Source of the DNA: Sulfurimonas sp.
GTDB taxonomy: Bacteria > Campylobacterota > Campylobacteria > Campylobacterales > Sulfurimonadaceae
Reading direction: 5' to 3'
DNA length: 52,651 bases
NCBI RefSeq assembly: GCF_026988655.1
Contig: NZ_JALSKT010000037.1
Location: 1-52,651, forward strand
Shown here: positions 1 through 52,651 of the stretch, piece by piece
Layout of the letters: every line of letters begins with the position of its first letter
Numbering within the stretch: position 1 is the first letter of the stretch
Translations under genes and position numbers: made by a program
The notes under the pieces: generated by a model
Databases searched by the model: none
Told to the model about the DNA's origin: nothing
Seen by the model: only the letters and a program-made list of their open reading frames with translations

Positions 1-38
1 TCGAAATCTGCATTATAACTTTTTCTCTTCTTACTCAT
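1..38 (-). CDS. IS3-family-like transposase OrfA, N-terminal fragment (runs off window)
   Basis: The minus strand starts an ORF at 38 that reads MSKKRKSYNADF and leaves the window at position 1. This opening (basic MSK-K-R/K run, then aromatic-x-x-[DE]-F) is typical of IS3/IS150-type OrfA proteins, whose helix-turn-helix region follows directly. The identification rests on only 12 residues and on the inverted-repeat-like end at about 121, so it is tentative. It would be the 5' end of an insertion sequence next to a broken integrase gene. Confidence 0.55.
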   Translation of the reverse strand, partial: MSKKRKSYNADF

Positions 39-121
39 TTCTTTATCCCTATATTTTCTATTTCAATTGTAACATTTTGAAATTAAATTTGAAAATTTAC
101 TGGTTCGATTTTTGGGGTTCA
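39..121 (-). mobile_element. Probable terminal region of the IS3-like element
   Basis: On the minus strand the segment begins TGAACCCCAAAAAT at 121, resembling IS3-family terminal inverted repeats (TG followed by a C-rich then A-rich tract), and runs 83 nt to the OrfA start at 38. The rest is AT-rich leader. The opposite end and any target duplication lie outside the window, so the boundary is inferred. Confidence 0.45.
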
Positions 122-174
122 TTATAGGATAAAAACAGTATGAAATCAGTACTTATTTATAATATTTTATAATT

Positions 175-501
175 TTAATGGGGTTCTATTGCATAATTCG
201 GGTTTAATAATTTTGCTTCTTGTTTTTCATCAAGTGGATCTATATTGTTTCTAATTTTTGTAATGTATTCGGTTCTCTTATTTCTTGCTGTTTTGAGTGT
301 TGTATTTGGAAATGTACCAAAAGATGTTTTTCGTCTCTTGTTTGGATAGGTAGGGCTTTTGTATATAAACTCCCATAATTTAGACCCGTTAGGTTTTATT
401 AATAATTGCAGTCCGTTACCGTCTGCCTTAGTATATGCTTTCTCTTGTGGCTTTAGTGCTTCTATTTGTTTGGTATTAAGTGGTGTTACAACTCGTGGCA
501 T
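175..501 (-). pseudogene. Truncated tyrosine-type (phage) integrase, arm-binding N-terminal domain only
   Basis: The 108 residues match the N-terminal DUF4102/arm-type DNA-binding domain of P4/CP4-like integrases: an opening like LNTKQIEALKPQEK, then ADGNGLQLLIKPNGSKLW and FGTFPNTTLKTAR. The core-binding and catalytic domains (R-H-x-x-R-Y residues) are missing; a full integrase is about 400 residues. The frame stops at 175, before the IS-like end near 121. It lies about 190 bp past the 3' end of ssrA, a classical integrase target, so it is probably a remnant of an element once integrated at ssrA. A short stand-alone DNA-binding protein cannot be excluded. Confidence 0.75.
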
Positions 502-522
502 AATTGACCTTTACAACAATTT

Positions 523-595
523 AAGTTACATCATTAAATGAAGTTACATTTTAAAAGTGTAATGTAACCTCTAATGTAAAAAAAGAAGTTACATT
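523..595. repeat. Cluster of (G)AAGTTACATT-type direct and inverted repeats
   Basis: Between the integrase start and ssrA, AAGTTACAT occurs at 523-531, GAAGTTACATT at 540-550 and 585-595, with inverted or partial copies TAATGTAAC near 560-567 and TAATGTAA near 572-578. This looks like a set of protein-binding sites directly upstream of the integrase remnant, either arm-type integrase sites or an operator. The rest of 502-694 shows no gene. Confidence 0.55.
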
Positions 596-694
596 TCTCT
601 TGTTTGTATTGTACCGTATTTTATAGTAATATTGTTAAAGTATCGTATTTAAGGGTGTTTAATGGGGGTTATTGGAGTGTATTTAATTGAATTT

Positions 695-1071
695 TGGTGG
701 AGCTGTGCGGAATCGAACCGCAGTCCGAAACCTAGCTACTCCCAACGTCTACATGCTTAGAAAAGTTGTTAAAATCTTATCTTGCTTCATACAACTTGCA
801 AAACTACACAAGACCAGCCTCTAAAATTCGTTTTAGATGGAGACACATCTAAAATATATCTAAATGAAGGGTTATACTTCGAGTCCTGCTTATTTAGAAT
901 CCACAGGTGAAGCAGCCCGCCTCTTACGAGGGGTTAAAACTTAAGCTACTGCTAAAGCTGGGCGATAATTTGTATTGTTTGCGTTTAAGCAATTGTGAGC
1001 CGTGTAACGGAAATGCTCAGTCCGACATGCAGTTGGAAGCTACTAGGTCCCGTCGAAACCAGGTCAGCCCC
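695..1071 (-). ncRNA. ssrA: Transfer-messenger RNA (tmRNA)
   Basis: The minus strand carries both ends of a one-piece tmRNA: 5' GGGGCUGACCUGGUUUCGAC at 1071 and a 3' T-arm plus CAGCUCCACCA ending at 695, with CCA encoded. The 5' GGGGCUG pairs with 3' CAGCUCC as a 7-bp acceptor stem with one G-U. The internal tag ORF (982 to 941) reads ANNTNYRPALAVA followed by UAA, with GCA as resume codon. tmRNA with SmpB rescues stalled ribosomes and tags the nascent chain for proteolysis. Its 3' end is a frequent integration site, consistent with the integrase remnant next to it. Confidence 0.97.
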
Positions 1072-1155
1072 ATATTTACTTTTTACAAAGCTATCAAATT
1101 ATATCAAAGTTAATGTTTTATATTTGTTAATTATTAAAAGGATTTGATATAAAGG

Positions 1156-1231
1156 TGGTGGCCAATCTCGGAATCGAACCAAGGACACACTGATTTTCAG
1201 TCAGTTGCTCTACCGACTGAGCTAATTGGCC
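1156..1231 (-). tRNA. tRNA-Phe (GAA), copy 1
   Basis: A 76-nt cloverleaf on the minus strand with encoded CCA. The acceptor stem is GGCCAAT/ATTGGCC, the D arm contains AGCTCAGTCGGTAGAGC, and the anticodon stem is ACTGA/TCAGT with loop CTGAAAA, giving anticodon GAA. The T arm contains GGTTCGATTCC. Confidence 0.96.
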
Positions 1232-1267
1232 ACGGTAAATATTGTAGTGTAAAAAGTCTTTAAAAGG

Positions 1268-1343
1268 TGGTGGCCTGTCTCGGAATCGAACCAAGGACAC
1301 AGTGATTTTCAGTCACTTGCTCTACCGACTGAGCTAACAGGCC
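1268..1343 (-). tRNA. tRNA-Phe (GAA), copy 2
   Basis: A second 76-nt tRNA-Phe 36 bp upstream of the first in transcription order, with the same D arm, anticodon GAA and T arm. The acceptor stem is GGCCTGT/ACAGGCC and the anticodon stem AGTGA/TCACT. The differences from copy 1 are three base pairs, each changed on both sides so that pairing is kept. Confidence 0.96.
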
Positions 1344-1406
1344 GTTCTTTTAAAGAGCGAAATTATAGCTAGTGTGTACTGAAAGTTAGCTTATGTCATC
1401 GAACGC

Positions 1407-2006
1407 TTAACGTAGGGGAATAGACCACTTTGCATAATATGCGACTAAACGCAGTGTCAAGGCTGCACCAAAAAGTAGGGCAATAGTAAAAAAAGAAGTG
1501 ATATGAAAAAGATAAAATATGTATAATATAATGGCAATAATGATAGAAACTGTGCCGTAAAACCCTGTTTTTAAAACAAATGGGACCTCATTTATGATGA
1601 CATCCCGAGCGATTCCTCCTCCAACAGCCGTGATAAAAGCCAAGGCTATAACCCCTGCTATGTTGAAGTTATGTTGTAGTGCTAAGAGTGCCCCTGAAAT
1701 ACTAAAAGAAACAAGACCAATAGAATCACTCATAATAAAAAGCATCTTATTCTCAAGCGAGTTTCTTTTATGAAATTTGAATATAATAAGTAAAAGCATA
1801 ACTACGATAACAATGAGTGCGGGATAGTTGTGTGTGAATGTAAAGGGAACTTTGTTGAGGATGATATCGCGAATGATACCTCCACCAAGTGCTGTTAAAA
1901 ATGTAGCGATTAAGACACCGAGCAGATCAAGATGATTTCTTACACCAACAAAAAATCCACTCATTGCAAAAGCAATGATACCAACATACTCTGCTAGTTC
2001 AAACAC
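1407..2006 (-). CDS. TRIC-type cation channel family membrane protein (YadS/YicG, UPF0126)
   Basis: The 199-residue protein is almost entirely hydrophobic, with about six to seven membrane segments. It contains the duplicated family signature: GGGIIRDIILNKVPF at about residues 42-56 and GGGIARDVIINEVPF at about 127-141. Prokaryotic TRIC homologues form trimeric monovalent-cation channels in the inner membrane; the ion handled here is unknown. The gene overlaps the 3' end of purN by 13 bp on the same strand, so the two are probably co-transcribed. Family assignment is firm, physiological role open. Confidence 0.88.
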   Translation of the reverse strand: MFELAEYVGIIAFAMSGFFVGVRNHLDLLGVLIATFLTALGGGIIRDIILNKVPFTFTHNYPALIVIVVMLLLIIFKFHKRNSLENKMLFIMSDSIGLVSFSISGALLALQHNFNIAGVIALAFITAVGGGIARDVIINEVPFVLKTGFYGTVSIIIAIILYIFYLFHITSFFTIALLFGAALTLRLVAYYAKWSIPLR

Positions 2007-2557
2007 AGCTGTAAGCCTTCTACTATAGCTATTTTTTCTAGTGCTTTTATCTTGGTTTCTAAGCTTTGTGGCGTTTCATCTTTTTGTAAAAGAAGAGATT
2101 TTTGTAAAATGATTTTACCTTCATCATAGTTCTCATTGACCTCATGGATTGTAACACCGCTTTTTTCTTCTTGATTACGCACTACGGCTTCGTGTACAAA
2201 TCTACCATACATGCCTGCTCCTCCATAATTTGGAAGTAGGGCTGGGTGTGAATTGATGACTTTAAAGTTTTGAGTTATTTTTGGAGAGAGTTTTTTCATA
2301 TATCCGCTGAGAAAAATGTATTCACAATTATTTGCTTGTAAAATTGAGTAAAGTCTTTCATCTGGATCTTCACTGTTTGCTGCGTTTACAAGAAAGTTTT
2401 TCAGACCATATTTCTCTGCTTTTTGTAGTGCTACTGCGTTTGTATTGTTGGAGATGACAACTGCAATGTTGCATTTTAAGGTAGCATTTTGTACTGCTTC
2501 ATAGATAGCATCAAGTCCACTACCACTGTGAGAAGCTAATATAGCGATATTTTTCAT
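1994..2557 (-). CDS. purN: Phosphoribosylglycinamide formyltransferase (GAR transformylase)
   Basis: Transfers a formyl group from 10-formyl-THF to GAR in purine synthesis. The 187-residue protein shows the usual N-terminal MKNIAILASHSGSG, the catalytic region INSHPALLPNYGGAG (Asn and His at about 103-105), and SGVTIHEVNENYDEGKII with the catalytic Asp. The reading frame is open to 2620, but the ATG at 2557 starts exactly at the family's N terminus, and the extra upstream residues overlap mraY without homology. It follows mraY by 5 bp and overlaps the channel gene downstream, suggesting one minus-strand operon. Confidence 0.95.
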   Translation of the reverse strand: MKNIAILASHSGSGLDAIYEAVQNATLKCNIAVVISNNTNAVALQKAEKYGLKNFLVNAANSEDPDERLYSILQANNCEYIFLSGYMKKLSPKITQNFKVINSHPALLPNYGGAGMYGRFVHEAVVRNQEEKSGVTIHEVNENYDEGKIILQKSLLLQKDETPQSLETKIKALEKIAIVEGLQLCLN

Positions 2558-2562
2558 AACTA

Positions 2563-3624
2563 TTATCTGATTTTGAGGGTGATAAGTGCTAGTATATTTG
2601 AAAGCACCGCAATAATCCAAAATCGAACAATTATTTTGTTTTCAGCCCAGTTTTTCATCTCAAAATGATGATGAATAGGTGCCATAAGAAAGACCCTTTT
2701 TTTACGAAGCTTGTAACTTCCTACTTGTAAAATAACTGAGAGTGTTTCTATGACAAAAATAGAACCTATAAGGAGTAATAAAATTTCACTTTTAGAGATG
2801 ATAGCAAGGTAACCTAGAAATGCTCCAAGCGTGAGGGAACCACTATCTCCCATGAAAACTTCTGCGGGATGGCAGTTAAACCATAAAAACCCTGTTAATG
2901 CACCGATGAGTGCACTCGCTATGATGACAACTTCACCAACTTGAAAATGTGGCATTAAAAGATAAGCACTAAATTTAATATGACCAGTAATATAGATAAT
3001 AATACTAAAAGAAGTGAGTGCAACGATGGAGGGGACTGTAGCTAGCCCATCAAGCCCATCAGTTAAGTTTACTGCGTTTGAAGTGGCAATAATTACAAAA
3101 ACCCAAAGAATAAGGGAGAAAATACCCATATCAAAAAGAGGGTTTTTAAGAAAAGGAACATAAAGATCGGTGTTGAAATCTGCAAAAAAGTATAAAAAAG
3201 ATGCGACAATAAGTGCAGAAAAAATTTGGAGCATAAGCTTGGTTCTTGCTTTGAGACCTGCTAGGTTTTCGTTTTTTCGTATTTTTGCATAATCATCTTG
3301 AAAGCCGATAAGAGAGAATAAAACAAGTGTTAATAAGCCAGCTTGAGCATATACATTTGTAAGCTTTATAGTGAGCAGTGATGCAAAAATTGTGGCACCA
3401 ATAAAAACTATTCCTCCCATAGTTGGAGTGGATGTTTTTTGTTGGTGTCGCTCGGGTGCCCACTCATTTATGGGCTGCACACTCGCAGTTCGTTGTGCCC
3501 ATCGAATGAACTTTGGAAGTAAAAAAAGTGTTACAAAAAGTGCTATAAAAAATGAGATACCTGCCCGGATAGTAATGTATCCCAAAATGTTGATGTCGAG
3601 TAAAGTATGTAGCCAATAAATCAA
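2563..3624 (-). CDS. mraY: Phospho-N-acetylmuramoyl-pentapeptide-transferase
   Basis: Forms lipid I from UDP-MurNAc-pentapeptide and undecaprenyl phosphate in the inner membrane. At 353 residues with about ten membrane helices it has the usual length. The Asp-rich motifs are present: QDDYAKIR, NAVNLTDGLDGLA, FMGDSGSLTLG, and the histidine motif APIHHHFE near the C terminus. In many bacteria mraY sits in the mur/fts cluster; here it heads a short operon with purN, the separated layout seen in other Campylobacterota. It is divergent from gpmI with overlapping promoter elements. Confidence 0.97.
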   Translation of the reverse strand: MIYWLHTLLDINILGYITIRAGISFFIALFVTLFLLPKFIRWAQRTASVQPINEWAPERHQQKTSTPTMGGIVFIGATIFASLLTIKLTNVYAQAGLLTLVLFSLIGFQDDYAKIRKNENLAGLKARTKLMLQIFSALIVASFLYFFADFNTDLYVPFLKNPLFDMGIFSLILWVFVIIATSNAVNLTDGLDGLATVPSIVALTSFSIIIYITGHIKFSAYLLMPHFQVGEVVIIASALIGALTGFLWFNCHPAEVFMGDSGSLTLGAFLGYLAIISKSEILLLLIGSIFVIETLSVILQVGSYKLRKKRVFLMAPIHHHFEMKNWAENKIIVRFWIIAVLSNILALITLKIR

Positions 3625-3668
3625 TATATATCCTCAAAAATTTGCTTTGTTTATGAATTAAAAGTAAC

Positions 3669-3681
3669 ATTATAGTACAAT
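3669..3681. promoter_or_regulatory. Interleaved -10 boxes of divergent mraY and gpmI promoters
   Basis: In the 103-bp gap a minus-strand TATAAT (3669-3674) for mraY lies beside a plus-strand TACAAT (3676-3681) for gpmI. No strong -35 is seen on either strand, as is usual in Campylobacterota. Starts of transcription would be near 3662 and 3688. Confidence 0.5.
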
Positions 3682-3727
3682 CATAAAAGAAATTATTAAC
3701 GGGCATATTTTGCCGTAAGGAAAAAAG

Positions 3728-5203
3728 TTGAGTAAAAAAGCAATTTTAGTCATTACAGATGGGATTGGATATAGTCCAAAACATGAATATAATGCATTTC
3801 ATAATGCAGAAAAACCAACGTATGATAAACTTTTTAAGGAAGTTCCAAACTCTTTGATAGATACTTTTGGCTTAAGTGTTGGACTACCTGAGGGACAAAT
3901 GGGTAACTCAGAAGTAGGGCACATGAGTATAGGAAGTGGTCGTGTTTTATATCAGGATTTAGTAAAGATATCTTTGGCCCTAAAAGATGGTTCACTAGAG
4001 AAAAATGAAGTTTTACAAGAGTTGTTTCAAAAGTCTGATAGATTGCATCTGATCGGACTTATGAGTGATGGTGGTGTACATTCTCACATAGACCATTTTA
4101 TGGGCATAGCAGATATTGCAGCTAAAAATGGTAAAAAAGTTTTTCTTCATTTAATAACGGACGGAAGAGATGTCTCGCCAACTTCAGCGCAAAAATATCT
4201 TGAAGAGGTACAAAAACATGTGAATGAAAATGTTGTTATTGCAACAATTGCAGGACGTTTTTATGTGATGGATAGAGATAACCGTTGGGAGCGAATAAAA
4301 CGTGCCTATGATGCCATAGTTAATGCAACACCCAAAACTGATATGAGTCCTGAAATGTATATAGGTCACTCTTATTCATTAGGAGAAACAGATGAATTTG
4401 TTGAGCCTACTGCGTTTAGTGGTTATGATGGGATAAAAGATGGCGACAGCATCTTAACTATCAACTTTAGAAGCGATAGAATGCGTGAATTGGTAACGGC
4501 TATTGCTAGCGAAGAGTTTAGCGAATTTGAAAGATCAGTTAGCACAGTTAATTTGGCAACGATTACAGAGTATGATAAAAGTTTTCACTATCCTGTGATG
4601 TTTAAAAAGGATGCTCCAAAAAATACGCTTGCAGAAGTTATCTCAAACGCAGGTTTAAGACAGCTACACACAGCAGAGACTGAAAAATATGCACATGTGA
4701 CATTTTTCTTAAATGGGGGAATTGATGAGCCATATGAGAATGAAACAAGAGTTTTAATACCTTCTCCCAATGTAAAAACCTATGATATGAAACCAGAAAT
4801 GAGTGCGGCAGAGGTAGGTGAGGCTGTTTTAAAAGCTATGGATGCTGATTATGATTTTATAGTTGTAAATTTTGCAAATGGTGATATGGTCGGTCATACG
4901 GGCGACATAGAAGCTGCCAAAAAAGCTGTCCAAGCAGTAGATGCACAACTTGGTAAAATTCGTGATAAAGCAAAAGAAAGAGAATACGCTTTTGTTTTGA
5001 CAAGTGACCATGGAAACTGTGAAGAGATGAGAGATGAAGATGGAAATATTCTTACAAACCATACCGTTGGAAAGGTTTGGTGTTTTGTAGAAGCTCCAGG
5101 CGTAGAGAAAGTAAAACCAGGTGGACTCAATAATGTAGCACCGACAGTTTTAAAGTTGATGGATTTAGAAATACCATCTGAGATGGATGAAAGTTTAGTT
5201 TAA
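3728..5203 (+). CDS. gpmI: 2,3-bisphosphoglycerate-independent phosphoglycerate mutase
   Basis: Interconverts 3- and 2-phosphoglycerate in glycolysis/gluconeogenesis with a two-metal alkaline-phosphatase-type mechanism. The 491-residue protein has metal ligand Asp in ITDGIGYSP, the phosphoserine in QMGNSEVGH (about residue 60), VHSHIDH, TDGRDV and MDRDNRW of the phosphotransferase insert, and the C-terminal ligands in NGDMVGHTGD and TSDHGNCEE. The start is TTG at 3728 with AAGGA upstream. It leads the plus-strand run into fabG, only 23 bp downstream. Confidence 0.96.
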   Translation: MSKKAILVITDGIGYSPKHEYNAFHNAEKPTYDKLFKEVPNSLIDTFGLSVGLPEGQMGNSEVGHMSIGSGRVLYQDLVKISLALKDGSLEKNEVLQELFQKSDRLHLIGLMSDGGVHSHIDHFMGIADIAAKNGKKVFLHLITDGRDVSPTSAQKYLEEVQKHVNENVVIATIAGRFYVMDRDNRWERIKRAYDAIVNATPKTDMSPEMYIGHSYSLGETDEFVEPTAFSGYDGIKDGDSILTINFRSDRMRELVTAIASEEFSEFERSVSTVNLATITEYDKSFHYPVMFKKDAPKNTLAEVISNAGLRQLHTAETEKYAHVTFFLNGGIDEPYENETRVLIPSPNVKTYDMKPEMSAAEVGEAVLKAMDADYDFIVVNFANGDMVGHTGDIEAAKKAVQAVDAQLGKIRDKAKEREYAFVLTSDHGNCEEMRDEDGNILTNHTVGKVWCFVEAPGVEKVKPGGLNNVAPTVLKLMDLEIPSEMDESLV

Positions 5204-5226
5204 AATAATCAAAGGAGTAGGTCAAT

Positions 5227-5973
5227 ATGAAATTTAGTGGTACAAATGTATTAGTAACAGGTGCGAGTCGTGGTATAGGTGCTGAAATAGCAAAAACATT
5301 AGCTGCGTTTGGCTTAAAGGTGTGGGTAAACTATAGAAGTGGAGCAGCCGAAGCGGATGCAGTAAAAGAAGCTATTGAAGCAGCAGGTGGTTGTGCAGCA
5401 GTCATTGGTTTTGATGTGACAGATGAAGCTGCATTTATAGATGCAATGAAAACAATAGTCGATAGTGATGGGGAACTTTCATACCTTGTAAATAATGCGG
5501 GAATTACAAAAGATAAGCTTGCATTACGTATGAAAACAGAAGATTTTATGGCAGTAATTAATGCAAATCTTACTTCTGCGTTTATTGGTTGTCGTGAATC
5601 TATGAAAGTTATGAGAAAGAAAAAGTTTGGTTCAGTAGTAAACATAGCTTCAATTGTTGGTGAAACAGGAAATGGTGGGCAAACAAATTATGCAGCATCA
5701 AAAGGTGGAGTCATTGCTATGACAAAAAGTTTTGCTATTGAAGCAGCAACAAGCGGAATTAGATACAATACTGTAACACCTGGATTTATAGCAACAGAAA
5801 TGACAGAAGTTCTAAGTGATGATGTTAAAAAAAGTTTCACAGATAATATACCGATGAATCGTTTTGGAAATGCAAGTGAAGTGGCAGAAGCAACGGCATT
5901 TTTGCTCTCTGATCATGCAAGTTATATCACTGGTGAAACATTAAAAGTTAATGGTGGCCTTAACATGGCATAA
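5227..5973 (+). CDS. fabG: 3-oxoacyl-[acyl-carrier-protein] reductase
   Basis: NADPH-dependent reduction of 3-oxoacyl-ACP in type II fatty acid elongation. It is a classical short-chain dehydrogenase of 248 residues with TGASRGIG (about 12-19), NNAG, the active Ser in NIASIVGETGN and YxxxK in NYAASKGG. An AAGGAG ribosome site precedes ATG. Its place beside acpP, fabF and accA fixes the role as FabG rather than a generic SDR. Confidence 0.95.
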   Translation: MKFSGTNVLVTGASRGIGAEIAKTLAAFGLKVWVNYRSGAAEADAVKEAIEAAGGCAAVIGFDVTDEAAFIDAMKTIVDSDGELSYLVNNAGITKDKLALRMKTEDFMAVINANLTSAFIGCRESMKVMRKKKFGSVVNIASIVGETGNGGQTNYAASKGGVIAMTKSFAIEAATSGIRYNTVTPGFIATEMTEVLSDDVKKSFTDNIPMNRFGNASEVAEATAFLLSDHASYITGETLKVNGGLNMA

Positions 5974-5995
5974 ATCTTATCTAAGATAGTTGTGT

Positions 5996-6001
5996 TATAA
6001 T
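5996..6001 (+). promoter_or_regulatory. -10 element of a promoter for acpP
   Basis: TATAAT lies 34 bp before the acpP start in the 61-bp gap after fabG, preceded by a T-rich stretch without a clear -35. A private promoter would fit the high demand for ACP. Confidence 0.5.
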
Positions 6002-6034
6002 TACGGGATTTTAAACTAAAAAACAGGAGCTATA

Positions 6035-6262
6035 ATGGCACTTTTAGACGATATTAAAGAAGTAGTAGTTGAACAATTAAGTGTAAACCCAGATGAGGTT
6101 AAAGAAGACGCAAAATTTGTAGAAGATTTAGGTGCAGACAGCCTTGACGTAGTTGAATTAGTAATGGCTCTTGAGGAAAAATTTGATATTGAAATCCCTG
6201 ATGATGAAGCAGAGAAAATTCAAACTGTAAAAGATGTTGTTAATTACATAGAAAACAAATAG
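6035..6262 (+). CDS. acpP: Acyl carrier protein
   Basis: A 75-residue acidic four-helix protein carrying growing acyl chains on a 4'-phosphopantetheine arm. The attachment site is the Ser in [16 protein letters not shown] (about residue 36). AGGAGC precedes the ATG. It sits between fabG and fabF, is preceded by its own -10 element and followed by a strong hairpin, so its mRNA is probably handled as a separate, abundant unit. Confidence 0.97.
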
Positions 6263-6269
6263 TTAACTT

Positions 6270-6300
6270 TTATCAAGAGGAGCTGTTACTCCCTTGATAA
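6270..6300 (+). terminator. Hairpin between acpP and fabF
   Basis: TTATCAAGAGGAG (6270-6282) pairs with CTCCCTTGATAA (6289-6300) over about 12 bp with one bulged base and a CTGTTA loop. The following sequence GCAAATATTTTTAG is only moderately U-rich, so it may be a partial terminator or an mRNA-stabilising end for acpP rather than a full stop. Confidence 0.6.
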
Positions 6301-6378
6301 GCAAATATTTTTAGAAGTTAATTTTTAGAAGACTTAGTTTTTAAAAGTATTTTTATATTTTATATTGGAGATGATTGT

Positions 6379-7596
6379 ATGAGAAGAGTAGTTGTAACTG
6401 GTTTAGGTATGATAAATTCAGTGGGTAATGATAAAGAAAGTTCTTTTAAAGCAATATGTGAAGGTGAATGTGGAATTGATACGATTACTCTTTTTGATCC
6501 AGAGAAGTTCAGTGTAAAAATAGCAGGTGAAGTTCAAAATTTTGACCCATCAACTGTTATGCCTCCAAAAGAAGTTAAAAAAGCAGATAGATTTATCCAT
6601 CTTGGCTTAAAAGCAGCTCAGGAAGCTATGGCTGATGCAAACTTACCAGAAGACATCGATATGGAAAGATTTGGTATTAGTGCTGGTTCGGGGATTGGTG
6701 GATTGCCATCTATAGAAAAGAATTCAGTTATATTAGATAGCAGAGGCCCAAGAAGAATATCTCCATTTTTTATCCCAGGTGCTTTAGTCAATATGCTTGG
6801 GGGATTTGTTTCAATTGAGCATGGAACAAAAGGACCTAATCTCTCAAGCGTAACAGCTTGTGCAGCTGGTACACACGCAGTAAGTGAAGCGTGTAAAACT
6901 ATAATGTGTAATGGTGCTGATCGAATGTTGGTTGTTGGTGCTGAATCAGCTATTACTGGTGTTGGTGTTGGCGGATTTGCTGCAATGAAAGCACTCTCAA
7001 CAAACAATGATGATCCTAAACATGCATCACGTCCGTTTGATGCAAATCGTGATGGATTTGTTATGGGAGAAGGTGCTGGCGCATTAGTTCTTGAAGAGTA
7101 TGATGCAGCAGTAGCACGTGGTGCTAAAATCTATGGTGAGATTGTTGGTTTTGGAGAAAGTGGTGATGCAAATCATATTACTACACCTTCTCTTGATGGT
7201 CCTGCTCGTGCAATGAAAGCTGCATATAAAATGGCAGGCGAACCTAAACTTGATTATGTAAATGCTCATGGAACTTCTACTCCGGTAAATGACAAAAATG
7301 AAACAGCAGCATTAAAAGAGCTTGTAGGTGGTAAAGAAAACTGTCCTCCGATGAGTTCGATTAAAGGTCAAATTGGACACTGCTTAGGAGCTGCTGGTAG
7401 TATTGAAGCAGTTACATGTTTAATGGCGATGAGAGATGGAATAATACCACCAACAATCAACTTTGAAACAGCTGACGAAAACTGTGACCTTGATTATGTT
7501 ACTGAGGGCGCAAGAAAAGCAGAATTGAATGTAGTTATGAGTAATTCATTTGGTTTTGGTGGAACAAATGGCGTTCTGATTTTCAAAAAAATCTAA
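6379..7596 (+). CDS. fabF: 3-oxoacyl-[acyl-carrier-protein] synthase II
   Basis: Condenses malonyl-ACP with acyl-ACP in fatty acid elongation. The 405-residue thiolase-fold protein has catalytic Cys in SSVTACAAGTHA (about 162), His in NAHGTSTPVND (about 297) and His in KGQIGHCLGAAGSIE (about 334), plus GFGGTNG near the end. FabF is preferred over FabB because of length and its acpP neighbour. It is followed 17 bp later by accA. Confidence 0.96.
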   Translation: MRRVVVTGLGMINSVGNDKESSFKAICEGECGIDTITLFDPEKFSVKIAGEVQNFDPSTVMPPKEVKKADRFIHLGLKAAQEAMADANLPEDIDMERFGISAGSGIGGLPSIEKNSVILDSRGPRRISPFFIPGALVNMLGGFVSIEHGTKGPNLSSVTACAAGTHAVSEACKTIMCNGADRMLVVGAESAITGVGVGGFAAMKALSTNNDDPKHASRPFDANRDGFVMGEGAGALVLEEYDAAVARGAKIYGEIVGFGESGDANHITTPSLDGPARAMKAAYKMAGEPKLDYVNAHGTSTPVNDKNETAALKELVGGKENCPPMSSIKGQIGHCLGAAGSIEAVTCLMAMRDGIIPPTINFETADENCDLDYVTEGARKAELNVVMSNSFGFGGTNGVLIFKKI

Positions 7597-7612
7597 CCTT
7601 TAAGGATTTAAT

Positions 7613-8617
7613 TTGGCAACATACTTAGACTTTGAACATAAAATAAAATTTATTCAAGAAGATATAATTTCTGCGCAAGTTCGTCATGACCCTGGTGCGG
7701 TTGAAGAACTAACAAAAAAACTTGATAAGGAAGTGGCAAAGATTTATAAAAATCTTTCTGACTTTCAAAAACTTCAACTCGCACGTCACTTGGATCGTCC
7801 GTATGCGCTAGATTATATTAATCTTATAATGAGAGATAAGTATGAGATTCATGGGGATAGACATTTTCGTGATGATGCTGCTATATTATGCTATATGGGT
7901 TACATCGGTGATGAAAAAGTTATGGTTATCGGTGAACAAAAAGGTCGTGGAACTGCAAACAAACTAAAACGTAATTTTGGTATGCCTCACCCTGAAGGTT
8001 ATAGAAAAGCCTTACGTGCAGCAAAATTAGCTGAAAAATTTGGAATTCCAATACTTATGCTAGTAGACACACCGGGTGCATATCCTGGAATTGGTGCAGA
8101 AGAAAGAAATCAAAGTGAAGCAATTGCAAGAAACCTTCTTGAATTTGCCGAGCTTGATACTCCTACTGTGTCAGTTGTTATTGGTGAAGGTGGTTCAGGT
8201 GGAGCATTAGCAATTGGAGTAGCGGATAAATTTGCTATGATGCGTTACTCTATTTTTAGTGTTATTTCACCTGAGGGTTGTGCAGCGATTTTATGGAATG
8301 ATCCTAAAAAAGTAGAAACAGCTACCAATGCACTCAAAATTACAAGCGCTGATTTAAAAGAGTTAAATCTTATTGACGACATTATAAATGAACCGTTAAT
8401 TGGAGCACATCGAGAAAAAGAAAAAGCGGCAGAAGCTTTAAAAGAGTACTTTTTAGATACGCTTAAAGAGCTTAAAACAATGACTACGCAAGAGAGAATG
8501 GATGCTCGTTATGCAAAACTCATTGCACCAGGCGAGTTTAAAGAAGCAGGTGATGAACCAGAAAGTACATCACTTTTAGACAGTATAAAAATTTTAAAAC
8601 CAAAGAGTGACTCTTAG
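7613..8617 (+). CDS. accA: Acetyl-CoA carboxylase carboxyltransferase subunit alpha
   Basis: Carboxyltransferase half that with AccD transfers the carboxyl group from biotinyl-AccB to acetyl-CoA. The 334 residues start [10 protein letters not shown] and include the family signatures [39 protein letters not shown] and [19 protein letters not shown]. The start is TTG with TAAGGA upstream. The last 4 bp overlap the convergent exonuclease gene. It closes a gpmI-fabG-acpP-fabF-accA gene run. Confidence 0.96.
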
Positions 8618-9420
8618 TCCTCTTGTATCTTTTCCTCTTCTAAGAGAGGGTCAAACTTTGGTCTTTTGAGCCGAGGTGCCTCTTTAGAAAATTTTATTAA
8701 ATCTTCAACAGTTTTTATATCATCATTTAACTTTTCTAAACTTAATAGAAAGAGTCCATACGTTGTCATCACATCACTCATAGCTCTGTGGTGTGTAGCA
8801 TATGGATTTAGATTGAGTGTATCATTGAGATATGAGAGAGCATAGCGGTATGAAGTTAGGGTTCTCTCCGCAAGTCCAAGAGAACAAAGGCTTCTGTTGA
8901 GTAAGGGCTCAAGTCCTATTTTTTGTAAACTTTTAGATATAAAACTATAGTCAAACTTGACATCATGAGCGACAAATACTGCATCACCTAAAAAAAGTTT
9001 AAACTTCTCCAAAACTTCGTTTAGTTTTGGAGCATCTTTAGTATCTTCAGCGCATATACCTGTGATGGCTGTAATGTGTGGATTTATCTCCTGTGTTTGA
9101 ACAAGGGAGTCAAATCGAGAAATGATTTCGCCATTTTTTACTTTTATGGCGGCTAACTCGATTATCTGATGTTTTTCAATTTTTGAGCCATTCGTTTCAA
9201 TATCTACTATGCAAAACTCTACGTCTTTGATTGCTATGAAATGTGTGTCAAAATAGTAATATCCTTGATGCTTAACAATGTTGAGACCTTGTGCCTTCCA
9301 TAGTTCCATAGTCAGATCTAGTTCCTCGTTGAGCTGATCTTTGAGAGTCTTATAAGAAAGTCCACGCGAGGCAAGTCTTGAGATGCTTTTTGCATCAAGT
9401 TGTAAATCTTTACTGAGCAT
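8614..9420 (-). CDS. DnaQ-like 3'-5' exonuclease (DEDDh family)
   Basis: The exonuclease domain covers about residues 70-240 of 268: Exo [21 protein letters not shown], Exo [14 protein letters not shown], Exo [15 protein letters not shown] with the H-x4-D arrangement. The N-terminal about 65 residues are an unassigned helical region. It resembles the DNA polymerase III epsilon/PolC-type exonuclease widely annotated in Campylobacterota; whether it is the replicative proofreader cannot be told here. It overlaps trpF by 11 bp on the same strand. Confidence 0.85.
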
Positions 9421-9994
9421 TTTTGATAAACTCTTTTACTTTTAAGGGGTCTTTTTTCCCATGTGAAATTTCAACTGCACTACTGACATCAACACCATAA
9501 AAACCATAAGAACCTACCTCACTAACATTCTCAGGACTCAGTCCTCCAGCAAGTATGATTTTTGAGCAGTCAACATCTTTAAACCATTCAAGGTTGATGC
9601 GCTTTCCTGTTCCACCATAAGATTCACAGTAGGCATCAACAAGTCGATATTCATTAGAATAATTAAGAATATCTTCTTGTTTTTGTGCTCTTACAACTTT
9701 GATATATGGAAGCTGCAACTCTGCATAAAAACTAGGATCTGCATCGAAATGAATTTGTACAAGTGTTGCCCCGACTGCCTGAGAGGTTTCATTGACAGTT
9801 CTTGCATCTACATTGACAAAAAGAGCAACCTTTTCTACAAAAGGAGGCAGTCGTTTAATAATGCTGTTGGCTTCCTTAATTGTGATATAGCGTGGAGACT
9901 TTTCGTAAAATACGAAACCTAATGCATCAGCACCTGCATTGATGGCAATCATTGCATCTTCATAGGAAGTGATCCCGCAGATTTTTGTACGCAT
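9410..9994 (-). CDS. trpF: Phosphoribosylanthranilate isomerase
   Basis: Third tryptophan-pathway step, isomerising PRA to CdRP. The 194-residue TIM barrel has catalytic Cys in MRTKICGIT, the phosphate motif GADALGFVFYEKSPRYI, the catalytic Asp region LVDAY with YGGTGKRINLEW, and GLSPENV. It lies apart from other trp genes, sandwiched between rpe (4 bp upstream) and the exonuclease (11-bp overlap), so it probably belongs to the same transcript as rpe. Confidence 0.94.
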   Translation of the reverse strand: MRTKICGITSYEDAMIAINAGADALGFVFYEKSPRYITIKEANSIIKRLPPFVEKVALFVNVDARTVNETSQAVGATLVQIHFDADPSFYAELQLPYIKVVRAQKQEDILNYSNEYRLVDAYCESYGGTGKRINLEWFKDVDCSKIILAGGLSPENVSEVGSYGFYGVDVSSAVEISHGKKDPLKVKEFIKNAQ

Positions 9995-9998
9995 ACGA

Positions 9999-10640
9999 TT
10001 ATATCTGTAAGCTTTTTATAGCCTGAGCTTTATTTTGATGTTTAAAGACATAACTTCCTGCTACAACGACATCAACACCAACATCTTTTAAAGCTTGTAT
10101 ATTTTTGTCACTTACCCCACCATCTACTTCAATAAGGCAATTTGGATTGAGTCTATTTCTCATTTCATTGAGTTTTTTTGCTTTTGGTAAAACGGTATTT
10201 ATAAAAGATTGTCCACCAAAACCAGGGTTGACACTCATTAAAAGAACCATATCCAAATCAGCAAGAAGGTATTCTAACTCTTCAGGAATTGTATTTGGAT
10301 TTAAAACTATTGCTGGTTTTATCCCAAGCGAACGTATTTTTTGGATAAGCCTGTGAGGATGTTTCTCTTCTTCTATATGAAAAGAGATATATGCAGGTTT
10401 TAAAGGGGCAAAGAGTTCTACAAAAAAAGTATTGTTCTCAACCATAAGGTGTATATCTAGTGGTTTAGTTGCTGCTTTTGCAATTGCAGAGACGACGACG
10501 GGTCCGATAGTAAGGTTTGGTACGAAATGTCCATCCATTACATCAACATGAACGAAATTACAACCACTGTCACAAATTTCTTTTACATCACGAGCTAAAT
10601 TACCAAAATCTGCAGAGAGAATACTAGGTGCTACTTGCAT
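9999..10640 (-). CDS. rpe: Ribulose-phosphate 3-epimerase
   Basis: Interconverts ribulose-5-P and xylulose-5-P (pentose phosphate and, where present, Calvin cycle). At 213 residues it has the standard motifs: APSILSADFGNLARD, VHVDVMDGHFVPNLTIGP, DIHLMVEN, MSVNPGFGGQSFI and IEVDGGV with the catalytic Asp. AAAGGAC precedes the ATG. It is the first gene of the rpe-trpF-exonuclease unit. Confidence 0.97.
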   Translation of the reverse strand: MQVAPSILSADFGNLARDVKEICDSGCNFVHVDVMDGHFVPNLTIGPVVVSAIAKAATKPLDIHLMVENNTFFVELFAPLKPAYISFHIEEEKHPHRLIQKIRSLGIKPAIVLNPNTIPEELEYLLADLDMVLLMSVNPGFGGQSFINTVLPKAKKLNEMRNRLNPNCLIEVDGGVSDKNIQALKDVGVDVVVAGSYVFKHQNKAQAIKSLQI

Positions 10641-10686
10641 TATTGTCCTTTAAATTAATGCGTAATTATAAGCAAGTGTAGCTTTT

Positions 10687-10726
10687 AAGTGCCTGACAAA
10701 AATAAATAACATTTTTTCAGGCACTT
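10687..10726 (-). terminator. Long-loop hairpin at the end of the CheX/STAS gene
   Basis: AAGTGCCTGA (10687-10696) and TCAGGCACTT (10717-10726) form a perfect 10-bp stem with a 20-nt AT-rich loop, overlapping the stop codon of the gene ending at 10725. There is no long U tract after the stem, so terminator function is likely but unproven. Confidence 0.5.
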
Positions 10727-12122
10727 ATCTTGTTAAGAAAAATAAAAACTTTTCATCATTAAATAGTAAATCAACCTGCACACCCTTTTTTGCTTGAGCA
10801 ATTTCAAGAAGAGCATCTACATCAGGATAGGTTCTAGGAAGGGTAATATCTACATTGATTTTTTCATCACTAAGAAGTGTTTTGATTTTACCACCGACTA
10901 TATTGACGAGTTCTGCTAAGGTATCAAGGATAAGTTCTTTATCATCTGTGGATTCTCCAATAAGTAATTCACAGGCTTTTTTAGCTATATCTATAGGAAA
11001 AACAAGTATCACCATTCCGTCAATATCACCATAAAAACCTATAGAGCTTGCAATTTTATTCTCTTTATTTTTGATATCTATTTCTTCAACTTTGGCAGCT
11101 TCTTTAGAAGCACGGGAGTTTGTCATCATCTCTATCGTTGCTACAGTTGCGTCAATGAAGTTTGGAAGTTCTGAAACGATGGACTTATTGAGAGGACGTT
11201 TGGTTTTCGCACCTGCTGCACTGCTTGCTCCGAGTTCATCTAGGAGCTCTTTATTTTCTAGTATATCATTCATTTGATCAAAGAACATAATCCCAGCATC
11301 TTCTAGAGTTTCTTTAAATGCAATAGGTGTTTTTTCAAAAGTCATACCTACAAAACAGATGGTTGCATTATATTCCGCACCAGAAGAAGCTAGTTTAGAA
11401 AAAAAGTTGAGGGCATGGACGTTCATACTTACAACTTTATAAGCATCAAAAATAAAGAGTCTAAATCCAACATTGAGAGAATTGTTATGATAAGCGATAT
11501 TAAAACTGTTTCCTATTTCGGCATCCAAAAAAGTGCTGAGCGTATAAATAATAGCATTACCAGTAACTCTCGTAGCCACTTGCTGTCCAATTTGCCCTAA
11601 ATAAGTTTCATCTATGATAAAGTCATAGGCACCCTCTTTTTTTGATTTATCATCAAACTCTTTTTTTGTTTGTGCAACAACAGGATTATGTCCATTGTCA
11701 TGTAACTCTATTGCTAGTGCTGCTCTTTGAGATTTGTCATCACTGTATAGAAGGATGTTTTTACTTTGGTTTTTAAAATTTGAAGAAAAAAGAGTTGCAA
11801 TTTCTTGGGTTTTAAAAAGTGAAAAAGTCAATTCATCTTTGTAGAATTTTTGAATTGCTTCATATTTTTTTTTGTCATAATCACAAAAGCCAACAATGAT
11901 ATGATTTTCTGATCGAACTTTTAAAAACATTTTTACAAAAGTATCTAGACCGTTACGGTTGAAAAAGATTACCTTTTTTAAGGAGACAAGAATGATGTCA
12001 GCATTACTATGCACTGTAGCATGAATATCATCAATACTTAAAAATGAAACGCCACTGGCATTGCCATCTAAAAATCCTTGAGGATGAAATACTCCTACCC
12101 CATTTTTTACTATTGCTCTCAT
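10725..12122 (-). CDS. Multidomain STAS-like / receiver-like / CheX-type signalling protein
   Basis: A 465-residue soluble protein, not a named gene. Residues about 1-115 resemble a STAS domain (FHPQGFLDGNASGVSFLSID, VSLKKVIFFNRNGL). About 119-190 resemble a degenerate receiver (NILLYSDDKSQRAAL, DFIIDETYLG). About 200-295 look like a second STAS-type domain. About 350-465 form a CheX/CheC-like domain with FYGDIDGMVILVFP and ILDTLAELVNIVGGKI, which keeps the E-x2-N residues expected for CheY-P phosphatase activity. It overlaps the upstream HDOD gene by 4 bp, so the two are co-expressed. A role in chemotaxis or related phospho-signalling is inference. Confidence 0.7.
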   Translation of the reverse strand: MRAIVKNGVGVFHPQGFLDGNASGVSFLSIDDIHATVHSNADIILVSLKKVIFFNRNGLDTFVKMFLKVRSENHIIVGFCDYDKKKYEAIQKFYKDELTFSLFKTQEIATLFSSNFKNQSKNILLYSDDKSQRAALAIELHDNGHNPVVAQTKKEFDDKSKKEGAYDFIIDETYLGQIGQQVATRVTGNAIIYTLSTFLDAEIGNSFNIAYHNNSLNVGFRLFIFDAYKVVSMNVHALNFFSKLASSGAEYNATICFVGMTFEKTPIAFKETLEDAGIMFFDQMNDILENKELLDELGASSAAGAKTKRPLNKSIVSELPNFIDATVATIEMMTNSRASKEAAKVEEIDIKNKENKIASSIGFYGDIDGMVILVFPIDIAKKACELLIGESTDDKELILDTLAELVNIVGGKIKTLLSDEKINVDITLPRTYPDVDALLEIAQAKKGVQVDLLFNDEKFLFFLTR

Positions 12123-12922
12123 GATAAGTACCTCTCCATTACTTGTGCAAATTCAGAATAAATGTCATCAACATAATCAATCTGAAAATCGATAAAGTCA
12201 TTTAGTCCAGCCTCTATATAGCTGGGTTTTGAAAGAGTATAAAAGAGAAGAAGATGCATCCATTTTCCAAGTATATTTATTGCTTCATCATCTGCAGGTT
12301 TTACACCACTTGCTGCCTGCACAATTACGCCAATTTTTGCGTCCATTTCCCATTTTTGAGAAATAGCTTGACATATATCAAAGAGGTCCATAGCACAAAG
12401 CCTTTGCAAGATGGTGTTTAAATCAATGGCACTTGCACTTCTTAAAAGGTTTACATCTTCTTTCTTTTGGCAAAAAAGTGCTTCAGCTACAAGAATACTT
12501 GCAGGAAGTAAAGTGATTGCACTGTGAATTTCTTTATCACTGATGTTTAGATGATGGAGTATCTTTTGCCAGTTGACGCTCAAGTCAGCTTGTAGGTTAT
12601 AAAAAGAGTTACGGTTAAGCTGAAACATTTTCCATTTTGAAGGTGACAAAAGAGTTATCATATAGTTATAAACTGCTTGTTGGGATTTTTCAACACCTAA
12701 TATACCAAATATCTGAGAAATATTTGAGACTTCATTTTTAAAACCAAAGATTGGTTTATTTACCAACTCTTTGAGATAGCTACTTAGAGCTAAATCATCT
12801 TGCGCAGCTTGTGCAGCTTTTGTTAACTCAGCTGCGTTTAGAAAAGAAATTGTTTTTTTTAAAGCTTCAGGCGCTGGAGGAATTTGTTCTATATATGTGT
12901 CAATTATATTCTTAGTTATCAC
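12119..12922 (-). CDS. HDOD-domain signalling protein
   Basis: Residues about 1-200 of 267 match the HDOD output domain: IPPAPEALKKTISFL, then ALSSYLKELVNKPIFGF and IFGILGVEKSQQAVYNYM. HDOD domains are catalytically dead HD relatives found in signalling proteins of uncertain output. The GTG at 12922 is chosen because AAAGG lies about 8 nt before it; the ATG at 12970 has no ribosome site and adds 16 unconserved residues. The 4-bp overlap with the CheX-like gene suggests a functional pair. Confidence 0.75.
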   Translation of the reverse strand: MITKNIIDTYIEQIPPAPEALKKTISFLNAAELTKAAQAAQDDLALSSYLKELVNKPIFGFKNEVSNISQIFGILGVEKSQQAVYNYMITLLSPSKWKMFQLNRNSFYNLQADLSVNWQKILHHLNISDKEIHSAITLLPASILVAEALFCQKKEDVNLLRSASAIDLNTILQRLCAMDLFDICQAISQKWEMDAKIGVIVQAASGVKPADDEAINILGKWMHLLLFYTLSKPSYIEAGLNDFIDFQIDYVDDIYSEFAQVMERYLS

Positions 12923-13019
12923 GTAAATACCTTTATAACTCTGTATGGTGCATTCTAACCATAAGTTCATAAAATCAATATAAATTTATATAAAGTAAGA
13001 CAAATAGTTTAGGCTTAAG

Positions 13020-13047
13020 TTGAAGTTTTGCTTTGATTTGATACAAT
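13020..13047 (+). promoter_or_regulatory. Probable promoter of rpmB
   Basis: TTGAAG (13020-13025), a 16-bp T-rich spacer and TACAAT (13042-13047), 34 bp before the rpmB start. Confidence 0.45.
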
Positions 13048-13081
13048 TCGCAACTTTAAAATATCATTCAAGGATACTCAA

Positions 13082-13270
13082 ATGGCAAGAAGATGTGCTA
13101 TTAGCGGCAAAGGCCCTATGAGTGGGAACAATGTTTCTCATGCAAAAAACAGAACAAAGCGTCGTTTTTTATTAAACCTAAGAACAGTGCGTATCACATT
13201 AGAAGATGGTACAACGAAAAAAATTAAGATTTCTGCAAAAGAATTACGCACACTTAAGAAAAATTCGTAA
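13082..13270 (+). CDS. rpmB: 50S ribosomal protein L28
   Basis: A 62-residue basic ribosomal protein. It opens [23 protein letters not shown] and continues [14 protein letters not shown], as L28 does. The ribosome site is CAAGGA. It is followed 15 bp later by the potassium channel gene and may be co-transcribed with it; there is no rpmG next to it. Confidence 0.97.
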
Positions 13271-13285
13271 CAACCTGGAATTGTT

Positions 13286-14416
13286 TTGAATCTTTTACAA
13301 AGGATTCGTGACTTCCTCAATTGGGAGACTCCTCCCAAACCTGACCCAAAACTTCTTCCTGAAGTTTATCCCCATCTCAAAGCTTTTCGGTTACCACTTA
13401 TTTTAACTGTTATAGTAATGCTTATCGGTACTTCTGGTTATGTCATTATTGAGAATTTTAGCGTTATGGATGCAATATATCAGACTGCTATAACATTTAC
13501 TACAGTTGGTTTTGGCGAGATAGCACCAATCTCTGATGCGGGACGAATATTTACCATCAATCTTATTATCGCTGGTTTCGCTGTATTTTCTAGTGCAATA
13601 GGTATCTTAGTAAATGAACTCAACAAGGGTCATATTGTGGCCATATTGAAGGAGAGAAAAATGCTTTATAATATAGTAAGGCTAAAGAAACATTTTGTCG
13701 TATGTTATCATAATGACTATACAATAGAAGTTACAAAACAGTTGCGTAAAAATCACATTCCTTTCATTGTAATTGACCCAAGAAAAGAGATTCATGAGTG
13801 GGCTGTAGAGTATAAGTATCCACATTTTTTACAAGCTGAACCACATGCAGAGCTTGCAATGCTCAAGGCACATCTCTCTTCTGCAAAAGGTTTGATAACT
13901 TTATCCGATTCTATTGCAGATAATATTGCCCTTATTGCTTCGGTGAGACTCTTTGAAAAAGAGCATTTTTTACCGCGTCCGTATTATGTTATCTCTTCAG
14001 CAGAAACTATGAGTGATGTAGAAAAATTGAAAAAACTCGGGGCTGACACAGTAGTATCACCAACAAAACTTACAGCACAAAGAGTGAGTGCAATGGCTGC
14101 GCGTCCAGATATGGAAAATCTTTTAGAAGAATTTTTATATAAAACAGATAACCCTCTTGATATGCAGGAAATTACAGTTCCTCGTTATAGTTGGGCAGTT
14201 CTTAAAAAACTTAAAGAGACACATATACGTGAGATAGCCAATACTTCTGTCGTTGGTATAACAAAAAAAGATGGAAAGTTTTTGACCATGCCAAAAGGAG
14301 ATACTTTAGTGACAAGTGAGTCAAAACTTTTAGTTATTGGTACACAAGATGGCATTAAAATAACAAAAGATTTACTCTCTAAAAGAGTGAAACCAAAGGA
14401 GCTGAAATTTGTATAA
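13286..14416 (+). CDS. Two-helix potassium channel with RCK (TrkA-N/TrkA-C) domains
   Basis: Inner-membrane K+ channel of the Kch/MthK type, 376 residues. TM1 lies at about 34-56, the pore loop has the selectivity filter [12 protein letters not shown] at about 70-81, and TM2 at about 87-108. An RCK/TrkA-N domain follows at about 130-260 and a TrkA-C domain at about 290-370. The usual GxGxxG nucleotide loop is replaced by [10 protein letters not shown], so NAD binding is doubtful. Start is TTG at 13286. The 3' end overlaps argJ by 8 bp. Confidence 0.88.
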
Positions 14417-15587
14417 ATTAACAAAAATAGAGGGTGGTGTTTGTGCTGCAGATGGATTTTATGCTGATGGAGTGAGTGCAGGGCTAAAAGCAAAAGGTGC
14501 AAAAGATATGGCTTTTGTATATAGTGATACATTATGTGAAATAGCTTCTACTTTTACGACAAATAAAATGACAGCAGCTCCCATTCGACATTATAAGCAA
14601 AAAGGATATTTTCAGACAAATTTTGTGCTGATAAATTCTAAAAATGCCAATGCAATGACTGGGAAGGAAGGGATTACAGATATAGATGATATTCTTGATA
14701 CTCTACCTAAGGATATTATCAATCCTGTGATGAGTTCTACTGGAGTGATTGGTGTACGATTGCCAAAAGAGAAAATTATTACAGGTGCAAAACTGTTTGA
14801 CCCCTCTCAAAAAAATCCAAACGCAGCAGCCGAGGCGATAATGACGACAGATACCTTTTCAAAACAGATAGCGTATAAAGTAGAGCTAGAAGATGGAAGT
14901 AGTTTTCATATAGGGGCAATGGCAAAAGGTGCGGGGATGATAAATCCTGCGATGGCTACTATGCTATGTTTTATTACAACTGATGCTGCTGTAGAAAAAA
15001 AAGAGATGCAGAAAATCCTCAAGGAAAATTTAGCGACTACATTTAATGCTGCAAGTGTAGACGGGGATACTTCAACCAATGATACGGTAATGTTATTTTC
15101 GAACGCGAAGAGTGGAGTGTATCACGCTACTGCGTTTCAAGAAGCTTTACATAATATTATGCGCTTTTTAGCACGTGAAATGGTACGCGATGGTGAAGGA
15201 GCTACAAAACTTGTCACTTATAAGGTAACAGGAGCAAAAGATGATGAAGAAGCTGAGATAGTTGCTAAAACACTTTCAAATTCTTTACTTGTCAAAACTG
15301 CACTCTATGGGGAAGACCCAAACTGGGGTCGTATAGCTTCAACCGTAGGTGCGAGTGGTGTTACTGCGTTTGAAGATACTTTAAGTATTTCTTTTGATGA
15401 TATTTGTGTGTATGAAGCAGGTGTTTTGCATTTTGATAAAGAGATGGAAGCAAAAGCTTCCAAAGTCATGAAAAAAAGTGAGTTCACTATCAGTTGTGAC
15501 TTGGGAATTAATGAAGGTGCATTTACTGCGTTTGGCTGTGATCTCGGACACGAATATGTCAAAATAAACGCAGATTACAGAACGTAA
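14409..15587 (+). CDS. argJ: Bifunctional ornithine acetyltransferase / N-acetylglutamate synthase
   Basis: Recycles the acetyl group in arginine synthesis. The 392-residue proenzyme has the autoprocessing region [18 protein letters not shown], whose Thr becomes the N-terminal nucleophile of the beta chain (about residue 181). [19 protein letters not shown] and [12 protein letters not shown] are also typical, as is the C-terminal Asn-Ala-Asp-Tyr-Arg-Thr. TTG start overlapping the channel gene. Three AAACGCAG-type octamers lie in its second half and a fourth at its 3' end. Confidence 0.96.
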
Positions 15588-16102
15588 TCTTCTTTAAAGG
15601 TAACATAACGTTGTGCAGAGGCGTATAACTCTGCAACTTCATCATCGCTGAGACTTCTCACGAGCTTTGCGGGACTTCCCATGATAAGTGAACGAGGGGG
15701 AAAAACCTTATTTTTTGTGACAAGAGAACTTGCTCCTACGATACTTTCTTTGCCAATAACAGCACCATCTAAAATAGTAGCACTCATTCCAATAAGACAA
15801 GCATCTTCTATAGTACAACCATGAAGCATAACACGATGCCCAATGGTGACATCACTGCCAATGATAGTAGGATTCCCATCACTTTTATCTGCTTTTTTGT
15901 AGTGTGTTACATGAACCATACTTAAATCTTGAATATTTGTTCTATCGCCAATACTAATGTAGTGCACATCCCCTCGAACAACACAGCCAAACCAGATAGA
16001 GCAATTTTCTCCACAGGTTACATCACCTATAACATCCGCTGAGGGTGCTATCCATGTTTTTTGTGCGATTTTTGGTGTTATATTTTTAAATTTATGAATC
16101 AT
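15575..16102 (-). CDS. Gamma-class carbonic anhydrase-like hexapeptide-repeat protein
   Basis: A 175-residue left-handed beta-helix protein with hexapeptide repeats ([34 protein letters not shown]). Metal-ligand histidines are in HVTHYKK and [10 protein letters not shown], and the Arg-Gly-Asp and Gln-Asp positions ([14 protein letters not shown]) match the YrdA/CaiE/gamma-CA family. Carbonic anhydrase activity is not certain in this subgroup. It ends inside argJ (13-bp convergent overlap) and follows ppk by 8 bp. Confidence 0.85.
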
Positions 16103-16110
16103 TTTTCTTC

Positions 16111-18210
16111 CTAACTTTCAATAAAAAGACGTTTGATGAGCTGTTGTACATAGGTTGAAGTCTCTTTTCTAGTCGCTTTTGCAATTCTGTTTACATAATC
16201 CTCTAACAGTTTATGGTTGTTCGTACTGCGTTCGCCCTCTTTGGCTTTTACTTTGATATATGTTCCATCACTTTGAAGCTCATGTGCTAAAACATTATCT
16301 GAACATTGCAGTTTTAAAATTTGTATGATTTTGTTTTGTGCAGCTTCATCTTTAATAGCCGTTAACAATTCAATACGACGAACAAGATTTCTAGGCATCC
16401 AATCTGCACTTGAAATATATATTTGAGATGTATCATTTTTGAAGTAAAATGTACGAGCATGCTCAAGATACTTTCCAAGAATAGAGACAACACGGATATT
16501 TTCACTCACGCCTTCAATTCCAGGTTTTAAGCAGCAAATACCACGAACGATAAGATCAATCTTGACACCAGCTTGTGAAGCTTTGTAGAGCGCACGAATA
16601 ACATCTTCATCAACTAAAGAATTTACTTTGGCAATAATACGTCCATTTATTCCTTGTCTTGTTTCGTTATGAATGAGTGAAAGAAGTTTTGGCTTAATTT
16701 GAGAAGGAGCCATATAAAGTTCATTGAGTTTCCCTTTTTTACTAAAACCTGTTAAAAAGTGAAAAAAGCGAGTAAGGTCATTGGTTATGCTATCTTTACT
16801 TGTCATATAGCTCATATCTGTATATATTTTTGAAGTAGCAGGATTGTAGTTTCCTGTTCCTAAGTGAGCATATTGTTTTAGTTTTCCATCTCTTCTTACT
16901 GTGATTAAAGCCGCTTTTGCATGAACTTTAAAGCCTTGAATACCATAAATAACATGAGCCCCTGATTTTTCAAGTGCTTTTGCCCAAATAAGGTTGTTTT
17001 CTTCATCAAACCTTGCTTTGAGTTCAACCATAACAGTCACTTGCTTTCCAGATTCACTCGCATCCATAAGTGCTTTTACTATGGGAGAGTTAGTACCTGA
17101 ACGATACAGAGTCATCTTGATAGAAACTACATCCTTATCTTTTGCTGCACACTGAACAAGATTGACAACAGGATCAAAACTCTCATATGGGTGATACATC
17201 AAAACATCTTGTTTGTCTAAAATACTAAAAGTATCCTCATTTGTGTCAAAAGGAGGAAGTGTTTTTGGTTGAAACGAAGGGGCTAGCAGATGTGCAAAAT
17301 TTTTATTGCCTACGATTTGCCATAAACTTGATAGATTTAAAAAAGTGTGAAATTTATAGATATCATCTCTGTAAACATGTGCGTGGCTATTAAAAAAGTT
17401 GATGATTTCATCATCGGCATTTGAGCCAACCTCGAGACGTACCATCTCTCCTTTACGACGAAGCTTTAGACCCTCTTCAAGAATCTCCATAAAGTCATCA
17501 GCTTCTTCTTCTTCAATGGCAATATCTGCATTCCTCGTAATACGAAATGGTGCATATTTTATTAGCGAATAGCCAGGAAACAAGTCATCAACATGCTTTT
17601 CAACGACACTCTCAATAGGGATGTATGTGCCATTTCCAAGCTCTACAAAACGTGCAAGTACGCGAGGTACACGGATAATACCAAAACGTTCAATGCTTTC
17701 ATTGTCATCATCACGCAGTTTAACGATAAGACCAAAACTAAGGTTGTTTAAATGAGGAAAAGGATGTGTTGCATCAACGGCGATGGGAATGATGACTGGG
17801 TATATGTTCTCATTAAAATATTTGTTGAGAATATGTTTTTCTTGATTATTCACTTCATCATAAGTTTTAACACTGATTCCTAGTGGCTCGAGTTTTTTAA
17901 AAATTTCACTTCTGCAGTGTTCTACTACTTGTTGTTCTTGATGTAAGTAACTACGAATTTCACGAAGTTGTTGTAGTGGTGTGAGTCTATCAGCACCTGA
18001 GACAATAACACCAGCTGAGAAAAGTTTTTTTAAACCTGCAACACGAATCATATAAAATTCATCTAAATTTGTTCCATAAATTGCAAGAAATTTCAAGCGT
18101 TCAAGAAGAGGCAAGCTCTCATCTTGTGCTTGTTTGAGTACTCTTGTGTTGAATTGTAGCCATGAAAGTTCTCTATTGAGATATAGATTTGGATTTTTAA
18201 GGTTTAGCAT
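16111..18210 (-). CDS. ppk: Polyphosphate kinase 1
   Basis: Reversibly polymerises the ATP gamma-phosphate into polyphosphate. The 699-residue protein begins MLNLKNPNLYLNRELSWLQF, the N-terminal signature. The phospholipase-D-like half carries the autophosphorylated His in FKVHAKAALI, followed by YAHLGTGNYNP, and VRRIELLTAI near the end. The frame is open to 18255, but ATG at 18210 has AGGA upstream and matches the family start. It forms a minus-strand pair with lnt upstream. Confidence 0.96.
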   Translation of the reverse strand: MLNLKNPNLYLNRELSWLQFNTRVLKQAQDESLPLLERLKFLAIYGTNLDEFYMIRVAGLKKLFSAGVIVSGADRLTPLQQLREIRSYLHQEQQVVEHCRSEIFKKLEPLGISVKTYDEVNNQEKHILNKYFNENIYPVIIPIAVDATHPFPHLNNLSFGLIVKLRDDDNESIERFGIIRVPRVLARFVELGNGTYIPIESVVEKHVDDLFPGYSLIKYAPFRITRNADIAIEEEEADDFMEILEEGLKLRRKGEMVRLEVGSNADDEIINFFNSHAHVYRDDIYKFHTFLNLSSLWQIVGNKNFAHLLAPSFQPKTLPPFDTNEDTFSILDKQDVLMYHPYESFDPVVNLVQCAAKDKDVVSIKMTLYRSGTNSPIVKALMDASESGKQVTVMVELKARFDEENNLIWAKALEKSGAHVIYGIQGFKVHAKAALITVRRDGKLKQYAHLGTGNYNPATSKIYTDMSYMTSKDSITNDLTRFFHFLTGFSKKGKLNELYMAPSQIKPKLLSLIHNETRQGINGRIIAKVNSLVDEDVIRALYKASQAGVKIDLIVRGICCLKPGIEGVSENIRVVSILGKYLEHARTFYFKNDTSQIYISSADWMPRNLVRRIELLTAIKDEAAQNKIIQILKLQCSDNVLAHELQSDGTYIKVKAKEGERSTNNHKLLEDYVNRIAKATRKETSTYVQQLIKRLFIES

Positions 18211-18271
18211 CTGTTTGCATCCTAAAATATAATATTTTTTATGATTATATCTCAATAAGATTACAAAAAGA

Positions 18272-19480
18272 TTAGTGTATCACACCCGTTCCACTCACAT
18301 TCGCTGAGTGGTAGATGGTGACTCCATACTTTCTTGCATAAAGTTCCATCAGGAGTTTTTGCAGGGTCGGTTCAATTGAAGGTGTGAACCAAGCATTGTT
18401 ACTGATGGCTATCATATACTTTACATCACCTTGAAACAACTCTTTGCAAGTTGCTTCGTAGCAGATTGCATTTCTAAACTTCACCCCTTTGATGATAAAG
18501 TCTGTTGGTTTTTTTGCCACAGTAAAATCACTCGCTCCGCTAAAGAAAGTATCATTGATGAATTTTTGCGCGAATTTAGGCAGTGGGATATATTCGCCAA
18601 AAGGGACTAAAATCATTTTTTTTGCTATTTGAAAATTTCCTTTGTGAAAAAAGTAGGTAACATTATAATTAAGAGTACCCTCACGGATAAGCGAACCGGC
18701 GATGATGTCTATCTTTTGCGAAAGCGTAGCTATTTCTTGAAGAAGTTTAGGGTTGTTATTCATAAAAAGAGGAAAAACTGACTCGGGTAATACGATGAGA
18801 TCATAGCCCTTATCTGCTGCGTTTGTAATCTCTTTAAAAAGCATTTGTACAGTAGGATATAAAGCAGCTCGAGTCCATTTAACATCTTGTTTGATGTCTG
18901 TTTGTACAAGTTTGATCTTCAGTGGTGCATCATCTTGTTTGGGGTAGCCATAGTTAAACGCAGTAAACAAAAGAAGTAAAGGCAAAAATTTATATTTTTT
19001 CTCTTTAATCAGCGCAGGGAGTGAAAGTGCAAGTAAAAGAGCGAAGAGTTGATACTTATATACTCCAATATAACTGTTGACAAAAAGGAGTTCGATTTTC
19101 ATCCAGTTCCACCCTAAAGGTTCTATAAAACTTAACCCAAAGAGTAAAATTGCCCGAATATAGGGCTTATTTGTAAAAGCTAAAGGGGCAAAAAATAGTA
19201 GATAAATAATGCCAAAAGAAAATGTGACAATAGGTGTCATATACCCTACACCTTGATACTTAAAGCTGTATCCTATCCAGTAAAACCACAATAGACCGAT
19301 GAAAAATCCAGCCAATAGAACTGATTTTTTAGGAATATAAAGAAGCATTGCAACAGCTGTGATACCAAAAAGAGTATTGACAAGCTTGTTTGTCATGTCA
19401 AAATATTCAAAATAGATAAATGAACTATAGAGTATTGCCGTAATAATTGCTAGTAAAAATGTTATGCTAAATTGTTTCAT
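18272..19480 (-). CDS. lnt: Apolipoprotein N-acyltransferase
   Basis: Adds the third acyl chain to lipoproteins in the inner membrane. Residues about 1-180 have six or so membrane helices. The nitrilase-like domain follows, with catalytic Glu in LIVLPESVFP, Lys in KMILVPFGEYIPLP, and Cys in NAICYEATCKE. At 402 residues it is shorter than E. coli Lnt (about 510), as in other Campylobacterota; the C-terminal membrane anchor is absent. Confidence 0.92.
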   Translation of the reverse strand: MKQFSITFLLAIITAILYSSFIYFEYFDMTNKLVNTLFGITAVAMLLYIPKKSVLLAGFFIGLLWFYWIGYSFKYQGVGYMTPIVTFSFGIIYLLFFAPLAFTNKPYIRAILLFGLSFIEPLGWNWMKIELLFVNSYIGVYKYQLFALLLALSLPALIKEKKYKFLPLLLLFTAFNYGYPKQDDAPLKIKLVQTDIKQDVKWTRAALYPTVQMLFKEITNAADKGYDLIVLPESVFPLFMNNNPKLLQEIATLSQKIDIIAGSLIREGTLNYNVTYFFHKGNFQIAKKMILVPFGEYIPLPKFAQKFINDTFFSGASDFTVAKKPTDFIIKGVKFRNAICYEATCKELFQGDVKYMIAISNNAWFTPSIEPTLQKLLMELYARKYGVTIYHSANVSGTGVIH

Positions 19481-19524
19481 GATGAAATTGTACTCAATTT
19501 AAGAGCTATTTAGCATATTTTTTG

Positions 19525-19530
19525 TATAAT
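19525..19530 (+). promoter_or_regulatory. -10 element of the yajC-secDF promoter
   Basis: TATAAT preceded by a T-rich stretch (TTTAGCATATTTTTTG) 35 bp before yajC, in the gap divergent from lnt. No clear -35. Confidence 0.5.
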
Positions 19531-19564
19531 TGCTGCAATTTTATAAAACAAGGAAACTAAAGAT

Positions 19565-19831
19565 ATGGAAATTATCTCTCAACTATTACCGTTTATATTT
19601 TTAATCGCAATTATGTATTTTGTGATTATTCGCCCACAACAAAAAGAGGCTAAAGCCAAAAAAGAGATGCTAGAGGCTCTGAAAAAAGGTGATAAGGTGA
19701 TCACAAATGGTGGTTTTATTGTTGTTGTTCATAAAGTTGAAGAGAACTTTTTAAGTGTAAAAATGAACGATGATACAATCGTTAAAATCACAAAAGATTC
19801 CATTGCAAAGAAGTACGAGGATGAAGCTTAA
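19565..19831 (+). CDS. yajC: Preprotein translocase accessory subunit YajC
   Basis: An 88-residue single-pass membrane protein associated with SecDF. The N-terminal helix LLPFIFLIAIMYFVIIRPQQ is followed by a short KEAKAKKEMLEALKKGDKV and a small beta domain, exactly the YajC pattern. It overlaps secD by 11 bp. Confidence 0.96.
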   Translation: MEIISQLLPFIFLIAIMYFVIIRPQQKEAKAKKEMLEALKKGDKVITNGGFIVVVHKVEENFLSVKMNDDTIVKITKDSIAKKYEDEA

Positions 19832-21386
19832 TTATCGCATAGTCATTTTTGCATTGGCTATAGTGTTTGGTATTGCTTTTTCCATACCTTCACTTCTTCA
19901 AACGCAGGGTGGCAAGAAAATAACACTTGGTCTTGATCTTCAAGGTGGACTCCATATGCTTTTAGGTGTAAAAACTGAGGAGGCGACAAAGTCACATATT
20001 AAATCAATTGCAGCAAGTATCAAACACTACGCAGAGCGTAACGATATTCTTATAGATGGACTAACTTTTAATGACAAGAGTATTGCCTTTGAGGTACTCG
20101 ATAGTGATGAGATAAAAGCTTTTGATACTTTTTTATCAGAAATTGAGGGTGTTCAAGTTACTCATGAAAACAATGTAATTTCACTCTCTCTAACGCCAGA
20201 AGAGATTAAAAAGACAAAACAACAAGCGGTTGATCAGGCTATAGAGACTATTAGAAATAGACTTGATCAATTTGGTTTATCTGAGCCTATTGTAGCACGT
20301 CAAGGGAAAGATAAAATCCTAGTAGAACTTGCAGGTATTAAATCGCAAGAAGATGAACAACGTGCAAGAGAATTGATTTCACGTGCTGCAAAGTTAGAGT
20401 TAATGGCTGTGGACGAAGAGAGAAATGCTAGAGTGTATAACATGAGTGATGCGGATGCAGCTGCTTATGGTGATGTTATTTTAGAAGATGCAAAAAATCC
20501 TCAAATAAAGTACCTTGTGCATGAGATTCCTATCTTAGATGGGGGAATGTTAACTGGTGCAAATGTTGGTTTTGACCAAAACAATCGTCCAGTAATTAAC
20601 TTCAAACTTAATGCTGAAGGTGCAGATATTTTTGGTGATTTTACTGGTAAAAATGTTGGTAAACGTCTGGCTGTGGTTTTAGATGGTAAAGTCTATTCTG
20701 CTCCAAATATTAATGAACGCATTGGTGGCGGAAGTGGACAAATTTCAGGTAATTATACTGTTATAGAAGCAAAAGATTTAGCGATTGCCCTGCGTTCTGG
20801 TGCATTGCTCGCTCCAATTTATCTTATGGAAAAACGTTCTGTTGGTCCAAGTTTAGGTGCTGATAGTATTAAAGCTTCTATGATTGCCTTGATTGGTGGT
20901 TTTGTATTGGTTATAGCGTTTATGTTAGTCTATTATCGTATGGCAGGGCTTATAGCAAATATTGCTTTGATTGCGAACTTAGTTATTCTTTTAGCGGTTA
21001 TGTCGCTCTTTGGCGCAACACTCACCCTTCCTGGTATGGCAGGTATTGTTCTGACAGTCGGTATGGCAGTAGATGCAAATGTTATTATTTCTGAAAGAAT
21101 TCGTGAACTCCTTTATGAAGGAAAGTCAATGCACAAAGCAATTGAAGATGGATATTCAAATGCAATGACAGCTATTTTAGATGCCAATATTACGACCTTG
21201 ATAGCTTCGGTTGTGCTGTACGTGTATGGGACTGGTGCTATTAAAGGTTTTGCCGTTACTATGAGTATAGGTATTTTAGCTTCGATGCTCACAGCTATAC
21301 TTGGTACACATGGTATCTATCAAATGCTAGAATCAAAAATGAAGAAAAGTAAAAACTACCGTTTTTGGTTTGGGATTAAAGGATAA
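19821..21386 (+). CDS. secD: Protein translocase subunit SecD
   Basis: Proton-driven component that helps complete protein export. The 521-residue protein has TM1 at about 7-25, GLDLQGGLHMLLGV after it, a large periplasmic region with RNRLDQFGLSEPIV and GKRLAVVLDGKVYSAP, and a C-terminal five-helix RND-type bundle (GMAGIVLTVGMAVDANVIISE). ATG at 19821 is preferred over an upstream in-frame start inside yajC because it matches the family N terminus. Confidence 0.96.
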   Translation: MKLNYRIVIFALAIVFGIAFSIPSLLQTQGGKKITLGLDLQGGLHMLLGVKTEEATKSHIKSIAASIKHYAERNDILIDGLTFNDKSIAFEVLDSDEIKAFDTFLSEIEGVQVTHENNVISLSLTPEEIKKTKQQAVDQAIETIRNRLDQFGLSEPIVARQGKDKILVELAGIKSQEDEQRARELISRAAKLELMAVDEERNARVYNMSDADAAAYGDVILEDAKNPQIKYLVHEIPILDGGMLTGANVGFDQNNRPVINFKLNAEGADIFGDFTGKNVGKRLAVVLDGKVYSAPNINERIGGGSGQISGNYTVIEAKDLAIALRSGALLAPIYLMEKRSVGPSLGADSIKASMIALIGGFVLVIAFMLVYYRMAGLIANIALIANLVILLAVMSLFGATLTLPGMAGIVLTVGMAVDANVIISERIRELLYEGKSMHKAIEDGYSNAMTAILDANITTLIASVVLYVYGTGAIKGFAVTMSIGILASMLTAILGTHGIYQMLESKMKKSKNYRFWFGIKG

Positions 21387-21388
21387 TT

Positions 21389-22360
21389 ATGGAATTTTTT
21401 AAATATACTCGTCCCTTTAATTTCATGGGAAAATCAAAAATTGCAATGTCAATTTCTATTTTACTTATTGTAGTATCTTATGCGATTTTGGCAGTGAAAG
21501 GTTTAAATTACGGCATAGATTTTGCCGGAGGAACAATTGTTCAGGTTAAATATGACACAAAAGCACCAATAGATGCAATGCGTGAAAAATTAAAATCCAA
21601 CAAGCTTTTTGATGGGGCTTCTATTAGTGAATTTGGTTCAGACCAAGAGGTTGTTATTCGTATGAAAACAACAACGGGGAGTGTTACGAAAGATATTGGT
21701 GATGTAACACGTGAAGCACTCAAAGGTACGGGAAACTATGAAGTTCGTCGTGTTGATATAGTAGGACCAAAAGTAGGTTCAGAGTTAAAAGAAAAAGGTC
21801 TGATGGCGCTTCTTTTGTCTGTCATGGCGATTTTAATTTATGTTGCATTTCGATTTGAGTGGCGTTTTGCGGTTGCTTCAATCGTTGCATTAGTGCATGA
21901 TGTCTCTATTGCAATGGGTGCAGTGGCACTTTTTCAAATAGATGTAAACCTTGACGTCTTAGCTGCGATATTAACGCTTTTAGGGTACTCATTGAATGAT
22001 ACGATTATTGTTTTTGATCGTATTCGTGAGGGTATTACAAAATCTAAAAATTCAAATCTTGCAGAGATAGTGAATGAGTCTATTACAAGAACATTGGCTC
22101 GTACAACACTAACATCATTAACAACTTTCTTTGTTGTGTTTACACTCTTTATGTTTGGTGGTGAGATTATTCATGCCTTTGCATTTACACTCTTAGTTGG
22201 TATCGTCGTTGGTACATACTCTTCTATCTTTGTTGCTTCGCCAATCCTTATTTGGTTTGGATTTGATGTGAAAAATTATCATGTAAAACTTGGAGAAAAA
22301 GCAAAAAGAGAAGCAGAAAAAAATAGAATGAGAGCAGAATTTGAATCTGGTGTAATGTAA
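21389..22360 (+). CDS. secF: Protein translocase subunit SecF
   Basis: Partner of SecD, 323 residues, six membrane helices. Signatures: GIDFAGGTIVQVKY, RVDIVGPKVGSELKEKG, AILTLLGYSLNDTIIVFDRIRE and ESITRTLARTTLTSLTTF. It starts 2 bp after secD. Confidence 0.97.
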   Translation: MEFFKYTRPFNFMGKSKIAMSISILLIVVSYAILAVKGLNYGIDFAGGTIVQVKYDTKAPIDAMREKLKSNKLFDGASISEFGSDQEVVIRMKTTTGSVTKDIGDVTREALKGTGNYEVRRVDIVGPKVGSELKEKGLMALLLSVMAILIYVAFRFEWRFAVASIVALVHDVSIAMGAVALFQIDVNLDVLAAILTLLGYSLNDTIIVFDRIREGITKSKNSNLAEIVNESITRTLARTTLTSLTTFFVVFTLFMFGGEIIHAFAFTLLVGIVVGTYSSIFVASPILIWFGFDVKNYHVKLGEKAKREAEKNRMRAEFESGVM

Positions 22361-22372
22361 AGGAGCTTTAGT

Positions 22373-22711
22373 ATGGACTGGGGTAAAGTAATATACGTAT
22401 TTTTTTCATTAATGAGTTTAACATCGATAGCAGGTTTTTTGTATGAAAATACTGCTATTTCTTTGTTTATTGCAGCGAGCGTAAACCTTATCTCAACTAT
22501 TTTAAAAATAGGTGTGAGAAATTTACTCTCAGCAGAACTATTAGCTTCTTCTTTAGTTGCTGATTTACATCTTATTCCTGCTTTTGTATTTTTAGTAATA
22601 GTAGGGAATGATTCTTGGGCTATTGCACTCTCAATCGGGGCATTAATCGCAAATACTTTTTCAATGGGACTTGTCTACATTGAGAGCAGTAAAACACATG
22701 AAGAATATTAG
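22373..22711 (+). CDS. Small conserved membrane protein between secF and leuS
   Basis: 112 residues with four predicted helices (about 6-22, 27-44, 58-78, 83-102) and almost no polar loops. It ends ESSKTHEEY. I recognise it as a type of protein common in Campylobacterota at this place but not a function. Translationally close to secF (12 bp) and leuS (6 bp), so it is co-transcribed. Confidence 0.7.
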   Translation: MDWGKVIYVFFSLMSLTSIAGFLYENTAISLFIAASVNLISTILKIGVRNLLSAELLASSLVADLHLIPAFVFLVIVGNDSWAIALSIGALIANTFSMGLVYIESSKTHEEY

Positions 22712-22717
22712 GAGAAA

Positions 22718-25174
22718 TTGTTGGAATACAATTCATTAGAAATAGAAAAAAAATGGCAAGCGTATTGGAAAGAAAACGAAAGTTTTGAGCCAAGTGAAGA
22801 TTTTACTAAAGAAAAAAAATACATTCTTTCAATGTTCCCTTTCCCAAGTGGGCGTTTACATATGGGACATGTTAGAAACTACTCTATCTCAGATGCTTTT
22901 GCAAGATATCACAGACAGCAAGGGAAAAATGTTCTGCACCCTATAGGTTTTGATAGTTTTGGTATGCCTGCTGAAAATGCAGCAATTAAAAATGGTTCGC
23001 ATCCTAAATCTTGGACATATGACAATATAGAGTATATGAAAAATGAATTTTATTCTTTAGGTTTCTCTTTTTCTCGCAAACGTGAACTTGCTACTTCAGA
23101 TGAGTTATATACGAAGTTTGAACAAGCTTTTATGATAGATATGTATAATGAAGGTTTGCTTTATCGTGAAAAAGGGATGCTCAACTGGTGTCCTCATGAT
23201 CAAACAGTACTGGCAAATGAACAGGTGATTGATGGCTGTTGTTGGCGTTGTGATACGCCAATAGTTAAAAAAGATATGAATCAATACTATTTTAAAATCA
23301 CCAAGTATGCGGATGAATTGTTAGATGATTTAAAACAGCTTGAAGATGGATGGCCAAAGCAAGTTTTGACAATGCAAGAGAACTGGATAGGCAAATCAAA
23401 TGGACTTGCTTTTGATTTGTATTTGGATGATGAGAGTAGAGAAAAACTAAACGCAGCTTTTGAGGGTTTTGATGTGTTTACAACACGTCCTGACACTATT
23501 TATGGAGTTACTTATACAGCTTTAGCACCTGAACATGCTATTGTAACTTACATGATAGAACATAAACTTTTAAGTGAAGATGTAATTGCAGAGATTATAA
23601 AGATGAAAAACACTTCTTCAATTGATAGACAAAAAGAAAAAGCAGGACTTCCTTTAGGTATCAATGTTATTCATCCTTTGACTGGCGAGACGATTCCAGT
23701 TTGGATAGCGAATTTTGTTTTGATGGATTATGGTTCTGGTGCTGTTATGGCAGTTCCTGCTCATGATGATAGAGACTACGATTTTGCTAAAAAATATGAT
23801 CTACCAATGAAAGCCGTCATCAAGCCTAAAGATGCAGATGTAGATATCTCTACTAATGCATATACCGAAGTTGGTGTGCTTTTTAATTCTGGTGAATTTG
23901 ATGGACTGAACTCTAAAAAATCTCAATATAACATTATTAAAATGTTTGAAGAGAAAAATATTGGTAAAAAAACTACAAATTACAAACTCAAAGATTGGGG
24001 TGTTTCACGTCAACGTTACTGGGGTGCGCCTATTCCTTTTGTTCATTGTGAACAGTGTGGTTTAGTGATGGAGAAAAAAGAAAATCTTCCAATAGCACTT
24101 CCTGATGATGTTGAGATTAATGGAGAGGGTTCTCCACTAGAGAATCATCCAACATGGAAACATTGTAAATGTCCTGAGTGTGGAGGTGATGCTCTGCGTG
24201 AAACAGATACTATGGATACTTTTGTAGAGTCTTCATGGTATTTTTTACGCTTTTGTGCTTCTCCACAAAACTGGGAAAAAGAAGCTTTTTCTGCTGAGCA
24301 GATAAAGTACTGGATGGGTGTTGATCACTATATTGGAGGGATTGAACATGCCATCTTACATCTTTTGTATGCAAGATTTTTTACGAAAGTTTTTCGTGAT
24401 TTAGGCTACTTAGATTTTGATGAGCCATTTGAGAAGTTACTTACTCAGGGTATGGTGCTTAAAGATGGTGCAAAGATGAGTAAGTCCAAAGGAAATACGG
24501 TTGATCCTGATGCCATTATTGAAAAATATGGTGCAGATACAGCAAGACTTTTCATCCTTTTTGCAGCACCGCCAACACAAGAGCTAGAGTGGAATGATAG
24601 TGCAGTTGATGGAGCACATAAGTTTATCAAAAGATTTTTCGATAGAAGTTCAAACGCAGTGGTAACTGATGTGAAGCCCGTTATTGAGCACGCTTCACTT
24701 TCAAAAGAAGAAAAGTTTGCACGTAAGAAAGTCTATGAAGCATTGAGACGTTCTGAAGAAGTTTACAATGAAAGATATACTTTTAACACAATGATTGCCG
24801 GTGTTATGGAAGCGATGAATGCACTTAATGCACAAAAAAATAGTGATGTTTGGACAGAAGGATATTGGATTTTAAGTTCAATTATGGAACCTATCATTCC
24901 TCACATAGCTTCAGAAATAAGCGAAAAATATTTTAATCTTAAAAACTTTGCTCCTCAAACAATTATCGAAGAGGTTTTTGTTGAAGATTCTATCTCTTTT
25001 TGTGTTTCCATCAATGGGAAAAAAAGAGGAGAAATAGAAGTTGCTGCAGATGCAGATAAAGAGACGATTGTATCTGCTGCAAAAGAAGAAGTAGCAAAAT
25101 GGCTTGAGGGAAAAGAAATAATAAAAGAGATTGTTGTTCCTAAAAAACTTGTCAATCTTGTTATCAAAGGCTAA
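22718..25174 (+). CDS. leuS: Leucyl-tRNA synthetase
   Basis: Charges tRNA-Leu. The 818-residue class I enzyme has the HIGH motif as [12 protein letters not shown] (about 43-54), the editing domain with [19 protein letters not shown], a zinc-type module C-x2-C and C-x-C-x2-C around 445-485, and KMSKS in [11 protein letters not shown] (about 588). Start is TTG at 22718 or the adjacent TTG at 22721, with GGAG just upstream. The leuS-lptE order is as in many proteobacteria. Confidence 0.97.
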
Positions 25175-25177
25175 TCA

Positions 25178-25699
25178 TTGAATTTAGTCACATTAGGGAA
25201 AAAGTTTTTTATTCTTGCCTTAAGCATGATGCTATTTTCTGCCTGTGGTTACAAACCGAGTTCAAAGTATGCTAGAAATGTTTTAGGGAATAAAATTAGT
25301 ACAAGTGTTATCATCTCTGCACAAGATCCTGAAAATACTGTGCTAATTAAAGAAGCAGTTGATAGTGCTCTTGTTGAGATATTTCATACTTCTTTAACCC
25401 CAGCAAAGTATGCAGATACGCATTTGAGTATTCAACTTGTTACGCCTCCTTATGCACCTATTCAGTATAATAGTGATGGTTTTGTTGTTGGATATCGTGC
25501 TACAATTATACTTTACATTACGAGAGAGTCTAAAGATGTAAAGAAAAAGTATACAGCACGAGGAACGTATGACTTTGCTGTGCTTCCAAACGCAGTGCTT
25601 ACAGATCAAGAGCGTTTTGATGCGATTAAATTTGGTGCTGCTAAAGCTATTTCATCATTTATAGCACAGGTTTCAGCAGAAGGCTCTAGTAAAAAATAA
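25178..25699 (+). CDS. lptE: LPS-assembly lipoprotein LptE-like
   Basis: 173-residue lipoprotein: hydrophobic signal with lipobox LFSACGYKP (Cys about 23). Directly downstream of leuS by 3 bp, the conserved place of lptE (the outer-membrane plug of LptD). The body is mixed beta/alpha and its sequence is poorly conserved, as is usual for LptE, so the call rests largely on context, CGY start and size. Start is TTG. Confidence 0.7.
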   Translation: MNLVTLGKKFFILALSMMLFSACGYKPSSKYARNVLGNKISTSVIISAQDPENTVLIKEAVDSALVEIFHTSLTPAKYADTHLSIQLVTPPYAPIQYNSDGFVVGYRATIILYITRESKDVKKKYTARGTYDFAVLPNAVLTDQERFDAIKFGAAKAISSFIAQVSAEGSSKK

Positions 25700-25711
25700 G
25701 AGAGGGTTGTG

Positions 25712-27256
25712 ATGACTATTCAGACGATTATCAACAATACGATTAAACGATTAAAAGCAGAAGGGAAACTCCTAACTCCTGATTTTTATGCTGAAGCTTT
25801 CTGTAAAGAAGCAACGCGTGCAAATATGAGAGTTGAGGACTGCAACCATATAGATACTTTTACAAATCTTTTAAATCCACAAATGCAAAAAGATTTGAAA
25901 AATTATCGAATTCGAACAATAAAAGAGTTTATTCGTTTTTTAGTAGCAAAACTCAACCGTATGAACCCTTCTATATGCTCACAAATTTTAGAATCGCAGA
26001 CGCTTCTTGCTAAGCGTGTGCTGCAATCTATAACGCTTTTGCACAATAAGCAAGCAAGTGATTTGGCACTTAAAACTATCGACCTTATAGAAATAGGAGC
26101 ACAACCGCAACAACTTGATGATATTCGCCAACACTGGGTGAATTTTTTGACGACTTATGATGACACTTTTTTAAAAAAATTAGACAAGTACGGACAGATT
26201 GATACGCTAGATTTGAAAAAGAGTATAGAAAAGCTAAACGCAGTGCCTAGTACGCATACAGGAGAGTCTGTAGATTTACAAAAGATTTCAAAGCTTCTTA
26301 TTGCTTCTTTTGTTCCTTCTATTGCATCAAGTGTGAATGAGACAATTGCTGAAATTAGTCAAAGAATTTCCAAAAATCCAGCACTCCTAGAGCGGGATGA
26401 TATAGAAAGAGAGATAAAATCGACTATATCTTTGCGTATAGCACTTGATAAAGAGAGCGTGAAGGAGATGGTTGAGTCTATCGATGGCGTTTTAGATAAA
26501 CTCTCCCTGCGTCTTATTGATATGATAGAGAGTTCGGATAGCTCAAACAGTGAAATTCAAGTCATAAAAAAAGAGTTAGAGTCTTATACAGAAATGTCCA
26601 CAACGAATTTTAAAGTTGCACATAAAAAGCTTTTTACTATTGCTGTTGCGCTAGAAGAAAATACAGCAGTGTTGAGTAAAAACCTCAAAGGACACAGTGA
26701 TGAAGTTTCAGCACTGAGTAAGCGTGTTCACAAGCTTGAAAAAGAGCTTGAAGCTGCTAAAAAAGAGTCCAAAGAAGACTTTTTAACAAAGCTTTGCAAC
26801 AAACGTGCCTTAGATGAATTTATGCAGATAAAAGAGGCGGAGTACAAACGTTACAATCGTAACTTTTCTGTTGTGATGTTTGATATTGATCTCTTTAAAA
26901 AGGTCAATGATACCTTTGGACATGAAGCTGGAGATGCTGTGCTTACTGCGTTTGCAAAGATTCTTAAACAAGATTGTAGAACGGTGGATATAGTTGGTCG
27001 TTTTGGTGGAGAGGAATTTTTGGCAATATTAAGTGAAACAGATACGCAGGGTGGCGCTCAGTTTGCCCAGAAAGTGAGAAAACATGTAGAGAAAGCTCGC
27101 TTTATGTATAAGGGTAAACGCATTAGTGTGACGGTTAGTGCTGGAGTGAGTGAGAGAGCAAAACATATCTCTTTAGAAGCGACGATAAACTCTGCTGATG
27201 AATACCTCTATAAAGCAAAACAAGAGGGCAGAAATCGCGTGGAGTATAGAAGATAA
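25712..27256 (+). CDS. GGDEF-domain diguanylate cyclase
   Basis: The C-terminal about 165 of 514 residues form a GGDEF domain: DFLTKLCNKRALDEFM, MFDIDLFKKVNDTFGHEAGD and the active-site loop RFGGEEFLAIL (GGEEF). No clear RxxD product-inhibition site stands before it. The N-terminal about 340 residues are helical, with coiled-coil stretches around 240-350 and no transmembrane segment, so the sensor is cytosolic and unknown. ATG at 25712 is favoured over GTG at 25709 by spacing from GAGAGGG. Confidence 0.88.
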   Translation: MTIQTIINNTIKRLKAEGKLLTPDFYAEAFCKEATRANMRVEDCNHIDTFTNLLNPQMQKDLKNYRIRTIKEFIRFLVAKLNRMNPSICSQILESQTLLAKRVLQSITLLHNKQASDLALKTIDLIEIGAQPQQLDDIRQHWVNFLTTYDDTFLKKLDKYGQIDTLDLKKSIEKLNAVPSTHTGESVDLQKISKLLIASFVPSIASSVNETIAEISQRISKNPALLERDDIEREIKSTISLRIALDKESVKEMVESIDGVLDKLSLRLIDMIESSDSSNSEIQVIKKELESYTEMSTTNFKVAHKKLFTIAVALEENTAVLSKNLKGHSDEVSALSKRVHKLEKELEAAKKESKEDFLTKLCNKRALDEFMQIKEAEYKRYNRNFSVVMFDIDLFKKVNDTFGHEAGDAVLTAFAKILKQDCRTVDIVGRFGGEEFLAILSETDTQGGAQFAQKVRKHVEKARFMYKGKRISVTVSAGVSERAKHISLEATINSADEYLYKAKQEGRNRVEYRR

Positions 27257-27258
27257 TT

Positions 27259-28407
27259 TTGTTAGAAGAATTTTTAAATGCAAAACCACTTTTTTATGAT
27301 GAAATAGACTGCACACGTATGCCTAGAATTTATGAAAGTATAAAAGAGAAGTTGCAACTCCCTAAGATTATTCATCTCATTGGTACCAATGGCAAAGGGA
27401 CAACAGGACGATTTTTAGCTTCAGCCTTCTATGCACAGGGTTTTAATACTGGGCATTACACCTCTCCTCATATTATGAACTTCAATGAACGCATCTGGCT
27501 AAACGCAAAAAATGTTAGTGATGATTTACTAAACGCAGCGCATGAAAAACTTTTGCTTTTGTTGCGTAAAGAGGATGCTGAAGCATTGAGCTATTTTGAA
27601 TACACGACTTTGTTAGCAATGCTTATATATGAAGAGTGTGATTATGTCGTGCTAGAAGCTGGACTTGGTGGTGAGTATGATGCAACGGCCGTGTTTGAGA
27701 ATATACTCACAGTTGTAACACCCATAGGCTTTGACCATGAAGCTTTTTTGGGCTCAAATATTCAAGCTATCGCTCAAACAAAACTAAACGCAGCAAAGCA
27801 AAAGATTCTTCTTGGAAGACAGTTACACAAAGAGGTGTATGAAATCGCTCAAAATATAGCAGATGAAAAGGGCTTAACCCTTAGATCTTATACAGAGTTG
27901 TTAAATGAAGAGGACCATAAAAAGTCTGCCTTAATTGCAAAAAATAATCATCTTGCCGATTATTTGCAAGAAAATTTAAAACTCTCTATAGCTGCACTGC
28001 ATATACTCGGACTTGCGTATAAAGTAGAAGATTTTGATAATGCAAAATTATTTGGAAGACTCTCGCAGCTTTCAGAAAATATTTTGCTTGATGTAGGACA
28101 TAATACTCTTGCAGCAGAGGCAATAGCTAAAGCCCTAGAAGGTAAAAAATATAGACTTATTTACAATAGCTATAAAGATAAAAATTATGTAGATATTTTG
28201 CGTATTTTATTTCCAATCATTTCAGAGGTAGAACTTATCGAAGTCAAGGAAGAACGCATAGAAGATGCAAAAAAGATAGAAAAAGCCATAGAAGAACTTG
28301 GACTAGCTTATAAACAATTTGATACAATTGAAGCAGATGAAAAATATTTGGTTTTTGGTTCCTTTAGCGTAGCAGAAGCTTTTTTAAAGAAGTATACGCA
28401 TGGATAA
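27259..28407 (+). CDS. folC: Folylpolyglutamate synthase / dihydrofolate synthase
   Basis: Mur-ligase-fold ATP enzyme adding Glu to (dihydro)pteroate/folate. 382 residues with the P-loop LIGTNGKGTTGRF (about 41-53), HYTSPHIMNFNERI, and EAGLGGEYDATAVFENI. The C-terminal domain includes ILLDVGHNTLAAEAIA. TTG start 2 bp after the GGDEF gene; overlaps the peptidase gene by 8 bp. Slightly shorter than E. coli FolC. Confidence 0.93.
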   Translation: MLEEFLNAKPLFYDEIDCTRMPRIYESIKEKLQLPKIIHLIGTNGKGTTGRFLASAFYAQGFNTGHYTSPHIMNFNERIWLNAKNVSDDLLNAAHEKLLLLLRKEDAEALSYFEYTTLLAMLIYEECDYVVLEAGLGGEYDATAVFENILTVVTPIGFDHEAFLGSNIQAIAQTKLNAAKQKILLGRQLHKEVYEIAQNIADEKGLTLRSYTELLNEEDHKKSALIAKNNHLADYLQENLKLSIAALHILGLAYKVEDFDNAKLFGRLSQLSENILLDVGHNTLAAEAIAKALEGKKYRLIYNSYKDKNYVDILRILFPIISEVELIEVKEERIEDAKKIEKAIEELGLAYKQFDTIEADEKYLVFGSFSVAEAFLKKYTHG

Positions 28408-29365
28408 ACATTTTACAGTAACAATCCATGATGAAAATGGAGTCAAACAGTTTAATATTCACAAACTTGTAAAAAAGTTCTTTTTTTGGTTTGTACTGTT
28501 TCTTGCAAGTGTAGGTGTCATCTCTGCAGGAACAATTCTCTATCTTAATTATAGTGTTGATGAAACACAGAAAAAAAAAGAAAATATAGAAAAAGCCTAT
28601 AAAAAAATTGAACAAGAAAAACAAGCTCTTGAATCAAAAGTGCAAACTACACAGAACTTGCTGCGTAAGAAAAAAGCCCAACTTGATGAACTTTCTGATT
28701 CGCTTAGTGAAATAGAAGAGTTGATAGGACTAAAACCTTTAGAAGCAGACTCTTTACAAGATCGTGTCAATATCACACTCCTCAACTCTGAACAGCATGC
28801 AACACTGATGCAGCTTATCCCAAGTGGCTCACCCATAGAATATCATGGCATTACGAGTAAATTTGGTTATAGAACCCATCCAATATTGCATAAGAGAGAG
28901 TTTCATAAAGGTAGTGATATGAAAGCAAAGCGCAATACTCCCGTATATGCAACGGCCGATGGGATGGTAGAGTGGGCAGGATATCATAAACGCAGTGGAT
29001 TTGGAAACTTAGTTATTTTGGTGCATGCTTTTGGATTTAAAAGCTATTTTGGACATCTCAAAAAAGTTGTAGTCAAATCAGGACAATTTGTAAAAAAAGG
29101 TGATTTGATCGCGTATACAGGAAACTCAGGCATAAGTAGTGGACCGCATTTGCATTATGAGATTCGTTTTATCCAAAGACCACTGAATCCTTTTTGGTTT
29201 ATTAAATGGACACCAAAGAATTTTTATCAACTTTTTGAGAAAGAAAAAAAAGTGCCTTGGTTGGCCATTATACAAGCTATGAGTTATATTAAAATAGTAC
29301 CAATATCGCAAACGCAGTCGCTCTCAAAACTAGAAGAAAAACTCAACACAAATTCAAATAAATAA
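28400..29365 (+). CDS. M23-family (LytM) peptidoglycan endopeptidase-like membrane protein
   Basis: 321 residues: one TM helix at about 28-50, a coiled coil at about 53-110, then a LytM domain at about 145-265. The zinc ligands are present: HKGSDMKA (His and Asp), and HLHYEI. Campylobacterota proteins of this type include helical cell-shape endopeptidases (Csd1/2, Pgp3), but which one this is cannot be told. It overlaps folC by 8 bp and precedes mfd by 9 bp. Confidence 0.85.
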   Translation: MDKHFTVTIHDENGVKQFNIHKLVKKFFFWFVLFLASVGVISAGTILYLNYSVDETQKKKENIEKAYKKIEQEKQALESKVQTTQNLLRKKKAQLDELSDSLSEIEELIGLKPLEADSLQDRVNITLLNSEQHATLMQLIPSGSPIEYHGITSKFGYRTHPILHKREFHKGSDMKAKRNTPVYATADGMVEWAGYHKRSGFGNLVILVHAFGFKSYFGHLKKVVVKSGQFVKKGDLIAYTGNSGISSGPHLHYEIRFIQRPLNPFWFIKWTPKNFYQLFEKEKKVPWLAIIQAMSYIKIVPISQTQSLSKLEEKLNTNSNK

Positions 29366-29374
29366 AGATTAACT

Positions 29375-32368
29375 ATGTCACAAGCAATTTTATACAACTA
29401 TTTTAAAAAACATGAAAAAAAGGACGACTTAGAACTCTTACTCTGTGAAGATGCTAAAGAAGCACATGAACTTGAAGCCATTGCAAAGTTTTTCAATAAA
29501 GATGTGATAGTTTTTCCAGATTTTCGTCCAACATATGGAGATGATTTACGCTCTTATAAAGAAGAGCTGCATGAACTCTTTTTTGCACTACGTAAATACT
29601 ACGCAATGAAGAAAAAGCCCTTGGTTATCTCTCCTCTAAAAACCTTGCTTTTTGATTTGCCAAAAGAGGAAATTTTAGGATCAACTACTTTGGAATTTGG
29701 CAGTGAAATTGAACTTACTGCGTTTAAAGAACAAATGTTGTTTTGGGGTTATACCTTTGTAGATATGGTGCAAGTTGAGGGGGAGATCTCCCATCGGGGC
29801 GACATTATAGATATTTTTGTCCCTTCATCTAAAAATCCTGTTCGTATTTCACTTTTTGACAATGAGATAGAGCAGATAAAAGCTTTTGAACTTGAAACGC
29901 AGCGAACGCTTGGCGTGGACCTTGAAGAGGTAGAGATATATAGTGCCTTTTTCTCCCTTAATGAAGCATCGTTTAATAAACTCAATGAAAAGGTACAGCG
30001 CAGTGAATTTGATGCACTCAACCGGGACGTAGCTTCTTTAGGTTTTTGGCATCTGGACGAGCTTGCTGAGAACTTTATGGCAAACAAAACTGTCAAGCTT
30101 GTACGTAATTTAGAAGCTACACTCAAAGATGCATATGGAATCAACAATCCACAAATTTCAAGAGATGCCTTTGAACTTGAAATACTTGAAGAGAATGATG
30201 AAGTCAAAGAGCTTGTCGTTGCTAATGTAGAGCAGCTCCTAAAAGTGCATCGGGATAAAAAAATAACCCTCATAGCAGCGAATAAAGCAACCATCAAACA
30301 AGCAGGGATTTATGACACTACAAATATAACTGTTGTAGAAGCTCCTTATATTTTAAATATTTTGACACCTGATGCAATTGTTATTTCACTCAATAAACCT
30401 GATAAAAAAAGAAGACGAAGAAAAAGCTCAATACTCCTTGATGACCTCAAAGCTGGGGATTATGTTGTGCATGAAGATTATGGTGTGGGTATCTTTGAAG
30501 AGATTGAACAGACTGAAATTCTTGGCGGTGTCAAAGACTTTATCGTTATCAAATACGTAGGCGAAGATAAGATTTTACTTCCAGTGGAAAATCTTGACTA
30601 TATCGACCGCTATATCGCAGGAGGTGGTTCTACCCCTGTTCTAGATAGACTTGGTAAAGGGAGTTTTGGTAAGTTAAAAGCAAAAGTACGTAAAAGGTTA
30701 CTTGAAATTGCTAGTCAGATTGTCAATACTGCAGCCGCACGAGCGCTAATAAAAGCACCAAAAATTTCACTTACAAAAAAAGAGCTCAAAGAGTTTCAAG
30801 CACTTGCAGGATTTGAATATACAGATGATCAAACGCAGTCAGTGGATGAAATACTAGCTCAAATAAGTTCAGGTCATATTATGGATAGACTCCTCAGTGG
30901 TGATGTTGGTTTTGGAAAAACAGAAATAGCACTCAACACTATATATGCGGCATACAAATCGGGGTATCAGTCTGCTTTTATCGTTCCTACTACCTTGCTT
31001 TCTGCACAACACTGGCGCTCTTTGGATGAGCGTTTTTCTGGTATGGGGATTCGTTATGCTAAGCTCGATAGATTTGTCAGTACAAAAGATAAAAATGCCA
31101 TCATAAAAGGCTTGGCGAGTGGAGAGATTGATTGTGTTGTGGGAACACATACTTTATTTGGACTTGAGTTTAAAAACCTTGGTGTGGTTATCATTGACGA
31201 AGAACATAAATTTGGTGTAAAACAAAAAGAGAAGATAAAAGAGTTGTATCATAATGTGCATCTGCTCTCAATGAGTGCGACACCTATCCCCCGCTCACTC
31301 AATCAAGCGCTTAGTTCCATCAAGACTATGAGTCAGCTCTTAACCCCACCAAGTGAGCGTCAAGGTGTGAGAACTTTTGTAAAAGAGTATGATGAAAAAC
31401 TTATAAAAGAGGTCATCCTACGAGAGCTTCGTCGTGGGGGACAGGTTTTTTATGTGCATAATTCTATCGATCATATGCCTATAAAAATGGGTGAACTCAA
31501 AGCACTCTTACCAGAACTGAGAATTTTGATGCTTCATTCTAAAATCTCAGCTGTTGAGACAGAAAAAGAGCTACTAAAATTTGAAGCTGGTGAGTATGAC
31601 TTGATGTTAGCGACGTCTATCATTGAGAGTGGTATTCATATGCCACGTGTTAATACTATCTTAGTTGATGGGGCAGATAGGTTTGGTATTGCTGATTTGC
31701 ATCAGCTTCGTGGTCGTGTTGGTCGTGGACATAGTGAAGGTTTTGCTTACTTTATTGTACAAAATAAAGAGAACTTGACAGATGAAGCAAAAAAACGTCT
31801 TTTAGCACTTGAATCAAACTCATTTTTGGGTTCAGGCTCAGTTCTTGCGCATCATGACCTTGAAATACGTGGTGGTGGAAACTTGGTTGGTGATGCACAA
31901 AGTGGACATATCAAAAACATTGGCTATTCGCTCTATCTTAGAATGTTAGAAGATGCCATAAAAGAGTTGAGTAACACAGTTCAAACGCAGCGGGCAAAAG
32001 TTGACATCAAGCTGACTATCTCTGCATACATCTCTGATGAAGTAGTGAAAGAAGATAGACTGCGTTTAGATATCTACCGTCGCCTTTCTCAAGCTGAAAA
32101 TGCTGTTGAGATTTATGAGATAGAAGAAGAGCTGATAGACCGTTTTGGTGAGCTTGATGAGCCGACAAAACAATTCTTTGAGCTGATGGTTATCAAACTC
32201 CTAAGTGTAGATAAAAAGATAAAATCCATAGGAAATTATGGTCAAAACATCACTTTTACCTATTTTAATGAATCAAAAGAGACAATAAAATCAGACTCAA
32301 GAGATGATGACGACATTATCAAAGCGACACTTTTTTATCTCAGAAATGCTAAACCAAAAGTATTATAA
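29375..32368 (+). CDS. mfd: Transcription-repair coupling factor
   Basis: Removes RNA polymerase stalled at lesions and recruits UvrA. The 997-residue protein has UvrB-like N-terminal modules, the RNAP-interaction domain (KAGDYVVHEDYGVGIFEEIE, about 355-375), Walker A SGDVGFGKTEIAL, the helicase motif VVIIDEEHKFGVKQKEK, and the TRG region HLLSMSATPIPRSLNQALSS. It is shorter than E. coli Mfd (1148). It contains five AAACGCAG-type octamers, the densest of any gene here. Ends 6 bp inside the convergent MerR gene. Confidence 0.96.
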   Translation: MSQAILYNYFKKHEKKDDLELLLCEDAKEAHELEAIAKFFNKDVIVFPDFRPTYGDDLRSYKEELHELFFALRKYYAMKKKPLVISPLKTLLFDLPKEEILGSTTLEFGSEIELTAFKEQMLFWGYTFVDMVQVEGEISHRGDIIDIFVPSSKNPVRISLFDNEIEQIKAFELETQRTLGVDLEEVEIYSAFFSLNEASFNKLNEKVQRSEFDALNRDVASLGFWHLDELAENFMANKTVKLVRNLEATLKDAYGINNPQISRDAFELEILEENDEVKELVVANVEQLLKVHRDKKITLIAANKATIKQAGIYDTTNITVVEAPYILNILTPDAIVISLNKPDKKRRRRKSSILLDDLKAGDYVVHEDYGVGIFEEIEQTEILGGVKDFIVIKYVGEDKILLPVENLDYIDRYIAGGGSTPVLDRLGKGSFGKLKAKVRKRLLEIASQIVNTAAARALIKAPKISLTKKELKEFQALAGFEYTDDQTQSVDEILAQISSGHIMDRLLSGDVGFGKTEIALNTIYAAYKSGYQSAFIVPTTLLSAQHWRSLDERFSGMGIRYAKLDRFVSTKDKNAIIKGLASGEIDCVVGTHTLFGLEFKNLGVVIIDEEHKFGVKQKEKIKELYHNVHLLSMSATPIPRSLNQALSSIKTMSQLLTPPSERQGVRTFVKEYDEKLIKEVILRELRRGGQVFYVHNSIDHMPIKMGELKALLPELRILMLHSKISAVETEKELLKFEAGEYDLMLATSIIESGIHMPRVNTILVDGADRFGIADLHQLRGRVGRGHSEGFAYFIVQNKENLTDEAKKRLLALESNSFLGSGSVLAHHDLEIRGGGNLVGDAQSGHIKNIGYSLYLRMLEDAIKELSNTVQTQRAKVDIKLTISAYISDEVVKEDRLRLDIYRRLSQAENAVEIYEIEEELIDRFGELDEPTKQFFELMVIKLLSVDKKIKSIGNYGQNITFTYFNESKETIKSDSRDDDDIIKATLFYLRNAKPKVL

Positions 32369-33037
32369 TTTCATCTCATCTTTTAATGCTTTATGGAAAA
32401 TTGTGTAAGTTGAGCGTTTAAAAATATAATCTTTTGCAGTGAAAAGTGTTTCAAACATAATTTTCCATAGTCGTGAAAAATTATCTTCTTTTTTCAAACT
32501 ACATAAAGTAATTTGCATTTTGTATTCTAGTTCGGCTAGTTTTTTTGCGTGTTCTAGGTACTCTTTGAGTATTGTATACTCAGTATGTTCTTCTAAAAAC
32601 ATTTCAACAAGATGGATAATAGAGGCTTCTTTTTGTGTATATTTATCTTGTAAAGGCATAATGATTCCCTCACGCAATAATTTGGCTAAAAGTTCTTTGT
32701 CAATATCATAATGTTCAATAAACTCTTCTTTTGAAAAGTATTTTGCATCAGGGGCAATGCCACTGAGAGTTTGCATGAGGGGTGTCAGCATAGTATATGA
32801 ACTCGAAAAGGAATTGTTTTTATTTGTAAGGCTAAATTTTATCTGCTCATTTGTACTGCCTAGTTCGTCTTTCATATATCGAATATACTTGAGAAGTTCT
32901 ATATGCTCATCATTATAGCTATGTACATTACTTTTTAATTTTTTGGCTTGAGGTAAGAGACCTTCTTTGATGTAATAAAGTATAGTAGATTTTGGTATAC
33001 CTGTTTTAGCAACTACTTCTGATATTTTATATTCCAA
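32363..33037 (-). CDS. MerR-family transcriptional regulator
   Basis: 224 residues. The N-terminal winged helix is typical: YKISEVVAKTGIPKSTILYY, then GLLPQAKKLKSNVHSY and the recognition wing. The about 150-residue effector part is longer than in metal sensors and has no conserved Cys pair (one Cys in ITLCSLKKE), so the ligand is unknown. It is divergent from the YeeE/sulfur cluster, with a palindrome in the gap, and probably controls it and itself. Confidence 0.85.
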   Translation of the reverse strand: MEYKISEVVAKTGIPKSTILYYIKEGLLPQAKKLKSNVHSYNDEHIELLKYIRYMKDELGSTNEQIKFSLTNKNNSFSSSYTMLTPLMQTLSGIAPDAKYFSKEEFIEHYDIDKELLAKLLREGIIMPLQDKYTQKEASIIHLVEMFLEEHTEYTILKEYLEHAKKLAELEYKMQITLCSLKKEDNFSRLWKIMFETLFTAKDYIFKRSTYTIFHKALKDEMKL

Positions 33038-33089
33038 ATATATTCCCTATATAATTTTTTCTTAAGTATTATAGCATATAATTCAAAAC

Positions 33090-33106
33090 GTAAAGTATCA
33101 CTTTAC
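33090..33106. promoter_or_regulatory. Palindromic operator GTAAAGT-ATC-ACTTTAC
   Basis: A perfect 7-bp inverted repeat with 3-bp centre in the 90-bp gap between the MerR gene and the YeeE/YedE cluster. A minus-strand TATAAT (33068-33073) for the regulator is close by, and AAAGGA for the plus-strand gene follows. It is the obvious candidate binding site of the adjacent MerR protein. Confidence 0.6.
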
Positions 33107-33127
33107 ACTTTATATAAAGGATTTTGA

Positions 33128-33640
33128 ATGCCAAGACAAATACCATGGTGGATAGGTGGAATTGCAATGAGTTTGCTTTTTTACTTCAGCTTTTCAGGTT
33201 TTGGGGCAAATCGTCCCATAGGTGCTTCAACGGGGATGGCGTATCTCTCTACAATACTCTTTGGATTGGATGCAGAGCATTATGAATATACAGCACAGAT
33301 AGAGCAATCTGGCGCATGGGAAGGTGTAATGCTAATAGGTGTATTGTTTGGTGGTTTGTTTACATCTATCTTTCTTACAAAAAGTTTTCATATCAGTTTT
33401 ATTCCCACACTTTGGAAAAAAAGAAAAAACAGTTCTGTAAAATCACGAATGTTATGGAGCTTTATCGCTGGATTTTTACTTGTTTTTGGGGCAAGACTTG
33501 CTGGAGGTTGTAATGCAGGGCATATTCTCTCGGGTGGAAGTCAGTTGGCTGTAAGTGGTATTATTTTCGCTATTGTAGCACTTGGTACAGGTGTAGTGAT
33601 GGGAAGGTTTTTTTATAAAGCAAAGGAGTGCAAAAAATGA
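33128..33640 (+). CDS. YeeE/YedE-family (sulfur transport) membrane protein, first half
   Basis: 170 residues, four to five helices. The family's conserved core is RLAGGCNAGHILSGGSQLA (about 122-140), with the Cys that relays thiosulfate or sulfane sulfur in TsuA-type transporters. Two adjacent short YeeE/YedE proteins together equal one full transporter. It heads the cluster behind the palindrome and overlaps the next gene by 4 bp. Confidence 0.82.
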   Translation: MPRQIPWWIGGIAMSLLFYFSFSGFGANRPIGASTGMAYLSTILFGLDAEHYEYTAQIEQSGAWEGVMLIGVLFGGLFTSIFLTKSFHISFIPTLWKKRKNSSVKSRMLWSFIAGFLLVFGARLAGGCNAGHILSGGSQLAVSGIIFAIVALGTGVVMGRFFYKAKECKK

Positions 33641-34236
33641 TGGATAGAATCGTTAATATGTTTCATATAGTGGCAAATGAAGGGCACGGATCTGTTTTTG
33701 TAGTTTTAGTGATAGGGTTCTTTTTTGGGGCGATTATTGCCTATTCTCGTTTGGATAAATTTGAGAAGATGGCTGGTTTTATGATATTTGAAGATACTTT
33801 AGTACCTCGTATGGCGATGACTACTGTAGCACTATCAAGTGTCGGATTTTATTTTCTAGTTCATTTTGGTTATGCTACATTTGCCGTGAAACCTATTTTA
33901 TTGACAGGATTAGTTTTGGGCGCTTTTCTTTTTGGTATTGGCTTAGTGATACTTGGAAAATGTCCGTCTGCTTTTTTTGTTTCTGTTTCTGAGGGAAGAG
34001 TTGATACTTTTGTTGGTGTTTTAGGCGGTATGGTTGGAGGTGCTATTTTTACTTATTTATATCCCCTGATGAAGGTCTGGATGGGCCCAGATCTTGGAAC
34101 CCCTCAAGTATTTGATTATTTTATAGATCATAGTTTACTTGTTGTACTTATTTTTAGTACAATACTGCTAATTACTGCGTATTTTCTTCCAACCATAGAG
34201 TTTAGAGACCCTGCAGATTTTAAAGAAAAGGAATAA
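33637..34236 (+). CDS. YeeE/YedE-family (sulfur transport) membrane protein, second half
   Basis: 199 residues with five or so helices and the second conserved Cys in VILGKCPSAFFVSVSEGR (about 108-125). Paired with the preceding protein, it probably forms a heterodimeric thiosulfate/sulfur-compound importer. The ATG at 33637 is preferred over an upstream GTG because AAAGGAG overlaps that GTG and is well spaced from the ATG. Confidence 0.8.
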   Translation: MMDRIVNMFHIVANEGHGSVFVVLVIGFFFGAIIAYSRLDKFEKMAGFMIFEDTLVPRMAMTTVALSSVGFYFLVHFGYATFAVKPILLTGLVLGAFLFGIGLVILGKCPSAFFVSVSEGRVDTFVGVLGGMVGGAIFTYLYPLMKVWMGPDLGTPQVFDYFIDHSLLVVLIFSTILLITAYFLPTIEFRDPADFKEKE

Positions 34237-34238
34237 CA

Positions 34239-34769
34239 ATGGCACATATTACACTACCTGAATTTGAAGAGATGACACCTGCTGTCCAGGATAAGGCGAG
34301 ACCGATTTTAGAAAAGACAGGCTCACTAGGAGAGATATTTAAACTTTTAGCGCTTGATGAGAAGATTTATTTTGCAACAGATGGAATGATTCAAAAATAT
34401 CTTTTGGATGAGACTTTGCTCTCTTATGATATAAAAGAGGCAATAGCCTTGCTTGTTTCAAAAGAGAATGGCTGTAAAATGTGTGTGGATGTCCATAAAA
34501 ATATCGCAAAAATGTTGGGTTTAAGTGAAGAAAAGATTGAGCAGATTTTACAAGGTATAGATACAATGGCCGTAGATGCAAAAGAAAAAGCACTTTTAAA
34601 ATTTTGTATAAAAGCAGCACAAAAAGATAACTATAAAATCCTCAAAGAAGAGATTGATGCTCTTAAAGCAATGGGCTGGAGCGATAAAGAGATACTTGAA
34701 GCTGTAGCAATTGTGGGGTACTTTAACTACATCAACACACTCTCAAATGTATTTGGACTTGGTGAGTAA
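34239..34769 (+). CDS. Carboxymuconolactone decarboxylase / AhpD-like protein
   Basis: 176 residues, all helical. The AhpD-type redox motif is present: SKENGCKMCVDVHKNIAKMLG, i.e. C-x2-C-x3-H (about 87-94). Such proteins are thiol-disulfide active peroxidase partners; the substrate is unknown. It follows the transporter pair by 2 bp and fits a cluster that handles reactive sulfur. Confidence 0.82.
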   Translation: MAHITLPEFEEMTPAVQDKARPILEKTGSLGEIFKLLALDEKIYFATDGMIQKYLLDETLLSYDIKEAIALLVSKENGCKMCVDVHKNIAKMLGLSEEKIEQILQGIDTMAVDAKEKALLKFCIKAAQKDNYKILKEEIDALKAMGWSDKEILEAVAIVGYFNYINTLSNVFGLGE

Positions 34770-34792
34770 ATTTTTTTTGGAGAGTAAAATAG

Positions 34793-35236
34793 ATGAAAAT
34801 AATAATATTGACCTTGATGATTTTTCTAAACTTGCAGGCTAGAGAATATAAGGTAGTGTTTGATTGTAGTTCTAGCGATGCTCACTATGTTAAAAGTCGT
34901 ATGTGGTTAATAGGAAAAACGATGGATATGATTGAGAAAAAAGGCGATACTGTAAAAGCGGCATTAACATTACATGGTTCATGTGTGGCTATGGTTTCTA
35001 AAGACTTCGATATGATTGTTCCTGACGAAGAAGTCACAGAGGTACAGCAGTCACAAAAGTATCTAAAAGCGCTCTCAAAACGAAAAAATATTTCTATAAC
35101 AGTATGTGCTATGTCTTTAGCTAGCAATGCAATAGAACAATCCGAGGTATTGCCATTTATTAAAATTTCATCAAATAGTTTTCTTGATACAATTGCTTAT
35201 CAAAATGATGGTTATGCATTAATGAGTTTCAAATAG
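34793..35236 (+). CDS. Exported DsrE-family protein
   Basis: 147 residues with a short N-terminal signal (MKIIILTLMIFLNLQA). The rest resembles DsrE/DsrF-like folds: YKVVFDCSSSDAHYVKSRMW, AALTLHGSCVAMVSKDFD, and SITVCAMSLAS. Cysteines at about 25, 63 and 103 could carry sulfur. DsrE-like proteins move persulfide sulfur; a periplasmic one beside a rhodanese and sulfur transporter supports this role by context. Confidence 0.72.
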   Translation: MKIIILTLMIFLNLQAREYKVVFDCSSSDAHYVKSRMWLIGKTMDMIEKKGDTVKAALTLHGSCVAMVSKDFDMIVPDEEVTEVQQSQKYLKALSKRKNISITVCAMSLASNAIEQSEVLPFIKISSNSFLDTIAYQNDGYALMSFK

Positions 35237-35244
35237 GAAGAGTG

Positions 35245-35670
35245 ATGAAAAAAATAGTTATATTTTTATGTTTATTTGCAGGAAGTTTTCTCTTTGCAAA
35301 TGAAGCACATGATCTGGCCACAGAGTTACACTACTTAGAATCCTATAAGCAGGGAGTACAAACAGCAAAAAAAGAGCATAAACTTATGATGCTTGTAGTG
35401 GTGGAAGATGGCTGTCATTGGTGTAAAAAATTTAAACGCACAACTTTGAGTGATGAGGGTATAAAACAAGAGTTGCAGGGAGTTGTAAAAGTACTTGTAG
35501 ATCGTTATGCTAACATGCCACAAAAGTATGAGAGTAGGTTTTTTCCCATGGTCTATTTTATAGATCCTAAAACACAAAATATTTTAGTAAAATCATATGG
35601 CTATAAAACAAAAGCGCTTTTTAGACAAGAGATACAAAAAGCGACAAAAAAATTGAATAGTTTGGAGTAA
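35245..35670 (+). CDS. Periplasmic thioredoxin-fold protein
   Basis: 141 residues with a signal peptide ending about FLFANEA. The active-site motif is VVVEDGCHWCKKFKRTTL (C-x2-C with CHWC), followed by the cis-Pro region FFPMVYFID. It resembles SoxW/DUF255-like thioredoxin-related proteins, which reduce disulfides or persulfides in sulfur oxidation. ATG at 35245 is chosen over GTG at 35242. Confidence 0.8.
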   Translation: MKKIVIFLCLFAGSFLFANEAHDLATELHYLESYKQGVQTAKKEHKLMMLVVVEDGCHWCKKFKRTTLSDEGIKQELQGVVKVLVDRYANMPQKYESRFFPMVYFIDPKTQNILVKSYGYKTKALFRQEIQKATKKLNSLE

Positions 35671-35672
35671 TT

Positions 35673-36056
35673 ATGAAATATATACTACTGTTACTAATAA
35701 GTGTAATTGTACTCAATGCAAAAGATAATGAACCGCTTGTTGATGCACAGCAACATCTTATGTGGGGTGTCTGCACAGAACAAACAAACCCTGACCAGAC
35801 TTATCCTTGGAGATTTGGGAAGTCATTTTGTGATAATTCTTATAAATATGGATATAGTGATTGGCGACTACCAAGACCCCAAGAAATTCAAAAATCCATT
35901 GAAAATGGCACATTGAAAAAAATACGTCTTGGGAGTTATTGGACCTCTAGTGTTGATCCAAAAGCTCCAGAAGATAATGCTCTTGCAGTCTATTCAAATG
36001 GTCATGTTCATGCTCTTGAAGTATGCGGTGCTGCCTACGCGCTTTGCGTGAGATAA
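35673..36056 (+). CDS. Exported DUF1566-domain protein
   Basis: 127 residues: signal MKYILLLLISVIVLNAK, then a DUF1566 (Lcl C-terminal-like) fold with GYSDWRLPRPQEIQ, and SYWTSSVDP. Four cysteines (about 34, 50, 117, 123) could form disulfides. Molecular role unknown. It is 2 bp after the thioredoxin-fold gene. Confidence 0.72.
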   Translation: MKYILLLLISVIVLNAKDNEPLVDAQQHLMWGVCTEQTNPDQTYPWRFGKSFCDNSYKYGYSDWRLPRPQEIQKSIENGTLKKIRLGSYWTSSVDPKAPEDNALAVYSNGHVHALEVCGAAYALCVR

Positions 36057-36084
36057 ACAAAGATAAAAGACACAATGTATAAAA

Positions 36085-36231
36085 ATGCTTGGAAGTATTG
36101 TCGGGAGTTCTCTCTTATGGAGAAAAATTAGTAATTATAAACAGATGCTCTCTTTGAGTTTTATGTTTATGATTACTGCGTTTAGCATAGCCTTTTTTGC
36201 AGATGATGTTTATTTGTTGGATTATTATTAA
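36085..36231 (+). CDS. Possible small membrane protein or gene remnant
   Basis: In the 246-bp gap between the DUF1566 gene and the rhodanese gene there is a 48-codon ORF from ATG 36085 to TAA 36231. It reads MLGSIVGSSLLWRKISNYKQ and then a hydrophobic helix rich in Phe and Met, ending DDVYLLDYY. There is no good ribosome site. It contains one core octamer (CTGCGTTT at 36176) in the usual Thr-Ala-Phe frame. It could be a real miniprotein or the remnant of a transporter; I do not recognise a family. Confidence 0.3.
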   Translation: MLGSIVGSSLLWRKISNYKQMLSLSFMFMITAFSIAFFADDVYLLDYY

Positions 36232-36270
36232 GTTTGCAACTCAAAAGTGAGCCTATTAACAAATAAGTTA

Positions 36271-36276
36271 TATAAT
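36271..36276 (+). promoter_or_regulatory. -10 element before the rhodanese-cytochrome pair
   Basis: TATAAT, 27 bp before the ATG at 36303, with no clear -35. It suggests the rhodanese gene can be transcribed apart from the YeeE cluster. Confidence 0.4.
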
Positions 36277-36302
36277 ACTTATAAAAATTATAAGGATATT
36301 TT

Positions 36303-36764
36303 ATGAACAAGATATTGATAGCTCTTTTAGGGTTAGGTTTAACTACAGCTGTAATGGCATTTGATACAACTAAAGCAAATGAACTTAATAAGTTCTATTC
36401 TCATGCAACGCACAAGGCATTGGCACACTCAAAAACCTTTATAAAAGGTGATGCTGTGATGAAAATGTATAAAGATGGAAAAGATTTTACCATTCTTGAT
36501 GTCCGTACTGATGGTGAGGCTTCTGTTGTTGCTTTGAGTGCAAAAAATGCACTTCATATTCCTCTGAGCAAACTCTTTTTAAAACAAAATTTAGAAAAAC
36601 TTCCACTTAAAAAACCAATAGTTTTAGTATGTCACTCAGGAACAAGAGCAACCATGGCTATGGTTGGGTTAAAAGAGCTTGGGTTTAAAAATGTTCATGT
36701 ATTAAAAGGTGGGCTTATTGGTTTAGCTACAGCGGATAATCCAAAAAATGCACCATTACAATAA
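36303..36764 (+). CDS. Exported rhodanese-domain protein
   Basis: 153 residues: signal peptide to about residue 18, then a single rhodanese domain. The active-site loop is VCHSGTRATMA (Cys about 110), with FTILDVRTDGEAS and HVLKGGLIGLA. It would bind sulfane sulfur in the periplasm. It abuts the cytochrome gene (no gap), suggesting a coupled function. Confidence 0.88.
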   Translation: MNKILIALLGLGLTTAVMAFDTTKANELNKFYSHATHKALAHSKTFIKGDAVMKMYKDGKDFTILDVRTDGEASVVALSAKNALHIPLSKLFLKQNLEKLPLKKPIVLVCHSGTRATMAMVGLKELGFKNVHVLKGGLIGLATADNPKNAPLQ

Positions 36765-37466
36765 ATGATGTATAAATCTCTTTTTCTTGCGACTCTCGTA
36801 GTTTTTAGTGGTTGTGCGCAGCAGGAACATCATTCAAATCTTGATGGTAAAAAGCTTTTAGAACAAAAATGTTCTCAGTGTCACAATACTGACTTACCAC
36901 CGAAGACTTTTGCCGATGAAAAAGCACCGCCTATGATGGCTGTTGCTTTTCATATAAAAGATTTTATTCATGCGAGTAGTGAGAGTGATAAGATTCCAAA
37001 GGCGATAGAATTTGTCAAGGATTATGTAGTAAATCCAAGTGCTTCAAAATCTTTTTGTGATAAACAAAGCCTTAAAGAGTACGGTGTTATGCCTTCACAA
37101 AAAGGTAAAGTAACGCAAGATGAGCTTCAAGCTATAGCTGAGTATATGTTTTCACACTACACCTTACAAAATCTCACTCAAGCACAAATGCTAGAAAACA
37201 GACTTGCAAAAATGCCAAAAGGAAAACGACTTGCTTTGCAAAACGGATGTTTGAGTTGTCATAAGATAAACAAAGATTTAGTCGGTCCGTCTTTTCATAC
37301 AATTGCCAAACGGTACGATGGTAAAATGACCACTATTGAGCAAAGTATAAAAAATGGTTCTTCTAATAAATATAAAACTTCACGCGGTGCAGTAATGCCT
37401 GCTTTTGCTAAAAAGATAAGTGATCAAGATATAAAAGTATTGAGTGAGTGGATTGTACAGAGATAA
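36765..37466 (+). CDS. Diheme cytochrome c lipoprotein
   Basis: 233 residues. The signal ends in a lipobox (VVFSGCAQQ, Cys about 17). Heme 1 is CSQCH (about 36-40) and heme 2 CLSCH (about 162-166), each in a class I-type domain; Met ligands are likely in YGVMPS and GAVMPAF. Domain 1 resembles the N-terminal domain of the cytochrome-EF-hand protein at 50193. It directly follows the rhodanese gene. Confidence 0.9.
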   Translation: MMYKSLFLATLVVFSGCAQQEHHSNLDGKKLLEQKCSQCHNTDLPPKTFADEKAPPMMAVAFHIKDFIHASSESDKIPKAIEFVKDYVVNPSASKSFCDKQSLKEYGVMPSQKGKVTQDELQAIAEYMFSHYTLQNLTQAQMLENRLAKMPKGKRLALQNGCLSCHKINKDLVGPSFHTIAKRYDGKMTTIEQSIKNGSSNKYKTSRGAVMPAFAKKISDQDIKVLSEWIVQR

Positions 37467-37508
37467 ATTTTATTTATTAAATTAAGAATATTTATAATTT
37501 TTATATAT

Positions 37509-37537
37509 TTGACTTATGAACATATGCCCGCTATAAT
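37509..37537 (+). promoter_or_regulatory. Strong promoter with palindromic half in the spacer, leaderless start
   Basis: TTGACT (37509-37514), a 17-bp spacer containing GAACATATG (37518-37526), and TATAAT (37532-37537). The ATG of the MFS gene is 7 bp after the -10, where transcription would begin. Confidence 0.65.
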
Positions 37538-37543
37538 TCGCAG

Positions 37544-38686
37544 ATGAAAAAGAATTTAATAGTAACAGTTTCTCTTGCACATTTAGTGCAAGATACTTAC
37601 TCCGCGTTTTTAGCACCCATTTTGCCTTTGCTTATTGAAAAGCTTGGTTTATCACTTGTGATGAGTGCATTTTTAGATATTGCACGTAAGCTTCCTTCAT
37701 TACTTAACCCTTATTTTGGACTTTTGGCAGAGAGAAGAGATGCTCGGTATTTTGTGATATTGTCTCCCTCTTTGAGTGCTTTTAGTATGTCTTTGTTAGG
37801 TGTAGCAGATAATTATGTCATTTTAATTTTTCTTCTTGTTTTGGCTGGCATTAGTTCAACGCTCTTTCATATACCCTCTCCGGGAATGATAAAAGCATCA
37901 GCAGGTGATAAACTTGGTCGTGGTATGAGTTTTTATATGGTTGGTGGAGAGCTAGCTAGAACGCTGGGACCTTTGCTTATCACGGGTGGTATCTCTTTGT
38001 GGGGGCTAGAGGGAACATGGCGACTGATGCCTTTTGGTTTTGTAGCATCAATCATTTTGTACTATAAACTCAAAGATTTTCAATTTACGCAAACAAGCTT
38101 TACAAAAAAGAGAGAAAAGGGCGACAGCTGGCGTGAGCTTAAAAAGTTCATTCCTCTTTTGGGTGTGATGAGTGGATTTATGTTTTTTCAATCAGCTATG
38201 AAGATGGCAGTCACACTCTACCTTGCCGTCTATCTCACCGGACACGGATTTTCATTGTGGTATGCAAGTGCTGCATTATCAGTTTTACAATTTTTTGGGG
38301 TTGTTGGAACTTTTCTTTCAGGTAATCTCTCAGATAAATTTGGCAGGCAAAGAACCTTAGTTTTTATGTCGAGTGGAGCCGCATTAACTATGAGTGCATT
38401 TTTATTTGCAGATACTGTTTATACAGTTTTTCCACTTTTGGCACTACTTGGAATTTTTATGTTTGCAAATGGACCCATTATGCTTTCAGTGATCCATGAG
38501 TTAGATACAAAAATGCCGACTTTTATCAACAGTGTCTATATGAGTATTAATTTTAGTATTAGCTCTATAGTAGTTTTACTGATGGGATTTTTTGGGGATG
38601 TTATAGGGCTTGATGCAACATATGAAATTGCAACTGTCATGGCTTTTATTGCTATTGCTTTCGCATTTAATATAAAAAAAGCTTGA
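37544..38686 (+). CDS. MFS transporter, probably leaderless
   Basis: 380 residues with twelve membrane helices. The first starts right after the N terminus (MKKNLIVTVSLAHLVQDTYS), so the ATG at 37544 is needed. The motif GNLSDKFGRQRTL at about 265-278 is a standard MFS loop. It is similar in general form to fosmidomycin-resistance/YfcJ-like drug or metabolite exporters; substrate unknown. It has no ribosome site and the ATG sits at the predicted transcription start. The stop codon overlaps the next promoter's -35. Confidence 0.82.
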   Translation: MKKNLIVTVSLAHLVQDTYSAFLAPILPLLIEKLGLSLVMSAFLDIARKLPSLLNPYFGLLAERRDARYFVILSPSLSAFSMSLLGVADNYVILIFLLVLAGISSTLFHIPSPGMIKASAGDKLGRGMSFYMVGGELARTLGPLLITGGISLWGLEGTWRLMPFGFVASIILYYKLKDFQFTQTSFTKKREKGDSWRELKKFIPLLGVMSGFMFFQSAMKMAVTLYLAVYLTGHGFSLWYASAALSVLQFFGVVGTFLSGNLSDKFGRQRTLVFMSSGAALTMSAFLFADTVYTVFPLLALLGIFMFANGPIMLSVIHELDTKMPTFINSVYMSINFSISSIVVLLMGFFGDVIGLDATYEIATVMAFIAIAFAFNIKKA

Positions 38687-38726
38687 CAATCTGAACATAT
38701 GTTCGTTATAATGCGAACATATGTGC
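38683..38726 (+). promoter_or_regulatory. Strong promoter with two GAACATATGTTC-type operators
   Basis: TTGACA (38683-38688), an 18-bp spacer carrying the perfect palindrome GAACATATGTTC (38693-38704), TATAAT (38707-38712), then a second near copy GAACATATGTGC (38715-38726) over the transcription start. The same core is in the MFS promoter. The form resembles operators of ArsR/SmtB-type repressors. Confidence 0.7.
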
Positions 38727-38767
38727 ATAAAATTACAAAAGTATCGAAAAGATACGAAGGAAAAATT

Positions 38768-38929
38768 ATGAGAAATGGAAATATTTTTAATGGACGCTGT
38801 CAAGGTCAAGGTCAAGGACAAGGACGTGGACAAGGACAAAGAAATAGACGAGGACAAGGATGTGGACGTGGTCAAGGACAAGGAAATGTTAACGGCATGC
38901 AAAGAAGAAGAAATCTAGGTAATGTGTAA
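38768..38929 (+). CDS. Gly/Gln/Arg-rich miniprotein
   Basis: 53 residues, MRNGNIFNGRC followed by repeats of Gly-Gln and Gly-Arg-Gly-Gln with Cys at 11 and 32. The ATG at 38768 has AAGGA upstream; a longer in-frame ORF from 38699 would begin before the predicted transcription start. Low-complexity short proteins of this type occur beside NifX/DUF134 genes, but no function is known to me. Basic charge suggests nucleic-acid or cofactor binding as one possibility. Confidence 0.6.
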   Translation: MRNGNIFNGRCQGQGQGQGRGQGQRNRRGQGCGRGQGQGNVNGMQRRRNLGNV

Positions 38930-38939
38930 GTTTTAAAGC

Positions 38940-39716
38940 ATGGATTCGGTAAATATAGTATCAATAATAACCATAGCTTTTTTAGGATCGTTTGGGCACT
39001 GCATAGGAATGTGTGGTGGCATTGTAGTAGCATATAGTACGACGAAAATATCTGATGAGTGGAGTAAAACAAAACAATCAATTGCACATATTTTATACTC
39101 TGCTGGGCGGGTTTTAACATACACTATATTAGGGGCTATGTTTGGCTTCTTAGGTGGTGTGGCTACTTTTAACAATCTTACAAATGGCTTGATGCTTATA
39201 TTTGCCGGAATATTTATGGTTTTGGCTGGTTTATCATTATCAGGTAAAATCAAATTTCTAACGTTACTAGAGCATTCGTTTGCAAGTACTTCATGGTATA
39301 CAAAACTCTTTAGAGAACTGTTACAAACAAAATCTCTTGTAAGTTTTTTTATACTAGGGATGCTTAACGGACTACTTCCCTGTGGGCTTGTTTACTTTTT
39401 TACTATAACAGCAGCAAGTACGGCAAGCCCATTGTATGGGGCATTGGTAATGTTTATATTCGGCATTAGTACAATTCCTGCACTTTTTTCTTTAGGATTT
39501 TTTGTTGGGTTGTATAAAAATGGTAAATTTAGAAATATTATGATGACACTCGCAGCTATAAGTGTTGTGATTTTTGGAATATATACTATGCGAAATGGGT
39601 ATTATTACATAAAATATCCACAAAAAACAGTAAGTCAATGTTGTGAATTTGACCCAGATAAACAAAATAATGAAATAAAAAAGAACGATAATTTAAAGGA
39701 GATATACCAAAAATGA
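38940..39716 (+). CDS. TauE/SafE-like (DsbD/UreH-type) membrane transporter
   Basis: 258 residues, six helices. Signatures: GSFGHCIGMCGGIVVAYS (Cys pair at about 21-25) and NGLLPCGLVYFF (about 147-158), typical of the sulfite-exporter TauE/SafE subfamily that also includes UreH/DsbD-like metal or electron transporters. A C-terminal tail holds CCEFDPDK. Whether it moves metal, sulfite or reducing equivalents is open. It overlaps the NifX-like gene by 4 bp. Confidence 0.8.
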   Translation: MDSVNIVSIITIAFLGSFGHCIGMCGGIVVAYSTTKISDEWSKTKQSIAHILYSAGRVLTYTILGAMFGFLGGVATFNNLTNGLMLIFAGIFMVLAGLSLSGKIKFLTLLEHSFASTSWYTKLFRELLQTKSLVSFFILGMLNGLLPCGLVYFFTITAASTASPLYGALVMFIFGISTIPALFSLGFFVGLYKNGKFRNIMMTLAAISVVIFGIYTMRNGYYYIKYPQKTVSQCCEFDPDKQNNEIKKNDNLKEIYQK

Positions 39717-40087
39717 AAATAGTTTTAGCAGTAGATGAAGATAAAAAAACAATAGTAAAAAGAACAGGGCAAAGTGCTTATTTTGCAATTTATGAAGATG
39801 ATAAACTTGTTGATTTAGTTCCAAACAAACACCATGATGGAGGGCATCATGCCCACAGAGAGCATGAAGAACATGATCACTCTGAGATGGGACATGAAGA
39901 GCATACAAACTCTCATAGAAAAGATGTTGCAGCCTTGAAAGATTGTGATATTATTTTAGTACAAGCTGTTGGTGAAAATATGAAAGAGGCACTGGAATCT
40001 ATTGATCTAAAAGTTAAAAAAATACGACAAAAACATGGCACAACGGCAGATGAGGTTGTTGCTAACTTTTTAAATGGCAATATTTAG
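39713..40087 (+). CDS. NifX/NifB-like (Fe-Mo cluster-binding) protein with His-rich insert
   Basis: 124 residues. The ends match the dinitrogenase iron-molybdenum cofactor fold: MKIVLAVDEDKKTI and DCDIILVQAVGENMKEAL, HGTTADEVVANFL. An insert at about 38-65 has about ten His (KHHDGGHHAHREHEEHDHSE), pointing to metal binding. No nitrogenase genes are seen, so it probably handles another metal cofactor. ATG overlaps the TauE stop. Confidence 0.82.
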   Translation: MKIVLAVDEDKKTIVKRTGQSAYFAIYEDDKLVDLVPNKHHDGGHHAHREHEEHDHSEMGHEEHTNSHRKDVAALKDCDIILVQAVGENMKEALESIDLKVKKIRQKHGTTADEVVANFLNGNI

Positions 40088-40095
40088 GTGAGAGT

Positions 40096-40383
40096 ATGAG
40101 TCCAAGAAGAGTTGTTCAAAGACATATAGATGCAGATCATAGTGGTATCTGTTTTAAACCTTGTGGTATTAAAAGAGCAAACCTTGAGAGAGTAGAGCTT
40201 TTTGAAGATGAGATGGAAGCTATTCGCTTGGCTGATTTTGAAGGGCTTTACCAACAAGAGTGTGCTGATAAGATGGGCATCTCACGAACAACTTTTTCAA
40301 GGCTTATAGAATCAGCAAGAAAAAAAACAGCAGATGCACTGCTACATACAAAAGCATTAAGAATTTTTAAAGAGGATGAATGA
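40096..40383 (+). CDS. DUF134-family DNA-binding protein
   Basis: 95 residues with a sigma-70-region-4-like HTH: YQQECADKMGISRTTFSRLI (about 54-73). Conserved Cys in HSGICFKPCGIKR (about 20-25) may bind a metal or cluster. DUF134 genes are often next to NifX-type genes, as here. It is a possible regulator of its own unit. Confidence 0.85.
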   Translation: MSPRRVVQRHIDADHSGICFKPCGIKRANLERVELFEDEMEAIRLADFEGLYQQECADKMGISRTTFSRLIESARKKTADALLHTKALRIFKEDE

Positions 40384-40949
40384 TGAAAAAAATTATAGTA
40401 TCAACAGTCGTTGTAGCGATGAGTGCTACATTTTTAAGTGCAACAACAAACCAAGAGATAAAACAAGAGGCAAAAGCTGCCATTATGAAGATGGGTAAAA
40501 CACTTCAAATGCATATGAAACAAAACATGAAAGCAGGTGGACCAGTCCAAGCCGCAGCATTTTGTTCTGACAAAGCTAGAGGCATTGCCAAAGAAGTAAA
40601 TGCAGGGTATGAAAAAGGTGTTTCAGTCAAAAGAATCTCTCTAAAATACAGAAACCAAACAGACAAACCAACAGCAGATGAAGCAAAGGTTTTACAAGAG
40701 TTACATACTGCGTTTGACACAAAAAACTCTCTTCCAAAAATGCTTGTTAAAGAAGTAGGTAAAAATCATTATAAAGTTTACAAACCAATTTTCATAAACA
40801 AAGGTGTTTGTCTCACTTGTCATGGCACAAATGACGTAAGAGATGAAGAAGCATATAAACTTATAAAAGCAAAATATCCAAATGACAAAGCAGTTGGATA
40901 TAAAAAAGGCGATCTTAGAGGTGCTTTTGTTGTTGATATTGTAAAATAG
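40380..40949 (+). CDS. DUF3365-type heme protein (Tll0287-like)
   Basis: 189 residues: signal peptide to about 22, then a helical sensor-type domain and a single heme site KGVCLTCHGTND (about 141-152). FCSDKARGIAKEVN and YRNQTDKP are family features. It is a periplasmic cytochrome-like redox protein, perhaps sensing redox state. It overlaps the DUF134 gene by 4 bp; ATG 40383 is an equal alternative start. The 134-bp gap after it shows a TATAAT before the antitoxin and nothing else. Confidence 0.8.
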   Translation: MMKKIIVSTVVVAMSATFLSATTNQEIKQEAKAAIMKMGKTLQMHMKQNMKAGGPVQAAAFCSDKARGIAKEVNAGYEKGVSVKRISLKYRNQTDKPTADEAKVLQELHTAFDTKNSLPKMLVKEVGKNHYKVYKPIFINKGVCLTCHGTNDVRDEEAYKLIKAKYPNDKAVGYKKGDLRGAFVVDIVK

Positions 40950-41083
40950 GGAAAAGTATATGCCCATTACAGCCATTTAATTAAGCTTTGGAAAGGTGAG
41001 TGCTGTTCATTCAGATAGTAGGTTTGTGGATGATGGGCTATAATTAACTCATTTGTGTTAAAATACAATTAGAGGAAAAGATT

Positions 41084-41314
41084 ATGATAACACTTAAAAT
41101 TCAAAATCCTGAAATAGAACAGATATTTTTAGAAGGATTTAGTAGTAACAAAGAGATGTTTTTTGATTTTATAAAAGAAAACTACAATAAAATGATGTTG
41201 CTTAATAGTCTGGAAAAATCTGTATATCAAGCAAAACTCCAAAATTCAAAAGAACTAGATGAAATAAGCTTAGATGACTTAATTGCAGATGTTAAAAATA
41301 GTACCAACTCCTGA
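41084..41314 (+). CDS. Antitoxin of a RelE-type toxin-antitoxin pair
   Basis: 76 residues, acidic and helical (KNYNKMMLLNSLEKS, ISLDDLIADVKN), no known DNA-binding motif. Identified by its position: it overlaps the following RelE-like toxin by 26 bp. GAGGAAAAG precedes the ATG. Confidence 0.7.
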   Translation: MITLKIQNPEIEQIFLEGFSSNKEMFFDFIKENYNKMMLLNSLEKSVYQAKLQNSKELDEISLDDLIADVKNSTNS

Positions 41315-41624
41315 ATTTGTAAAACAGGTTAAAAAACTTGCAAAGTCTTATAATAAGATAGCCACTGACTTAGAATTGCTAAAAGAAGAATTATTATTAA
41401 ACCCAAGGCTCGGCACAGAACTTGGAAATAAATGTTTTAAAATTAGACTTGCAAATTCTTCTATTCCTACTGGTAAAAGTGGTGGTTTTAGAGTTATAAC
41501 TTATTATCTTGATCATCAAGGTGTCATCAGATTACTACTGATTTATACAAAGACACAGAAGGAAAATATTTCAGATAAAGAGTTAAGTGAAGTGCTTAGG
41601 AAGTTGAATGAAAATTCTCTTTGA
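41289..41624 (+). CDS. RelE/ParE-superfamily toxin
   Basis: 111 residues with a RelE fold pattern: PTPEFVKQVKKLAKSYNKI, CFKIRLANSSIPTGKSGGFRVITYY, and RLLLIYTKTQKENISDKEL. Members cleave mRNA in the ribosome or inhibit gyrase; which applies is not clear. ATG at 41289 is chosen over an upstream TTG. The 3' end overlaps the metallo-beta-lactamase-fold gene by 17 bp. Confidence 0.82.
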   Translation: MLKIVPTPEFVKQVKKLAKSYNKIATDLELLKEELLLNPRLGTELGNKCFKIRLANSSIPTGKSGGFRVITYYLDHQGVIRLLLIYTKTQKENISDKELSEVLRKLNENSL

Positions 41625-42264
41625 TAACTATAAAGTATGCGACAGATGCCACTCATTATGGGGTTTTAGTGCTTATTTTGAGGAGTATAAACTTCTTTTA
41701 GATACAGGGAGTAATGGGCGTGTGCTTTTGCAAAATATGCAAAAAGTGGGTGTTGATGTTCAAGAGATAGAGTACATCTTTATCACCCACTCTCATTGGG
41801 ATCACATTGGTGGCCTTGACAGTATAATAGAACTCAATCCTAATGTAACACTTTTTGTACCCGCTTCACTCTCTAAACATCTCATCAATGATTTAAAAAC
41901 TTTAGTAAAAAGTGTCATCGTCTGCGGTAAAAAACCGCAAAATCTTTTTGGAGATCTCTACACAACAGGGCTTTTGGGTGAGGAGATGCCAGAGCAGTCA
42001 CTCGTCATAGATACCCTCACGCCAACAGTAGTAACTGGATGTGGACATTTTGGCATAGAAAATATCACAAAAGTGGCTCGTGAAGTGATACAAAAAGACA
42101 TACTCTGCGTGATGGGCGGTTTTCATCTACTTCGTAGTGATGAAGAAAAGATTTTAAATACCATAAAAGTACTCAAAACAATGGGTGTCAAATATGCCAA
42201 GCCGACACACTGCACGGGAGATGAAGCCATCTCACTTTTTGCAGTAAATTTTACAGAGAATTAA
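41608..42264 (+). CDS. Metallo-beta-lactamase-fold hydrolase
   Basis: 218 residues with the zinc motif THSHWDHIGGLD (about 59-70), GCGHFGIEN and a terminal KPTHCTGDEA. The N-terminal VCDRCHSLWGFSAYFE and compact size resemble the arylsulfatase/dihydropteridine-phosphate synthase-like MBL subgroup. Substrate unknown. Its start lies inside the toxin gene, so it is translated from the toxin-antitoxin transcript. Confidence 0.8.
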   Translation: MKILFDNYKVCDRCHSLWGFSAYFEEYKLLLDTGSNGRVLLQNMQKVGVDVQEIEYIFITHSHWDHIGGLDSIIELNPNVTLFVPASLSKHLINDLKTLVKSVIVCGKKPQNLFGDLYTTGLLGEEMPEQSLVIDTLTPTVVTGCGHFGIENITKVAREVIQKDILCVMGGFHLLRSDEEKILNTIKVLKTMGVKYAKPTHCTGDEAISLFAVNFTEN

Positions 42265-42278
42265 CATTAAGCTAACAT
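42261..42278 (+). promoter_or_regulatory. OmpR-family regulator box (TTAACAT repeat)
   Basis: TTAACAT (42261-42267) and CTAACAT (42272-42278) form an 11-bp-period direct repeat 45 bp before the FmdE-like gene. Same pattern as upstream of the cytochrome genes at 47935 and 50193. Confidence 0.55.
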
Positions 42279-42322
42279 GATAGGTATATACTTTCTCTTA
42301 AATAAACAGTAGGAGAAAAGAT

Positions 42323-42919
42323 ATGGAATATCCAGAGTATTTTAGCAGTATCGAGTCTATTCGTCTTTATGATGATTTAAGTCAGTTTTTAGGTGTCAAT
42401 AAGGATGGTCTTGTAGAGATTAGTTACTTAGATATAGTCAAAACAGCAGGGCATAGTTGTGCTACCGTGGCAGGAGCATATATAGTTGCACTCAAAGGTT
42501 TAGAAGCTCTTTATCCAGATGAACTTCCAGTTAGAGGGAAGATAAAAGTTGAAATTCAAAAAGCGCCAAGAGTTGAAAATGCGGGTGTAGTTGGTTCTGT
42601 TTTATCAAATATCACAGGAGCTACGAAAGATTATGGATTTGGAGGTATTCCTACGGGTAAATTCAATAGACGAGATTTGCTTTTTTTTGAAGCAGATATA
42701 TCGTGTGATGTTCGTTTAACACGGCTTGATACGCAAGAAAAAGTAGCGATAAACTACAAACCACAAAAGATTGTTAACCCTATGGCAATTCTAAAAAGTG
42801 CTATAGTGCCAAATGCAACAGCAGAAGATAAAGAGAGTTTTCCTCGAAGATTTCAGGAAATGGTTCAAACAGTATTTGAAAATATAGATGAAGTTCTAGA
42901 GATAAGAAAAGAGCTTTAA
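42323..42919 (+). CDS. FmdE-family protein
   Basis: 198 residues. The FmdE signature is DIVKTAGHSCATVAGAY (His-Ser-Cys at about 49-51), followed by LYPDELPVRGKIKVEI. FmdE proteins are named from formylmethanofuran dehydrogenase operons but are widespread and of uncertain function, possibly metal or cofactor handling. AGGAGAAAAG precedes the ATG. It forms a pair with the next gene. Confidence 0.8.
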   Translation: MEYPEYFSSIESIRLYDDLSQFLGVNKDGLVEISYLDIVKTAGHSCATVAGAYIVALKGLEALYPDELPVRGKIKVEIQKAPRVENAGVVGSVLSNITGATKDYGFGGIPTGKFNRRDLLFFEADISCDVRLTRLDTQEKVAINYKPQKIVNPMAILKSAIVPNATAEDKESFPRRFQEMVQTVFENIDEVLEIRKEL

Positions 42920-42920
42920 G

Positions 42921-43451
42921 ATGAAAAATAAACTCTTTCTTTTATCAATACTTTGTGCGATAAATCTTAGTGCATTAAGCTTAGGAGATACTCCTAAAGA
43001 AGTTGTTTTATCGGGTGAAAATGGATCTCTTGTTCATGATGCTAAACCATGGAATACGGCAACGCTCAAAGGAAATGTAAGCGTAATTTTATATATGGAT
43101 CCGGATAAAAAAAGTGATAATGAAGGCTATATGCAATCCTTAATAAAATTTAAAAAAGAGAATAATTTGGATTTTACAATTGTTGCTATAGTAAATCTTG
43201 CTGCGACATGGAAACCAGATTTTGTTATAGAAAAACTTTTGGCATCGAAACAAAAAGAGTTTCCAAATATTGTTTATGTAAAAGATAAAAAAAGCTTTTT
43301 TGTAAAAGAATGGGGATTAGAAGATGACGCTTCTAATCTTTTGATTTTAAATAATAATGGTGAAGTGGTGTTTTATAAATCTGGTAAATTAGATACTATA
43401 GAGCGACAAAAATCTTTTCAAGTTATAAAAGAGTTGCTCAAGAAATCGTGA
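42921..43451 (+). CDS. YtfJ-like periplasmic protein
   Basis: 176 residues: signal peptide to about 18, then a thioredoxin-like fold without a C-x2-C motif. WNTATLKGNVSVILYMD, TIVNLAA-like VAIVNLAATW, and NLLILNNNGEVVFYKSGKL align with E. coli YtfJ. The 3' end overlaps the convergent kinase gene by 14 bp. Confidence 0.72.
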   Translation: MKNKLFLLSILCAINLSALSLGDTPKEVVLSGENGSLVHDAKPWNTATLKGNVSVILYMDPDKKSDNEGYMQSLIKFKKENNLDFTIVAIVNLAATWKPDFVIEKLLASKQKEFPNIVYVKDKKSFFVKEWGLEDDASNLLILNNNGEVVFYKSGKLDTIERQKSFQVIKELLKKS

Positions 43452-44643
43452 AAATATTTTTCCCATCTGTATAGCTATAGTGCAGTGAGAGATGATGTTT
43501 GTCTAAAATTGTTTTTACAAGAGAGAGTCCAATGCCAAAACCTTTTGTTGTTCTTGCGTATTCTCCTTGTGTAAAGTTTTCACAGTAATATGCAAGGGGA
43601 TGTTCTAAAGATTTCCCCAGATTTTTTACGATGATTTGTTTCTTTTTTACGATTATTTCTATTGGAAGTGTTTGAGCAAATTTAAGTGCATTGTCTATAA
43701 GATTTTTAAGAGCCATGCTCAAATAAAAGAGATCTCCTTGCATAGCAAAATTTTCATCAATACGAACCTGTATACTTGTTTCATCTTGCAGCAGGAGTTG
43801 AGACAATGCTTCAGTTATGAGTGTTTCAACAGTAAAATCATCCCGATGCAGAAGATTTTGTTGTTGCTGAATTTTTTCAAGAGAGAGGAGCTCATTTGTT
43901 AACCTGTCCATATCATAATTTGCTTGCGTAAGAATTTTTTTGTAGGGAGTCTCTTCAAGCATCTCTAAAGCAAGTTTTGATTTTGTAATAGGGGTGCGAA
44001 GTTCATGCGCGACATTTCGAAGGAGTCTCTCCCTTGTATCAATAAGATTTTTTATCTTTTGTGCCATTTTATTGAACTGTTTTGCCAGCAAACCAATTTC
44101 ATCATTGCTTTTTTGTTCAAGTTGTATAGTGTAGTCACCATCTCCAAACTTTTGAAGATTATATGCTATTTGTTTGAGCGGATAGAGAAGTTTAACAACA
44201 AAAACAAACAGAAGTATCAAAATCAATATATCAGCTACAATAAGATAATCAAGAATAGCTATTTCATGAAGATAGTGTTCCTCTCGTGTGTCAGTGAGTG
44301 TAAGAGTATCATCAAGATAGTGCATAACAAGAAAGTGTTGCTGTTTTTTGTTTTGTAAAATTTTCACACCTGAAAAGTCATCTTTATGTATATATACGGT
44401 AGTGTAAATCTCATTTTTCTTTAAAACAACTCTTTTAAACTGAAGTTCTTTGATTTTTTTTTCTAATTTTTGCGTATTATTATTTGCTAAGTATGTAAAT
44501 AGCTCTTTGGCAGCATATTGGTAATGCTCCTCTATAAGAGAGGTAAATGTGTTTTTGGTTAACACTTCATTTTTATAGGAAATATAGTACATGAGAACAA
44601 AGCTTAAAGAAAAAAGCAGAGATATTTTCAAAAAAATTGACAT
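43438..44643 (-). CDS. Sensor histidine kinase
   Basis: 401 residues: TM1 at about 5-21, a short periplasmic sensor (about 22-130), TM2 at about 134-155, HAMP (about 156-208), then HisKA with the phospho-acceptor in RNVAHELRTPITKSKL (about 216), N box NLIDNALKFAQ and G2 box GFGIGLSLVK. Forms a pair with the regulator 2 bp upstream. The sensor is small with no cysteine or heme motif. It is the last gene of the SHP/DHC operon. Confidence 0.93.
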   Translation of the reverse strand: MSIFLKISLLFSLSFVLMYYISYKNEVLTKNTFTSLIEEHYQYAAKELFTYLANNNTQKLEKKIKELQFKRVVLKKNEIYTTVYIHKDDFSGVKILQNKKQQHFLVMHYLDDTLTLTDTREEHYLHEIAILDYLIVADILILILLFVFVVKLLYPLKQIAYNLQKFGDGDYTIQLEQKSNDEIGLLAKQFNKMAQKIKNLIDTRERLLRNVAHELRTPITKSKLALEMLEETPYKKILTQANYDMDRLTNELLSLEKIQQQQNLLHRDDFTVETLITEALSQLLLQDETSIQVRIDENFAMQGDLFYLSMALKNLIDNALKFAQTLPIEIIVKKKQIIVKNLGKSLEHPLAYYCENFTQGEYARTTKGFGIGLSLVKTILDKHHLSLHYSYTDGKNIFTIS

Positions 44644-44645
44644 TT

Positions 44646-45323
44646 TTATTTTCCTATAAACTTATATCCTATACCCCAAACCGATTTGATATATTTTGGG
44701 TTTTTTGCATCATCACCTATTTTTTGTCGCAGATTGCTTATATGCATATCAACACTTCTCCCTTTTGTTTCATATTCAATCCCTTCAATAGCATTGCAAA
44801 GGAGTTCCCTTGAGATAATTTTTTCGCTGTTTTGCACAAAAAAAAGTAAAATATCAAACTCGATTTTTGTTAAATCTACTCTAAAGCCATCTATTGTAAC
44901 CTCTTTTTTATTTTCATTTATAGATAAATCAGCTACTTGTATTATTCCATTTTTTTGTACTCTTCGCATAATGGCATTGATGCGAATAATCAACTCTCTT
45001 GGTTCATAGGGCTTTGAGAGATAATCATCAGCTCCTGCTTCAAAGGCAAGAATTTTGTCACTGACTTCACCTCTAGCAGAAGAGATAATGATAGGTATGT
45101 CAGAATTTTTACGCAGTTGTTTGCATACATCAAACCCATCCATCTGCGGAAGCATTAAATCAAGTATGACAAGACTATAAGTCTCTTTTTTAGCGGAAAA
45201 AGTTTTAAGCGCATCAAGTGGGTTAGCAAAAACAACAACATCAAAATTGTAGTTTTTTAGATACTCTACAAGAAGATTTTGTATATCAACATCATCTTCA
45301 ATAAGCAAAATAGTCTTACTCAC
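44646..45323 (-). CDS. OmpR/PhoB-family response regulator
   Basis: 225 residues. Receiver: IEDDVDIQ, phospho-Asp in LVILDLMLPQMDG, Thr/Ser in IIISSARG, Lys in YLSKPYEP. The winged helix follows at about 130-225 (LTKIEFDILLFFVQN, GRSVDMHISNLRQKIG). GTG at 45323 with GGAGG upstream is the natural start; its first base is shared with the stop of the Spy-like gene. It is a candidate reader of the TTAACAT boxes. Confidence 0.94.
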   Translation of the reverse strand: MSKTILLIEDDVDIQNLLVEYLKNYNFDVVVFANPLDALKTFSAKKETYSLVILDLMLPQMDGFDVCKQLRKNSDIPIIISSARGEVSDKILAFEAGADDYLSKPYEPRELIIRINAIMRRVQKNGIIQVADLSINENKKEVTIDGFRVDLTKIEFDILLFFVQNSEKIISRELLCNAIEGIEYETKGRSVDMHISNLRQKIGDDAKNPKYIKSVWGIGYKFIGK

Positions 45324-45706
45324 TATTCCACCTCCCAATCATCAAAATATAAAAGAAATTGTTCTCTTTGTTGTTTATTGAGAATATCATGGAGTTGTCT
45401 TAAAAAATTATTTTCAACCTCTATAGCTTTTTTATAAAGTTTTTGATTGATTTTTTCTAACTCTTTTGTATTGAGTGTTTTTTTCATGAAAACTCTTTGT
45501 TTTTGTTTTTGTATCTTATTTTTTAGGTTTCTATACTCCTGCAAATCATAACGAAATTGTTGTAAAACTTTCTTGATTTGCTGTTTTTGTACTTGTGTAA
45601 GCGCTATATGTGAAAACTCTTTTTGCATATGTTCTGTGTGATGATATTCATCATTGTCTGCAACAAGAGCAGAAAACAGAAGCAGTAAAATAAGTAATAT
45701 TTGCAT
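45323..45706 (-). CDS. Spy/CpxP-like (LTxxQ) periplasmic protein
   Basis: 127 residues: signal peptide MQILLILLLLFSALVA, a His-containing stretch (EYHHTEHMQKEFSH), the LTQVQKQQ motif at about 41-48 and long charged helices. LTxxQ proteins act as periplasmic chaperones or metal sensors that modulate kinases. Its place just before a response regulator and kinase suggests it feeds their sensor. ATG 45706 is chosen because it starts the signal peptide; the upstream frame is inside the b561 gene. Confidence 0.75.
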   Translation of the reverse strand: MQILLILLLLFSALVADNDEYHHTEHMQKEFSHIALTQVQKQQIKKVLQQFRYDLQEYRNLKNKIQKQKQRVFMKKTLNTKELEKINQKLYKKAIEVENNFLRQLHDILNKQQREQFLLYFDDWEVE

Positions 45707-45707
45707 A

Positions 45708-46829
45708 CTATTCCTTTGGAAGGTGTATATCTTTATCGTTAAGCAAGCCATGCTCAAAATTTTTATGGCAGGCCTTACAGTTTGATTTTTTTTGTACCTT
45801 GGCACTTTGAAAAAGCGCTTTGTCTATATTTTTATGCCTTTGTATCCAATAAGGCGTTTGTGTAATGGCAATTGTATCCTTATTTTTCATTGATTGCATA
45901 ATTTTAAGTGCTGATTCTTTTGTAGAGTGCTGCGCTGCATGACTTAAAAGATAATTTTTAATACTAAGCCTATCTACCTCTTCTAAAGAGGCATCATCTC
46001 CAAAATGATCTTCTAAATTATTCATCATGATTTTCCATGAGTTCTCTGGAAGTAAAAAAGGTGGATAGAGAATGTGACAAGAACTACACTCCTCAAAAAA
46101 GAGTGCATGTTCTTGTTCATAATTGATGTGAGTATTCCCATCTTTTAACAAAGGATTGTCAGAAGATGATAAAAGGTAGAGTAAAAAAAGAATGGATGTC
46201 GCTACCCAAACAAAACCAAAGATTTTTTGTCCAAATGTAAGTATAAGGTTTGTGGCGTTTGCATTTTTTGTGCCATCAATCATAGATGTTATTGCATCAC
46301 CTTTATGCACAAATTTATCTACCAATACACCTGCTATGTGAGCCAAAACAACAAGCATAAAAGCATTGGCAATAACTTCATGCAACTCTTCAAAAAGCTC
46401 CATCTCTTTAAAATATGTATGGTTTAAAAAAGAAAATATCCCCATTCCTTCTTGTGTACCATAGACTAAAGCACCACTCATTCCTGTTAAAATACCTAAT
46501 ATAATCATCGCTACAACTGCCCAAGAAGCAGCGGGATTATGCCCTATATAGGATTTTTTTGGATGAAAGATGTGAGTCAAATAATCAAACAAATCATGAA
46601 GGTTAAAAGTAAAGTCACTAAATTTTGAATAGCGTACATTCATAAATCCCCATACAATCCTAAATAAAAAAAGCACAACCATGGTATATCCAAAAGCAGC
46701 ATGAAAACTAAGAAGGTTGTCAAAATCACTTGTTATATAGGCAATGCTTACACATATAATGAGTAAAATATGAAATATTCGTGTAAAAATACTCCACACA
46801 AAAGTTTTTTTTGTCATATCAGTCATCAT
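45708..46829 (-). CDS. Cytochrome b561 fused to a diheme cytochrome c (DHC) domain
   Basis: 373 residues. Residues about 8-200 form a four-helix b561 domain with heme-ligand histidines (TRIFHILL, LSFHAAFGY, LFEELHEVI, VLAHIAGVL). A fifth helix at about 205-225 leads to a DHC domain with hemes CSSCH (about 249-253) and CKACH (about 347-351). The linker LPENSWKIMMNNLEDHF matches the separate DHC protein encoded upstream. It would carry electrons from quinol through the membrane to periplasmic cytochromes. Overlaps the DHC gene. Confidence 0.88.
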   Translation of the reverse strand: MMTDMTKKTFVWSIFTRIFHILLIICVSIAYITSDFDNLLSFHAAFGYTMVVLFLFRIVWGFMNVRYSKFSDFTFNLHDLFDYLTHIFHPKKSYIGHNPAASWAVVAMIILGILTGMSGALVYGTQEGMGIFSFLNHTYFKEMELFEELHEVIANAFMLVVLAHIAGVLVDKFVHKGDAITSMIDGTKNANATNLILTFGQKIFGFVWVATSILFLLYLLSSSDNPLLKDGNTHINYEQEHALFFEECSSCHILYPPFLLPENSWKIMMNNLEDHFGDDASLEEVDRLSIKNYLLSHAAQHSTKESALKIMQSMKNKDTIAITQTPYWIQRHKNIDKALFQSAKVQKKSNCKACHKNFEHGLLNDKDIHLPKE

Positions 46830-47358
46830 CCCATCTCCCATAATTTGGTATAGCTATAAAGCTTTCTGAGTAGAGTCCTTTGTCTGCTTTTGTATGACAT
46901 GCTGCACAATTTGCAAGTGAGCGAACCTCTTTTTGTATGATAAATCTTTTTGGAATTTCATAGTGTTCATGTTTAAAGTAAGGTGTTTGTGTAATTGCTA
47001 TTGGAGTTTGTGATGACGGTATGCTCCTGTCTATTTTTTTGCTTCTTTTATACTGATGCGCTTTGTCTGCACTGTTTTTTATAAGATATGCAAGCAGTGT
47101 TTTTCTATCTTGCTCTTCCAATGAAGCATCTGTTTGAAAATGATCTTCTAAATTTGCCATCAGTTTTTTCCATGAACGCTCAGGTAAAAGACCTGGCTGA
47201 TAAGCAAAATGGCATGAACCACACTCCTCTATGTAGAGTTTATTATCTACTGGTTTAACACCTGCTTTTTTTGCACCAAATGAAAAACCTTCTTCAAACC
47301 AGCCATCACCATACACTAAACTACCTGCAACGAGTAATAAAACAAATATCTTTTTCAT
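46819..47358 (-). CDS. Diheme cytochrome c (DHC)
   Basis: 179 residues with a signal peptide (cleaved about 17-18) and two heme sites: ECGSCHFAYQPGLLPERSW (about 46-50) and NCAACHTKAD (about 155-159). The spacing and the motif LEDHFQTDASLEEQDR define the DHC family known to accompany SHP and cytochrome b561. Likely electron donor to the SHP-like protein. Confidence 0.9.
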   Translation of the reverse strand: MKKIFVLLLVAGSLVYGDGWFEEGFSFGAKKAGVKPVDNKLYIEECGSCHFAYQPGLLPERSWKKLMANLEDHFQTDASLEEQDRKTLLAYLIKNSADKAHQYKRSKKIDRSIPSSQTPIAITQTPYFKHEHYEIPKRFIIQKEVRSLANCAACHTKADKGLYSESFIAIPNYGRWDDD

Positions 47359-47367
47359 AACCTTCTC

Positions 47368-47784
47368 CTATTTTTTATTGACTATATAAGTGATAACATC
47401 ACCCTTTTCTTGCGCTGTTCCTGTTCGTGTATATACATCACGAAAGTTGCGACGCAACCATTTTTTTACACTTTTTACTTTTGTAAATCGTTTAGGATTT
47501 GCAGAGGGGGAGAGTGGCTCGATAACTTTCCCCGTCGAGATATTTTTGCCGTTTTGTGTCAAATCGTCTCCATGGCATGAAGTACAAGTAATCATCTTGC
47601 CTTTTTTCCCGATATGTTTAGATGTAAAAATCTGCTCACCTCGACTGTAACTAAAACCGGAAAAATTGCTATTTTGCTTTTTAGCTTCTTGTGTTAATTG
47701 TTGCATATATTTTTGCATCTGTGGGTTAAAATCAAATGCAAACAGTGCATTAACAAGTAGTGGGGCTAAAATAAACTGTTTCAT
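47368..47784 (-). CDS. SHP-like cytochrome c (DUF1924)
   Basis: 138 residues: signal peptide to about 16, heme site CTSCHGDDLTQNGK (about 68-72), then GKVIEPLSPSANPKRFT and VKKWLRRNFRDVY. This matches the sphaeroides heme protein (SHP), an O2/NO-binding high-spin cytochrome with an Asn axial ligand; the conserved Asn is in WLRRN. The Cys pair that forms a disulfide near the ligand in Rhodobacter SHP is absent. First gene of the SHP-DHC-b561-Spy-RR-HK operon. Confidence 0.85.
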   Translation of the reverse strand: MKQFILAPLLVNALFAFDFNPQMQKYMQQLTQEAKKQNSNFSGFSYSRGEQIFTSKHIGKKGKMITCTSCHGDDLTQNGKNISTGKVIEPLSPSANPKRFTKVKSVKKWLRRNFRDVYTRTGTAQEKGDVITYIVNKK

Positions 47785-47850
47785 AAAACGCTCCTTTTTT
47801 TAGATAATAAAAGTATGCGCTTTTTTTGTCAAGAGATGCAAGAAGGTTTC

Positions 47851-47891
47851 TTTACACTTTCTTTACACTTTAATTAACATTACATAAACAT
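47851..47891. promoter_or_regulatory. Array of four heptamer boxes between divergent cytochrome operons
   Basis: TTTACAC (47851-47857), TTTACAC (47862-47868), TTAACAT (47874-47880) and TAAACAT (47885-47891), with periods of 11, 12 and 11 bp. It lies 67 bp from the SHP-like start and 43 bp from the plus-strand cytochrome. The rest of the 150-bp gap shows ribosome sites and no ORF. Confidence 0.6.
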
Positions 47892-47934
47892 TCTGTTTAT
47901 AGAATATGTTTTTATTACATGTAAGGAGCTTATT

Positions 47935-48339
47935 ATGCGAAAAATTATAGTTGGTACAGTTATGTTGAGTTCACTTTTATTAGCACAAAGTGCGCAGGAG
48001 ATTATAAATGAGAATGGATGTCTCTCTTGTCATGCAGTAGCAAGCATGAAAAATGCACCTGCTTTTGCTGGTATTGGGAGAAGAAATACAAGGTTTTATG
48101 GAGATGATGCAAAAAGTATTATTATGAGCAGTATACGAAATGGATCTCAAGGGAAGTATCGTCGTTTTGCAGATAGCGCAATGCCACCTTATGCAAACTT
48201 AACACCAGAGCAGTTAAGTGTATTGGCAGATTATATCTTGGCACAGGCACCAAAAGCAAGAGGACGCGGTATGGGGCAAGGTATGGGAATGGGTCAAGGA
48301 GGAATGGGTCAAGGAGGAATGGGAAGAAGCAGTTATTAA
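47935..48339 (+). CDS. Monoheme cytochrome c with Gly/Met/Gln-rich tail
   Basis: 134 residues: signal peptide to about 17, heme NGCLSCHAVAS (about 29-33), Met ligand in DSAMPPYANLTPEQLSVLADYI. The last about 25 residues are GMGQG repeats from two copies of a 15-bp unit. A small periplasmic electron carrier. Stands 20 bp before the second response regulator, so the three genes form one unit. Confidence 0.9.
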   Translation: MRKIIVGTVMLSSLLLAQSAQEIINENGCLSCHAVASMKNAPAFAGIGRRNTRFYGDDAKSIIMSSIRNGSQGKYRRFADSAMPPYANLTPEQLSVLADYILAQAPKARGRGMGQGMGMGQGGMGQGGMGRSSY

Positions 48340-48359
48340 AGTGTGTTATACTCTTTGTT

Positions 48360-49016
48360 ATGAAAAAAGTATTAGTAGTAGAAGATGATATTGATTTAAA
48401 CACGACAGTTACTAAATATCTTACAATGAAGGGATATGCATGCTTGAGCGTATATGAAGGGAAGCGTGCTGTAGAAAAAGTATATGAAGAAACTTTTGAT
48501 ATTGTTATATTGGATGTAAAACTTCCAAATCAAGATGGATTTTGTGTAGCACAGGAGATACGAAAAAATTCAAACATTCCAATCATTTTTTTAACATCTC
48601 TTAACTCTCAAAAAGATGTAGAGCGCGGCTTTTTAAGTGGTGGGGATGATTATATAACAAAACCTTTTTCTCTTGCTGAACTCTTTATGAGAGTAGAAGC
48701 TGTTTTACGCAGGGTTTATCAAAACAATTCGATACTTATAATGGACGACCAACATACATTTGATACACAAAGTCTCACACTCTACAAAAATGGCATACCT
48801 GTGCATCTGACAGAAAAGGAAACACTGTTACTGAGTTTCTTTTTGCAGAATAAAAACAATATACTTAGCCGTAGAGAAATATTTGACAAGCTGTATGATT
48901 TTTCTGCTGAACCAAGCGATGCTTCATTGCGTGTATTTATCAACAGTTTACGAAAAAAAATTGGTAAAGAAAAAATAGAAACAATTAAAAATTTGGGTTA
49001 TAGATATGTTGGCTGA
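48360..49016 (+). CDS. OmpR/PhoB-family response regulator
   Basis: 218 residues. Receiver: VEDDIDLN, phospho-Asp in IVILDVKLPNQDG, Thr in IIFLTSLN, Lys in YITKPFSL. Winged helix at about 125-218: LTEKETLLLSFFLQNKNN, SLRVFINSLRKKIG. It overlaps its kinase gene by 11 bp. It is a second candidate for the TTAACAT boxes. Confidence 0.94.
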   Translation: MKKVLVVEDDIDLNTTVTKYLTMKGYACLSVYEGKRAVEKVYEETFDIVILDVKLPNQDGFCVAQEIRKNSNIPIIFLTSLNSQKDVERGFLSGGDDYITKPFSLAELFMRVEAVLRRVYQNNSILIMDDQHTFDTQSLTLYKNGIPVHLTEKETLLLSFFLQNKNNILSRREIFDKLYDFSAEPSDASLRVFINSLRKKIGKEKIETIKNLGYRYVG

Positions 49017-50130
49017 AAAGAGATCTTTTCAAAGGTTTTTATTTGTCTATGTTTTTTCCTCGTTGTTGCTTTTAGGATTTGGAGTATGGTTTTATTATCA
49101 AATGAGCTACCAGCATATTGCACAAAACAATATCAATAGTTTAAAATCAGATATTGAAAATTTTATTAAAACCAATCACAAAAATCATTTTATAAAAACA
49201 GGGATTCCACCGCAGTACAATAATAAAAAAATAGCAATTTACATAGATAAAAAATTCAAAACCGGTTTTTTTAAACCTGTAGGTATCGATTTTTCAAAAG
49301 AATACTTTATAAAGAATGAAGATATATATTATTTACACAAAGAGCATAAGCGTTGGGGTGATGTTTATTTTATTACCTCTAAGAATATTAGTAGTGCAAT
49401 AAAAAATTTGCAAAAAAATATAATCTACTTTATGCTTGTAAGTGGACTTTTTATTATTGCTGTCTCTTTTGTTTTAGGAAAAATATTTTTAGAACCTATG
49501 CGTTTGGCACTAAAGAATATAGAAGATTTTATAACTGACGCTACGCATGAGATTAACACTCCACTTAGTAACATATTAATTAATATAGAACTCTCCAAAG
49601 AGCTGGAGCCCAAGTGTGCAAAAAGTGAAGAGTTTAAAAAAATTGAAAATTCTGCATTACGAATTTCAAAGTTGTTTGAAGATTTAAGTTTTGTAAATTT
49701 GCAACATAAAAAAAAGCAGCATGTAGAGAAAATTGCATTTGATCAACTTTTAAAAAAACAAATTGGCTTTTTTGCGACTTTTATTAAAAATAAAAATCTT
49801 CACATCGAAATGCAAATAGAACAAAAAGAGTTGAAAATTGACAAAGAAGATGGCATACGCCTTGTCGATAATTTACTTTCCAATGCAATAAAATACTCTC
49901 CTTTGCATGCAACAATAACAATAAAACTGAATGAAAATTATTTAGAAATTATTAACGCAGGATCAATAAAAGCCAAAGAAAAAGTGATAAAAAAATTTGA
50001 AAGGGAAAATAAAAGTGAAGGTGGTTTTGGTCTTGGGCTTTATATTGTGCAAAAAATTTGTGTAAATTATAATTTACGCCTGGAAATAAAAAATCACAAA
50101 CAAAAAGTATCGGTAAAAGTCTTCTTTTAG
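49006..50130 (+). CDS. Sensor histidine kinase
   Basis: 374 residues: TM1 at about 10-30, a periplasmic loop of about 110 residues rich in Lys, TM2 at about 142-160. No HAMP is obvious. The phospho-acceptor is in ITDATHEINTPLSNIL (His about 183), N box DNLLSNAIKYSP, G2 GGFGLGLYIVQK. Overlaps the regulator gene by 11 bp. Input unknown. Confidence 0.92.
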   Translation: MLAEKRSFQRFLFVYVFSSLLLLGFGVWFYYQMSYQHIAQNNINSLKSDIENFIKTNHKNHFIKTGIPPQYNNKKIAIYIDKKFKTGFFKPVGIDFSKEYFIKNEDIYYLHKEHKRWGDVYFITSKNISSAIKNLQKNIIYFMLVSGLFIIAVSFVLGKIFLEPMRLALKNIEDFITDATHEINTPLSNILINIELSKELEPKCAKSEEFKKIENSALRISKLFEDLSFVNLQHKKKQHVEKIAFDQLLKKQIGFFATFIKNKNLHIEMQIEQKELKIDKEDGIRLVDNLLSNAIKYSPLHATITIKLNENYLEIINAGSIKAKEKVIKKFERENKSEGGFGLGLYIVQKICVNYNLRLEIKNHKQKVSVKVFF

Positions 50131-50137
50131 ACCAAAT

Positions 50138-50155
50138 TTAACATCATCTTAACAT
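50138..50155 (+). promoter_or_regulatory. OmpR-family regulator box (TTAACAT repeat)
   Basis: TTAACAT (50138-50144) and TTAACAT (50149-50155), identical halves with an 11-bp period, 37 bp before the cytochrome-EF-hand gene. The clearest copy of the box. Confidence 0.6.
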
Positions 50156-50192
50156 GTAAATGGCATAATAAACAAAACTAAAGGAGTAAGAT

Positions 50193-51014
50193 ATGAAATC
50201 TTCAATAATAAAAGTAGTAGGTTTAGTGGGTTTAGCTACATCTGTTTTTGCATCACCGAGTGCAGAGAAGGTGTTTGATGCTAAGTGTGCCATGTGCCAT
50301 ATAAAAACGATGCCACAAGATTTTTCAACGATGGTAGCACCAGCTTTGATGGGCATGATGCGTCATGTAAAAATGGCATATCCAAACAAAGATGAAGCTG
50401 TAGCATTTATTGTTGATTATGTGCGTAATCCTAGTAAAGAAAAAGCTGTCTGTATGCCACAAAAAATTGCTCGTTTTGGTTTGATGCCTTCACAAAAAGA
50501 GAATATTTCAAAAGAAGAGTTAAAAGAAGTTGCTGAGTGGATGTTTGAAAACTATCCTCCAAAAAACTTTGCCTGTGCAGCACGCATGAATGGTAAAGGT
50601 GGGATGAATATGATGCAAAGAGGTATGGCTAATCGTCCAACATTTGCAATGTTTGATGCAAATGGTGATGGAGTCATTACAAAAGAAGAGTTTGCTAACT
50701 ATAGAGCATCAAGAATGCAGCAAAGAATGGGTATGATGCAAAAGCAAGGAATGCAAAAACAGGGAATGGGACGCAATCGTTCTACATTTATGGATTTTGA
50801 CTTAAATAAAGACGGTTATATTACAAAAGAGGAGCTGTTAAAAGTTCGCAAACAAAAACAAGAAGCACGAGCAAAATCAGGAATGATGATGAGAAATGCT
50901 TCAAAGGCACCATCATTTGAGAGTATGGACGCTAATGGTGATGGAAAAATTTCACCGCAAGAGTTTCGTGTATTTCGTCAGTCTAGAATGATGAAAAGAA
51001 TGCAGGGACAATAA
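50193..51014 (+). CDS. Cytochrome c with three EF-hand loops
   Basis: 273 residues. Signal peptide to about 20; heme CAMCHIKTM (about 32-36) in a domain like the first half of the 36765 cytochrome, with shared features such as FIVDYVRNPS and FGLMPSQKE. Then three EF-hand loops: DANGDGVITKEE (about 156-167), DLNKDGYITKEE (about 206-217) and DANGDGKISPQE (about 249-260), separated by Met/Gln/Arg-rich linkers. Heme plus calcium sites in one periplasmic protein is unusual. Own promoter box upstream. Confidence 0.9.
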   Translation: MKSSIIKVVGLVGLATSVFASPSAEKVFDAKCAMCHIKTMPQDFSTMVAPALMGMMRHVKMAYPNKDEAVAFIVDYVRNPSKEKAVCMPQKIARFGLMPSQKENISKEELKEVAEWMFENYPPKNFACAARMNGKGGMNMMQRGMANRPTFAMFDANGDGVITKEEFANYRASRMQQRMGMMQKQGMQKQGMGRNRSTFMDFDLNKDGYITKEELLKVRKQKQEARAKSGMMMRNASKAPSFESMDANGDGKISPQEFRVFRQSRMMKRMQGQ

Positions 51015-51027
51015 AAGAAGTGAATAT

Positions 51028-51051
51028 GAAGATGATTTAATCATCATCTTC
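51028..51051. terminator. Hairpin between convergent cytochrome genes
   Basis: GAAGATGAT (51028-51036) pairs with ATCATCTTC (51043-51051) around the loop TTAATC. It uses part of the tandem repeat that encodes the acidic C terminus of the minus-strand gene. Possibly a bidirectional terminator, with no U tract. Confidence 0.35.
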
Positions 51052-52149
51052 ATCATCTTCATCATCTTCATACTGCGTTTCAGTTGATGGATCATAATTT
51101 ATTGCACTAAGAGTTGTTGTCCCAATTTGGGGTGTTTTCCACTCCTGACCATGACATTTGTAACAACTTACATTATTAGAGATTTGTGTTCCACGAAGAT
51201 CCATTCCATGACAAAGGGTACAGCTTGCAGCACCATTACTCTCTACCCATTCTCCATGACCATCTTCATCTTTCCATAAATCGGTAAAAGGGTGCACAAT
51301 TTTCCCACTAAAAGTTTTTTGTATAGTTTCTCCAGAGTGGCATGTTAAACAGTTTTGTGCACCTACTAAATTTGGTTCACTTAGGTTTACATGTACTTTG
51401 TGCAGTGCATTTGTAAGCGATGGATATTTTTTCTGTCCACTGAGCATTACACCATTTATTCCATGACAAGATGTACATGAGACAACTTCGCCATTATTGA
51501 CTTTTTGCTCAAGTGTTGTGTTGTGTTTTTGATCATGAATGCGCAAGATGTTTGTCTTAAAATCAACTTCTGGATCTGGGTTGTTCGCTGGATTGCTCCC
51601 ATACGCTAAAGGATACTCACTTGTTGAAGCATGACAGGCAATACAGTTTTGATCTCCACCATCATAGAGTGTTACCTTATCTCTTGTGACAACACTATTA
51701 TTTGCATCAACTGCTTCAATCCAATAAGTCGGATAGATATCTTTTTTGTCTACATAAGAGACACTGCTACACTCTTTTACATATTGTTTTAAAGTGGTGT
51801 CGTAGCTGAGTTCAAATGCAATGTTTGGATCTCTTACCTGCTTGGCATAAAGACGATACCCTGTAGGATGACTACCAGGTATACTAAAGTCTACTAATCT
51901 CGCTTTGATGCTATTTTGATGCGGTCTCAGAGAAAAAACCTTATCTTGATTACAACTAGAGTTTGCAAGCGACTTTGCAAATACGCGTGGAGTATACCAA
52001 GTATTGAGTTTATTAGCCTGTGTTGGCATAACAGTTGGCGTTGTAACAGTTGGCGTCGTTTCAGTGTTAGTGGTATCTCCACCGCCACAGCCTGTAAACA
52101 AATAACTAAAAAGTGCAACAGTAAGCAATTTTATATGTAATTTTTTCAT
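51037..52149 (-). CDS. Pentaheme cytochrome c lipoprotein
   Basis: 370 residues. Lipobox LFTGCGGGD (Cys about 21), a Thr/Pro-rich linker, an about 120-residue domain without heme, then five C-x2-C-H sites: CIACH, CTSCH, CLTCH, CTLCH and CYKCH, with extra His (RIHDQKHN, LHKVHVN, GHGEW) as axial ligands. The C terminus is YEDDEDDEDDD, from three 9-bp repeats. It starts 10 bp after the hydrogenase large subunit, so it may accept its electrons. Confidence 0.88.
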   Translation of the reverse strand: MKKLHIKLLTVALFSYLFTGCGGGDTTNTETTPTVTTPTVMPTQANKLNTWYTPRVFAKSLANSSCNQDKVFSLRPHQNSIKARLVDFSIPGSHPTGYRLYAKQVRDPNIAFELSYDTTLKQYVKECSSVSYVDKKDIYPTYWIEAVDANNSVVTRDKVTLYDGGDQNCIACHASTSEYPLAYGSNPANNPDPEVDFKTNILRIHDQKHNTTLEQKVNNGEVVSCTSCHGINGVMLSGQKKYPSLTNALHKVHVNLSEPNLVGAQNCLTCHSGETIQKTFSGKIVHPFTDLWKDEDGHGEWVESNGAASCTLCHGMDLRGTQISNNVSCYKCHGQEWKTPQIGTTTLSAINYDPSTETQYEDDEDDEDDD

Positions 52150-52159
52150 AACAGATTCC

Positions 52160-52651
52160 TTATAGAATTACAGGATTGATTTTATAAGAGCTTAGCTCTT
52201 TACCTTGCGTGTCCATTACATGTACAGCACAAGCAATACAAGGATCAAAACTATGAACAGTTCGTAACACTTCCAAAGGCTCATCAATATTTGAAAGTTT
52301 TACACCTATAAGACTCTTCTCATAAGCACCAAGTCTTCCAGCATAATCCCTAGGCGCGGCATTCCAAGTAGAAGGAACGACAGCTTGATAGTTAGTAACC
52401 TTTCCGTTTTCAATTTTAACCCAATGTCCAAGTGCTCCACGAGGAGCCTCCTCCGCACCAAACCCTTGAGCACTTTGACTTGCTGTATCAAAGTCAAATT
52501 TGCTCCAGCTTGTTACATCTCCTACTGCTATGTTACTGCTAAGTTCATCAACCCATGAGCTAATAACATCGCTAATAAGTTTACTCTCCAATGCTCTTGC
52601 TATTGTTCTTCCTGTTGTTGAGTAGAGACTTTGTAGTGTTTTTCCTGATTT
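52160..52651 (-). CDS. [NiFe] hydrogenase large subunit, C-terminal part (5' end outside window)
   Basis: The frame is open from the window edge (52651) and gives 163 residues. It includes SLYSTTGRTIARALES, GAEEAPRGALGHWVKIENGK and the C-terminal Ni-binding motif DPCIACAVH. The residues after that His (VMDTQGKELSSYKINPVIL) would be removed by the maturation protease. This is a group 1-type membrane-associated uptake hydrogenase by motif; the small subunit should lie further upstream, outside the window. Confidence 0.93.
   Translation of the reverse strand, partial: KSGKTLQSLYSTTGRTIARALESKLISDVISSWVDELSSNIAVGDVTSWSKFDFDTASQSAQGFGAEEAPRGALGHWVKIENGKVTNYQAVVPSTWNAAPRDYAGRLGAYEKSLIGVKLSNIDEPLEVLRTVHSFDPCIACAVHVMDTQGKELSSYKINPVIL

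Follow-up and report, generated by a model that had tools for sequence, protein, structure and literature searches.

The locus described here, from the sulfur-oxidising bacteria of vent type, lies in a 52,651-nucleotide stretch (the window) of a Sulfurimonas genome of 1.97 Mb that is 96% complete, and appears to encode a regulon repressed by a short DUF134 protein, whose putative operator sits in the spacers of two sigma70 promoters and which is accompanied by a NifX-fold protein. Regulation by DUF134 is well supported computationally, and a DUF134-repressed regulon answering metal-sulfide or reactive-sulfur stress is the best reading overall, one that we put slightly above an even chance. Taken on its own, sulfide or metal-sulfide stress as the purpose of the unit is plausible but falls somewhat short of even. 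The geometry of operator and promoters, the co-occurrence of DUF134 with NifX and the fusions of the two can be read from the DNA sequence itself; from them we infer that DUF134 binds DNA, which signal it answers to, what cargo is handled and what purpose the unit has in the cell. In the following, L and G numbers denote the loci and genomes compared.

The Locus and Its Neighborhood

Five tightly packed genes on the + strand occupy positions 38768-40949, as an earlier note on this DNA had stated, including the two 4-bp overlaps at 39713-39716 and 40380-40383. The first ORF (38768..38929), preceded by a Shine-Dalgarno-like GAAGGA at 38756, encodes a cationic Gly/Gln/Arg miniprotein of 53 aa with two Cys and a pI of about 12. 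It is followed by a DsbD_2 membrane protein (38940..39716; PF13386, 168 bits), a NifX-fold protein in which a His-rich insert takes the position of the cofactor loop (39713..40087; PF02579), a short putative DUF134 repressor of 95 aa with a DeoR-like HTH and a CFKPC motif (40096..40383; PF02001), and a Tll0287-like c-type haem protein with one CxxCH and a signal peptide-like N-terminus (40380..40949; PF11845). The Cys-containing regulator and the haem protein had thus been recognized correctly, as had the Cys-x3-Cys and Pro-Cys motifs of the membrane protein, which are present as GHCIGMCGG and LPCGLVY. The description of this protein as TauE-like has to be dropped, since TauE/SafE (PF01925) finds no match in it and DsbD_2 is accompanied by a weak DsbD_TM match only.

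The unit had moreover been drawn too small, as its conserved neighborhood extends upstream to an MFS transporter and a dihaem cytochrome c, and the operator had been overlooked. The transporter (37544..38686, +; 380 aa; PF07690, 106 bits) has its own operator-bearing promoter and copies of 70-81% identity in L100, L101, L103, L117, L196 and L203, and a relative closes an ATPase/NifX operon in G125. The c-type cytochrome with its two CxxCH (36765..37466, +; PF13442/PF00034) has copies, 46-73% identical, beside DUF134/NifX in G009, G061, G125, L099-L104, L106, L189, L190, L196, L198 and L203, and is a recurrent DUF134 neighbor and probably part of the wider unit. An MBL-fold hydrolase (41608..42264, +; PF00753) also recurs in DUF134 neighborhoods, in looser association, with copies 60-89% identical in L098, L100, L111, L113, L190 and L196. 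The nearest set to that of the window is found in G379 (L203) and comprises MFS, DsbD_2, DUF134, MBL, Tll, TrmO and cytochrome c, with the operator 5' of the MFS gene. As to co-occurrence in other genomes, DUF134 does recur with NifX, but the exact five-gene order is not kept and the members are mixed around the DUF134/NifX core; a single conserved five-gene operon was rejected because of this reshuffling in relatives.

Further genes of the window touch on the same neighborhood. Upstream, at 34793-36764, DsrE-like, thioredoxin-like, Lcl_C-domain and rhodanese genes stand in a row with a sulfur/thiol theme, and 36085-36231 holds a remnant of a second MFS family, of about 408 aa and seen repeatedly in DUF134 operons, with 64-72% identity over 45 residues, which suggests loss or exchange of an exporter at the locus. 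Downstream, 41084-41624 contains a probable toxin-antitoxin pair, the second ORF being RelE-like (28 bits vs. a cut-off of 27) and the first having no Pfam match.

The DUF134 Protein and Its Proposed Operator

Which DNA sites might DUF134 recognize? Both promoters of the locus are near-consensus sigma70 promoters with GAACATATG(TTC) in the spacer. TTGACT-N17-TATAAT, 5' of the MFS gene (37509..37537, +), has the half-site GAACATATG at 37518-37526, and TTGACA-N18-TATAAT, 5' of the miniprotein (38683..38712, +), has the full palindrome GAACATATGTTC at 38693-38704, with a second operator copy, GAACATATGTGC, at 38715..38726 (+), 22 bp or two helical turns downstream. The half-site has 24 matches in the genome and is intergenic only at this locus, with four matches; the full 12-mer GAACATATGTTC has one exact match in the whole genome.

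The window protein belongs to the DUF134 family (PF02001, 66 bits vs. a cut-off of 27). The nearest solved relative of the DUF134 profile is Bacillus subtilis DeoR (7bhy, E 1.7e-5; ISRTTFSRLIESARKK vs. ISRPTVSRLLQYAKEK), and a fold search returned HTH matches only, none of them below E 0.001. DeoR binds as a tetramer to ATTGAACAAAATTTCAATTACCAATTTACATATGTTCAA, which contains CATATGTTCAA, and contacts bases through R34 and R39 (PMC11229326). These residues align with R64 and R69 of the window protein, which are invariant and nearly invariant, respectively, in 41 relatives. DUF134 therefore shares with the DeoR/SorC repressors the HTH, the base-contacting arginines, the operator words TTGAAC and CATATGTTCAA and the pairing of operators, but at 95 aa it lacks the C-terminal sugar-phosphate effector domain, and the operator associated with it lies inside the -35/-10 spacer. 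The cysteines of CFKPC, C19 and C23, are conserved in at least 90% of the alignment of the 41 relatives and are missing in some other phyla, so that CFKPC cannot be the sole sensor.

The tie between operator and regulator was also found in a scan that was not seeded by DUF134. The promoter-embedded site was sought in 298 Campylobacterota genomes and occurs nine times in six of them; all six encode DUF134, which is present in 43 of the 298 (p 6.6e-6), and the reversed-site control gave no match in the same scan. Two of the nine sites lie away from DUF134, in G252 and G125, the latter between divergent ATPase/NifX/MFS and DUF4405/TauE operons. In loci gathered with DUF134 as seed, 161 of 176 half-sites are located at cluster genes (scrambled 9-mers: mean 1.0, sd 1.7, max 13), an enrichment that is not independent, as many of these loci were collected through DUF134 itself. 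Relative to the site, TATAAT stands at +14 in 80/148 cases and TTGACA at -9 in 64/148, at a fixed spacing of 17 bp. Where sites are twinned, the distance is 22-23 bp in 28 pairs and 33-34 bp in 14, so that 42 of 45 pairs are separated by two or three helical turns. The operator tracks the head of the operon, whichever gene this is (MFS, miniprotein, NifX, DsbD_2, Tll or DUF134). Its core CATATG is found 5' of DUF134 in 17/22 Campylobacterota loci of other type and in 6/11 loci outside the phylum (p about 4e-6); the exact half-site is missing in 12/82 loci. DUF134 and operator are both lost in the near relative G310, and in G305 the operator is still present beside a truncated DUF134. Judged from these sequence patterns, DUF134 very likely binds the operator.

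A further DUF134 subtype occurs in L072, L075, L085, L087 and L091, with a zinc-ribbon-like C-terminal part in at least L075 and L091; most promoters of these loci contain the variant operator GCACATATGTGTATTATAAT, and ATPase/NifX genes lie downstream.

The palindrome could also have nothing to do with DUF134 and be a site for LexA (SOS) or of ArsR type, given that the Firmicute LexA box, CGAACATATGTTCG, is the same 12-mer as the operator (PMC2248561, PMC8270828). The DNA-binding domain of LexA (PF01726) is absent, however, from the six operator genomes G000, G061, G105, G125, G252 and G284, which rules out LexA as owner of the palindrome. No SOS genes follow the operator, its outer bases favor T/A over the C/G of LexA, and its variants retain CATATG while the GAAC arms change. 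The joint loss of DUF134 and site in G310 speaks against LexA and ArsR alike, and an ArsR operator was also discarded, with one clear ArsR on another contig and none in the window. We regard a site of either type as very improbable.

The NifX-Fold Protein as Probable Partner of DUF134

The NifX-fold protein is a member of PF02579 (37.4 bits vs. a cut-off of 26.3), and its AlphaFold model is matched best by 1o13 (TM1816), 2yx6, the NifX structure 9ian, NafY (1p90) and ORP (2wfb). Eleven His were counted where about ten had been reported, the insert extending over about residues 40-69, and the insert is kept in Sulfurimonas orthologs. The protein has fold and Pfam family in common with the nitrogenase cofactor carriers NifX and NafY, but the nifX equivalog falls far below its cut-off (TIGR02663, 20.6 vs. 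112 bits) and a profile search finds no nitrogenase component (PF00148) in the 96%-complete genome, in agreement with the earlier note; a role as nitrogenase NifX or in nitrogenase maturation was rejected on these grounds.

Several observations link the protein to DUF134. In a survey of 135 genomes of the genus the window-type NifX occurs in 22, DUF134 in 27 and both in 17, where 4.4 are expected (Fisher p ~9e-11), and in these 17 genomes the two genes are on a single contig and mostly adjacent. A NifX-family gene lies within 6 kb in 55 of 76 DUF134 loci. In addition, DUF134 and NifX are fused into one ORF of 222 aa in L146:564-1232 and L158:7989-8657, the latter above both Pfam cut-offs, and about half of ten long DUF134 proteins tested (about 195 aa) have a detectable C-terminal NifX domain and therefore look like fusions too. 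NifX is thus probably a functional partner or sensor of DUF134. The proposal that the genes handle a metal, iron-sulfur or haem cofactor under a regulator of their own agrees well with an operator common to regulator and unit and with this co-occurrence and these fusions.

The window genome encodes a second NifX-fold protein of 121 aa on another contig, away from DUF134 (L096:6760-7125; C54), adjoining a flavoprotein that by eye resembles NDH-2/sulfide:quinone reductase.

The Miniprotein and Related NifX-Fold Systems

What could the miniprotein contribute? Gly/Arg/Gln-rich small ORFs number 24 in 0.87 Mb of loci, and each of the 24 is at most 1.5 kb away from DUF134, ATPase or NifX genes. In loci of Nautiliales type and in some others (L058, L060, L061, L063-L065, L082, L148, L156, L170, L171) NifX itself ends in a C-terminal tail of such Gly/Arg sequence. 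Such an architecture is known from IssA of Pyrococcus furiosus, an iron-sulfur storage protein that consists of a NifX-fold domain and a cationic Gly-rich tail thought to bind anionic thioferrate, and is shared by its mesophilic relatives of the IssX clade, which the authors of the IssA study called uncharacterised (PMC5524996). The window NifX has no fused Gly-rich tail and is not an IssA member; sequence resembling the tail is encoded apart from it, in ORF 38768-38929. By composition, position and shared promoter, not by alignable sequence, NifX and miniprotein together look like a split IssA. A NifX fold (IPR003731/PF02579), a cationic Gly/Arg-rich part and sulfidic habitats are common to the window and IssA/IssX, which differ in that here the Gly/Arg part is a gene of its own, the NifX protein is rich in His and has no tail, and both are accompanied by DUF134, exporters and haem proteins.

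It could accordingly be imagined that the unit serves Fe-S or iron storage and assembly, with a split IssA storing thioferrate or feeding clusters, DUF134 sensing Fe-S status and sulfide stress being incidental. The IssA architecture (PMC5524996), seen in fused form in L060, L061, L063-L065, L082, L170 and L171, and NifU-like and ferredoxin-domain ATPase genes in the same operons would agree with such a function. Against this, the window NifX is His-rich and lacks the tail, the ATPases are missing from the window unit, and exporters such as ArsP_2, SLAC1, TauE and MFS are hard to reconcile with pure storage, making this explanation rather unlikely in our view.

The ORP complex of Desulfovibrio, including MrpORP, likewise combines NifX-fold proteins with ferredoxin/Mrp-type ATPases, as does the ATPase branch of the DUF134 loci, and carries a Mo-Cu-S cluster (PMC6345978). 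The window unit has neither these ATPases, which are present in related DUF134 loci, nor the ORP regulator; ORP genes form sigma54-dependent divergent operons, whereas the window has sigma70 -35/-10 boxes with 17-18 bp spacing and an embedded operator. The cluster of ORP, together with the eleven His of the NifX insert, is consistent with detoxification of copper or other metal(loid)s, in which the His-rich NifX would bind Cu, Zn or a thio-metal(loid), MFS/ArsP_2-type carriers would export it and DsbD_2 would aid copper handling. ArsP_2 heavy-metal exporters indeed share operons with the window-type NifX (L111/L200) and with a miniprotein (L202), and a DsbD_2 paralog adjoins a NosL-like protein of the copper-chaperone family. 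This explanation seems unlikely, as the unit lacks P-type ATPases, RND pumps and any classical metal regulator, the His-rich insert is absent from other NifX relatives (e.g., L162 and the tailed forms), and cydAB, TrmO and flavin reductase as partners would be left unexplained.

Membrane and Haem Proteins of the Proposed Regulon

DsbD_2 is near-universal in the phylum (285/298 genomes) and was rejected as a diagnostic gene; only a second copy is therefore informative. The window gene is such a second copy, the usual one lying at C18 of the same genome next to the NosL-like protein, and copies 75-83% identical to it are found beside DUF134 in L117, L120, L130 and L203. The haem protein is a member of the Tll0287-like family (PF11845, formerly DUF3365; 100 bits vs. 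a cut-off of 24.1; PDB 5b82, E 5.5e-10), with copies 60-93% identical beside DUF134 in L057, L097, L098, L105, L106 and L203. Over 81 loci, the recurrent operon members are ferredoxin-domain MinD-type ATPases (about 20 loci), cytochrome c (16), TrmO (13), the second MFS (12), NifU-like proteins (8), Tll0287 (6), SLAC1 with DUF302 (6), the 380-aa MFS (5), flavin reductase (5), cydAB (3-4) and TauE (3); DsrE, rhodanese and TusA/DUF2249-like genes are also among them. The exporters of these loci (MFS, ArsP_2, SLAC1, TauE, DsbD_2) have no single known substrate. About ten DUF134 operons, e.g., L068:7229-7372 and L071:6860-7006, encode a Cys-rich protein of 48 aa (CNNGRCINKDRC...GCKKF) that has no Pfam match.

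The same operator stands 5' of DUF4492-cydAB in L186:6154-9034 (G252, far from DUF134) and in L195:60-2990 (G334), pointing to control of cytochrome bd oxidase by DUF134; G393 has cydAB and neither DUF134 nor operator. Together with the recurrence of cytochrome c, Tll0287 and cydAB near DUF134, this arrangement could mean that DUF134 governs terminal oxidase and haem proteins in oxygen or redox control of respiration, NifX merely being its sensor. Such a role is hardly likely for the unit as a whole, since cydAB occurs in a minority of loci and neither the exporters nor the miniprotein nor the sulfur carriers belong to respiration.

A Model for DUF134 Action

How might the proposed response to metal-sulfide or reactive-sulfur stress operate? 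The DUF134 repressor, probably a dimer paired over two operators, would bind GAACATATGTTC-type sites between -35 and -10 and, seated in the spacers of the two sigma70 promoters, block RNA polymerase, thereby autoregulating its own gene and controlling MFS, miniprotein, DsbD_2, NifX and Tll0287. The signal would probably be linked to sulfide and react with thiols or metals, as reactive sulfur or metal-sulfide species do, and would be sensed by the cysteines of CFKPC and/or via the NifX partner. Release of the repressor would yield the His-rich NifX-fold binder and the cationic Gly/Arg miniprotein, which by analogy may together bind anionic metal-sulfide species, as well as the exporter, the DsbD_2 membrane protein and the periplasmic haem proteins. 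These products would bind metal-sulfide or sulfur species, carry them out of the cell and alter respiration; bd oxidase is resistant to sulfide. Searches of the accessible literature brought up no study on the expression of such genes in Sulfurimonas, Sulfurovum or Nautilia.

Implications for the DUF134 Family

The set had been called undescribed, which holds in part: NifX-fold sets of the ORP and IssA type are already known and the parts are akin to them, but searches of the literature accessible without subscription turned up neither their combination nor an operator for DUF134 or its pairing with NifX, and no paper on DUF134 function. The operator is proposed here as the first for this uncharacterised family. 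As a tentative generalization, which we consider possible but less probable than not, DUF134 may be a widespread repressor family that acts on CATATG-centered palindromes in sigma70 promoters, with a fused or adjacent NifX-fold sensor reading metal-sulfide or Fe-S cargo, and that, in several phyla, governs a response to sulfide or thiometals made up of a split IssA and exporters that can replace one another. Anaerobes and sulfur bacteria commonly encode DUF134 proteins, a culturable carrier being Thiocapsa marina (L173). The family gains a likely operator together with a regulon and a candidate for its sensor, while the NifX-fold proteins of non-nitrogen-fixers, including those of the IssX type, become tied to a dedicated regulatory circuit.
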